From: Endocalyx cinctus
Lineage: Eukaryota > Ascomycota > Sordariomycetes > Amphisphaeriales > Apiosporaceae
Assembly: GCA_001600455.1 (NCBI GenBank)
Contig: BCKC01000005.1
Coordinates: forward strand, 2,542,001-2,606,000
Reading direction: 5' to 3'
Length of the DNA stretch: 64,000 nt
Shown: piece after piece, positions 1-64,000 of the stretch
Position numbering within the stretch: the first letter of the stretch is position 1
Layout of the letters: the number at the start of each line of letters is the position of its first letter
Position numbers and translations under genes: made by a program
Notes under the pieces: model-generated
Seen by the model: the letters and a program-made list of their open reading frames with translations, nothing else
Databases searched by the model: none
What the model was told of the DNA's origin: nothing

Positions 1-2341
1 ATACTTGTACATGATATATACTATGTACTTCCAAGTAAAGTATGTGCATTATTATGATCTGGTAGTTCGGATATCCTTAGGTACAAGGTTACTCCTTCTA
101 TTCCATAGCGCAGGTACTAAAAAAATGACCAACTCTTAATTGGTCTTCCGCGATCTATGTACAGTACCTAGGTATTACTTACTATTGAGAGGTGGCGTGT
201 AGAAAGTATAGGCAGATCATCTTATATGATATCGCAAGGTAAATCTCGTCATTGCGCATAATTCGATACCAAACAGATCTCTCTCTCTCTCTCTAGGGCT
301 CTTTCTTTTACTCATCCTTCTTACATAAGACGATGACGATGTTAGATACGACGTTTTAGGAGAGGGGGGCAAAAAAAAAAAAAAAGAGAGAAGGAAGGGT
401 TACAACGACGGGACGTTTTCTTTCTTTCTCTCTTTTTCTTTTTNTTTTNTTTTCTTTCTAACCCTTTTCTTATTTTGTTACTTGGACCCTCGAGAATTTT
501 TTGATGGCTGCGGTGAAACACTACTAACATACATGTCCTAGTACAGTAACCGTTTAGCGTAGAGCATATATAAAAAAATTCACCTATGAGAAGTAAGTAT
601 ACTAGATTAAAAATGTATACGCCTACTGTAGTGTACATTATACATAGTACGCAGTACGTTTGCGGCGGGTTCGTCAGCAAAAAATCCCCATTGATTTACG
701 ATGTACAGATGTACAGATGTATAGATAGATCTAGGGACCCCTAGGAAAGTTCATGGAGGGCAGGATTCTAGAGGGGCTACCTTGTAGAGGGGGGGAAAAG
801 GGAATAAAACAAAAAAAAGTGACCAGGGTAAGTCGGGGGAAATGGTACCATGTTTATCCAGGGATCGGTACCAGAACTGGGCCAGACCCAGATATCTTCT
901 GCTTATTTTCACCAGTACCGTTCCCAGAAACCTAAAAAGAGTCAACTTTACTTTTTTTATAGGTATAGTCCAATTGTGGTGTTATAACTATACGGTGGTT
1001 CGTTATTGTTCAATCTTTTAAATACTGGAGTTGGTGGGTCAGAATACTTATCTATCATATGAAGAGATATACATGCATACGCATACCTAGGTAAATACAA
1101 CCTTGTCTAGGTATACATGTTATATTTTCCCACGTTCTTTTCCAGTTTTCTACCGTAGTATTTCATTTTTGTTGATATATTATAATGATACTTACCAGCA
1201 TGAACATTAACATTAGAATAATAAAATACCAACAAGAAAATAAAGTAAACTACATTTTATGCAACAGATACTATTAAGTAAGTAGTTATGCAAACAAGTT
1301 ACTACATACGTCCCTAGGTAATATAGTATATCCACATTGTTTACGGAGTCACAGAGTGTATGGGTACATTATGTACATTATGTATACTATGTAAACCCTC
1401 AAACTACTTAGAATCTGATCTAGACCTAGGAGTCCCTAAGACCTCTCTATTCAGTATATTTTCGTGTAGATCTCTTCAGATCGACAATCCTTTTCTTTTA
1501 TTTTTTCTTGAGCTTAACAAAACTAAATAAACTGTTACTTTCTTCAATTCTTCACCTAACCAACATGACACAGACGGACATATCCTTCTTCATATAATTA
1601 ATTTTTTAATTTTTTTTTTTTTTTACTTTTTTGCTTGCCTTATGTTCTTTTTTATTTTAATCTGAAATATCCTACCCTACACGTTATTCTAATGATAGAT
1701 TTCGGTAGAACCCTTTATAAACTTAAAACCCTTTTTACATAATTATACCTAGTAATTAATATCCCAGAAAGAAAGACCCCAAGTCCACCTACCCTGCCAC
1801 CTCTAGGAGAAAATAAAAAACAAAAGCTACTTCACTAAAAGGTTAACCCAAGCCTTACCAGTTGTACTACTTAGTCAACGCCGGAACGTTCGAGGCCCCC
1901 ATTCCATTTCCCACCACCAAAATATTTCCCCAAACCCGGAGCTATCCCCCTAAGGAATTCTAGCAATATTTTTTTTTTTTTTTTTAAAAAAAAGAACGAA
2001 AAGAAAAGAAGAATTAAGAGAGAGAAAAAAAAAAGTAATTCGTCAAAGGTTTCCACGTACATGCATATCCGATTTCATCGTAGCTTACCGTCGAATGGTC
2101 GTCACCGGCTAACAAACCTTAATCCTCCCTTCCTACCTGTACCCTTCTCGAACCTCTTTTCTTATTCACCTATACCCACCCTTCACGTTGAAGCTATCTG
2201 ACGGTTTTTTCCCCCCTAAAGGCCTCTAGGCCTTTCTGTCTGTCTGTTCGCCGACCGACCGCTACCTACTTACCTACCTACCTACCTATCTACTTGCCTG
2301 AGTAGGTAGCTAAGCTATTCGGGCCCGCCGTCTTTGCCCGC
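1..2341. other. AT-rich intergenic region upstream of the histidine kinase gene
   Basis: No convincing gene is visible; the open frames are short, without family resemblance or splice support. The stretch holds a CT dinucleotide run near 278-293, A and T homopolymers (about 371-385 and 1612-1624), ambiguous bases at 444 and 449 inside a poly-T tract, scattered CCTAGG/TAGGTA palindromic motifs, and a pyrimidine-rich tract from about 2100 that ends in a CCTA tetranucleotide repeat near 2268-2293. The last part is plausibly promoter and 5' leader of the gene starting at 2386. Confidence 0.6.
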
Positions 2342-2410
2342 ATGTCTAACGACAACTTTTTGCCCTTCACTATTCTCCAAATGTCATGCCATCTCATCCC
2401 GTCGACATGA
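2342..2410 (+). promoter_or_regulatory. Upstream ORF overlapping the histidine kinase start
   Basis: An ATG at 2342 opens a 22-codon frame that stops at TGA 2408-2410, past the proposed kinase ATG at 2386 and out of frame with it. A second in-frame ATG of the same small frame lies at 2381, five bases before the kinase ATG. If the mRNA starts upstream of 2342, ribosomes would meet these ATGs first, so the overlap could lower kinase translation. Whether the leader includes this region is not known from sequence alone. Confidence 0.4.
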
Positions 2411-5400
2411 CACCTCCTAATGACACTTACTTTTCCAATCATGACCAATTTCCTCCCACCTCCGTTACCACCTCTTCCTTCACCTCGAACCCCTCTTCAC
2501 TACCTCAAAAGAATGATTCTTTCCGGATGAATTCGCCTATGATCAAAAGTCAGGCCCCCGTCCTTCAAAGAGTAGACCTTTCGTCCACCCAGCATGGACC
2601 TATACTACCCGCCCGCAACGAAAGCTTATTTCTTCGAGACCCTTCTTCCCCCGCCCCCGTGCCTTCTTCCTTACCGCCCAAGGGGAAACGCTCCGCCTCG
2701 GCGAGTCCCTTCAGGTTGCCAATGCCTTGCATTTCCCCCGGTCAGCTCGCCTTCTCGGCTTTGCAGTTCCTCCCCGTCCCCATGCTGGTGCTGAACAACC
2801 TGAAGACGGTCGTGATGGCGAATGACGCCATGGGAAGGATGCTCGGCGAAATAACAACCTCGCGCGAAGGAGAAGACGATCTCGATATCACCGACAAACT
2901 TCGAGGTCAGACGCTAGCACAGGTCGGTATTGACCTTATACAAAACGGTAGGCTTGTATGGGTGTCCTGGGAATCGTTACTAGACGAGCTCGTCGTCGAG
3001 ATGGGTACCAAATCAGCTCACGAAGCCCCCGTTTTGAACGGAGATCAACAACACCTCGGTGAATCCCCCGCCGCGAGAGCCCCGAGGACCAGGTCTCCGG
3101 CCGGTAATCGTCTGGGAAATTCCTCGTCCAACTCCGTAGTCGACGTCGTCGTAACTTCGAAGAACTTCGATAAACCGATAAACAAGAAAGCGTCCCGGTC
3201 CGAGCGACAAGTCTACGCCAAGATGATCATCACCATATTCGAGATCGAAGATCGCCAGACGTACTTCACCTTGACCTTCACCAGCGCCGAATCGGCACCT
3301 GCTCCCCCGTCGGAGACGCGGATCAAGATCGCGCGGACCACGACCCTCGAAGCTGTCGAGCGAAAATCCATAGCACACTCTAACCCCTCGTCCATCGGCT
3401 CCAGTCGTGACTCTAATTCGCCCTCGTTCCGGTACAGTCCCGCGTCCGTCTCGGTATCGTCGAGCCCTTTCCCTCCAATGGGCCCTCCTTCCCGCCTATC
3501 CCCGTCGAGCACGCCGTCGGTTCTCCAGAAGATGACCGTGATCAAAGATGCTTTATTAGATAATACCGAAATGCCCATATTGGCTATGTGGAAGGACGGT
3601 AGCGCCCCGGTCTTTAACAGGGCTGCCCGGGAGCTGTTCATGAACTGCAACGGTATCGAATCTCTCGAAGGGTCTGATCTGCTGACCCGATGGGAAGTAT
3701 GGTCGGATGATTTCTCGTATAAGTATACCGAATCCGAACTCCCTATCGCCGTTCTTCTACGCGACCAAAAACCGATGTCGGGCTGGCGAGTGGGTATGTA
3801 CGACAAGAATAAAGACCGCCGGATCGTTTTCGACGTGCTGGGAGAGACGATCACGGATGATTCAACCGGCGAAGTTGTTGCGGCAGTTGTCACTTGCCGG
3901 GACGTGACCGGTATGGCGGAGGAGATTGAACAGATCAAGGAAGCCGACGAGGAGAGATTCAAGCTCATATGCGACACCATGCCCCAGATGGTTTGGACCA
4001 CGACTCCCGACGGACTTCACGACTTCTTCAATAATCGATGGTACGACTATACCGGCTTGTCGCCGGAAGACTCGCTCGGCCACAATTGGAAAAATCCGTT
4101 TCACCCAGATGACATGCCTGCGACGATTAAAAGATGGAAGCACAGTTTAGCTACGGGCGACCCGTACTGGACCGAATATCGTTGTCAAAGCAAAGAAGGT
4201 GATTGGAGGTGGTTCTTAGGTCGAGCTCTCCCCCTCAAGGATAAACAAACGGGGAAAATTGAGAAATGGTTCGGCACTTGCACCGACGTGCACGAGACGC
4301 TCGAGGCCAAACTGAATGCAAAACAAACGAGGGAACAGCTCCTAAGCGTCCTTACTCACGCACAAACCACCATCTTCTCTGTAGATCGCGACTGCAAAGT
4401 GACGATGTTAGAAGGAGCATTGATATGGAATGACAGACGAGGAAGCACCACACCCGACAGCAATATAAGTGATCCCCTCGAGTCGAAGCCCGACCCCCAG
4501 AAATACCTCGGACGAAATGTCGATGAAGTATTCAACGATCTAAATCCTCGGTTGCGCCACGGTGAAATCCCAACGTTCCTCCGGCCGGTCAAGGATATCC
4601 TAGCTGGCCAACAGTGTCAGGATACCGTCCATGAACACACAATCGGTGGGTTGTGATATGTCCCAAGAGATAAATGCTGCAGCGCTAATCCAATCACAGA
4701 TAATCATTTCTACCGTACTAGATTTATGCCTCTGATCGCCAGGAAATCGAAGGATGGACGTTCTAGTCAGACGGTTGTCTCGGGCGTGATCGGTGTTATC
4801 ATGGACATTACTGAATTAAAGGAGAGAGAACAAGATCTCGAGGAGCAAGTCAAAGAGAAAAGACAACTCAAAGCTAACGAGGCTGCCGCCAAAGAAGCTA
4901 GTCGGCTTAAGAGCCAGTTCTTAGCAAATGTGAGTGGGTTGGTATAGAGGGCAGGAAGCCAAGGTGATACTGACCGTGTTTATAGATGTCGCACGAAATC
5001 CGAACACCCATAACCGGGGTAATCGGCATGGCTGAACTGCTACTCGATTTACCACTTGGAGAGGAGCAGCGGGAATATGCGCAGAATATAAGTCGCTCGG
5101 CAAACGCTTTGTTGACGGTGATTAATGATATTCTCGACTTCTCAAAGGTAGAATCTGGCCGACTTGATATCGAGGAGGTACAATTTTCCTTATCGGTGGT
5201 AGTGCAAGACGTCTCCAAAATGCTAGGATTCGCTGCGGATAAAAAGAACCTCGATTTTCGGTCCGATATTGCACCGGATATCGAAAATGACCTTGTCGTC
5301 CTGGGTGATCCCGGTCGTGTTCGCCAGATCATCACAAATCTTCTGACCAATAGTATCAAGTTTACAAACAACGGATACGTGAAATTCTCGGTTTGGAAAG

Positions 5401-6890
5401 ATAAAGAAACTAGGGATAGTATTGAGATCAAGTTCGTTGTCGAAGACACAGGCATAGGGATCGAGGAAGATGTCCGGAGAAAATTGTTTCAACCGTTTAG
5501 TCAGGGTGACCCATCCACAGCGAGAAAATTTGGCGGGACAGGATTAGGACTCACGATATCCAAGAACCTTCTTGATCTCATGCACGGAAGAATTGACCTC
5601 CAATCTTCGGTAGGCAGCGGCACCACTGCAACGTTCTGGATCCCGTTCCTCAAGCCTCAAACAACGGAGAAATCTTCGTTGGTCGAAACGGGACGACTAC
5701 CAGATCGATTACAATCTGAAATGAGCGTCTCTTGTACCAGCTCAGAGCACGATAATATTTTAGGGACTCCACCAGCCTCCGGTGAGCTGTCGGCAATTTC
5801 TCCAGATAAGTCAGGATTGCCCCCGCGGCGGTCAAAATCACTCCACCTACCTTCGCCTTTCGCCTTCGAGAACGAGGACCTTCCGATGCCTGAGCGTGCT
5901 AGAATGCAAGTTCTGGTGGTTGAGGACAAGTAAGTAAAACATGTTTCTAGCTCCGCAGGCATTCAAGCTAACTCTGTCTGTCCCAACAGCGCTATTAATC
6001 AACAAATAGCGACGAAGACTATAAAAAAGCTTGGATTCAACGTGTGCGCGGCGTGGAACGGGAAGGAGGCTCTCGATTACCTCGAAGCGTCTAGGGACGG
6101 TAAAGTACCTAAACCTGACATCATTCTCATGGATGTTCAGATGCCAGTAATCGACGGCTACAAGTGCACGCACATCCTCCGACATCACATCCCGTATAAA
6201 ACATTCATCGACGACGTTCCCATCGTCGCCATGACGGCCTCGGCAATACAAGGCGACAGGGAAAAATGCTCAAAGGCTGGGATGGACGATTATCTTGCCA
6301 AGCCTGTCAAAAGGAAAACATTAGAAAAGATGCTTGTGAGGTGGGGTAGAATGCGACGGAAAACAATTCCCGGTATACCAGTGCCCCCACATCCATCTTC
6401 GGAATGTTCGGAGACGGCCAACCGCTGCTTCAGCGCAGATATACCCACGGTCGGTCTTCCTTTAGACATGTCGCTTGAGATTCCGGGAGATAATCGGTGG
6501 CCAGATAATATCACGTACCCAGCGAGTCCAGGTGCCACGTCAAGCGATCTGCATCTCAGCCCGTTGACGCCGAGACCCCCTCCGGCGATGAGGACGAGAT
6601 CCAGAGAGGTGAACCCGTTCGCGATCGGTGCCGTGCAGCCGGTGCGACAACTAGATAACAATGAATTAGCGATGCAGCTCAGGGATGACAAACTTATGGA
6701 CGCGGCCGGGGCCGGGGCAACGCAGAACGCGGTCGGTGGTGGAAGCAAGTTGCCGGTAATGAACCCCCATCACCGCAGTCATCACCATCATAATTTACCG
6801 ACGGTCTACATGGAAGGAGATTCACTTACAGAAGAAAACGTCGAGAAATTAGAGAAGCAACAAAATATGGATTCAGTTCCGATGATCTAA
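2386..6890 (+). CDS. Multi-PAS hybrid sensor histidine kinase / response regulator
   Basis: Four exons by splice consensus and frame continuity: 2386-4645, 4700-4929, 4986-5929, 5990-6890, giving 1444 residues. After a Ser/Pro-rich N-terminus come a PAS-like segment (about 115-165), a second at 390-505, a clear PAS/PAC at 520-645 (WTTTPDG, NNRWYDYTG, HPDD), a weaker one from about 650, a short coiled coil, then the HisKA box MSHEIRTP with phospho-acceptor His833. The ATPase domain shows the N box (NLLTNSIKF, 948-956), DTGIG (984-988) and GTGLGL (1014-1019). The receiver domain has the ED pair at the exon 3/4 junction, phospho-acceptor Asp1193 in MDVQMP and Lys1249. The tail is Pro/His-rich and probably disordered. 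Role: cytosolic phosphorelay sensor feeding an HPt protein and downstream regulators (known for the family). No membrane segment is seen. The Catlett group could not be fixed from memory. The signal sensed is unknown. Confidence 0.93.
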
Positions 6891-8553
6891 CGAGCCTTAT
6901 TTTTTTTTTCACATCAACACATATACACGATCACACACAAGCAAACGAGGCGTTTTGGGGAGACAAGAAAGAGACATGTTTTTTATTTGTTTCCCTTTTT
7001 TCACCTTTTCTACATACACGGAGTTACAACATTTTGGTACCTTTACGTTACGATATAGGAGTTTTAATCATGCTTGGGATAATGGCGTTCTCTCTTTTTT
7101 TTCGTCTTCTTTTTCCTTCTCTTTCACATACATAGGTAAAATACCCGATTTTACATTATGGAGGGATGGATGGAATGAGGATTCGGGTAGGACTGATCTT
7201 TTTTTTTTTTTCTCTTCACTTGCATGTTTTATAAATGGATAGAGATACCACTACCTTTCTTTTTTTTTTTTTTTTTTTTTTTTTGATTTTTTACATGTTC
7301 CCATATAGAGGAGGCTCTCGGCGTTACTAGACGAATAGAAAGAGCAATTAAGGGGGAAAAAATTAAAAAGGAAGGGGAAAGGGAACATTAAAAAAAGAAA
7401 ACCTCTCCTTAAAATTTTTATGTTTTACAAAGGTTGGTTGGTTGGTTGGGTTGGATTGGTAAGGGAGGGAAACGGATGAAAACCAATGGAAAAGGAATAA
7501 ATCAATGCTCGAAAAGAAGGAAGAAGAAAAAGACAAGGCATACCTTATTCTTCAGTGTTCATAATTTGGCACAATCTTCATTACTTTCATCATTATATAT
7601 ATACATCTGTACAAACGGATATATTATACCCAATTTTTATGTTTATTTTTCGGCGATATTTCAATGGTGAACAAACAATTCCTCCTATTCATTCCTCGAA
7701 GTTATAGGGGGATCATGTAGAGAGAAATATGAAAAGAAAAGGGGGGAAAGAAGGGAAAATAAAAACAGTAATATACGTATATATATATGAAGGGTTTTGA
7801 AACTTTTTACAGTGTACATAAATATATTCATTTCGTATGTTTCGGAGTTCTATCTAGGTTTAATTCTTTCGCACCCCCCCCCCCCCCTTTTCATTAAGCG
7901 TTCAAAAAAAAATAAGAGATCTCAAAGATTATGTAGATGAAGAAAAAAAAAAAAAAAAAAAAAGAGGTATAAAACAGTAGCAATAGAGGAAAAAAAAAAA
8001 AAAAAAGTGCTGTAAAAAGAAGAAAAAAGAAGAAAAATGAGAAGAGTGTTTACATATTTTATTAACAACAAATCTAGACGAGGTTCTTCCAATCAATCCT
8101 TCATTTGAAAAAAAAAAAAAAAGAAAAAAAAAGGTCTAACTAGCTAGGGGTAAAAAAAGCCTAATTAACAGAGACGACCGAGAAGGGAACCGAAAGAAGA
8201 AAAAAAAATCGATTCCCTTCCCGTCCGAAGTTGAATAGTACAAGACACGCAAACAACAACGATGAAGATAGATAGATGACAAAGACTCCTCCCCATTAAT
8301 ACGCCTTACGACAAGAGTTTGGTGAGCAGGCGAGGGAGGTGGCTAGGGGGAGGTTTTTACTCTTTTGCTCCCCGTGTTTAGCCACCTCGTTGCTCTCTCA
8401 GTAATGCAGGAAAATCGAAATGATATTAAATTTTGAAAAGTTACAGTTGCAACTGGTTTCTTGTTTCGCAGGTTCGCTCTCATGATAGGTTTTCCCCACA
8501 AAACATTCGTATAAACGTAATCCTCGGTCTACTCTCGACGTCCACCCTTCTCC
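6891..8553. other. Convergent intergenic region, probable 3' UTRs
   Basis: This lies between the 3' ends of two converging genes. It contains no recognisable gene. It is rich in long T runs (for example about 7259-7284), A runs (about 7940-7965, 7990-8010, 8107-8130) and a run of 14 C at 7874-7887. Untranslated tails and poly(A) signals of both neighbours must lie here, but no discrete terminator can be pinned. Confidence 0.6.
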
Positions 8554-11500
8554 TTAGGATTCTCCACCTCTCGCCCGTCCCCGGCGCCTGAAGAAGTCCA
8601 TAACCCTCTTGGCAGCACCGGTACTACCGGCATGATCCCTCGGTCTTCCGTATTCTTCCTCGTCGTAGGCGTCTACGAATCTCTTATTCTTCTGGAGCAC
8701 ACGTGCCTGCCTGCCCTGGCCCCGAGCTTCTTCGTATTGCTCACCGTCGTAGCCACCTTGGTACAGTGGTTGGTTCTGCGCCCTCCGCTGTTGAGGGGGG
8801 TCAATGGAAGATTCCGATCCCGACATCAACACCGCACCTTGCTGCATGTATGCGGGAATAGCGGAAGGTCTTGAACTCGTATACCGGTGTTGCTGGGCTT
8901 GCGTTTGATCTCGCTCCATCTGCTGTGTCGGGAGTAAATGCTGGTCGTCATATACGCCATCCCCGTGATGGGGCGCCATATTCCTCTGCTCATGCGGCTG
9001 TTCTGTGTACCGACCGTACTCATCAACCATAGGGGGGTCCTGAATAGGCAAGTCCGGCTGAGATACCTCAGCCGGCGGCGGTGTTGTGGGCTCCTTACTT
9101 AGGCCCATCGCCTTCATCAGTGAGAAACGTCTCGGTTGAGGTGGCTTCTCCTGCGAGTTCACCGAGCCACTGATACTACCACTGGCTTTCCTGCCAAGAC
9201 CGAGCGAGAACGATCGTCGCGAAGTACGAGAGTCCATCGAGGTCCTGGATTCACCAGGCATGGTGTTGGACATGCTGACGGGAGGATACTTTTTAGCCGA
9301 TTTATCCACCTGCTGATCGGCCTGCTTCTTACGACCTCCGAAAATGGATCCACTACGACCAAATATCTTGCCGCCGATATCACCAATAGTGTTGGATCTT
9401 CGGTGTCCTTTGAAGTCTCCAGTTGTTGGCCTTTGGTTGTTCATACCGGACACTTGCGCAAATTTGTTGGGCACGCTGATACTGGGACGTCCGAAATTCA
9501 TGTCTCCCTCCTCCTGAGGCGCCGGGTTCGAAATAGCGTAGTTCTTTGATCCAGCTTTCGGTTGTTGTATACTTCCATGAGCGTTAGTACCGGCGACAGT
9601 AGGGGCTAAAGGTTGGCCGTACGATGCTCGGGCAGATGTGCCCAAAGGTCTTGAAGTAGTGGATTGCATTGAACCTCCTGTAGCGGGTCGACCAGCTGAA
9701 GTCATGTAGGCGTGATCGGATAGATCCCGAGGCACGTTCGCCCGAGGTGGAGCGGCATCCCGGCGGTGTGCACTCGGGGGCTTCCTTGGATCCCTAGGTG
9801 AGCCAGTATACGCTTCTTTAGATACAGGAGGGTCTCGGGGAAGTGGTTTGTCGTGTGGCGAGGGGTGAACTTCTGTTGGGCCCTGGCTTGATGATCGAGC
9901 CCGAGTCTTGCCCCGTGGAGAAGCCCCGTGAGCTTCTGGTTGCTCTCCTCTCTGGGTTTGTGTAGTAGGGGCGACGTACTCGACCTGTACTGTCCGTCGT
10001 TTGTCCTTCGGCTTCGACTGAGATTCTTCGCCGTGTCTCCGGCTTGATTCGGCCGGTGCAGGTGCAGTCGATTTCGTCTTCGATGATTCCCGAACAGATG
10101 CGCTCCTTGCCATATTTCCAACTTCGGGATCGTCGGCGGGTACCGTGGTGTTCTGTATCTCTGAAGAAGTGGTAGTAGTACTAGTAATCAGCTCAACAAC
10201 GTGCGCATATTCGCTTAGCCAGCTATGCCGGGCCACTTCGAATAAGTCGGCACGTTTGCGGGGGTTAGGTACGAGAATACGCCTCAAGAGGTCGCGAGCA
10301 TGCGGCGTAACATATTCGGGGAATGTAAGTGGGGTGTTCACAATGTATTTATAGAGGAGGTTGATGTTATCACCCTCGGGGTTGGCTGGATCGTCATCGA
10401 ACGGTAGGTAACCGGCAAGCATAGCATACTAATATATATCATAAGCAAACTTGACAGATGCGTTAGAGAACGGGGGGAAAGACTTACAAGGATGACTCCG
10501 CAACTCCAAACATCTACCTTTCGACCAGTGTAGAGGGAATCGCTTACTACCAACTCAGGAGCAGCATAACAGGGGCTACCGCAGCTGGTCTGCATCAGAT
10601 CACCCCTCCGCAGGCCGTTCTTAATTTTGTCCAGTCCAGAATTCTTTACGTATTCGCGATCAGATAAATGAAGTTCTTCCTCTTCTTTCAGCTCGTCGGC
10701 GGGGTCGAATGTATTGGCAAATCCGAAATCGGTGATAATAATGTTACGGTTGCGATCAAGCAGCAGATTTTCTAACTTCAAATCTCGATGGACTATACCC
10801 TTCTTATGCAGATAGCCAACGCCCGAAACAAGCTGGGCAAAGAGTCTTCGGGCAGCATTATCTTTCAAATACCGGTGATTAAGAATATAATCAAACAACT
10901 CGCCGCCGGACGCGTATTCTAGGACAATGCCGATATGTCGTTCTGTTTCCGACATCTCGTGTAATCGGACGATATTGGGATGAGATATTGTCCTTAAGAT
11001 GGATACCTCACGGTAAATTTTAGCGAGTCGAGAAGGGTTGTTGCCAACGCTATCGCGTCGGATAAGCTTGATGGCGACCTATACGGCAACATATTAGCTC
11101 CACGTCAACGTTAGTACGCAGTTAAGAAGAAGTGTTTACCTGGACACCGCCGTCCTGTTTCCATCCGAGTTTTACTTTACCAAACTCTCCTTCACCAATG
11201 GTATTGCCCAGAAAGTAGTCCCCAAAACGCGAGCCCTTCTCTCGTTTAGAGTGATCGTGCCGACTCCGCCCCCCACGCCGGCCATCATCATGAGGATCAC
11301 TCATGCCGACTACTGGTGGCGGGGCAGATGCGTCATCTTCCGGTGGATAAGAGGACGACTGCGGCTGTGCTTCGTCCAGTCGCTCTCTCTCCCGGTCGAT
11401 ATCTACTTCGGGCTGCGAAACTACGACACGGTTTAGAACCTCGCTAGCCTCGCGAGAAGGTTGTTTCGATGATGTAGCCGATGTCTGGGTTTGCGTTCGC

Positions 11501-12072
11501 ACCGGCATCGTCGTTGTGACGGTCTGCCGATGTTCACGGTTACCGGCAGGCCTATACCCGGGCTCTTGACCAACGTATTGAGATGTCGGCCTCCTACTTC
11601 GGGAGCTTGGCTCGTCCGAGTGACCATTAGTACCACCCGCTCGCCTGGGCGAATTAGCTGCTCTTTCTTCAGCACGAGCAGCCCTCCGGGATCCCGAAGA
11701 TCCACCTGCACTTCCATGTTGGGTAGATGACGAACGGGGTGGCGCCACGGGAGGCTCATTTCTGCGTCGGTTGGAACTAGACTTGTCGGGGTCTGCGGAC
11801 GTGCTAGTGACGGTGACAGGCGAAGCTAGTGCTGAGCGCGACGCCATCGGAGATGATTGTGACTGTTCTGGGTAGGTTAAATTCGGACTTCCTGCGTTAG
11901 CACTAGTTCCACTCGGCCGTCTCGATGGGCGTTTAGAAGAAGACGGTGAAGAAGAGTTAGGTTGTTCTCGATTCGCATGGCGGCCGGATGACGATGCGGA
12001 TGGTGAGTGACTATTTAATGCAGGGAGCGATGTTGGCTGATGAGGCGCAGGCTGCAGTGCTGCAGAAGACAT
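8554..12072 (-). CDS. KIN4: Kin4/Ppk1-like serine/threonine protein kinase
   Basis: Three exons on the minus strand: 12072-11140, 11078-10488, 10428-8554, all phase 0, giving 1132 residues. Introns are 61 and 59 bases; the first has a TACTAAC-type branch site. A Ser-rich, probably disordered N-terminus (1-280) precedes the kinase domain: glycine loop IGEGEFGKV (292-300), VAIK lysine (315), HRDLKLEN (408-415), DFG (428-430), CGSPCYAAPE (477-486) with Thr475 just before it. About 55 residues separate DFG from APE, longer than usual, with an acidic EEEE patch. The catalytic domain ends near 570. The remaining 560 residues are Ser/Pro/Gln-rich and basic. Known for the family: yeast Kin4 restrains mitotic exit at the spindle pole and Aspergillus KfsA influences septation. 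Family assignment rests on the loop insertion and kinase-core resemblance; a general CAMK-type kinase is the alternative. Confidence 0.87.
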
Positions 12073-12075
12073 TTT

Positions 12076-12092
12076 CTACGCGAAACGCGTAG
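12076..12092. promoter_or_regulatory. MCB/SCB-like inverted repeat before the Kin4 start codon
   Basis: A 7-base perfect inverted repeat with a 3-base loop (CTACGCG-AAA-CGCGTAG) lies three bases upstream of the Kin4-like ATG. It contains ACGCGT (the MluI cell-cycle box core) and ACGCGAAA (close to an SBF/MBF site). It could be a cell-cycle transcription element or, if transcribed, a short 5' UTR hairpin at the initiation site. The sequence is certain; the function is inferred. Confidence 0.4.
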
Positions 12093-13244
12093 CACAAAAG
12101 TTTTTCTTTTTTGAAAATATATATTTTTCGACCGCTGAATATGTTTTGTTTTATTCGATCAAATGAATATTGCCGCTCTTTCGTATCAAGATTTCCGGAT
12201 GACGTGGTAACAGTAAAAGTTCGGTGAGATTAGGTTGCTCGATAGTTCAAGTTTCTCTTCTCCTTTTGTTTTTCTAGAATTTCTTTTCAAGAGTACGTTC
12301 AACAAAAGGATTAGAGGAATAGTGAGAAAACAGAGAAAAAAAAAAAAAAAGAGAGAATAATTATGGAACGGAGAAAAAAAATTAAGCACGGTGAGAACTG
12401 ATGGGTTTCTCGAAAAATAAAAATAAGATCAAAGCGCGTTAGATTAAAAAAAAGAAGGATTAGGGAAGAATATAATTTGCAAAGGCGTATCAATTCTTCT
12501 GACGTCGGATGGTCCAATCAGCCAATTCAAATTATCATGTTGTGGTTTTTGTCGTAGCAAAAATTCGTTATCTCGTTTCGGGGGGACGGTGGAATGAACA
12601 ATGACGAAACGCAAAGCGGTCTGGATTTTGTTATCGACTAGGAGCTGACAGATCTTGTAATATTAGATGTTGTAAATCACCGCCTTTTTCATTAAGCAGC
12701 GTTGCAACCTGACTAAATCAAATATCGAGTCAGTACTTAATATTAATTAATAGCCCTTCCCCTTTCACTTGTCGCGGGTTATAGCTTTTGATCGCCCGCA
12801 TGATTTACTTGGTCATGTTGAAAAGGGACTAAAAAAAAAAAAAAAGAATTGCGAACTGTATGGAGTGGAATAACCAACAAATTACTTGGTAATTTGTAAC
12901 ATATTGGCCAATTGGTTGCCGTAGTTATGTTGTTTGTACTCCTGTCTTTTACCACCCCTTTATAAATAAGAGATTGGTGAAAGAATAAGGAAATCGCGAC
13001 AACCTCCGGTTTCAGGGCAAAAGGGTACGTGAGTGGGTGGGAAAAAAGAGAAACCGGATATATTTACTTAATATTGATGAGGGTCAGTTTAAACAAATAA
13101 TCAATTTGTTGAAAGTTATATATGAAAGACGGTACGAGGGTCGATTAGGGAAGTTTTTGTAACGGGATCTGATCAAAAGTCAATTTCGTCGCAATCGTTA
13201 CGGTTGAAAATAGCGAATAGTATGCCAATGGGGCTCTCTCACTG

Positions 13245-13270
<26 letters not shown>
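13245..13270. repeat. CT dinucleotide microsatellite
   Basis: Uninterrupted TC/CT units, followed by a slightly degenerate pyrimidine tail. Simple repeat in intergenic sequence. Confidence 0.9.
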
Positions 13271-13276
<6 letters not shown>

Positions 13277-14614
13277 AGGTCTATTAGAAATTCGAAATTA
13301 TAAGTCAGTAAATTATAACTTTTTGTCTTGTTGTATTGCGCGGTGTGCAGATAAGAAAAAAAAAATTAAAAATAAAAAAAAAGTAAATAACTATAAGTAA
13401 ATAATAAACATTACGAATAGTCGCAAAGCAAAGCCTTAAAGGGGGGCGGGGAGAGGGATGGGCGAAGAGAGTTTAGGCGTAATACTATATAAGTACCTAA
13501 TTAGGTAGTTATAGTATTTTAGGAGCATTAGGTAGTGGCATTCAGTTAATAATAATAAAATAAAAAATCAAAGGTCATTCATACACTCACGATTACGAAG
13601 ATTCTAAAGGCTTAGGAGGAGCCGAGAATCGAAAAATGGTTTGCAAGGTATGTCGGGCCTTGAAACCATTCAACGACGGAGAGAGGGTTATTGTCGTATG
13701 AAGGAATGAGAGAGGGAACGGAAAGGAAAGAAAAGAGAAGAGAGGATAGACCTGGGAGAAGAGAATAAGAGTGGAAATGAAGACTTATGGAACTGACAGT
13801 CGCTAAGAAAACTAGGGAAATTGGGGGTTATCGATGGATGGTACATAACTAAAGCTAAGCAAGGGACCCTGTCCAGCTTCTGTATTTTACTGATTTATCT
13901 CACCAAGCTTTTTTTTTTTTTTTTTTTTTTTTTGGTTAAACAGGTACGGGAGTATATATTGGATCCATGGATATACTGTACATATGCTTATATATATGTA
14001 TATACGCAAGTAATACGTAGGTACCTACCTAGGTAGGATTATATAGGATTATATACAAGTACCTACGGCTAGGTATACTACGTAGTGCAAGTATACTCCG
14101 TACGATAGTACCTAATATTGTATAATTCTATATACTGCTTAAGTGATATAAGTACATAGCACTCCGTAAAAAGTTCAATAAATCTGATCCAATTAAAACA
14201 GTTGATCGAGCATGAATCGCTAAGCTTAAAAGAGGTTAAGTTGAATTGAAACATGATCCAATTTAAGTAATTACCTTGATAAAGCCACACAAGCATGACA
14301 CAAATGCAGGTACCGGAATCAACTTTGAGCTCCAGAAGGTCTTGTGAGCTTCCGCTTTCCAGTTAATACTTGTACGTACCTTTTTTTTAAAGTACCTCGG
14401 GTGTCTTATTACTACGCTATATTACTCTGTACACTACGCTACACTACAAACATATTCGGTATACACACCTGTAATACAGACAAGTATCAAATAGAATATT
14501 ATCTGTTACACCGCATCCAATTGATGGACGATAATTTCACACAAAAAGAATAGGACTACGATGACGGGAAGAACTAAAAATATATGATATACACGGCTAG
14601 GCTACCTAGGTATG

Positions 14615-14639
14615 TATATATATATATATATATATATAT
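14615..14639. repeat. TA dinucleotide microsatellite
   Basis: Alternating TA run of about 25 bases in intergenic sequence. Confidence 0.9.
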
Positions 14640-17600
14640 CCGAACACTTACACCTTTAATAATTACTACTATTACTTAACCTGTACTTCAACTATGTACT
14701 CTCCGTTGACCAAGCTTTTCTTCCCAAACACTCGTACGAACGGAGTACCTTATTAGTATATACATATATACCCTCCATACTATGTACACCAACCCACCCT
14801 TCCCACAACGTATTCATCCCAATCAGCTTCGATCATGCCTTTATTTTTATTCGTTTATTCAATTCATTTTGTTTGTAAACAAGAAATTATACAACCAATG
14901 CGGATTGGATATGACCGAGGTAGAAGAGGCTACGATAATTTAGACTTATGAAACAACAAGGCTCCAGGGTTTATGCTTTAGTGTCACTTTATTAGAACCG
15001 TCCCTTTCCTAGTCAGTCACGCCAGTTAGGCTTTTTTAGAGAAATCCAAAGAAGAAATAGTAAGAAAGAATAAAAAAAAAGGTCGATTAGTGCAAGTCGA
15101 GGATAAATAAAGGATATACCTTGCAAGGCTGATCTATTTTATCCTCTCTCTTCTTTTCGATTCTTGTTTATTATTGTTCATATTTTTTCAATCACTTACT
15201 ATGTATGGATTGACTTGTCTTCCTCTTTTTTTTTCCCTCCCCATATCTCTCTCTACGTAGTTCTTTTTCTTTTTGTTTAACCCCAAACTGAGTGTTTTAA
15301 AATAAAATAAAATAAAAAAGATCAGCAGATCGCACTGCACGTCCCCTCTCCCTATCTTGGAAACGCGCTCGTTTCTCTTCTACATTAGGTACGGCATAAA
15401 AAAAACCTTGCCGGTGTTTCCACTCAGCTAAATAACCTAGTTTCCACGGAGAGTCCGATCGCGAGATTGGGTATATTTTATTTTACTTTTTATTTTTCTG
15501 GTGACGTTTTTTTTTTTTTTTTTAATACGGTGGCCGCCATCTCGGAGACCATTCAACCAAAAAAAAAAAAAAAGTTGTTGACACCTGACACCATGACGCG
15601 TGGTTCACTTGTTTTTTTTTTGTTTTTTTTCCCCTTCTTCTTTCTTATTCCATCTTAAGATCTTTCTGAGATTTACTTGCTTCTTTTTCTTTTTTCTTTC
15701 GCTTCTTCTCCGCAATACAGCTGTTCAGTCAGCCCACTTGGGCACCAACAAGACCTATAAATTCATTGGGATTTGGTGTAAGGCTGATATGTGTTACAAG
15801 ACGGAAGAAAGAAAGAATAAGAGTCAAAAAAAAAAAAAATCATTCGACATTTCAAGCCTCTCAGAACTCTTGACGCTTATGTTCTTAATATTGTCAATGT
15901 TTGATATATATAGTTAAATATATACGTATAGTTTGTATGCGCGAATGGAAATGCGTTACGGGTATCGGATATCTAGAACATAAAGTACACACATAAATTG
16001 TCCAAGCTCTCCCTTTAAAAGAAAAACCTACATTAACTGGTTTTTTTATCTGAACTAGTAAGAGCAAACAGGTACTGAGTTTAAGTGCTACCGTAGCATT
16101 CAGATCTGAGAGGATCCCCTTTGCATTGATGTCGGAAATGACAAGTTATGATGCGAACCAGGATCGGTTGAACGTCCGGCATTACCCAATGTTACCCATA
16201 GCCGAGATCAAACACACACACACCCCCCTCCCCCCTCCCTCTCCTCCAAAAAAGCAGAAGGCAAGAAATCGTTTATCTAGCTTATATTTCCCATGACGTT
16301 CGAAACATCAAGTCATTTCGTTTGAGTGGGTGATCTTCTTCTATTAAACACGCGTTTTTTTTGTTTTTTTTTTGTTATCTAGTGTAGCACTTCTACCTAC
16401 CTAGGTGTAAATCTTTTACTTATATAATATTACATGATTAGATCGCTCTTCTCTTGGGTTATTCCATGAATAAAAACATCTTCCAAAATATTTCACTAAA
16501 CATACCCGAAACTTTTTCGATCAACCGATGACACACCGTCTCTATCGATCATGGCATTTGTTTCTATTCTTACGTTGCCTTTAATGAGATTAAAACCAAT
16601 CTCGAGTTGTTAAAACTTAATGCTTAGTACTTGTAGTAGCGGTAAAAAGTAGTTTGGACTCTACGGAGTATATTCAAGTCGTTATGCGGCGCCACAAATA
16701 AAGGAGATTTATGCCATCCTAACGCTAAGTTCCATCTTCTAAATTGAACATTGAACCATCCCATTGGGGAGTGAATATCATCATCTAACCTACATCAACC
16801 AGTTGGGTGGACCGTGCATAACTACCGCTATTTACTACTGTGTCTGCGTGCGCAGCTGGAACTTCTAGCAGCTTTTTAGCTCCAGGGCTTCTTGTCTCTC
16901 TTTATTCCCCCAACATCGTTATTACAGCCAATAGTAAATGCTACGGCCAATATACTCAGTACCCCTGCAGCAACTCTTCGGCCATCCTCTCCTACTCTAC
17001 CTCGCAGCAAGTATAACTATATCATGCATAGGTGCATGTATGTAGGTAATTAGTATATGTATGGAACTTATTATGTAGGTAGCCAGGGAGTATAGTGCCT
17101 ATAGTATGGATGAATTCTCTGGGCCATTCACCGCCGTATCGCAGCAGTACTCGCGTTCGCATTCAAGCGGCTACACTTAGTATACATGCGTACATACATA
17201 TACATATAACTATGTTTAAATATAAATATAACATATAACACAAAGTCACTTTTTGTGTAATCAAAAGCCATGTATTCCAGACGGTTGGGGTCTCCGGCGG
17301 TTTTTTATAAGACCCAATCACGTGTCACCATCCACGCGGTATGGTATATAGTGCCTACGAGTAACCCATCCTGCCAGGACCCTTAATACGGGAACGATAA
17401 AAAATTGTGTTTAAAAAAAAAAGGTGTGANGGGTGAATATAAACTAACTAACTACATGGGCATATGTTCCATCATCTCGTCTCAACCGCCATCTGCCCAT
17501 TTCATCCTTCCCGTGATGACTAATCTCGGACGACCACGCCCGTCCTCGTGGTATGCAAGTCAGAAATAAATCACAGCTTCTTCAGATGTAGTATAGGAAA

Positions 17601-20183
17601 GTAGAACATTTGGAACTCGGGAGAGATCGTCACACTGCAGCTTACCAATGGCTATAGCTTCTTAAATGTGTATGTACACACTATATAGAGGCAAAAAAAA
17701 AGGTGTGTTACCACCACGAACAAGGAAGAAAGGAAAAAAAATTATTTAGTCTAGTGATGGTCGATAATTGCTTCTCGTCCATAATTGCTCACCGCTCCGT
17801 CATATCATGTCATTCCGGCCTATATGCGAAATAGTATAGTAATGAATAATAATAAGCTGATGTAATTTGCGTAACGACCCTATAAATCTTTTTTGTGTTA
17901 GATGGCGAAAATAGCCGGTAGAATGATTTGCAATTCGATTCTCTTCCCCTTCTCTTCCCTCCCCCCTCCTTTGCCGATATCGCCTATTTCTCTGCTGTTG
18001 CCACCTTTGCCCCTTGATATCCTCCAGACAGATAGTTGACACATCATCATCGGTATGGTTTGTATGACACAAAAGTCTTGCTTAGTGTACCTTAAAATCT
18101 ACGTCAGTGGGAGGGTGGGTTTTGCTGGAAAGGTATATACTAGCCACGACTCAATATTCGTTTCGTCACTAAAGGAGGAGGGGGTAGGGGATATACCGGA
18201 TGTTCGTGATCCCATTACAGGTGAAATACTACCAATCATGTTCAGGTTCACCAGACCGCTGGATGCTATCATATAACATAAGGAAGCCCAATCTTCTGAT
18301 TGGGAGAAAATATCTCACCGTTCGTTACTGGGCGCTCCCCTTTGACTTCGATTAGAGAAGACGGTCTCAGCCCCGCTAAATACCGGTTGCTCTTCTAAGA
18401 GATATGTTTTCTCTTATTACCGAACATCATATATATACCCCTATAACAAGGCTTGCATACGGTCGAACTATCTTGTAGAGGGCGGATGCTGAATAGGAGG
18501 CGTCCGTTAAATATCATAAAATGCGAGTAATTGACCGAAGAATTCCGCGCACGTAGAGATACCTATACATATATATACCTCTGAGTTCTGTACCAGCATT
18601 TCTTACATGCAGATAAGGTCTAAAATATGCCATGGGGCGTACCCCATTCTTTTATTATCCTTATATATAAGGTACCTTTCCTCGGTAGATATCCTATAGC
18701 TTCTCGCAATAATAGTTATATTCACCTATACTTGAGATATTGACACTATTATAGCATGTATACTTCGCCTATGTTGTATGTAGCCTTGACAAAACACGCA
18801 AGTTGTCTCTGTTACCACTGCACCAACCTACGCGCCCAACCATCTCTCTCATCCCTCGACCCGAAGGGAAGAAAATGAGACCGGACGAGAGTTATTAGCC
18901 GAATGAGATGCGCGTGATATCTCGTATTGAACATTTATTTCTCAATTGTCATGTACGAAATTCTTCCTTGCTTGCCTCATGGTCCTCAGGATATCAGACA
19001 AAGCTTTCATGTTCATCGGCCTTGATAGAACAGTTGTATTCCGTATTCCTGAGTCTCCCACATCGAAACTTTGACTAGGGACTCTAGGTCATTTCGTAAA
19101 GCTATTAATGCATATAACGGTGTATCAAGGCCATCTCGACCAACATCTATGATTGAGACAGGTCATCTACATATATATACTTACTATAACATACCTTTTT
19201 TCTTTTTTTTTGTCCCGCCTCTGACCAAACTCGGGATGCTCATTGCAGTGTCTACGTTTGATCCCAAGCGGCCACTTACACTACCATGGTGCGAAGAGTA
19301 CCAGAGTAGAAAAGGGGTGAAATATCTGTGCTATCGTAAGGACGATGATGAGCTTCCGTACCCACAAAACGGATTGTCACTACTCCTACCACATAAGTAC
19401 GTGCATACTAAGTATATATCACTGCGAACCCCGGCGATAATATATATATCTCCAGCCCTAGACCCTCGCTTTCAGTCCTTATTCGTGATAATTAACCTAC
19501 GTCCGTAACCCACCCCAGGGACGAGTACTGTATTTGCAAGGGCTTCTAGACACCCTACCTCGCATCACCATCCAGACAAGAAAAATCCAACACGACGACT
19601 CAAAAAAACGAGCATAAAACAACGAATTCAATTCACTTCTACCCCGTCTCCTCCCCCCTTTACTTTACTTCCCTGACAGATCAATTCACCGCAAACAAGA
19701 CGACGACCATCTAAACTATCATCATATGAACTCTCCCTCCTCCCCTCCCCTTTATTGTGCTTGCAAAAACAAAGTTTAGTTGTAAGCAAGTCGTCCATTC
19801 CCATTAAATCCCGTCAAATTAAAAACGCCCAGCTCCTCCCCCTTTCTCGAAAATGATCCGTTTGAACCCTGCTTTAAATATTACAATTTCTTTTTTCTTT
19901 CCGCTTGGCAGAAAGGCAAAGGTTGAAAAAAAGGAGGGTGGGTGTCCATCCGTCTTGTTCTTATCGCCCATCAATTTACTCCTCTCTCTTCCCCTCACTC
20001 CTCAACCTCCTTTCGGACAGACGTTTTTTTTATTTTTTTTTATTCTTCTTCTCAGGACTTGGATTCTTCAACATCCAAAGAGAGGATGGACGTGACGCCA
20101 CTTTACCAAACAACAAATACCTCGAATCCACGGATGATATAAAGGCAAACGGGCACGTGCACGTAACAGTAAAATACATATAC

Positions 20184-20209
20184 ACATGCATACATATATG
20201 TATGCATGT
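20184..20209. repeat. 26-base perfect palindrome
   Basis: Two 13-base arms (ACATGCATACATA and its exact complement) meet without a spacer. It lies about 150 bases beyond the 3' end of the GH76 gene, in its probable 3' flank. It could extrude as a cruciform or form a hairpin in a read-through transcript. Such palindromes also arise in purine-pyrimidine alternating sequence, so function is uncertain. Confidence 0.7.
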
Positions 20210-20358
20210 ATAGTTCTTTTTATCACGTTCGACATTGCTTTCATTTATTTATCCATTTCCTTTTTTTTATATTGATTTTCTAAACTTGGCCCTCCCCTCT
20301 CCTCATCTATCTCCCTCTCTCTCCCTCTGTCTCTCTCTTTTTTTTTTTTTTTTTTTAT

Positions 20359-22099
20359 TTAATCAAGACTCATCCACGCAAAAGCCGACAACGCGCCCGC
20401 GATGACCAGAGCGGTCAGGATACCGGCGCCGGCCTTATCGCCCGTGGTGATGGCCGAAAAAGTAGTTTGGGACGTGGTGTCCGAACCGGCGTTCACGTTA
20501 CCCGTCGAGGTACCTCCGGTCGTGTTCGTCAGCAGAGCCGACGAGTTGGGCATCAGCAGGCTCGTCAGGGCGCCCAGCACGTCCATCTCCTGGGCCGCGT
20601 TGCTCGTGCCGTCGTACGTGCCGCTCGACCACTTGAACCCGCACATGCGGCCGTTGTCGCCGCCCGTGCACTGCGCCACGGCCGCCTTCGCCGACGTCTT
20701 GAGGACCGGCATGATCTTGTCGTACATCGACGGCACCAGCTGCACCGTATTTCCCATCCATCGGTGCATGAACCCTTTAAACGATTTCATATCCATGTTA
20801 CAGCTACCTGACTCGCAAGAGGGTTCGTACGCAATGCCGTCGGGGAAGAAGATCTCGAGCATTCGGTCCGTGAGGTTCTCAATACGATCCAACCAGATTT
20901 GGTCGCCAGTCTATACCGATGTTCAAGTTAGAATGAGTTGTGGCTAAGCTTCCACATGCCGGGTGCGAGGGACCCGATAACACGTGATAATCAAGAGGAA
21001 TGGATGCTAGACGCGAGACTACGGCTCAGCACTCTACTGAATAAGCAATGTACTTACATAATCATACATGAACGCGCTACCTTGAAGCAACATAGCAGCG
21101 TTGTAAGAGAACTGGGCCTTGTTAATATCGGTACAATTAGGCAAGTGAGCGCCGTCGTAAACGTCCCAGTCGTCGTTGATATACTCGAGTCGCCGTAATA
21201 ATGTAAAAGTCTTGTTCGCCTCGTTGGCGTATGTATCGTTGTTCGTGTACCGGGCGAGTCGCGCCGCGATATTGAAATAACAAGCATTCGCAACAGCTAA
21301 TTTGTTCTCTCGTCAGCAACCCAATCTCATTTCACTTTGGGGGAGAAAAGAAATTCTCCGTCGATTTTGGATTGAACGCACTGTTGATATAGTTGAAACC
21401 GTTATTGGTGGAGTAGACCTGCCATCGCAATCCCCACTCGCAGTTACCGCTGGACACACGTCGGTTCATGTCGGTTTGCTCGTTGTGAACGGCCTGGGCG
21501 AGGGCTAGCCACTGAGGCTCGTCCGAGGCGGGATCGACGAAACCGATTTCGGCGGCGAGCATGGCGGAGAAGGCCCAGAAAGCCTGATCGTCGTTACCCA
21601 TGGAGGCGGACCAGTTGGCAGGCATGTAATCCCAGTCATCGCCGACCTGGAATAATAAAGCGGTCTTGATTATATCGTCGTACTGCGTATCGTTGGTGGT
21701 ATGCCTATAATCTAACAAGGCTCCGAACATAGCACCTCCCTGCCACCAGTAGTAGTCGCCATCGGGGGGTGGACCGGGCAGAATACCTGGAACCCAGCCC
21801 GGTTCATCTCCGTGGTAGAATGTAAGTAGGTCCTCGACAACCAGGCCAGCGGCTTCGATGATGGAAGCTTTAGAAAAATAAAAAAAAGTTAACACAGAGG
21901 ACAATTTGGGGTGGGATTTTATTCAAATGATTTCGCCGAAAGATTTTGTCTTGTTTTGAGGGATAGACGAAGGGGGTCGCGTGATGAATTAATCGGTATA
22001 TTACGTACTGGTATTGTCGAGGTCGACTGTGAGAGAACCCAATACGGCATTGGCCAGCAGACCAGCCGTGATCGCGAGCGACGTTGATAACCTCACCAT
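20359..22099 (-). CDS. DCW1: GPI-anchored GH76 family protein, Dfg5/Dcw1 type
   Basis: Four exons on the minus strand: 22099-22009, 21867-21382, 21296-21058, 20910-20359, giving 455 residues, the usual length of the family. The first exon encodes a signal peptide (hydrophobic stretch about 3-21). The mature domain shows the family hallmarks GDYYWWQGGAMFG and SMGNDDQAFWAF, whose Asp pair (123-124) matches the catalytic pair of GH76 alpha-1,6-mannan enzymes. Later segments include NIAARLARYT and AQFSYNAAML. A Ser/Thr-rich stretch and a hydrophobic C-terminus (GAGILTALVIAGALSAF) form a GPI-anchor signal. Known role of yeast Dfg5/Dcw1: cross-linking GPI-mannoproteins into the cell wall, likely by processing the GPI glycan; acts at the plasma membrane or wall. 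Introns are 141, 85 and 147 bases. Filamentous fungi carry several paralogues, so which one this is cannot be said. Confidence 0.92.
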
Positions 22100-24875
22100 G
22101 GTTCCTTTCTATAGGAAGCCAATATAACCCAACAAACCAGAGGGGGAAAAAAAAACAGAAAATCGAGAGAGATTCGAAACAAGTAGACGGCTACTTTGAT
22201 CCGGGCTTGAAAAACGAATTTCGGGTTTAATTCTAGTATCTTTTGATAGCGAGTGGATGTGATGGGGTCGTGGTTCGTGATTCGGTTGGTACAATTAAAG
22301 GGGGAAAGGTAGGTCGCGGCACTATTTACTACACAGTAACGAAGGGGAAATTAGGAATAGGGCAGGGACAAGAAAATAGAAAGAGAAGAGAAAAAAAAAA
22401 GAGAGAGAAAGATAGATAATTTGGCAACAACGGAGGGAACTTGAATGATAGTAAGACTCGCGTCAATGTCAATGACGATAAACCTAGTAACTTTTAGTTA
22501 ATAGAGAAGACGGCATTGAAGAAAGAAAATAGGAGGAGTAGGAAAAAAAAGAAAGTGTTCAGGTACTGAAATATTCCTAGTCAGTAGATTTGGTAGAGGG
22601 GAGTAGGGAGAGTAGGGAGAGTATACGGGTGATGGTATACTACTTACGTTGTACAATGCCAAGGTGGATCGAATAGTGGATAAGTGAAATAGCGGATTGG
22701 TGAAGAACAAGGGCTGAAGGGGGGTCTTAGTAAAGCAAATACTTACTATATAGGGGCAAGTAACGCTGAATTGGGTGGTAGTTTAGCGCCGTATTTGAAA
22801 GATACGAGCACCTAAAAGGAAATTTAGGGAGAGACACAGCCACGACAGAAAACTTCCCAAACTAGAAGATCGACCAACCAAATGAATTAGAATTGGAACA
22901 ACAATAAAGTCATACAGAATTATAAAAAAAATAAAAAAAATAAATAAATAAATAATAATTCTTTTACTTGTTCTTCATGTACATATAAATTTATATATAC
23001 GTATACGTATACCTAAGTATGGTAAATCTCTCCTATTTGTCTTCCTTTTTTTCAGACTTGATACTCATTACTTGGAATTTCTTGGGGATTTCTTGGTACG
23101 GTGGAAGAAAAAAGGGCATTAACAAGAGAATAAATAGAATGAGAAGACTAACACCAAAACACTAAGAGAATTCCAGGGGGGGGGGGGGGGGGATGATTGA
23201 TTTATTCCAAGAACCTAAACCTAGCGTAGGCGCCTACGTTGACATATTTTTGATGGTTAGAAGCTAAGACCGAACATGGATAGATGGAATAAAACGTAAG
23301 TTAGATATAGACGCAACCCCGGATTACAGTTTTGCCAATGAAGATAGCAATTAAACCTTTTTTTTCTCTTCAATTTGATTGTTACGATGTAATACTCTTT
23401 TTCCCTTTGATGTTTCTTTTAGATGTTTTTTTTTTTTTTTTTTTTTTTTTTGAATGGAGCGAGACGTTCATTGTCGCAACTAGGGTTAGAGCAAAGAAAA
23501 GAGTGTACTATGTGTAGGAGAAAAAAAAAAAAAAAAAAAGAGGATATACGTTAAGTATATATATAATACATATGCATAGTAGTCCGTGATAAACAGATTA
23601 GGTATGATGTGATTCTCTCTGTGTTTTTATTTTTTCCCTATTCTTCTTCTTCCCTCTGCATGAAACGCGCCGTCCACATAATAATTATGGAGATTCGGCA
23701 CACGCTAACCGACATCATAAATCGTAAATCATAATAATACGACAGATTAAAAAAGTAAAATAACCATAGAAAAAGAATCAAGGCCTGAAGATCATTAAAG
23801 ACAGACCAAAAAAAAAAAGTCCCGCTTCTCTGGTGGTCCTTTTCTGCAAAGTGACATAATAACGTGGATTCCAATCTGCATGTCAACTCGAAAATTCTTT
23901 TTAAAGATTGCGATTTAAACAAAAATGTCCAAAGTATCATATGAAACTGGTTAGTCAGTGATGGACCTAGATGACGAATCTCTTACATTGAAAGTCTCGA
24001 AAACACCGACAATCCCGTTGCTTCTCGATACTTTACGTGGCTCATGAAAGGAGTCAGATTTTGGTGTCTACGTAAACAAATAAGCCGAAGAAGGACCTTG
24101 ATACGAATAAATCACATGTAACGATAATGGTATAGAATGAATTGTCCAATCCCGGTACTATCTCAGGAATTTTTCACCGTTTCTGAGATATTTTTGATAC
24201 CTAGTATATACGTATATCTCCAAAAAGGTAAATGCAAAAGAACCCGCATCTATAATTCCTCATCGTTGGAACGAGGTGTCCGTCCTGACAAGTCAATAAG
24301 CCAAACAGCCCACCCTGCTTTACCCAGAAAACCCAGGAGCAAAAAGGTCGTAAAAAAAAAAAGGAAAGAAAGGCAAGCTAGCAAAATGATAAGACCGTAA
24401 ATCAAACCGCCCCCTGTGTTTTAATCAAGTAGTTTGTACGAAACCCCCGAGATCTGAATGATGCTTTAAAAAAAAAAGATGAACAAACAAACAAACAAAT
24501 CAATGCACCGTGTTATAATCGCCTGCCTGTACGCCTCATCTAATCGTGTCGTGAATGAAAGTCGTAAACGCCGGATCGCAAATCATACGCGCTAGCTCTG
24601 AATGGGTCTCGAGTCGTGACCATCCCAGTTGTTTCGTTCTTAAAAGGAGTGACGGGAAGGAAACAAAAAAAGGTTGATCATCCAAAGTGCTGATGCGCAA
24701 TCGATACGGCGGTAGATATCAAATCCCACCAAGGTAAACGTGAACTTAAGAGCCGTTCTGCTTCTGCTAACGTATTTGTACCGCGACGGCGCGAAAGTCG
24801 GAGGACGCGAGAGGGTTATCGGTAAACCCCTCCACCCAAAAAGAAAGAAAGAAAAAAAAAAGGAAGAAAGTCCGG
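22100..24875. other. Intergenic region between two minus-strand genes
   Basis: No gene recognised. It should hold the promoter and leader of the GH76 gene (22.1-22.9 kb) and the 3' flank of the next gene. Notable simple sequence: GGGAGAGTA tandem copies near 22600-22625, a run of 17 G at 23176-23192, a T run near 23427-23450 and an A run near 23521-23539. Confidence 0.55.
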
Positions 24876-26495
24876 TTACGAATCTTGGCTCATCCGGAGG
24901 AGTTTCGTTCTCAGCCACAATATGAACATGGTCCACGTGCCTTGCGTCTTCTTCTTGGCCGAGTTCCTCCTCTTGGACGACTGAAAGACCACCCGCCTCG
25001 CGCCGCCGGCCTCGTTTCCGAACGCCGGCGGGCTTCTAGGATCCGTCGCGTCGTAGCTGTTGCTCATGAACTTCTCCGAAGGCGCCGCCCCGCCGCTGCT
25101 GACCGTAGTCGCCGGTTCGCCCGCCGTGTTCTTCCGCGATATGCTCGGTCGCTGCAGCGATAAGCTGGGCCGGGACATGGACAGGCTGGGGCGCCCGCTA
25201 CTCGCGATGCTCACTTTCCTGCCCTGCTGCTGCTGTTGCTGCTTCCTGCGCAGCATCGCCTCCTCGAGATCGGCCGCTTCCTGACGAGCCCTGGCCGCCA
25301 CCTGTTCTCTGTGACGCGCCGCCGCGTGCTTCTCTATCTCGTGCGCTCGCTTGTTGTCCGCCTTTTCCCGGCGCCTTATCTCTTGTCGCGCGTATTTTTC
25401 TTCCTTCGCCCTCTCCCTCATCTCAAACTTTCGGCGAGCTTCTCGGAGGTGATCGGCGCGAACCGCGGTGTCGAGGTCGGACTTGGCCCGTAGTCGGGGA
25501 AAGCCGCTCGCTTCGAAAGACGAGCGTAGCGGGGACATGGTGACCGCGGGACTCGACGGAGAGCCGATGCCGTTTGATAATATGTTTGACGAGGCCGGCG
25601 AATCCAGCGTGGCGCGATCGAGATGTAGGTCCGACTGGCTAGACACGTTCACGAGCCTCGAGGATGGCGCGGGAGTGGCTGATATGGATCGAGACGTATT
25701 GACCCGTAACGATGGCGGGTGCGCGTTTGTGATCTCGGAAAATGAATCCGTGCGTTGGCTAACTATCGATGGACGCCTTAACCCAAGGCTCGACTGCGAG
25801 TGAGAGTGCGAGTGCGAGTGAGAATGGCCGTGCGTATGGTCCGACGAATACGAATTCGTAGCGGATGGCTGCTGATGCTGTTGTTGCTGATGAACAGGTA
25901 AGCTATTATGACTCTGCTTAGGATCGGCGGTCTCGCCACGCTCATCTTCGGTGATGGTGGGAGAGTAGTCGCGATTATCAGCAATAGATACTAGAGAGTT
26001 CGCATAAGATATCGGCGGCGTCGAAGTTCGGGGGACCTGCTGGAAAGGATGAACAAATGTGCCGCCGTGGTGACGGGAAGCGATAGCCGGATTGCCGCCA
26101 CTGTTGGAGGTCGCGATAGAAGCATGACTTGTTCCGCTAATAGTCCTCGCATGTTTATATCTTCGGTTGCTATTTGTGTTGGCGACGGCTTCGTCAAACG
26201 ATAAATCGGGTTCCTTTAGCGATCGGTCGGGGCCAAAATCGGCCCAACTATCGAAGAAGGAAGGCGAGGAGATTCCACCGGGATGAAAACCATGAGACTT
26301 ATATCGATCTTCCTGATCGTCCCAGCCACGATCCAGATCTAACGAATTCTTCTCCGATTGTGACCATTTTTTCAAGATAGGCTTCACGGCGGCGGCGGCA
26401 GTTTTGGTCTTCGGCTTACTGATCTTATTCTTAGAATCCCGATATCCATGTGACCCTAACATCGACATAGAATGTAACGATGTCATGATGCGCAA
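24876..26495 (-). CDS. Hypothetical coiled-coil, low-complexity fungal protein
   Basis: Single open frame of 539 codons; the second ATG (26486) begins MTSLHSMSMLG and could equally be the start. No catalytic domain is recognised. The N-terminal half is Ser/His-rich with KPILKKWSQSEKNSLDLDRGWDDQ near the start and a (His-Ser)n stretch around 220-240. Residues about 345-425 are a strongly charged Arg/Lys/Glu/Ala helix, probably a coiled coil, ending in a Gln run. Then come repeated Ser-Arg-Pro-Ser-Leu-Ser units and a conserved-looking hydrophobic C-terminus (TWTMFILWLRTKLLR). The frame has clearly higher GC than its flanks and is open over 1.6 kb, which supports a real gene. Similar unnamed proteins probably exist across Pezizomycotina (inference). 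Function unknown; a cytoskeletal, scaffold or membrane-peripheral role is only a guess from composition. Confidence 0.82.
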   Translation of the reverse strand: MRIMTSLHSMSMLGSHGYRDSKNKISKPKTKTAAAAVKPILKKWSQSEKNSLDLDRGWDDQEDRYKSHGFHPGGISSPSFFDSWADFGPDRSLKEPDLSFDEAVANTNSNRRYKHARTISGTSHASIATSNSGGNPAIASRHHGGTFVHPFQQVPRTSTPPISYANSLVSIADNRDYSPTITEDERGETADPKQSHNSLPVHQQQQHQQPSATNSYSSDHTHGHSHSHSHSHSQSSLGLRRPSIVSQRTDSFSEITNAHPPSLRVNTSRSISATPAPSSRLVNVSSQSDLHLDRATLDSPASSNILSNGIGSPSSPAVTMSPLRSSFEASGFPRLRAKSDLDTAVRADHLREARRKFEMRERAKEEKYARQEIRRREKADNKRAHEIEKHAAARHREQVAARARQEAADLEEAMLRRKQQQQQQGRKVSIASSGRPSLSMSRPSLSLQRPSISRKNTAGEPATTVSSGGAAPSEKFMSNSYDATDPRSPPAFGNEAGGARRVVFQSSKRRNSAKKKTQGTWTMFILWLRTKLLRMSQDS

Positions 26496-26562
26496 TAAAA
26501 TTCTAGAAGTCTATATAAGTAAAACATATACGTATACGTATATATAGACCAATAGACCGACC

Positions 26563-26634
26563 GCTCAATTCAAAATATACCTATTATACTTTTTTTTTTT
26601 AATCAAGTATATTAGGTATATTTTGTTATTGAGC
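26563..26634. repeat. Imperfect 30-base inverted repeat (hairpin)
   Basis: Left arm 26563-26591 and right arm 26605-26634 are complementary at about 27 of 30 positions, separated by about 13 bases of T-rich sequence. Arms begin and end with GCTCAAT/ATTGAGC. It lies 68-139 bases upstream of the coiled-coil gene start on the minus strand, so in the promoter or 5' leader. It could be a leader hairpin or the remnant of a small foldback element. No target-site duplication was established. Confidence 0.7.
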
Positions 26635-27037
26635 ATGAGCAGATAATATCAAGAAGAGGGTAAAATGGGGAAATCAATCCGGAAGGGATTGTTTTGTTGA
26701 CCGCTTTTAATAAGCGGCAGAGCAATATAGCTCAAGAAAAGGCGGCCGCGCGAAGTGAATCACCTGAATGCATACATTGGAGATAAAGAGGGCGATGCTT
26801 ATGATTTTTTTTTTTTTTTTTAATTAGTGCGGAAAGTCCGAGGATATTGGGGACGTATACGTCGACGGATACTGGTTATTCACCGTACTGTTTTCTTTTT
26901 GTTTGTTACTGTTTGAAGAGAACGGTCCGATTCGACTGGTCAAAGAGCGAAAGCAAAGGTGGGCCAAGGTCAACAACTAAGTGATACGACTATTGCGACT
27001 AATAAATAAGAACATGGGGAACCGGATGTCGATCAGT

Positions 27038-27112
27038 NNTTTTTATTTTCGATGGGTTAACTTTGGNGGGGGGGNGNNNNGNNTTTATTTTATTTTNTTT
27101 TNTTTTTTGTTN
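27038..27112. other. Cluster of ambiguous bases
   Basis: N at 27038-27039, 27067, 27075, 27077-27080, 27082-27083, 27097, 27102 and 27112, within a G run and a T-rich tract. This indicates poor consensus at homopolymers rather than biology. Confidence 0.95.
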
Positions 27113-27696
27113 ATGATATTTAGATAAGTAAATAAATAAATAAATAGATAGATAAATCAATAAAGAAATTGTTAATTTAAATCAAAAAGTAAGATCCCGT
27201 TCAAATAACGGGATAAGATTGAAGTTTTGGGAGGGGGGAAAAAGAAAACGGGAAGATGACGAGACGAGACAAGAAAGAAAATGTTGAATGAAGTGGTGAG
27301 GTGAGAGAGAATACCGAAGAGTACGCTACTCCGTTCTACGCTATTAATTCGATGATTATGTGTTTACGATTGAGGCGGGGGTGAGTGCGGGTTAATAGAT
27401 ATAATTGGTCAGATTATAACCCAGCAACGAGAATGAAGGAAGTGTAGGAAGAGGCGGGTGAGGGAGGCGGAGGAGGCGGATGTAATTGTCCCCGCTGGCT
27501 GGACAAAGTTAAAACTGGCTTTTTGTTCTTCGATCTTCTGTTTCTTTTCTTGCTTTCTTTCTTTCTTTCTTTGTTTTACTATGTACGGAGTATTATATTT
27601 ACCTTACAGTAGTATCAAGTATTGTTTTACCTTATCTGACATTTAACTTGTCACTTGAGAGATTTAACGTCCACGTAAACATTAGCAACATACCCG

Positions 27697-27850
27697 TAGA
27701 CCTAAGCTACCTAAGTACCCCTAGCTAGGTACCTACCTAAGGTAAGTCTACTAGGTTACTTACTTAGCTGCCTAGGTACATGTACTCCGTACAAAGTAAT
27801 ACCTAGGTACGTATCTGCTCTAGGTAAGTACAGTATACTACCGATATCAT
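27697..27850. repeat. Dense palindromic-motif cluster (CCTAGG/TAGGTA, ACTCCGTAC)
   Basis: Within about 150 bases there are repeated CTAGGTA, TACCTA and CCTAGGTA units on both strands and TGTACTCCGTAC. The same two motif families recur through the window (for example near 1080-1330, 14010-14110, 14737, 16393, 16667, 27583, 32762, 48770-48890), always outside the recognised genes. They are self-complementary or nearly so. Confidence 0.65.
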
Positions 27851-28876
27851 ACACCTCGAATAATTTAAGTTACTAGTATTCATATAGTACTGTATATCTC
27901 CATACCTACCTAGATACATACATATGTAGGTTAGTTATGTCCACGGGTATACTATGTAAGAAAACTGTCAGTATAATTCGTAATAAATGTAATGATTGGA
28001 CGGTATCTGGAATTACCTGAGAGACTTCTAGTGTAAAGAGACCACTTACAAAAAAAAAGAGGGGGAGAAAGTACCAACCAAAAAAAAGGGGGGGGAAGAT
28101 CATCATTTAGTACATCAGCCTCATCTGAGGGGACCACATTTCCTCATTCCATTTTCAGTATTTGCACGTGCCAATGTCAAATCAAGCAAAAGGGAGTGGA
28201 CTTGACCTGACCTTCTAAATGGGGTAGGCGGCGGGGGGAGCGAGGGTGTGGAATTTTGCTGTTTTATCGGTGATCCGTTGATTGTTGTTCAATCATCATT
28301 CACCGCCTTAAAAAAAAAAAACAGTTCATCAAATATACCCTGCGTAGTCTGTCTGCGTTTTTTACCGCTAGATAGAAGATAGGGGGAAGAAAGGGGGAAA
28401 AAACAAACGTAAAAGCTCTGCTACAAATTAACGATGGAAATTAATGATGGCGTTGCTATGGCTGACCAGCTGGACGGGAGACACATCTAGCATATGTAAA
28501 TATATGTAAATATATATATGTATATGCAAATGTAAATGTAAATATAAATGTAAATTCAAAATATACGTTATATGTAAAGAGAGATAGGTAGGTAATAAGG
28601 ATGATCTTGGCATTATTGAATTAGATGCGTCAATTCAAATCCATGCTGTGTAATCACGCCTGCACCAATCATTGATCTTTGACACTTGTTTTGAAACATC
28701 TCCCTCGTCATTCAAACCCTAGGCGTAGATGCTAATTATGTCTATGTATGATCTGGCATCTGCACATCTGACAACTTAGCGAGATGTAATACCCTAATCG
28801 ATATCTTCTCCATGGGAGAGATGGGGGGGGAAAGAAGCAGAGGGGAAACAAAAAAGGGAAGAGGTTCAAAGTAAAA

Positions 28877-28903
28877 CATAATAATAATAATAATAATAAT
28901 ATA
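28877..28903. repeat. ATA trinucleotide microsatellite
   Basis: About nine ATA/AAT units in intergenic sequence. Confidence 0.85.
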
Positions 28904-31900
28904 CAAGATATAGTATGCTTTGAGGCATGATGTTAAAGTAGGTAGAACATGAGACCTCCGTTAGATCATCAGGATATTCCGATATCCAACGATCGATGTA
29001 AAGTTGACGTCTCTTGACGGTACGTACGATGTCTCGGAATATCAATCACCACTTGTGATTCATGTCGCGTCATACGAAATTCATGCTTGTAAAAAAGCAG
29101 CAGGTAAGAAGTATAAACTGATTCATAGTGATAATCATCAGCATTTCGTGTTTGACATGTAAGAAGGTAATTTGACTCAGCCATATAAATCCGAGCGACT
29201 GCACGACTAGATCATCTAGCGATGAAATATGATTCTAACGTGTCAAGTCAATTGCGCTTTTACTTTACTTTATTTTTTTTTTCTTGTTTCTTCTCTTCCT
29301 TATAAAGGGTTATGCTATGCATACGTCGGCGATCGGTCGGCTAGCTTGACGAGATCAATTCGGCGTGAGAGAAGAAGAAAAAAAAGAAGTAGAAGCATCA
29401 TCGTGCTTTCGTGACGACGCGCGTCACCGGTGTGACCAAAGCCCGGTGTGTAAAGGAATCTGTAATCATAAAAAAAAAGAGAAGTAATGGAGTAAGCACT
29501 TCGACCGTATATAATACCTATAAAATACATATGGAATACAGGAAAAGTTTTTTTCCCATCGCTTCATCTCGTGTAACACCAACCCATCTGCAGCTGCGGC
29601 ATCGTTCGATGTACACCGAGGAGAGCCAATATTCTCTTCTCTTCATCCTGATTCTTCTTCACAAGAGCGCAAATTATTCATGCTGCATATACTCAACTTC
29701 AATATACTTCAGAAACGGCCCAGGTTCGAATGGTTTCATTCAAAGAGGCGGCACAAGATCCCTATGTAGGATTTCCACGGTCGTGATTTTACGGCGGTGA
29801 GATCAGACCCCTTCAATTGAAGACTTGCACCACGTTTCCTTTCTTTCGAGCGTGTCGGAATAAGGAATAACTAACGAGGAATATTAAAAAAAAAAAAGTG
29901 GCGGTGAGTCGACGGCAGCACCCGTTCTTCCCAGGATATATGCAAGTGGAGAGAAGAGATGGAATGCAACATGTTGTATCATGGTCCGTGATAGAATACG
30001 CACGGCATTGACGCTGCGTTCATGTGAAATTCATTATCCCATGCACGGTATATACTACCTACTTGAATGAACTAACAGACATGTTGAAATAGCAGTTCCC
30101 TGCAATAATACAGGAACGAGAGATATTTTCCGTTGGAAGCAAAACTCTTTCTTACCTGTCCGAGCTTTTCTTAATTTATTGGAAGTATAAGCTAAAAGAT
30201 GGGAACAACCCGGACATTGTGCCGTCCTGGTCGAAGAACAAAGTGTGGTTTCATTCGGATGCACCGTCCTAGGACGCGGCCCTGACGAAGGATTAGTATC
30301 CTTGAAACCCACCACCGAGCCTCACCACCCTAACGAGCTTGACAAAGTCAAAATGTCGTCACATTTAGCGCGTCAACCAGAACCACTTGCGTGATTTCGG
30401 TCCGTTGGGTCCTCCTCGTTCCAGACGGCCATGTTATTCGATCGCCTGATCCAGATAGGAATATGCCTTGTATCCCGGTTAAGGGGCGACAAGTAAATTT
30501 CCAATCTGTGGCATCGAGGCCTCAAGACACACGCCTGTAGTGGTTTAAGACCGCCCCGGTTAAACCCATGCTCTCTCTATCTCTTCCTCTCTCTCATAAA
30601 CCTCAACAGTGAGTGGAACAATCCGAAATAAGTCACTTCGGTCCAGGATCAATTCCGTTCCGGTCAAGGAGTGACCAGTTCGGGAACCACCCGGTTTTCT
30701 CCGGGTCGCATTCAGTCACCTTCGGTAATTCTAGCGGCGAATTATCTTCACAAACGGCTGAGAAACCCTAGTTATTAAAGGACAGCTTGCTTTACAAGTT
30801 AATATTGTCATAGCAAGTCGCTTTTTTAAACTTGGAAGCGGTGAGTCACTCACCAGTGTTCGAGTGCTCGAGTGTCCTTGTCCTTGAACTTACCTATTTC
30901 TCCCCCTTTTGCCACGCGGAAGAGCCCTCTGTCGATAGCACATATATTAATGAAATACGGTTGAAGATATGCTTAACGAGCCCAGCGCTCATGGGCTATA
31001 CTCTAGAAAACAGGCCAATCAAGTACAGGCTTTTCAGATCTAGTCAACGTGGCTCTCTAGATATCACTCATTTATTCCCGACCAGCACGATAGGTAGGAT
31101 TATCCCATGATGCAATAGGTTTGTGAAGATCAATCACCGCTTTTGTCCCCATATACGGCGTCTTCACTGGCATATCAGTAATACGGGTTGTATCTTGCTT
31201 GTATTCTCTAGTACTTACAACTCTTTACTCAACGTATCTCACCCGTGGGAACTAAGTCTCACCATATCGTGCTCTTCCCTCTCAGTCTTCACGGCCATGA
31301 AGATCAGCGCACGTGCTGCTCCGAGCTCTCGCTCTGTTTGGTGGAGTCCACGAGATGCGAAATGAGGGGAAGGGTGGAAGTCGAGCGGCATAGCGATGTC
31401 CGCGGATCTTCCCAAGCAAGAGGCCATAACTGGAATGCCGAGTGCTGCCACTTCATAGCCGTAAATAAAGAGATAGCGTAAAACTAAACCCTCATAGGAA
31501 GGACCTTTATAGGCTCTGCCAAACGGGGGAACAATAGCATCGATCTCTTTTCAAGAATGGTAGGCCTTCACTTAATATCATAATACTCGGGCGCTTTACG
31601 CTTGTGATCGGCGTGAGAAGGCCTTTTCTTGGTGACGAGATCGCGAGGCTGTTAAGTATCAAGTCGCCTAACGCCACCCCAGGTTCTCATCGCCTCATCT
31701 GTCGTGGAATGTGGGCATAGTAATAAAGTGAAGGTTGCCACTCATGACTGACCCTTTATCGTGACAGTGGTCATATGGTCTGTTGATCGTTAATGGAAGA
31801 ATTATATGTCTTAACGAGTAATATCAATACACCTCCCCAGAGGTTGCTAGATCTTAGCCAGTCAGTATCGCAGGGAGCAGAATGAGCCGACATTCTATAG

Positions 31901-33698
31901 ACCTATAATGGCGCAAGCCTGCAGGTAATCGACTTGGGAAAGTTCTTCCACATTAAGTGGCAAACTGTATACGATGCGCTCCTAGTCATCCTGAAATAAT
32001 CGAAAGAGATCTGATGGAAAAATGTACATCAGGCGTCATCATAGAGTGCTGCAGGCATTGACCGCTAGATGCGCAAAAAGAAGGAGGGAGGATCGAAAAT
32101 AAAAAAAAAATTAAGAACGATAAAAAAAAAAAAAAACCGACGAGGTCAGGGTTGTGATTCTGAACGAGCGTAACCATATCACGGACGGAGAAATAACCAC
32201 CTCTCTACTTTGCATCTGAAAAGGATGCTTGCCAATAGAGGAATTCACCATTTCTGTGAAGACAGCAGCGGTTTAATTTGGCACCTCATTTCAATTTCAG
32301 CTTGTGGACTTTTGTGTCATAAAGTAGATCGGGGTTTCGGAATGTTCCTACTGTCAGATACGGCTTTGGAGAAAGACAACCTCTTAAAACGACACATCGA
32401 CTGCGCACTTGCATATGCATGTTAAAAGCATGCATAAGCGACGCAATTGCACAGGTTTTGACGTACATTGAAGAAGTAGGTAAGGTGCCCAGTCTGCCAG
32501 TATGATGTTAGAATCGTAACGTGCGGTACAAACAGAGAGCTTTTCCTTTTGGGCAAGAGAGAGAATAAATCGAAAAGTTCTCTTAGGGCTTAATTTACCC
32601 ATGAACATAGTAATCCGCCGCAGAAGACCTAGATGCACATCATCTAGTGAGTCCGGATGTATCTCTTGCTTCCGCGACGCATGTCTCCCGCTGTGGGCCA
32701 CATAAGGTATTCTGGCTTGGGTCAGGTTCCACTGGGAGATGGTACCGTGAGCGGCCGGATATACTCCGTAAACATTTTAACACTGTCGTTATGATATAAT
32801 ATAGGTCTCTGCTCGGTGCCACGTTCGGTAGGTAGTTTGCAGCTTTGCGCACGGAATGGATCGTTCCCGCTCTGGGCCGATTTCTGTAAGGCGGAAACCC
32901 TTCATTAACTTAGCTAATAGACCCTGGATCGCATGGTCGATCCCGAACCTGCCAGCGTATTGCGACGATCGATGATATTCTAGGCATTAGTAGCATGTAG
33001 CAGATTAGTTGCCAAGGCAGCACATGATTTCTGTCATGTTCATCTGTACATTACGAAAAGTTTACCTAGAGTACTTACGAGATACTTCCATCGCCCTCAG
33101 AGTACCAGGGGAGGGTGGGAAGAAAATAACAAAACCCTACAAGGCATTATTCGGTAAATCTGAAGAGCCTTTGGGCTAATAGTAAAATCCCACCCTACCT
33201 GCATTCTTCAAAATTTCGGGGTGGATTCAACCCAACGACCTGGTATCTAAGCGAAGACCTAGGTAGCAAGGGGCCCACGGGATTTAGTTGTGATAATGTC
33301 ACAGCATTGGTTGTAACAAAATCTGGCCGTGATTTTTATTCTTAATTTCTTTTTTTTTCCCGGAAAATTTACAATGACTATGACGATACCAGTTCACCTT
33401 CAGTAAAAACCATGCCGCAGAGGATTAAAAAAAAAGGAAACCGAATAGCTTACCATGCCAGAACATTTCTTGTTGTAATGTACATATGTGCGTAGATGAA
33501 ATATTTCGGAAGAAAGAGAGGAACCTTGTCGGGTAGTCTAGCTAGAAATAGGCAATACATGAGTAAGCTGCAGTACTATGTGCAAGGAAGGCGTTGACGG
33601 AGCGTGATTATTAGGTTGTGTGTGGTTCTCTTACAGCCTACCTGCCTACCTGCCTAGCTACGTAGTAGTAGAATCGTTAGGATTCGGATGTGCCGAAA

Positions 33699-33742
33699 TT
33701 TTATTTTATTTTATTTTATTTTATTTTATTTTATTTTATTTA
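33699..33742. repeat. TTTTA pentanucleotide microsatellite
   Basis: About eight to nine exact TTTTA units in intergenic sequence. Confidence 0.9.
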
Positions 33743-36700
33743 ATGATATTATGTTATACCGAGTATATGTTAAGGTCTTAGGTTAGGCTGTCAGGAAGAT
33801 CATGTTCTGGGTTTAGAAATTATGATATTGTGACATTACCTAGTATTATCGTTTGATATATTGTCATAGTACCTACCTTTTCCTGTACGTGTAACATAAT
33901 TGTCACCTCTAAAACGCCTTGAAATGACGGCGTTGTCATCGCACGATTGGAATCATCTGTTCTAAAATTACTATGATGTCGAATTTCAGTTCGGAAGTTT
34001 AGAGAAATTCTACCACACTAAGCCAAGAAAAAAAAAAACGTCGTGTTTTATCCCGTAGAATACTCGCCTGAATGATGCGGTGATTAGTTGCTAATTCTAG
34101 CACCCGCTGCATAAGTCTGTTGTATTCGCCCACGCTGGAGCTTGCATTGGGAACTCACCCAAGTCTCAAGTTCAATTTTTATTATTACCTTGCAGGTGAT
34201 TGCCACGTTTTACCGTTCGTTTTGTTTCTTTGGGTGACTCCTGAAAAATTTTCTCCCTTCCCCTGAGAAGCACATCCTCCAAGTAACCGCAGTTTCTCAC
34301 CGATGAGGCACGTCATAGAAACATCCGGTCCCATTCTTCTCTAAAGCTTGCATCTCTCTTCATTTCTGACCTGAGTGGGATGCGATATTCGAAAGAGAGA
34401 AGACGTAGGAAGATACGACGATACCCTAGAGAGATTACTTAGTATAGAATTATGTTGCTACACTTGATGTAAGACAAGTAAGTAAGTACACTATGTAACA
34501 TAGTAAGTTGTGGGGGATCACGATCCCCTCATATTTCATAAACAAAATATGCTTATATCAGATATAGTAAACATAATCATGTTCAATAAGTATAAAGTGT
34601 AAACTTATTTGAAATATGCGCTTAACAGTTCTATGCTTTGAAGCCTTTTTTTTTTTTTTTATGTGCCCTTCATTATTTATTATTCTCTTTTATACGCTGG
34701 GGTTTCAATGCGCTTGACGGCCCGCATATGGGCCTATATGGCGCAATGTTGGTGTGGGTGAACATTGGGTCAGATACGTGCAACCGGGAAAAGTGACACA
34801 TAAATCAAGATTGAACAAGTTAATGGGCGAGGCTAGATCTCGAGCCTTCGCGAACTTCTCATTTATGTTTATTATTAGCTTTTTGATCTATATCGTCTTG
34901 CGACTTTGTCAAGTGAGATAAATGATTTTTTTTTTTAGCGACAACCGCGCGAGCAGAGATTGGAGTTGGACGAATGACGAGTAAGACACGTAGCGGCTGT
35001 ATGTATTATTTCATCCCGGTATTGTATTCTTTACCAAAGGAGTAAAGTGCAGAGTCTAACATGCAGTGATTCGATAATAAGACGTTGTCCGGAAGTCTAG
35101 CATATTTATTTTTGTATTTAAATTTGTGTTAAGATGAGTTTATGATAAGTTCTTGTGGAAAGGTGGATGGGCAGACGTCTAAAGAACTTAGAAGTATTTG
35201 CCGTAACCCGTATATTATCACTAAACGCCTGACGCTGTCAAAAATAAACGCAGTATCACGGTATTATCCATGTACGTCAATTTTCTTCTTATTCTTTCCA
35301 CCCTCCTCCTCTTTTTCTTCTTCTTATTCTTTCCCTGCTCCTATCTCGTCGGCTACCAAATTCAAGTAATTAAGCCCTGACCATCGTCTACAGGGGGAGG
35401 GGGGGTTATCACAAAAACGTCGAGCTGCATGCTGTCTAACTCCCATAAAAATCGAAACGATGTTTCCCCACGTTATGGTGGGTACAATATGTATGTACGG
35501 ACCGTGATAGTCGTCGATTCTAACATGTGTTAATGAGTTGCAGGAATCGAGTAGTTTGTAGTTTTTATTTAGTATTATTATTATTATTATTTTCTCTTAC
35601 AAGATTTGTTAAAAAAAAAAAAAGAATAATGGGATGGATGGTTCATTCCCCTGTCCTGGATACTGAAACTCCGACATCTACCGAAGGTATCTGCCTTGGT
35701 TAAGTCTATTGTGACTATCCTTTTCAACTCTTCTCCCCTTGAAAGGATAATCTAGGCCTGCATGACGTTAAAATTGTCGACAGATATTTGCTGTTATGCA
35801 TCGTGAAAGTCTTCCATGATTTGGAATTTACGAGATATACATCGTTATGGATGCATTCGTGACCAACTCGTTCGTGTGAGCATCTATACTACATATATCT
35901 ACACTAAGTAAAGTATTATAGATATGTCAGCTAATAGTAACCCGCTTACCCAATCGCCTCAGCTGTTTTGATTAACCTTATTATAATGACATGATTCAAA
36001 ATTCTAACCACTAATTGTACCCTTCAAGATGACGCGTGACGACGCAACGGCCGGATTGCTTCATTCCGTCATTCGAGATATTGAAACCCTAATACAGCGA
36101 ATCAATAACTTGCTCAAATCCATTTTAGTGAGAAGGTGCATTACGATATACGCATCTTGAATGCATATCCTATGCCCCCCTCCCTATCATCAGAGGATCA
36201 CGCACATAATAAATTATGCATATACGTATACGTCAAAAAAATATAGGGGTTCCAGTCGTAAGATTTTTCTTCCGAAAATAATCACCGAATCTCTGCTGCA
36301 TTTGAGATCAAGATTCAAAAATGTTGTCAAGATCTACATGAGCATCTACATGAGCTGCAGCGTTTCCCAGTGCGCTGTAACCTTACGTGTACTCCGAGTT
36401 GTGGATGTCACGCAACGGATCCGTGGCCGATAGACTCGATGATTGATTTACCCACATTACCGAGAAGTCAAAGTGTTAGTGTGGCAGCCCTAAGCGATTC
36501 CCCCGTGCCGCATATTCGAAGGCTGAGAGCGAGTTCGGACAACTATGGCGGTATGGGTGACAATGACAACGTAGGAAAATCAATCATCCTAGACAAGGCC
36601 GACCAAGTCATTGGTCAATGGCTCTCAGATCATCCAAGGATACCCCAATTTCTACCTCCATATACTTCTTTTTTACCCCTATTTTCCCCTCTCGATGACA

Positions 36701-39700
36701 GGATGTGATGAAATGTGTAACTCATTTTTTTTCCGTCTCCAGTCGCTTTAATTCCTTGCCTGATCGATCTTCTATGCAAGTGTGTCGCGCCTTGTGTTTC
36801 CCCAAGCCACCGGTTTTTATTTTCTGAATTTCTTTTTTTCCTATTTAATTCTTTTCTTTTCATATACTCATTTCAGCCGAACCAGCTTACATAGATGCGT
36901 CATGTAAGGTACTTATTGGTAGAAAATATGTTTTGATATAGATATATATATAATCTCCTTTTTTTTTTCTTTTTTTTAATATTGCTTCGGTTCCTTGGAT
37001 CCTCTTCTTACACAATTTATAGCGTAGCCATAACTATATGTCGAACGGAACTTACCCAACGGGAATTAGTGTGATATAAGGGATTTTTGTTACATCTATA
37101 CCCTTGCTTGTTAAAGTAAGCCTCAATTCGTAAATACCAGCATTTGGCTTCTCTTCTCATTTTGTTTTAATCAATATTGATTTCAAGTTTCCTGATCGAA
37201 CCATGTGAAGAATTATTATGTTTGTCGGCCGTAGCGACAGCCATAGTGTGACGCCAGGCCAGGATTGAGGATAATCGTAGCTTTGGAAACCCTGTCGTTG
37301 CCATCTTCAACGGGCAGGTCATTTCTGGGCTTGCATATTGCAACACATATAGTGTATATACGTTTTTTTTCCCGCTGCTTCTCCCTATTGGTAAAACACT
37401 TACTACCATGTTTATCGTACTTAAGTCTTAGGTAAAAGAGAAGGGAAAGGAGGGAAGAAAAAAAGGAGAAGAAAGAGCTTGACTGTCGTAGTGCTCGTCA
37501 TGTTCATTCACCATGCCTGTCTGTCCAGGGACTTAAAGGAAGAGCGGAATAAGAGCGCCCATGCTTGTACATAACAGTAGATTATATAGGCAGAAATTTA
37601 TGTACATGTAGAAACAATATATATGCAGCTTACGGGAAATATGCACAGCATCTAAATCACACAGAAAATGTGAATTTACATACATTTCTCGCCATATACA
37701 CAAGAATGTATATATTATAAACGGCATAAAACGTGGGGATAGATTAAGTGATCTCCTCGGCAGAAGCAGTTTCTCAGATAGATTCGCCTCTCGTGTCGTG
37801 GAAGGTGATGCATACCTAGGTATGTAATTATGCAGTCATACCCAGATAGCAGCTTATTCATTTTAGAGGTATATAGAAGCACCAAGCACTTAGTATACAG
37901 CATATAGCTACACAAAGCTTCTAGAATTTCGCCTCTCTCTGAGGTGTATACCTTTGTTAGTTATTGGTATATATACGGCTCCGATGTACCCAGACCTGGG
38001 GCGTTCATGGTTCGATTGCCTCTGTAAAGAACGAGCAGGTTACTCACCCATCACCCATGCGCCGCCATACATATGCAGTAATGTCGTGCCTGAGCGTGGC
38101 TATACTACATGCCTATCTAGAAATCTAAGTCAAGTATGCAAGGTGAGATACGCTGCTAGGGTAGGTCACGGAAACGGCAGTCGACTTTACACTGTATAAA
38201 AATAGTTTGTTTCCTGTTTTATAAACTTGTAGTATACACGCATACACGTAGCGGTACTAGGAATTCCTCCCCGTATACCCGAAAACCTCACGATGAGAAT
38301 ACCGTAAATGCGTAATGTGCTGAGGTAATAAATACCCTGGGCTGCCTGGATTACTTTACTGGACATCAAGTCATATTACAATATCAACACACATTAAGTA
38401 GGATATCCGAAATATTAAATACTCAAGTTCAAGAAAGATCCCGGGCTGGATTTGAGATACGATAATTGTTGTTGCACTCAAAGAGCTATCTAGCCGGGGG
38501 TCTAAAAGGTTAGCGTCGATCATATAGATCGATTATGTTCCGTATGTCAAGAGAAATCGCATGTTTTTAATGTATGAACCGCTCGGATGGCGGAGCATTA
38601 GCCCGAATATTGATCACTTAAGTAGACCACATATAAGAGGCGGCTGAATTTTGTTTCTTTTCATTTTTATTTTCATTTCAGCAATGCGACTGTAGTCGGC
38701 TTGTTTTGCTTGATCAGTTTAAGCCCGAGATGATATTTTCTAAAATGGGATAATCACTACACGTAGGCATGCTAACTACCTGGGTATACGGTACAGTACA
38801 ACCTCGCTCTTGATTTTTCTCGTCGAATTTCAAGAAGGTAACGATTGTGCCGTTTCTTACGACTAAGTATTATACGAGAAGCAGGTGATTTGTGACACGG
38901 CCCTTTCCTCGTTACTAGATCAATAGCGCGTAGGGAATTTTCATGGATATAAACCTAGGAATATAAGAAATAGCGTACGGTCGAACCACGTTGCCGTCAG
39001 TTTTCTATCGTCAACGTCTTGAGGCGGCTATGAATAATCGCCAAGTCTTGACCATGTTCCTCGGTGAGTAGATCATTCTACGCCGCTAACAGGCTATCCG
39101 CTAGCAGATCGATTCACATACTCCACACCTAAAATTTCAGCTTTGATTCGCCTACTGATCTGACCTTACCAAATGGTGTGATGACTATCCTGAACCAGTA
39201 ACGGGTCCTCGACCTACCTTTTACCTCTAGAGCCTCTGGCACATGAACATGTTCGCGCGCCTAATCGAATACTTAGAAGGCTGCCGAATATTAGTCGACC
39301 AAAGTTGGAGCGACGATAACCCTAGAATCTGAAGATCCCGTACGATTCTTGCATGCTAGTTAGTGTATCTGATACGAGATCATTTCTCGACTGGAGAAAG
39401 ATCCATCGGAGCAATCCATACATATACATACATGCGTAGGCATATTTATTTGGTTGGTTATCGGGCCTTACGGAGGCCAGGTAGGCATTAACTATGAGCA
39501 TATATAAACTTGTAAGTCGAATAAATGGTTACGTACTTACCTACCGGGGTACCCAAGACATGATATCGAAATATGTCGATATAAAATAGGATCTATCTAT
39601 TTAATCTTTTAACACTATGTTGCAAAAGTGCAACCAACACGTAACTGATTGATTTATCTTAGGTAGGCTATACACAGTGCAGGTATTACATGCGAATATG

Positions 39701-40346
39701 GGTTAAACCCCACTATATGCATATTACGAACCCTAGTTAGCGTACATGTTTGGCCTCTAAGCTCCCTGCTATCGAGGCATCTCCCCTCCCCATAATTCCT
39801 AGTATTGGTCCCTCATAAAACCCCCACTTGGCCTTGGAGGGCCCTGTTGAGGAACTCCACCGTACCCCTCCCCTAGGGTGCATTAGAGGGGCATTTGGGG
39901 TTATGGATCGTTAAAGTAGGGGGACCCCGAGCCTATAACCTAGTTTACCTACAGCGTGCCTACGATACCCCTAGGCAGGTAGCTGCAGCTGCAACTTGAG
40001 TACTAATCTAGGGTATGTTTAGTACAAGTAATAAAGCGCCTATTACTGTGTTAATAGTAGTGTAGTAGTCGACGGGCGAGCGAGCGGCACGAGAGAGGAA
40101 GAAAGATTGGTAGGTTGGACATCTGCGATAGAACGAAGCAAGGGTTATCTTGAAGAAGTCTATCCCCATCCAATCCGAAGACAACCTTGCTTGGTCCTCT
40201 TTTGCTGCTCCTCGCCGAAAAGAGAATGCGGCACCAATCGTTGTTTCTCTATCTGGCCATGTTAATTTTCCAATGCTCATTTATTTGACATCAAAACAAT
40301 TCATCCAATCCCAAAAGTACCGCTATTGTCTGAGCAAGATCAACAT

Positions 40347-40394
40347 ATCTACATCTGTATCTACATCTACATCTACATCTACATCTACATCTAC
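40347..40394. repeat. ATCTAC hexanucleotide repeat
   Basis: About eight ATCTAC units, one altered (ATCTGT), in intergenic sequence. The reading frame across it encodes a Ser-Thr run but has no other coding sign. Confidence 0.9.
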
Positions 40395-42290
40395 CTGCCT
40401 ACGTACCATATGTATCTACTACTAATCTATCCATAACCGTTTATGTACCATGCGTATCGAAGGTAGGGAAGTAGTATATATGTATGTCTCCATACGGTAT
40501 ATATCCAAATCTCCAGAACTCTTGGTAGTAGGTTAAATAAAACAAACCTATAATGTACAAAAAGTCCTGTCTCGGAGACCTTAAAAACCTGACAATAGAT
40601 AAATATTTATATACATACTATAGGTATATATAGATACAGATATAGATATATTTAAACAACTTAGGCTACTTAACTAATAAGGTAATATAGAACACTCTTG
40701 TCACATATTTTAGCAAAATATATAATTTTTTATTTTATTTATTTTTTATTTATTTATTTATTCTATTTTTTTTTTAACCCCCTTCAAGTCATACTACAAC
40801 TATTAGTTGGTAAGGATGATTTATTCTAGGACTTTCGGTTTCTTGTCATCTTTATTCTACTTCCAAGGTTCTCTTCTTCTAAAGATACTTACCATTTACT
40901 TGGTATACTTACATAGTAAAATAGTATACTTATTTTTTTTTTTTTTTAACCCACTTCGTAAAAGAGACGAACGTTCCTCAAATTAACATAACCGAACCCC
41001 CCCTCTACACTACCTACCTAGTACCCTACCACTGGGGACTTACAGACGGGTCGATCTCAGTAACGCTACCTTGGGGAGCTTGGCCACTTTTATCTCCATA
41101 ATTACATATTCACACCTGACGTTTCAATGCATTCGCCCATCTTTTTTTTTCCCTTTCCATGTAGCTATGTATCTAGGTAACTATGTACTAAAAAATGTAG
41201 TATATAGTAGCAATTATGTATCTTTTACCCATTATTTAAGTATTGAACGTTGTCTAAACGGGAAATGGTATATTTTCTAGGATTTTATATTCCTATGTGT
41301 CTGTAGTTATATCTAGTCTTATATATCCTTGCCTCCTCCTCCTGGTCTGGCCCTTTGGCTTAATCTTGACGACCTCTGTCTTTCTCTCTCTCTCTCTTTT
41401 TCTCTATTATATCTGACTTTCTGTCTTCCTTCCTCGAGGTCATTGTCCCTTCAGATAACAATGTCTTCTTTTCTTTGAGGAAGTTTCTTTAGATTTCTCA
41501 TTGTATTATACTAGTGTGCTTGTGCTTCCAGGTTTCAGGCCACACAATATATATATCTTCTATCCTCCACCATTAATACTTCCTGACCTCCTTCTTTCAG
41601 CCTCGACGTGCTGGCAAGTTAATGAGGCGGAGTCTCTCGTTCAAATCATTACCTAGAGGAGTAGATATTTTTATTTACTGGTGTTATTCCATTAAGGATA
41701 GGTTATTGGGTTACTAGGACATTCAATAGCAATACCCGAATACCTGCTCGCATTGTTTTTCTACCGGTTGTTCACCCGCCATTGTGTCACCACCCCCATT
41801 CACCTACCCAAAATTTAATATTAGAAGTAAGTCTGTCTGATTCACCTCGACCACCCTTTCATTCACTGTCTTCCCTCGTTACTATATATGATTGGTTTCT
41901 TCCCGGATCTGAATTAATTGCTTGTATTTCCCCCTCCGCATCTGTCTTGTTATTGGTACCTGGCCTTCACCTGGAACCACGTTGATGTCCTCCAGATCCA
42001 TCCACGTGCACTCGTACATAAACATTTCCCGTTACTGCCCCTCATACGATTAACTGGTGACTGGGTACTGACTTAATCTCTGCCTCTCTTTCTCTTCCCT
42101 TCTATTTTCTATTTAGGTTTGACTCATTTTCGGTTGAACTATCAATGTGCTTTGAGTTCTTGTTCAGACAATCTCTGACGACCGGTTCGACTTAAAGAAC
42201 TGAGCAAGAACTAGATCAACCTCTTCATTGCCATTGCATTCTACGCTTTTCAATCCAGAATCATAGACAAGGACGCGACCAGTCTTCGAT

Positions 42291-44081
42291 ATGGATATTG
42301 TCACTATTCTATGGGGTATACTCTGCCCGTATTTCAGTTTCGCATATTCCGCTACCTTTTGGTGGTACACTTTCTTAATATTATGGTGAGTTATTCTATT
42401 GGCTTTCGGTGATAAAAGCCTGGCTAGATTTGGAGTTTCTAAATAATCTCTCCATTTCTGATTGGTCTTCTTCTTTTCTTTTTGCTCCCTCGACCCAATT
42501 TTAACCTCATCTAATGATCTCTTAGGGTCCATCGCTACTTGCGCCTCATCGTCCACACTTTCAGTCACTGGCTTTACAAGTCATACAAAATCCCCGAAAA
42601 ACCATCATTTACGGCTGATGATGTAACGGTCATCATACCCACTATCCACAATGTGTTTGAAGAACTTCGTCCATCTCTCGAGAGTATCCTGGCCTGTCGC
42701 CCTCATGAACTAATTTTAGTAACCACCGTTGACAAGCACACTGCATTAGAAAAACTTGCAAAAAGTTTATCGACTCAGAATGTTCGTGTGTTATTCACTC
42801 CGATTGCTAATAAACGACTTCAAGTGTGCGAGGCTTTACCCAAGGTGAAGACGGCTATTACTATCATGGCCGACGATGACGTTACCTGGCCTTCGACACT
42901 GATCCCTTGGATCCTGGCACCCTTCGAGGATCCCAGAATGGGTGGCGTGGGCACTTGCCAACGTGTGCGCCGGGAACCCAATGGCTCATGGTCGACTCAA
43001 ATTTTCAACTGGTTAGGTGCAGCTTATATCGAACGCCGAAACTTCGAGATATCTGCGACCCACAACATTGATGGAGGAACCTCTTGCATGTCTGGTCGCA
43101 CCGGTGCTTATCGATCGGAAATTTTATCAAGTCACGACTTTCTAGAGGGATTCAAGACCGAGCGATGGCGCGATTATATTCTCAATGCGGATGACGACAA
43201 CTTCGTAACTCGCTGGCTGGTCAGTCACCAGTGGAAGACTTGGATTCAGTACGAGCGAGAATGTGAAATCGAAACAACCCTGGAAAACGGAATGAAATTT
43301 CTCTACCAGTGCTCGAGATGGGCTCGCAGCAATTGGAGAAGCAACTATACCAGTCTAGTCCGAGAGCGATACGTCTTGACGTAAGTTACTACACTTTTTT
43401 CCCCTCTTCCTTCTTTCTGCATGTACTGCTCCATAAATCCGTGATTGAAGGATTTCATTACTAATCACTTATTCGCTTCTCGTAGCCAACAACCATGGTG
43501 TTCATACGCCTTGCATTTCGCTACGTTTACATCCCTGGCCTTTCTTGTGGACCCCCTCCTCCTCCTAGCGCTATGGTGGGGCACAGACGGATGGGATATA
43601 GAGACCCGCCAACGTCTCTTCTGGTCACAGTTCATATTTATGTTCGCTTACACCAAGGTCGTTAAATTAATTGGACTCTTTCGTCGTCAGCCCAGTGATA
43701 TTATCTTCTTACCGGTGTCTATTTTATTCGGGTACTTCCATGGTCTTATCAAGCTATATGCTCTCTTGACCCTAAATATGGTAAGCTAATCTACGAGACT
43801 TGAATTTGATTAATTATTATGAGATTGTGCTAATACAAAAGCAGACATCTTGGGGTAGCCGACCTGATGGTGATGCCAACGACGCTCTCCGAATGTCGCC
43901 TCGTCCCAGAAGGAGCGATAGTATCGCGACGCCTCCTTCTCGACCTGACGACCTGGACCGTTTTATCGGCTACCGAATGCGGAGTGTTCAGGCGGTTCTC
44001 TCTGAAAAGGAGGTCCTTGTCGATTTTGAGAGAGACAGACCACCCATGTCCGTGGTTACAGGGTTGTCCCAGTATCCTTAA
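42291..44081 (+). CDS. Fungal GT2 glycosyltransferase (polysaccharide synthase-like)
   Basis: Four exons: 42291-42385, 42526-43380, 43486-43780, 43845-44081, giving 493 residues. The first exon is short and encodes a hydrophobic N-terminus (FSFAYSATFWWYTFLILW); it was placed from a GTGAGT donor, a TTAG acceptor with an upstream CTAAC-like branch site, and frame continuity into VHRYLRLIVHTFSHWLY. The GT2 core shows VTVIIPTI, the nucleotide-sugar Asp motif ADDD (147-150), DGGTSCMSG, the NADDDN acid motif (253-257) and Q-C-S-R-W (293-297), matching the QxxRW signature of processive synthases. Two or three membrane segments follow (about 320-400), then a hydrophilic tail. Known for relatives: a GT2 of this kind is needed for hyphal growth on solid surfaces and virulence in Zymoseptoria and Fusarium; the polymer made is unsettled. 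The protein should sit in the plasma membrane. A further upstream exon cannot be excluded. Confidence 0.87.
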
Positions 44082-47000
44082 ACTAACAAGGATCATTCGA
44101 CAAAATCGATAATTCGTCCTCCATTAATCGATTAAGAAGGAGAGGGAAAAAAAGGGAAAAGGATTCACGGATTTCACGATTCACGACCATACTCTTAACA
44201 ATTTATCGTCAGAGAGGAAAACAGTACTCTTTAGGGTCGATGGAACGACTTCACAGGTATTTCCTACACTGGGTGACAGGGAATCTTTTTTTTCCGGGCC
44301 AGGACCGATATCGCGGATACAACGGGCTAGTGGTTTTTCCAGGGAGATGAACCCCGCCAACTGTGCCGTAATGGACTGAAATGAGCCGAAACAAAGGACG
44401 ACGGATTGAAAAGAGAACGACAAAAAGCATGGGTTAAAATCTGGCGACGTGGGAAAATTCATATGGGTATTACAATTTATCTGGTATATTCTGGCGTTCA
44501 GCACGTTTACGGCGATTGACTTTTACGGTCTCGCGTTCGTGATAACTGGCAGGGAAAGGTTATGGGCTAAATGGCCTTGGGTACTGGCGCCTGGGATTTC
44601 ATTTTCATTTTTCTTTCTTTGTTTCTTTCTTCCTTAATTCCATTCAATTTTTCTCCGTTTTTTTTTTTTTTTTCATACTTCTTCAAACCCATTCTCCACT
44701 TCATTTCTCATTGCATATTCGGCATGCATGATTTTCACGGCCCTTACTAAAAATGGACGGCGTGGTTTTCCCTTTTCGAATCCTCTCCTTTTCTTACTGT
44801 TTTAACAGAAAAACTAAAATCGAGGAGCGACGGACGGGAAAATCCGGGATAGATTGTAACTCTGTCTGCATATATTCAAATCCGCAATAGAGTAACTAGA
44901 AAGACTTAAAAAAAAAAAGGACGCGAGTATATGCACGGTACGGATTTCTTACTCTGTTACATAGGGGGAAAAAAGGTTACCGGGTGACTTGATGATAAAC
45001 GAGGAATTTGTTATATAATGTTTTTTTTCTTCCCTCTCCTCCTCTCTCTTCCTATGGATGTAATACACTCCTTCACTTCATGTCGACTTTCATGAGTAAG
45101 CGAAAAATGTACATAAGACGATGCAGCATGAACCTCGGTACCCAATAGTACATATTTATGAATCAATTCTCTTAAAAAATAAGTCTAGGCCGATGAATTA
45201 CCAGGAACACAAGACATGCAGCCCAAAAAAAAAAAAATACACTACCTCGTGTAAGACGAGTGTTACACAGAAGAACGAATATTCGTCCTTTTCCCTGCCA
45301 AGGTACGAGAAGGAGGCTCTGCCTGTCGATAGCCGTACCCAGTCGGAAGTTCTGGCTAGTGACAGCTTGCAGGTTCATTTTTTACAGTTTCTTTCAACGA
45401 TATCTCGTCACATCACATCACGTCACTAAACCTGTTCAGCCTATTTTCGTATTAAGTCAGATTCACTTCGCAAATCGTCTGATTTTATGGAACCAACATA
45501 CGTACACACAGACATTGTACCGTAGCTATCGCTCGGACGCATGCTTAGAGCTTCGAAAGTCCCGAGATCTTATCGTCTAGTGCCAAATAGTTAAATTCCT
45601 AGGTTTTAGCACCTTGTAAGCTTTGGTGGGCTAGACCCTCTTAACTCGCTATCTTAACTAGATGAAGTATAATCGCCATCACGAGAGAGGCTCTCCTGGT
45701 CAGCTAGGGTGGGAATAGAACCTACAACCAACCGAACGAACCCTTAACTCCTTCCATCCTTTAAATACGAGAGGCCTGCGCCGCGCACGAGACTCGACCC
45801 CAACCCCGCATCTCACTCACGAAGGTAATACACATTATATAAGCGCATATACATATACATCTATGGATATGTACGTCAACATGGCTATGTATGTATGTAT
45901 GCACTCGCTCAATATTAGTCGAATGCCGACAGAAGCTACCCCCCCTGGTCTTGGGAGTATTCGGAGACATGAGCCGAGTGGATATGATGGAGGCGTCGTC
46001 AGTCTTTGTCGATCTCTACGGCATCTACTTTTCGCTGTCTACGATGGTAAGATATACAAAGTCGAGAAAAAGGGGACCAAAAAAAATTACCGTTCAACGT
46101 AAGATTGATAGTCGGATGGTATGATGAAATGATGAAATGATAATGTATACTTCGCGACGACGGAGCAAAGCGCGAGGTATGCTTTCATCACGCATAACCT
46201 CGTGTTTTTCTGATGTAAGTTGGAGATTGAAGATTGGTCTAGTTCTGCCGTCGTCACATCGGATTTATATTATGTGAACGCTACTTCTTCAATAGACGAA
46301 ACGGGGGTGAAAGGGAGGGCGAGAAAGTGACGACGAACCCACCAGTACGGTTGATATGAAATAGAAATCCTGGTAACAATGGATCAACTGCCCTGAGAGG
46401 GCTACCTGCATGTCTTGGCGAGCCGTTAATCGAGATTGATGGGTTCCTACATTCTCACCACACCCACTCACGCTCACACCTTACACCTTCACACCCGCAT
46501 GCGCGCACATGCGCACATACCATACCTCGAGGATTTTTGCGAACTTTTCGCGTGCACGACAGTAGATATGCATACTACTACATAATAGCACCCTAAGCAA
46601 GGCCTTATTCCACGCAGGATATATATCACTTATTCGCATTGGCATTCACGGGAAATACGAAGATATATAGCCGAAAAAAGTGCAACCCTGCCTTGTCAAA
46701 AAAAAAAAAAAAATGAATATGCTTGATGTGACGGTACTATTTATTAATGATGATAGATTGAATCTTACTAAGTGAAATTCTTACCACAAACGCGCTAGAA
46801 TGGCATTTTCTTTTTTATCTTCCTATTCCTCTTTCGCTGCTTACCATCAGCATCGTCACCAACACCTCCATCACAAATCACGAACTAACGTCCAGAACTG
46901 GTGTTGCATAGGATGTGGGGCCGTATTCTCCGCAGAGGCTATGGGAGTGGGAAAAAAAGAGGTACAATGCAATACATACAAGGAGAGGGGCGACAATAGA

Positions 47001-50000
47001 ATAAGAAAATAAAATCGAATCAAGGAGAAATTCAATCAATTCAGAAGTGAAAACTACTGTTTACTATCCTAGATGAGAACGAAGGAGGGATTCCATTCTA
47101 AAATCTGATATATTGATGCTAAACATGCTATGTACACCGAAAAGAACCCCTCTCAGCTAGTATTATTCTTAGAAACTAGATTCTTTTGTTTCTTTTCTTT
47201 TGCTCACCTTGTGAGACCATCTATTGCTCAATCAGGCAAAGAGGCTGACAACTTGACCAGAGATTGGTTCGTTTTCCAAGCAGGGATTCTTAAAACTTGA
47301 ACTTCCCAGTCTTCCCCTCCTTTCTATAGACAACCTTCATCGGTTTATAAGATCTTAGTGCAAATGGGGAAGAAACAAACGTATTTCCACTCTGCACTAA
47401 ACGGGATCAAGAAATATATTCTTGTACTCAGAGAGGAGAAGATCAACTATAATTAATTTGACTAGAAAAATCAATATCCACAGGCTGAGATTTTAACGTC
47501 GTTCCTTTTCGTGTTTTTACTAATACTATCATGATGGATCGTCTCATATCTCGTCCTTCAAGGCTCAAGGCTGAAGAGGAGATAGCGTTAGCAGATATAA
47601 TTAACATCAAATGAGATACTAACTCATTCAGGTATATCCATCATACTAAAAACCAAGGTTGATCCCAGTGCAAAAAAGTAGTTTGGGATTTTGATCCCTT
47701 CAAATTCATCTTCTTTAGTGATCATGTCATGTCCGTACGAATAAGCGTATCAATGGAACGAACCATTGGACCTCGACATTCGGCTATATACCTACTTACT
47801 TACTTACTACCTATACGTATACGCTAAAGATGTAGCAGTACTACGCAATGCCATGGATAGACCACCCAACCACCAACTTTTGTAAAGATTATTATCATGA
47901 TTATTATTATTATTACTATAGTATTATCATTATATGTAATTGATACTCGGATAATACCATACGTACATAGGATATATATTATATGCTAGTGTATATAATA
48001 TCCCTGACCACTTGGCGGCTTTAACGAATTCCCTCTCGCAATACACTAAACCTGATCCTCTCGGACCTGCGTCTCTAGAGCGTCTCTGATATATGCACGA
48101 TTGCATGCATCTTGATAGGCTTGGTATCAATTCTTGATTAATCTACAAAATTCCGATGGCGGGGTGTTTACATACTTCTTCTCTACGCAATTAATGCCAT
48201 ACCTTCGATCGATACTCGATATGTTGCTTTGCCTTTTTTATTTCTTCTCCACAGGGAAAATTATTTTCCTCTTTTTCTTTTTTTCGGGGTCAGAAGAATT
48301 GGATGAGAGAGAGTCGCATTCGAATTAGATGACGTTGAAGCTCCATCAAACCTACAGACACGAATACGCCAGTTGAAACGGTAACAGTTGCAGCAAGAAG
48401 ACTACTATGACGACATATATGTCTTCTTGGGTAAGTAAGTAGGCAGACGTAAAGAAACTTTTATTATTTATTTATTTCTATTTTACAGTATTTCATTTAC
48501 TATATATGTAAATATTTTTTTTTTCAACTCGTCTGACTACTATGAGTGAGCTCGTGTCCTGAAAAGGTTTGTTCACTTGTCGCTGACCACCCATAAGTCT
48601 AGAAAGAAATAAAAAAAAAAAGAGTCATAACTATAACTCGTCACAGCTTATAATCGATACAAATTAACTAACTACGTATCTAATTTTCCCCAGTTAGAAC
48701 AACATCTCTGTATACACGTAAGGGAACAAAGATGTAAATTAGCATCAATTCTGAATATCCATATTACTAGGTTAGATAGGTACTTACTTAAGTACTTAAA
48801 TAGATACTAAAGAGGTACATAGCCCACCTCACTAATACTTAGCAGTACTACGCAAGCTACTCAGCAGCTCAGTTACTAGGTAGTTCTTAGCTTAACCAGT
48901 CAGTCTACGGATTCAAGTGCTGACATTGATTATGCTGTTAGAAGATATTTAGAGACTAACTACATAACACAGTGTGACCCTTTTCTTGTATAATCCTTCC
49001 TATATGATGGTTCCTTGAACTATCCGTCTCTCGCTCATCTCTTACGATGTATGGAGCGGGGAGAACAAGGAAAGTGAGAGAAAAAGAAAACTAATAATAA
49101 TAAGTCTCATGCGTCGGAGTGGGTTTATCGTCTTTTACCTTTGCGAGAGCTGACTTTTCCGAAGACAGTTACTTCTTTTCTATAAAATCGACGGGGTTCA
49201 AAATGATGCTCTTTGCCTTCCCATGTTAATCGTGGTATCCGGGGTGGATTTATATTAAGATTAACGCAAGATCGAATTCCCGGGATCTCATCTGGGCATC
49301 CCGTAACTGGTATGTACGATTTCTACGTCTGTGTGTGCGCGCGAAGGATCTTTCCTACGCCAGCAAGTTCCAACTATTCCCGTCGTCTCTCCGCACTTCA
49401 CGATTTTTTAGAAATGTACGGGGCTTTTTTAACACTCTAACCTAGCAGACTGCAACAAAAACGTTGGTACCAACCTCAAGTACATTCACATGGAAAATAA
49501 AGAAAAATAAAGAAAGAAAAAGAAAAGAAAATAGAAAAAAAAAGAAGGTAAAAAGATTGCTTCTAGGGTAACACGGCATACAAGTAATACCAAGCATGCT
49601 ACCGAACTATGCCATCCAGGATAACCGATTTCTGTCGAGTCATGAACCGATACTCGCGTGTTCTAGGGTTGTCAAGTGTCTAGATCGTCCGGCTCCGTTT
49701 GTGGCGTCTCGCGTATAGTGGGTTTGAATTATTGATGCATACCACACTACACACATATCCGCTATCTCGCTAGCTTCCAGAGTTCTCAAAAGCGATAACC
49801 ACGGAATGATACTACGAGAAGCGAAACAGCTGCTCGGGCAGAAAATTTCATTGGATTATTTACTCTTCTTTTTCAGTCGTATCATAGATTGACTACCTTT
49901 AAGTCACGTTTGCCGCGTCTGTACACTAGAAGAGAAGATAACTAACAGACGAGGCCATTCATTAGTTTCAAACTAGCGCACCGGTATGGAGTCCACCATA

Positions 50001-52801
50001 ATGGACAAATAAACGGTAGGGGTGACCCTTTTAGGGAGCGACATATTACCGCGATAAAACCATTTCGTTGAACTTATTATCGTCAAGATGCTTGTCAACC
50101 GGTTTCTAAAAGTTTCCACCAAAACTACAGTACGGCCATATTATATTGAGGGAAGCGTGTTTTTTTTTTTTTTTTTTTGCATGTAGTTCTGGTTCCTTAG
50201 CTATTCAATAATTCTTCCCTGCGCCTTTTTTTTTCCTTCTCCATATTTCGGGCCTATTCAACAAATCCACAGCATTATATTCTTACAAGCATGGACTTAC
50301 CAAAACAAGTAGCAGCTTGGTAATACCAATCTTATAACATAATAATCCAAACGAACATGGCCGTACCTCGCTTCCGTATCATCCCTCCTCGATTGCTCGT
50401 CAATGGTGTCAAAAGTCAGATACCGACGGCGACGCAAAGACTTATCTTGAGGTAAAACGGAATCCCGCTCCTCGCTACTCCCTCTCGGTGGCTTACCCAT
50501 ATGTATGCAATCTCCCCGATTCCGCCAACCGGGGCACGTGCGTCAGAGCGGACTGTTATCTGGAAGCGTGACTGGAGAGCGGGAATGGGGAAGGATAGAT
50601 AGGTTATGAATCGCCCAGGAACGAGGGACTGGAAGTTCCGGGCCCCGTTACTGCACATAGAAGCCCATCCTTCGGCCCATAGATCATGCAAGGAAGCAGG
50701 TAAGCAAGCGCCTTGCGCGTTCGTACGTAGCGTAGATACGATAACTCCCCGCCCCCCTCTCTCTTCAAAGGAAGAGAGCGAAAAAGAAAGAAAAAGCCTC
50801 CTAGAGATAGAGTAAGTGAGTACCCGTACCGTAACTATGTATGGGCTTTTTATTTTCCCTAAGGTTCCTTTTAGTCTTGTTTCGCAATCAATACGCAATC
50901 GAGGAACGGAGATCTTAGGGGTCCACCAGAGATCCGCTTTCAGAGAGTCAAAAATAAATCTCACTCTCCATTTCTGATTTTCCAATTACTAAAAATCTCC
51001 CTCAATAGGTTGGCTACATACTATGTATCTAGGTGCTATAAAAGATTTTTTACCCTGGCTTCCTTGGTTGTCCCTGTCAAACGAACCAGGGAAAAAAAAG
51101 GGTTTTATCGCATTTCATAATACGGGCTAATTATGTTGACTCTTTTTTTCTTCGCCATGTTGTAAACCATGTCGTTGAAAAGTCGCCAAGTATTATTTTG
51201 CCCGGGAAAAACTCATCAACTGGATGACCGGAGCATGCCCGAAAATTACCCCGCGAGTTTGGCGCTTACGACCGAATTACTTACTAATTACGCACCGTAT
51301 GATAATGTTTACTATACGTGAGAATAAGGCATTGAAAGAAGGAAGGTATAGAAGTAGAAACACAAAGAGACCAAAAAAAAAACTCTCGAAACGCCTAACG
51401 CTGTCATTATTGAAAAGAACCAAAAAAAGTAAAGTAATGTAGACGTGTCAATATGCCTAATTACTACCTGTTGGTAGATGGCGTAGTACTTGGGAGGAGT
51501 GGTCCGGGATACCTCCGATTTGACACTAGATACGTGGACGGGACGGGAAACACCGCCGCCTCGTCAAAAAGCGACCCAGACCCAGCTCAAGCACTACCTC
51601 CCCCGCATACATAGTATACGTACATACATGTGGCAGCGATAATTACATGGGGAGCGAGAGAGAGAGAGAATAAGGGATGATTGCAAAAAAAAAAAAAAAA
51701 AAAAAAGTCATCCTTACCAAATGGGTAGAAAAGTGTCATATCGTCCCCTTGTTGAAAAAGGAAAATGAATGACACCAAAAAAGAAAAGAGCATGGGGTGG
51801 AGGTATATATCACAACGTGACGGTCCCGGGAATTAGGGATGTTACTCAAGATTATTTAAGATCTGAGTAAGGGCTTCTCGGCAGAGAGACGAGACGAGTC
51901 GAAAAAGAAACGGAACTTGTTTACCTCTTCGAGCATGCCGAAGACTGACGGAAAAAAAGAGGGAGGGTATCATTGAAAGGTAGGGGACCCCTTTAACACG
52001 AAGAAGAAAAGGACAAAAAAAAAGATTATTTTTTTTTCTTTTTTCTTTGGTTACATACATACATACATCTCGTCTACATACACATAAACGAAAAATGCAG
52101 TTTTCATGTACGGCGTATACGTGCGTACATATGTATATCTACTTTAGACATGGCCCTGCTATTATTATATTACATACATATATGACATGCCCCCAGCCAA
52201 CATATCAGTTGAGGGGGGGAGGGAAATAAATAAAAAAGAAAATCGGCCTTCTCGTGCGTGCCTGATTGCATAATCACTCTATCTAGACTGCATCCCCATA
52301 TACCTTGACATATTACATACTATGCAAGATGCAAGTTGCCGAATCGGGCGCAGGAGTCGACGTTATGAGTATGCCGCATGCGTAGTCTTAAACGAGGGGT
52401 GGGTATGGTAGTTTATTTTTTATTTTTTTTATTCTACATGTTTCCCTTCCCCCCTCCCCCTTTTTCTTCCCCGTTTTCCTCCTTACCCTTTTTAGGCATT
52501 ATCTGTCATGTAGCTCGGTATGTACGTATGTTTCTTTTGGCGGGACGTTATGGTTAAAAAAAAAAGTAAGAGAAAGATAGAAGAAAAAAAACACGACCCC
52601 CCCCGTCACTTACGTACCGTAGGATGTTGTTGAAATACCGGAGCCGCGAGAGGCACAGAGGGAAGGGAAAGGAAATAAAATCAAAAGAGGCCTTTCGTTT
52701 CTGCGCGACCCCCCTTTTCTTTTACCCCCCGTTTTTTTGCCAAGCTACCATGCCAAACCCCGAATACTACAGAGCTGAGTTTGCGTAAAAGTAACCCTTG
52801 A

Positions 52802-52835
<34 letters not shown>

Positions 52836-54690
52836 AAAACCCCTGCCTGTCTGTCTGCCTTCTTATCTCCTCTTTTTTTGTTGTTGTCGTATTCACATGT
52901 GTCACGTCGTATATAATACTACTATCTGCATATGCTGCAACGAAATCTTGGGTATAACAAGGTTTAGACAGATTTTATTTTATTTTATTTTTTTAATGTC
53001 ACTTCATGTCTTTTTTTTTTTATCCCCGATAAAACACTTGTCACATATGTATATCCCTTGCTCATTTTCATACATATGCACGATGCGTGATGAGCTGAAA
53101 CCATCAAAAAGGAAGAGAAAAAAAGAAAAAAATCAGTCTAGAACGTCATCAAACCTCGATACTGTGGGGAAAACGGCCTTGTAGATGACGATTTTTTTTC
53201 TCTCTCTGTCTCTCTTCCTATTATCGGCCCGCTGTTGCGATCTTTAGAAAAATGCAGGGTAAGTGGAGTGATGAAAAGACAAGAATCTCCGTAAAAAAAA
53301 CTCGGCCTCTCCGGAGAGGATATGTCGGCTAAGAATAAAAAAAAAAAAGTGAGTGGAGGGGGAGTAGGGGGGGGGCTTCCCAGTTAAGGTCATTTGCGAG
53401 AAGACGCGGCTCTTTTGTTGATGGAAAAAATATTATATGAAAAAAACAAGGTTATGATCAACAAAGAATTTGCATTTTTTTCCCTTTTTTTTTTTTTTTT
53501 TTTTTTTGCAGTTTGACCTTGACATTCCAAGAAGAGGGAACAGTTGGCGATGATATGGACAAGAAAAGCAATGTACTTTCGTACGCAGCTAACTCTTATC
53601 GTCGGGATTTCCTGACGAGGCTCTAGGCAGCGATGGTCTTTTTTTCCCCTGTGATGTGACGAAAATTCTTTCTCGGGCTAGCACTCCCTGACTTACTACT
53701 TACGTCTTATCAGGGGCAGCGTCACGGACACACGAATTGGTGCGATAAATGTGAGCCGAGCTCAAAGTTCTCTACCTCGTCGTTACTGGTTGAGACTCGG
53801 ACTCCGAAACTTGTGTATTTACGAGGGGCCTTTTGAAAATGGGGAGTTTTGAAAGGCGTTTATTTGAATTGCCTTTTGTGCGAACACCAAGAGGTGAAGA
53901 CGAGAAAGGGTCGTCTAGGACGTCAGGACGTGAAACTTCCACCCCCTGACAGCGCTAATACCACGTGTAAGAACCTTAACTATATCTCACTCCCCCAGAC
54001 CTGCCAGGTCGATGGTTTTCGGTCAATCCATGTAAATATGCATGCGAGTAAGAACCAACAGGTCGATCTTCTCGTATATCGTACGGCGTGGCGATGGCTC
54101 GTCGACATGGGAGAACTGCGCGTCTATTTGGATAATCTTTGAGGGTAGATGTAAATGTGGTATAGATAATTTCATGAGTAATGATTTATTTAGATAAATG
54201 AAATTCATAGAAGAATAAGCTTGAACTATTTTTTCCCTGTTCTCGGTTACAATTTACTTACCTGCGTGAATTATTTGAAAACTATAACTTCTTTCACTAT
54301 GCTGATCAGAAGGAAAACGTTGGAACATCCCCTCCCCCTTTGTTTTCTCATTTTTGTAAGTGCACGGGTCTAGAAGCGATGTAAATAGGGGCTAAGGACA
54401 GCTGAACATCGCGCGAAATATGGTTTTCACATGATGATAGATGGCTATGTTGTATAAACTACGTAGGTTGGTTTACCAGTCTCTTTTATAATGCTACGGC
54501 CTCCTATTCTCGCCTTAGCATCCCATCCTATCTGTAGCTACTACTTCCGAAGCTGCCTTACCATATTCCCAGTAGGCGAAGGGTCGCGTGTTAGCATGTG
54601 GAAACTTATTCATCTACCCCATTAGTTTCTGGCATAATAATGTATCTAAGCATGATCATTACACTGCTTATGTCTGCATGAAATGTTCGA
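44082..54690. other. Gene desert, 10.6 kb
   Basis: No gene is supported. It begins with the probable GT2 3' UTR. Content: many A/T homopolymers (for example about 44660-44674, 46699-46713, 50159-50178, 51684-51706, 52803-52829, 53482-53508), CT-rich tracts, motif patches near 48770-48890 and a short (ACAT)n stretch near 52052-52068. The longest open frame (50416-50985, minus) is 189 codons but starts without ATG in that frame and has no recognisable features. Confidence 0.5.
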
Positions 54691-54699
54691 AAAGTCAAG

Positions 54700-55850
54700 G
54701 TCGTTCAGGTTGATGACTGTAGCACGAGAAGCGCCGTCATGTACGGGAAGTAGAGCCAAAGGGATGATTCCAGCGTCGTCGCCGCCGACGAGGGGCGCAC
54801 GCCGCGAAGTACCCCTAGGCGAGGTAGAAACCGTAGTGCTCGTGCGCGATATCGATGGTGCGCAGGTACCGGTCTTCTCGCCAGAAGAAGTCTAAGGTGT
54901 AAATGACGTGCAGGGTCGTCACGAGTATTATCGAAGCGCCTATCTTGCCATGTTCCTGGTACTGGTAGGCCATATTGGAGAAATATATGTCGGTAATATG
55001 TCAGAAATATCACTTTCGGTATACTACCCGAGTATACTGACTACGTACATGACCGTCCAGGCCATCATTCTAATTCGGCCGTTCGTGAAAAGTTTGAAGT
55101 CAAAAATCCGTCCAAATCTCGGGCTAAGCTCGATACCCATGTATATACCGTATATCGAGCAGCCTGATAAGTGTAAGCGCAGTGAACCAGTTCTAACATG
55201 CTTACATGAAGATATATGTATAACTTGAATTGATGGTTTTTTTTCTTGGGGCAAAAAACGAACCGCTCAATTTCCTATCCTCAGGTTGAGTGGGAGCCAA
55301 GTGAGCCTTTGCGAATGATAAGACGGAGGCAATGAATCTTGCAACGTTCATGGAAAGGATCAAACTACCCTAATTGCGCAGGGCAAAGCCGGGATCGAGG
55401 AGGTTGCTCCAACAGAGGACTCTGAGGATTACGTGAGTGACGACCCAAGCGCTGAACCCGTTCGTGCGGTAGGGAAGTCGGTGTCCGGCCGGGGTACGGC
55501 AGCGTCAGGTATAGCGCGGCTTGTAGAGCGACGAAGCCGCAGTAGACGAACGTGGCCTTCAGGTTCGGTCGCGGGGCGAGTTCGGTGAGGATAGACCACA
55601 GGCCTTAGTCCGCGACCGCTTCGAAGAGCTCGGCGAGTGAGCCTTTGAATTGAGTTAAGGTCATGAAGAAGAACAGGGTGATAAGGGAGCTAGGAATATA
55701 GCCGTAGTGACGATGGCGAAACGGACCCATGAACGACCGGTGCTGTAGCGGCCCCAAGTATCCTTCTGATTGATACTGCAGGAAGGTCGGATAGATATAT
55801 TAAACTCCTGTAAAGTGGAGGACGAGACAGAAATTGGTGACACCCTCATC
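54700..55850 (-). pseudogene. Decayed ERG4/ERG24-family sterol reductase
   Basis: The minus strand carries, in the correct order, remnants of an integral-membrane sterol C-14/C-24 reductase. From 55730 down: a membrane segment, then LWSILTELAPRPNLKATF (55604 down), YRTNGFSAWVVTHV (about 55470), GSLILSMNVARFIASVL and AKAHLAPTQPEDRKLSGS (55369-55240), YMGIELSPRFGRIFDFKLF (about 55140-55080), MAYQYQEHG and TLDFFWREDRYLRTIDIAH (54960-54840), ending at HYGFYLA. In-frame stops occur at 55607-55605 (TAA), 55372-55370 (TAG, where the family has Trp in N-W-G) and 54817-54815 (TAG, probably a former Trp). A frameshift lies near 55480. Two gaps fit former introns. Known role: NADPH-dependent reduction of sterol double bonds in the ER membrane during ergosterol synthesis. 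This copy cannot make the protein; a functional paralogue elsewhere is expected. Confidence 0.82.
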
Positions 55851-57219
55851 TTCTAAATAACCTCTCGAAGCTTTTGTATTCTTATCTGTTGCTTGTTCTT
55901 TTCTATCAATGGATCCGATTGGGAAACAAGGGAAAGTGAATAATAATGCAATTAAAGCACACTGTGTTATTCCTACGCCATTAGAATATAATTTGAAGCT
56001 TATGACCTAGATAATTACTGTATTATACGAATAAGTTCGCAACTACCTATATCATCGCGGAGATTTTGAGGGAATGCAAAGGGCATAGATAATATGGTTT
56101 TCTGGCTTTATGTAATTTTAATTCAGTAATTTGCTTTGCGGGAGTTAAATTATCAACATTCGTGGAGGCAGTGAGCGCAAGATACCTTATGCCGATGAGT
56201 GTGACAGTGATTATGTCGATCAGCTCTCACGTAACTCTCGAGAAGAGGAAAACTACAAAAGACACCACCACGCAAGTGCCATAAAAAACAACTATTGAAT
56301 TCTCCTTTAGTAATGAGTTTTGAACCTCTGTTGTCGTCTTTATCATCTTTTATCATAATCATAATGACCAATCTGGATGATCTTTTTGATGATGGATATC
56401 TGACTGCACTAGCTGCTATAACCGAGCCTGAAATATTATATGAAATTGATTACCGAAAAGTCACAACGCGGTAGTTCTACACGTACTTATTTAGTAATAA
56501 ATTCCGAGTTATTGGGGAGTTGTCAAGCTTTTTTTTTTCTTCTCTCTCTTCTTCCACGCTTACTACCCATCACTTAGGCAGAGAGTGATCTGGTTCAAGA
56601 GATAAGTGCAATTTCCTAGGGGGTTTACATCCTGTCCTACCCTCATTTTCTCGCTATATGAAACTTTTCCTTTTTAGACGACATATTCATACACGTCGCT
56701 TTCAACTCATCCATTTCGGTACCGGGTTACAGCTTACACAACCAGGTTCGACCCCACCTTACCGCTATGTAATCATGAATTCTATCTCCAACTCTCTATA
56801 TTTTTTTATTGGTAAGAAACAGGGGGAAATCAGTCTGTAGTGGCGTCTTACAAGTATATGAACGATGTCATCGTGAGGTCTTCAATACGACATGCCGGAG
56901 GAGGAGGGGGCCACGGTTATATTATGGAGAGTGAAATATCTGGCTTAAGAGCTGAACTCTTAAACGACGCTTACATTCCTGTATCAACCAAATCATACTT
57001 CGGGCCTGTGCTATAATTGGCATATTACAGCATGGGGGCCTTGATAAATACCGCGATGCTACTGTGGCGCTGGCTGCGCTTTAATCTACAATCAACTATC
57101 TGTTAAAGGGGGAATTATTAATACTTTGATAAAGTAGGCCTTTCATCGTATTCCTTCCAATCCTTAATACATAATTTCGTCTTTAATATCTTAGCATCTG
57201 AATATTCAATCTCAAGGCA
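55851..57219. other. Intergenic region upstream of the membrane protein gene
   Basis: No gene recognised. It separates the sterol reductase remnant from the plus-strand membrane protein gene and should contain that gene's promoter. Short open frames show no family resemblance. Confidence 0.5.
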
Positions 57220-59264
57220 ATGGACTCGACGACCAGGTTGGGTTCCAAAAGGCTACTGCCAGAACCTCCTTTTAGTGCCGATAAGTCAAAGCTTGATAAG
57301 TCAGGAAGGAATGAACTTAGCCAGCATGAAGGGAAGAGAGCGCGCAAAGCACAATCGTCTCTACCTGGAAGAAAGAGGATAATAATAGTCAACTCGATAT
57401 TATTCTTGCTCGGAGCTTTAACCTTCTCGATATTCAGCAGCTTCATTATTCGCCAAAAGGCGAATGCTAGGTGGGCCCACAACGATGTTTTCAACCCCTT
57501 ATGTACCGATATTTTGAGCGACCGGGCAGAGCAGGTATTTGAGCTCGACTTAAGCTTCGGGAATTTCACCTTCACCCAAGCCAAAGTCATCGACATGACA
57601 TGGGATACCATCGTAGGCCAAGGTGGTCGACTTCTCCACGGTTGGATACTCTACAGCACAGTCATCCACCGCCTCTTAGTCTTTAGCATGGAAACCTCGA
57701 GTGTATCACTTCATCATTACGCAGTTGTTTCATTTTCGCAGACGTCTTTAGCGAGCCTCTGGGTGACACTTACCAGTTTAGGCGCTGAGAAGAGTCCCGT
57801 CGTTATCATCTGCACGAGCGCTCTCTTATACTCGCTGACGTACACCCTAATCTTTCCCATCATCTGGAGCGCAGCTACCGGTTATCTCAGCTTGTCGCAT
57901 CGTCTCTACGCGATGCCCTCGGGAGATATTATCCCGCTCAACAGCGAAGATTTAAGCCTTTGCTGGGTACTAGATCCCAACAGACTGAATTTGACTGATT
58001 ATATTCGAGTCGGTCCGAGCTTCAATCATCTGATGACCCTCCCTAAGTCCGTTCCGGATGCCGAGCTATGCTTGAATATATCGCAGCCTATTACAGATGG
58101 CAAACGGGTGTCTTTCGAGACGCATACCCTTCATTACAATTATGGAGGCTGGGTACCATCAACCAACACGACAGTCTGGGATTACATCACTCCCCAGTAT
58201 TCAAGCAACTCGGACTTCTACGACATACATCATTGTAAGCACACACCTTTCTTTTTGTCTCAATTTACCGAGTTTTTTTTTTTTTTTCATGTTTATTTAC
58301 ATATTTAGATGCTCTGACTGCTCAACGACTCCGCATTGCCCTGAACCCGCAAGAGTGGCTGCAGAATCCATACAAAACTTCTTTAGACCTACCAATTCAT
58401 GATAACAATTCGACGACGACGGTAAACTGGCTTGGACATAATTGCAAGACGGCAAAAACACCGTTTCTATATAATGAGATGAAAGCTTTACAGCTATCGC
58501 GTATCGTTTCGCCTTACCAAGAACAAGCAACACCTGATGATCTTGTTAACTTCGAGCTTGGAGACGGGAGGTGGGCTCATTTTACACTCAACCAAACCGT
58601 ATCAAAAAAGAACGGCCAAATACCGTATAACTCGTCGCTCGTCCTCTACAACCAGGAGCGTTCAATACCAGCTCCCTTCCTCGATGTCGGACATAATTGC
58701 TCCGGGGATACCGAGTTTACGAGCCTAGGAAACTGCGTTTGCTACAAAGGCGAGCCTATCTCTCCTTACTTGCTGAATCGCGAAAAGGCCGTCTGCAACA
58801 CCGCGCCCGGGTACGTCTGGGGCTTCTCGTCGTCTCTAACGGGCCTTGGGATGGTCCTGGAAGCCTTATGGATGGTCTGCTGCCTCGTCTCGTACCTGAT
58901 CCTATCCATCAAAAGCGACATGATCCACAGAGAACCAATAAAGAGCGGTGGACCTCTAAGATTTACCGCCGACTTTTCACGGTCCGTGGAGGACGCTTTA
59001 GGGTCAGGAGTACGAGATATGTCGGAAGATAGCCTGGCTCGACGCCTAAGAGGCTTCAGAGTGTCGTATAGATTCAACAGAGCTGATAAGAATCGACGTC
59101 ATCTCAAATATCGCCTCGTGACGCGCCAGGAGGTTCTAAGACGAACGCGTTTCAATGAGCGCCTTGAAAAAATATTTGGTCCTATCAACAAGAAAGTCGA
59201 CCCGGTGGTGGATGCGATAATAAGATTGTATAATATGATTAAGTATCGACTTTTTCGCAAATAA
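57220..59264 (+). CDS. Uncharacterised fungal multi-pass membrane protein
   Basis: Two exons, 57220-58234 and 58309-59264, giving 656 residues. The 74-base intron has a GTAAGC donor and a TTTAG acceptor and restores frame exactly. A basic N-terminus (to about 50) precedes a first membrane segment (about 53-76, IVNSILFLLGALTFSIF). Other hydrophobic segments lie near 187-215 (VVIICTSALLYSLTYTLIFPIIW) and near 520-550 (WGFSSSLTGLGMVLEALWMVCCLVSYLILSI). A long, Asn-glycosylation-rich middle domain (NLTD, NISQ, NTTV, NQTV, NSS, NCSG) with Cys residues looks extracytoplasmic; the C-terminal 110 residues are strongly basic and probably cytoplasmic. I do not recognise a named family or enzyme. It lies between two pseudogenes and upstream of an NLR, suggesting an accessory region. 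Surface sensing or anchoring is only a guess. Confidence 0.8.
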
Positions 59265-59449
59265 TATTGACAGTGAAACATAGATGATATCAGAAAAGGA
59301 AATTAATATGAAGTTATAACGTGTCAATTAATAATATCGAAGTTTGAGGTAGAATAGGCATAGGTTAACAGACAGGAGTGGGAGATTTTTAGCTATAGTT
59401 ATATATCTATTACATGTCGCTTAGTGAGTAATGCGTTTTCTCACGATAC

Positions 59450-59856
59450 CAGTTTTAGCTCCTGATATTTCGAGGCCCTGTCCTTTCCGGCCTTGATTTT
59501 CGCCTCATATTCACTGAAAGTCTTTTCCACTTGGGCATGCAGTTCCATATCTACCCCTATTCATCCGTGAGTTTTGCTCTCGTCTCCGTAGCCCCGCCTA
59601 CTCATCTGAAAGTGAAGCCACTGGTTTAGATGGTGTTCCTCCTAGAGGCTGGTGTAGGCCAGTATAGCGCCAGGTTTCATAGTATGACGTTGATACTGTG
59701 ATCTTTAATGGCCGGGACGCGACCATCGGGTTGAGATCGATCAAGGGCTTCTTCTTGACGTCGTCGAACCTGGGACACTGGGTCTCGAATGTAATTTTTA
59801 ATTTCCTTCAGTAAAAATACGACTTACCAAGGATATATCTTTAGTTTTCCTGACAT
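59450..59856 (-). pseudogene. Decayed Ure2-like glutathione S-transferase
   Basis: Minus-strand remnants follow the order of a Ure2-type GST. An ATG at 59856 starts MSGKLKIYPW, then the strand-loop signature DDVKKKPLIDLNP (to about 59726) continues after a one-base shift as GRVPAIKD (about 59724-59700), followed by an L-stop-N where the family has L-W-E/N. Near 59645-59588 is EEHHLNQWLHFQMS, a hallmark of the family's C-terminal helical domain. A charged open stretch (59556-59452, ending KYQELKLVS-stop) follows. Large parts are missing, including the N-terminal helix after IYPW and the link to the helical domain. At least one stop and two frame changes make it non-functional. Known role of intact relatives: glutathione conjugation or peroxide detoxification in the cytosol. 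It is far shorter than the usual 210-240 residues. Confidence 0.75.
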
Positions 59857-60790
59857 TTTGCCTGGATCTATGTAATTATCTTTCATGGGTTAGGCCTGGT
59901 GCTGGTGGTTGATGAGGGGAAGTCCTCAGAATGACACGAAAATTTAATACTTATGCGTCAACCACACACGAAAAGGTCAAATCACGTCAATTGATATTTC
60001 TAAAATATGAGATTAATGGAAGGGATGGGGCACGCAAATAGCCGCTTTAGAGCCGTTCTCTCCAGAGGAAGAACTAGCACGATGGGCTGGCAATCAACAG
60101 AATGATACAGTCTCTCAAAGCCACAATTAGCTGCAGTTCTTAAAGTAGGCAGTTGATTTCGCTTTGACATCGGAATTCTGGCCAGACCTTTTACCACTGG
60201 GCGACAGCATGCTTAGAAGGGACTCATGCAGAAATAATTTCTTCAGCTCAACGAAGTAAAAGGCACATGTGAGGGCCAAAGATCTAAAAAAAAATATCCT
60301 CCAATTTTGATGCCATCCAAAGCTTGACGCTTTAAATAAAGCGCGAAGCTCTTTTTGTTTAATCGCCTATCCCTGGAACGGCGGCGACTTAAGCGATATG
60401 TATTCGGGAGTGTGACCCTCCCCCATATTGCTGTTCACTATCCAACCATTTCTGTGATAGGTTCTGGGTAGCAAGGGTATTGCTGTTTTCCAAAATGCTA
60501 CGTCGGCTCTATTGATTAACCATTCCTGCGTTTTGATTTGCTAATATTTAATAATTATATATATCAAATGCAGGCTGCAGCGCTACCTACCATCTCAGAG
60601 GCAGTGCAGTGCTCTCGCCATTCTTTCAAGTTTTAAGAGGAAAATCTTACCACTCACAAACCAGTGCATCTTAGAAAGTTAATAACCGAAAACACATAAT
60701 AATGATCTAGCTTTATTTGAAAAAAAAAAAAAAAAAACAGCTTGCCACAGAAAAACACATTTCTTCTCCTACTAGCCTAAGAATCCGAAA
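59857..60790. other. Intergenic region upstream of the NLR gene
   Basis: No gene recognised. It should contain the NLR promoter. There is an A run at about 60720-60737, some 50 bases before the NLR ATG. Leader and transcription start are undetermined. Confidence 0.5.
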
Positions 60791-63700
60791 ATGTCTAACC
60801 AGGCTGCGGGAATCAAGCCTCATCTACCGCTAGATCAATACACCGTCGGCTGGATCAGCGCCTTACCTATCGAGCACGCCGCAGCGGCCGAATTGCTGGA
60901 CGAAGAACATGAACCGCCGAATCTTCAAGATAACGAGTCCATTATATATACTCTTGGTCGGATGCGAGGCCATAATGTCGTAATCGCCTGCCTTCCCGCC
61001 GGATCTACGGGGATTTCCTACGCCGCAGACGTCGCACGGGGTCTGATCACCCGTTTTACCAACGCCAGAATCGGCCTTATGGTAGGCATAGGAGGTGGAG
61101 TACCGTCGGAGGATGCGGACATTCGTTTAGGGGACGTGGTCATCAGTCAACCTGGCCACGGCGAGGGCGGCGTGGTTCAATACGACATGGGGAAACGACT
61201 GCCAAACGGAATTTTCGAACATACAAGCCATCTCAACGCTCCTCCACAAATTCTACTGAGTGCCATCAGTCGAGTACGGTCGAATTGTGACCGAGGGCGG
61301 TCCGTCTTTCCCAGCTTTCTTTCCACGCTAGAATGTCGTCCAAATTTCCGCCGGCCCGATACGCAATCGGACCAGTTGTTCCAATCGCGCTATCTGCATC
61401 AAAAGGGGCCTGGTTGTTCGAAGTGCAGCAAGGAGGAATTGATCGACAGAGATGATCGCTCCGCGCACGAGACCGTGAAATTTCATTACGGCGCGATTGC
61501 ATCGGCAAATACTCTAATGAAAGATGGAGAGGAGCGGGACCGAGTATGTCAGCAACTGGGCGGTCATATTCTTTGCTTCGAGATGGAGGCGGCTGGGCTG
61601 ATGAACACTTTCCCATGTATCGTGATTCGCGGCATTTCTGACTACGCCGACTCCCATAAGAATAAAAAGTGGCAAGCTTTCGCGGCCGCGACGGCTGCTT
61701 CTTACGCGAAAGAAATTCTCTCGGCCGTTCCGCCCCAAGATGTCGCCGGTTTGGCCCCAGTCATGGCTCCAGTCACAGGTACGCTATTGATCCAAGAAGT
61801 TAGTATCGCATGAAGATTCAATCGGGGTCTATGAGGAAAATGAATTCCACAATCATATTCTGTCACTCCATTAAATATCGTACTGACTTGTGAGACTTGG
61901 CAGCCCCTTGGGGAATAAGATTTCTTAGAAATAGTTCTTTTACCGGCAGAAATGACATTATTCAACGTCTCCACGGTCTGCTAGAGAATCCAGAGCAGCA
62001 TCCATCTGTCGCTGTCCATGGTTTAGGTGGTTGCGGGAAGAGCGCGCTTGTTGTCGAGTTTGCTTATCAGGCTCGTGAAAAGAATCCTAACCTCGCTGTA
62101 TTCTGGGTCTCCTCATTCACACCGCAGAGATTCCAAGAGTCATATCGAGATATCGCGAGACTGTTAAATATTTCTGGCGCCGATGACTTAAAAAAAGACA
62201 TGCTTGACCCCGTTCGAAGAAGGCTTGCCGAAGAGTTCCAAGGGAGGTGGCTGATGATCATCGATAATGTAGACGACTTGAGCGTCCTCCTTGACACGAA
62301 GGCCAGCAATCGTCGGCTATATGATTATCTCCCAGTCAGTCACTGCGGGATGATCGTTTTCACCACTCGTGTCCACAAAATTGCCACGGATCTTGCAAGG
62401 ATTGATGCTTTACGTTTGGGCCAGATGAATTCTGACGAGGCAAAAGAGCTCTTACGCAAGTCTTTATATAGTATTGAACTACTAGATCAAGAAGACCTTG
62501 TTGACAGGCTGCTGAATTTGCTAGTGTACCACCCTCTCGCCATTATTCAAACCGTGGCATTCATGAACAAGAATTCTTGTCCCTTAGGGAAATACGTAGA
62601 GCTCTTTGAGAGCTCTAAATTAGAACTACTACGGCAACATTTCACTGATATTACACGTTTTGAGGACTCCCATAATGCGGTTTATGCAACTTGGCTGATT
62701 TCTTTTCGCCAAATCAAAGAGACCGATCGACTTGCAGCCACTTACCTTCAGTTTTTGGCCTGTATAGCTCCACAAAATATCCCACACACAATATTACCAC
62801 TGGAAGGAACCGATGTCGAGAAAGAAGACGCCATTGGTACTCTGCTGAGTTATTCTTTCTTGACGAAACAAAAAGACGGCGGATATTTTGACATCCACCC
62901 TCTCGTCCATGCAGTCATTCAGGAATGGCTGAAAGAGGGGGAAGAATGGGTAAGGACAGCTCAGAAAGTGGTTCGACGATTAACACAACTCATCCCCTAC
63001 GGTGGATTTCAAGAATACGAGAAGTACTCCAGATATCTCCCACACGGGATATTTACAGTAAATATACAGGGTCTTGTCGGCGATAAACCTACAATTGATT
63101 TGCTGGAAAGAATTGGGGAATGCTATACGTACCTTGGACGATACAGGAATGCCATCTCAGCGTTTACGGAGGTCGTCGAACGCACGAAGCAGACTATGGG
63201 AGAGAAGCACAAAAAAACTCTGATGGCCATTAATAATCTAAGTCAAGCATTGGCTTATCATCAAAGTCTTCATGAGGCAGAAAATAACCAACAGAGAGTC
63301 TCCAACTTGGCAATCGAACTGTTGGGCGCCGAACACCCCTATACATTAGCATGTATAACTACTCTAGTTATGATACACATGAAACAAGGCCGTTGGAAAG
63401 AAGCCGAATTGTTGGCCACACGATTAGTAGAGATAAGACAAAGAGTCCTAGGACGCGAACATCCCATTACATTGGCTAACTTAGATCTCTTAGCTTTAAC
63501 GTACTGGAAACAAGGCCGCTTTCAAGAAGCCGAGTCGTTGGAGGTACAGGTAATAGAGGAGGCAAAGGCAGCACTGGGCGATGAGCATCCCACAACGTTA
63601 TATATCATGATTCATTTGTCTAGGATGTACAGAGATCAAGGTTGTTTAGAAAAAGCCGAATCATTAAACGTACGTGTTATGGAGACGCGTAAAAGGGTAC

Positions 63701-64000
63701 TAGGAGTCGAGCACCCCCATACGCTGGGCTCGATGAATGAACTATCTCAAACGTACTGGAGCCAAGGACGTTGGAAAGAAGCCGAGTCGTTAAATATACA
63801 TGTTATAGAGACGCGTAAAAGGGTACTAGGAGTCGAGCACCCCCATACGCTGGGCTCGATGAATGAACTATCTCAAACGTACTGGAGCCAAGGACGTTGG
63901 AAGGAAGCCGAGTATTTATACTTACTGACAATAAAGGCGAGAAAAACAGCATCCGGAGTCGGTCATCCATCTACGCTGGCCGATATGTCCAATTTAGCGT
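60791..64000 (+). CDS. NOD-like receptor: nucleoside phosphorylase - NB-ARC - TPR (partial at right edge)
   Basis: Exon 1 60791-61778 and exon 2 61904 onward, joined by a 125-base intron (GTACGC donor, GGCAG acceptor; frame preserved). The reading frame stays open to the window end, giving at least 1028 residues. Residues 15-310 are a PNP/UDP phosphorylase-superfamily domain: VGWISALPIE, GIGGGVP, LGDVVIS, HYGAIASANTLMK, FEMEAAG (263-269) and ISDYADSHKNKKW (282-294, probable base-binding Asp). The NB-ARC domain has P-loop GLGGCGKSAL (369-378, Lys375), Walker B LMIIDNVDD (446-454), IVFTTR (480-485), YHPLAI (538-543) and IHPLVH (660-665) at the MHD-like position. From about 726 there are at least six or seven 42-residue TPR units with LGxEHPxTL and QGRWKEAE cores. 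Known for the class: fungal NLRs act in non-self recognition and programmed cell death. The phosphorylase domain is the probable effector. The C-terminus is not seen. Confidence 0.92.
63676..63927 (+). repeat. Near-identical 126-base tandem repeats inside the TPR array
   Basis: Two adjacent units of 126 bases (63676-63801 and 63802-63927), each encoding one 42-residue TPR. Bases 63682-63776 and 63808-63902 are identical over 95 positions. The upstream TPR units have diverged much more, so these two look recently duplicated or homogenised. The unit length is divisible by three, so copy-number change keeps the frame. Confidence 0.9.

What the first reader, a model, noticed from the sequence alone, without database searches (positions are those of the whole stretch)
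60791..64000. NLR with a nucleoside phosphorylase effector-like domain
Seen: PNP-superfamily domain with FEMEAAG and ISDYADS motifs, fused to an NB-ARC with intact P-loop and Walker B, then TPRs. Known: PNP-NB-ARC/NACHT-repeat proteins are a class of fungal NLR, and related PNP domains are ATP-degrading immune effectors in bacterial defence (Detocs), with relatives reported in eukaryotic immune proteins. Inference: on ligand-induced oligomerisation this protein could deplete a nucleotide pool as a heterokaryon-incompatibility, antiviral or antibacterial response.
Basis: partly seen in the sequence, partly recalled or inferred. Interest (0 to 1): 0.8.

Follow-up and report, generated by a model that had tools for sequence, protein, structure and literature searches.

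The report
Fungal immune receptor with nucleosidase head
This is an intact fungal immune-receptor gene that joins a nucleotide-cleaving enzyme head to an apoptosome-like switch and a repeat sensor; the class is already known, and this is a clean new member whose head looks like a hydrolase rather than a phosphorylase.

The parts
60791..61778 (+). Exon 1: residues 1-329 and the first base of codon 330; carries the PNP/nucleosidase head
60872..60874 (+). E28, equivalent of E. coli Mtn E12 (DeoD and Udp have Arg)
   Evidence: Alignment; Glu in 120, 114 and 120 of 120 relatives in three sets, 6 rows of the second set not aligned here
61586..61588 (+). E266, equivalent of Mtn E174
   Evidence: 119, 119 and 120 of 120
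61640..61642 (+). D284, equivalent of Mtn D197
   Evidence: 119, 119 and 117 of 120
61193..61195 (+). K135, in a Y[DE]xGK motif; candidate polyphosphate contact (inferred)
   Evidence: Lys in 115, 116 and 117 of 120; gap in Mtn
61535..61537 (+). R249; candidate polyphosphate contact (inferred)
   Evidence: Arg in 120, 120 and 116 of 120; Leu in Mtn, but Arg in AMN
61658..61672 (+). K290 to W294 of the DYADSHKNKKW stretch; K290 candidate polyphosphate contact, W294 at the place of Mtn F207 (inferred)
   Evidence: Lys 118, 118, 118 and Trp 120, 120, 118 of 120; Ser and Phe in Mtn
61397..61426 (+). H203, C209, C212: conserved His and CxxC in a stretch inserted relative to MTANs; metal site possible, not tested
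   Evidence: C209 and C212 in 49 of 50 rows of A1, H203 in 90% or more; in nine own-genome heads H203 and C209 9 of 9, C212 6 of 9
61779..61903 (+). Intron, 125 bases, GT...AG, phase 1
   Evidence: junction agrees with P0157 and P0134; no transcript seen
61904..64000 (+). Exon 2, in-window part; it continues to the stop codon ending at 64254 (L008:4255)
61963..62568 (+). NB-ARC domain as matched by Pfam; the winged-helix part follows
   Evidence: PF00931 36.4 bits; structure matches to CED-4, Apaf-1 and plant resistosomes
62020..62043 (+). P-loop GLGGCGKS
   Evidence: G39, G41, G42, G44 and K45 of the exon-2 alignment invariant in 36 of 36 rows
62248..62277 (+). Walker B WLMIIDNVDD
   Evidence: W115, D120, D123 invariant in 36 of 36 rows
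62893..62910 (+). IHPLVH, in the place of the MHD-type motif (label recalled)
   Evidence: H331 and L333 of the exon-2 alignment invariant
63085..64000 (+). TPR solenoid, in-window part; the array continues past the window, with 42-residue anchors at residues 762 to 1056
   Evidence: model pLDDT mostly over 90 here; 4y6c, 4y6w and KLC1 matches
63649..63913 (+). Recent tandem duplication of a 126-base (42-residue) TPR unit, 94% matches
   Evidence: L008:3650-3914

Best explanation
An NLR-type regulated-cell-death receptor of an ascomycete. The TPR solenoid senses a ligand, probably a variable self or non-self molecule (inferred). This lets the NB-ARC/winged-helix switch exchange its nucleotide and oligomerise as CED-4, Apaf-1 and plant resistosomes do (inferred from the fold). 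The gathered heads then act as a nucleosidase that hydrolyses the bond between base and sugar of an adenine nucleotide, most likely ATP and dATP, and so arrest or kill the cell (inferred from relatives). Shown here: gene structure, domain order, folds of the models, catalytic residues, family. My odds: 0.97 that it is a PNP-type fungal NLR, about 0.85 that the head is an active hydrolase, about 0.65 that ATP or dATP is its main substrate.
For: Domains and intact motifs. Head with MTAN fold and the three catalytic residues of Mtn, kept in relatives. Switch and repeat folds. PADLOC match to a PN-superfamily effector model (58.3 bits). Bacterial relatives of the head sit in proteins with NB-ARC/TPR (P0330, P0332, P0336), NACHT, STAND, TIR, SIR2-like or helicase domains. 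Literature passages: Detocs PNP cleaves ATP to adenine and ribose triphosphate (PMC11249213); a review calls the fungal NLR domain family ATP-hydrolysing (PMC12881547); hetA with PNP_UDP and NB-ARC is a het gene confirmed by expression of the alternate allele (PMC11138114); NLR repeat-number polymorphism in Podospora (PMC4986451). Recalled: Rousset et al. 2023 report ATP nucleosidase activity for eukaryotic homologues (not held).
Against: No activity, transcript, expression or population data. MTANs, the nearest solved relatives, act on MTA and SAH, not ATP. One own-genome relative (C1, L044) has Asn for the catalytic Asp, so loss of activity occurs in the family. NACHT also passes its cut-off on exon 2.
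Confidence: 0.7

Rival explanations
1. Same receptor, other substrate: the head hydrolyses MTA, SAH, adenosine, AMP, NAD or a signalling nucleotide, and works by signal removal, a released product or methylation stress rather than ATP depletion.
For: Closest solved folds are MTA/SAH nucleosidases and futalosine hydrolases, and the catalytic triad alone does not choose the 5' group.
Against: Residues at the places that differ from E. coli Mtn (K135, R249, K290, W294, K307) are shared with bacterial conflict-type heads; Trp replaces Phe207, which caps the 5' group in MTANs (recalled). Reported activities of the immune family are on ATP (passages).
Confidence: 0.25
2. A pseudoenzyme: the head only binds a nucleotide or serves as a scaffold in the oligomer.
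For: One relative in the same genome lost the catalytic Asp (L044).
Against: This copy keeps all three catalytic residues, as do nearly all aligned relatives.
Confidence: 0.06
3. Not an immune receptor: a kinesin light chain, as many relatives are named, or a metabolic enzyme with regulatory tail.
For: Many relatives carry the name kinesin light chain in databases; the TPR part does resemble KLC1 and KLC2.
Against: The TPR likeness covers only the C-terminal part; an NB-ARC switch and a PNP head precede it. The genome has several PNP heads on different switches and repeats, which fits a receptor family, and hetA shows an incompatibility role for the PNP/NB-ARC make-up (passages).
Confidence: 0.03

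Closest known systems
PNP_UDP / NB-ARC / TPR class of fungal NLRs (PMC4986451; PMC12258605, with 145 PNP_UDP_1 NLRs of NB-ARC type in Sordariales; passages only)
   Same: Domain order, NB-ARC with TPR, near-identical repeats
   Different: Nothing found that sets this gene apart as a class; it is one more member, from an unnamed ascomycete
hetA of Aspergillus fumigatus (PMC11138114, passages)
   Same: PNP_UDP head in both alleles, NB-ARC predicted in one; allorecognition shown by expression of the alternate allele
   Different: Sequence not compared here; TPR repeats are not mentioned in the passages seen
Bacterial PNP / NB-ARC / TPR proteins (P0330 named as from Blastocatellia; P0332 and P0336 unnamed)
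   Same: Same three parts by Pfam, same catalytic residues and most of the signature (P0330, P0332)
   Different: Bacterial; no fungal insertion with H and CxxC in the rows aligned
Detocs PNP effector (PMC11249213, glossary passage)
   Same: PNP-type effector, said to cleave ATP
   Different: Detocs is a three-gene two-component system; here the head is fused to an NLR body
MTA/SAH nucleosidase (E. coli Mtn, PDB 4l0m, 1zos)
   Same: Fold and the three catalytic residues
   Different: Insertion of about 60 residues, shared basic residues, Trp for Phe207, fusion to an NLR body

Membership tests
Fungal NLR (STAND receptor) | Effector domain, NB-ARC or NACHT switch, superstructure-forming repeats in one protein | tested here: met
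   PF01048, PF00931, TPR_10, all over their cut-offs; the joint of exons 1 and 2 is by splice signals and relatives, not by transcript
Fungal NLR (STAND receptor) | Intact P-loop and Walker B | tested here: met
   Walker B reads IIDNVDD, not the DD of the NB-ARC rule nor the NACHT rule D[GAS]hDE quoted in PMC12258605; the family itself has DNxDD
Fungal NLR (STAND receptor) | Ligand-driven oligomerisation leading to cell death | not testable with these tools
   Needs experiment
MTA/SAH-nucleosidase-like hydrolase | Fold | tested here: met
MTA/SAH-nucleosidase-like hydrolase | Catalytic E12, E174, D197 | tested here: met
   E28, E266, D284
Nucleoside phosphorylase of DeoD/Udp type | GDPxR phosphate-binding loop | tested here: not met
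   SALPIE stands there, Glu for Arg; role of the loop recalled
Immune ATP nucleosidase | Cleavage of ATP or dATP to adenine and ribose triphosphate | not testable with these tools
   Needs assay; residue likeness only
Detocs | Three-gene two-component system with sensor kinase and receiver partners | tested here: not met
   Head is fused to NB-ARC/TPR; Pfam finds no kinase or receiver in exons 1 and 2, in two upstream frames (57202-59261) or in one of two downstream frames of at least 150 aa. Kinase and receiver frames do lie 54 kb upstream (2350-6887). A Detocs sequence was not compared
Heterokaryon-incompatibility gene | Polymorphic alleles that trigger incompatibility | not tested
   One genome only; no strain data

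The most novel reading that the evidence does not exclude
The set K135, R249, K290, K307 with W294, shared by fungal and bacterial conflict-type heads and lacking in E. coli Mtn, is the polyphosphate pocket that turns an MTA-nucleosidase fold into an immune ATP nucleosidase. Since MTANs are dimers in which the partner chain lines the 5' site (recalled), NLR oligomerisation would complete the active site and so switch the head on. The signature would then predict from sequence which of the thousands of PNP-headed receptors destroy ATP.
Probability: 0.35. Interest if true: 0.5.

Novelty: new member of a known kind. Interest (0 to 1): 0.3.

Why it matters
It is a complete PNP-NB-ARC-TPR receptor in a genome that holds eight further PNP heads on other switches and repeats, a good set for testing how fungal receptors carry out cell death. 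Reading the head as a hydrolase and naming a residue signature make the open question of its substrate directly testable. The class itself is known, so the gene as such is not surprising.

Tried and rejected
Close bacterial homologues by pattern scan of genome contigs gave one locus (L042), in a record named a Deltaproteobacteria MAG; its neighbouring frames look fungal to me by eye (no family search), so I treat it as contamination, not transfer. tblastn of exon 1 on plasmids found 2 of 72,556 records, both Leptolyngbya boryana; that protein led to the bacterial set. The bacterial set is therefore biased towards heads like the fungal one; the best 120 of 277 were examined, one of them (P0242) being 100% identical to the query stretch. 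'Fungal' and 'bacterial' rest on the names where a source gave one; many rows have none.

Motif counts: a first regular expression (DxxDxxKxxxW form) found 118, 117 and 76 of 120 in the three sets; a second, anchored count located 119, 114 and 118 of 120; the alignment-based counts replace both. In one search, six full-length fungal rows have no residue aligned at E28 and two bacterial rows none at D284-W294 (at D284 one more has Asn); these stay in the denominators of 120. One search used 7 of 240 fungal rows, 10 of 120 bacterial rows, P0241 itself, this gene and four E. coli enzymes. AMN shows Arg at the R249 column and Lys at the K292 column, so R249 alone is no marker. K292 was dropped from the signature: Lys in the fungal sets, mostly Asp in the bacterial one. 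E. coli Mtn and the chains printed are the only MTANs whose residues I saw.

A partner receptor for the free-standing C8 nucleosidase with a Ses_B-like tail was sought within about 10 kb by two patterns of mine; the first missed even the known tail, the second found only the gene's own tail. The own-genome comparison used 9 of 11 loci; two short fragments were left out. I could not place the conserved Lys and Arg in the model: no coordinates are given out. No paper describing the signature was seen, but it was not itself a search term and the library is open-access only. Rousset et al. 2023 was not held; what I say of it is recalled.

Full report
What is there. The window is C5:2542001-2606000 of a 44.76 Mb, 15-contig genome. 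Named best relatives (Pseudomassariella vexata, Truncatella angustata, Xylariales sp. PMI_506) point to an ascomycete. The gene begins at 60791; exon 1 ends at 61778, a 125-base GT-AG intron follows, and exon 2 runs from 61904 to 64254, 254 bases past the window's end. The protein has 1112 residues and no inner stop. Relatives such as P0134 and P0157 run across the same joint. No transcript was seen.

Domains. Exon 1 matches PF01048 at 41.8 bits; exon 2 matches NB-ARC at 36.4 bits, NACHT at 33.0 bits and TPR_10 at 227.6 bits. Exon 2 also passes the cut-off of NCBIfam FxSxx_TPR, a model of bacterial proteins (341.1 against 300 bits). The repeats keep an exact 42-residue step from residue 762 to 1056, eight anchors, the last ones weaker; one 126-base unit is duplicated with 94% matches. 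Repeat-number polymorphism is reported for fungal NLRs (PMC4986451, passages), and a Podospora protein with nearly identical TPR-like repeats is solved (4y6c, 4y6w).

Phosphorylase or hydrolase. Aligned with named E. coli K-12 enzymes, the head has Glu at the place of Mtn E12, where DeoD and Udp have the Arg of their GDPxR loop; E266 and D284 match Mtn E174 and D197. Two entries are titled as Glu12Gln and Asp197Asn mutants of E. coli MTA/AdoHcy nucleosidase (1z5n, 1z5o), in keeping with catalytic roles. The chemistry expected is hydrolysis of the bond between base and sugar. This agrees with the cleavage of ATP to adenine and ribose triphosphate reported for Detocs PNP (PMC11249213, passage) and corrects the word phosphorylase in the finding.

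A shared signature. By pairwise alignment in the best 120 of 7997 exon-1 relatives, the best 120 of 6858 full-length relatives and the best 120 of 277 bacterial-type relatives: K135 is Lys in 115, 116 and 117; R249 is Arg in 120, 120 and 116; K290 is Lys in 118, 118 and 118; W294 is Trp in 120, 120 and 118; K307 is Lys in 118, 97 and 97, mostly Arg otherwise. E. coli Mtn has a gap, Leu, Ser, Phe and Leu there. Likeness was selected for: the bacterial set came through one plasmid protein found with the fungal query. Still, these heads sit in proteins with NB-ARC/TPR, NACHT, STAND, TIR, SIR2-like or helicase domains, the setting in which PNPase effectors of bacterial conflict systems are described (PMC8195603, passages). 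I read the set as a candidate polyphosphate site; that is inference, and the residues were not placed in space.

Surroundings and kin. The exon-1 query finds 12 matches in 11 places of the genome, this gene included. Pfam on the frames nearby gives PNP and TPR on C10 (its NB-ARC-like part by similarity only, with one stop inside the match), PNP with NB-ARC on C4, PNP with NPHP3_N/NACHT-type switch and ankyrin repeats on C1, C3 and C11, PNP with NPHP3_N pieces on C9, and PNP without a switch in the frames seen but with a weak Ses_B tail on C8. One further C3 place has a partly withheld stretch downstream, and two are short fragments. The C4 head itself scores just under the Pfam cut-off (24.1 against 25.1). 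In nine heads E28 and E266 are kept in 9 of 9, D284 in 8 of 9, R249, K290 and W294 in 9 of 9. PF01048 also finds a C6 gene that I take for the housekeeping methylthioadenosine phosphorylase by eye. No kinase or receiver partner was seen in the frames scanned beside this gene.

Known or new. PNP_UDP is among the commonest effector domains of fungal NLRs (PMC4986451, passages), 145 PNP_UDP_1 NLRs of Sordariales are of NB-ARC type (PMC12258605, passages), and hetA of Aspergillus fumigatus, with PNP_UDP in both alleles and NB-ARC predicted in one, is a het gene confirmed by expression of the alternate allele (PMC11138114, passages). Reviews already link the fungal domain to ATP-cleaving bacterial effectors (PMC10197012 and PMC12881547, one passage each). 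So this is a new member of a known kind. Ligand-driven oligomerisation that switches on an ATP-directed nucleosidase is the best reading; its last steps rest on relatives and on recalled work (Rousset et al. 2023, not held).

Noticed in passing
L048 (G000 C8), frame 512-1621, tail near 1562: A PNP head with no switch in the frames seen ends in a tail with a weak Ses_B match (19.9 bits, under the cut-off of 23.2), like the amyloid-type motifs reported on PNP_UDP effectors (PMC9815663, passages). No partner motif was found within about 10 kb.
   Followed up: partly
window 61397-61426: A conserved His and CxxC in a stretch that is inserted relative to MTANs and absent from the bacterial rows aligned; a metal site is possible.
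   Followed up: partly
window 2350-6890: PAS, histidine-kinase and receiver domains lie in three open frames; the kinase frame (4986-5933) and the receiver frame (5934-6890) follow each other in one frame with a single stop between them. A broken or misread hybrid histidine kinase; described only.
   Followed up: no
L054 4720-7617, Leptolyngbya boryana plasmid AP018204.1 (BAY59304.1): A cyanobacterial plasmid protein annotated as hypothetical has two PNP domains and a STAND-type ATPase part, followed by four genes annotated as TPR proteins.
   Followed up: partly
L042, NYXK01000071.1: A record named Deltaproteobacteria MAG encodes a PNP domain 54% identical to exon 1 with fungal-looking neighbours; probably contamination in that assembly.
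   Followed up: partly
hits: Many PNP-NB-ARC-TPR receptors are named kinesin, kinesin light chain or violaceus kinesin in databases, apparently from their TPR part.
   Followed up: no
L008:1904-4252 (window 61903 onward): Exon 2 passes the cut-off of the bacterial family FxSxx_TPR (341.1 against 300 bits), which hints at a bacterial origin of the NB-ARC/TPR body.
   Followed up: no
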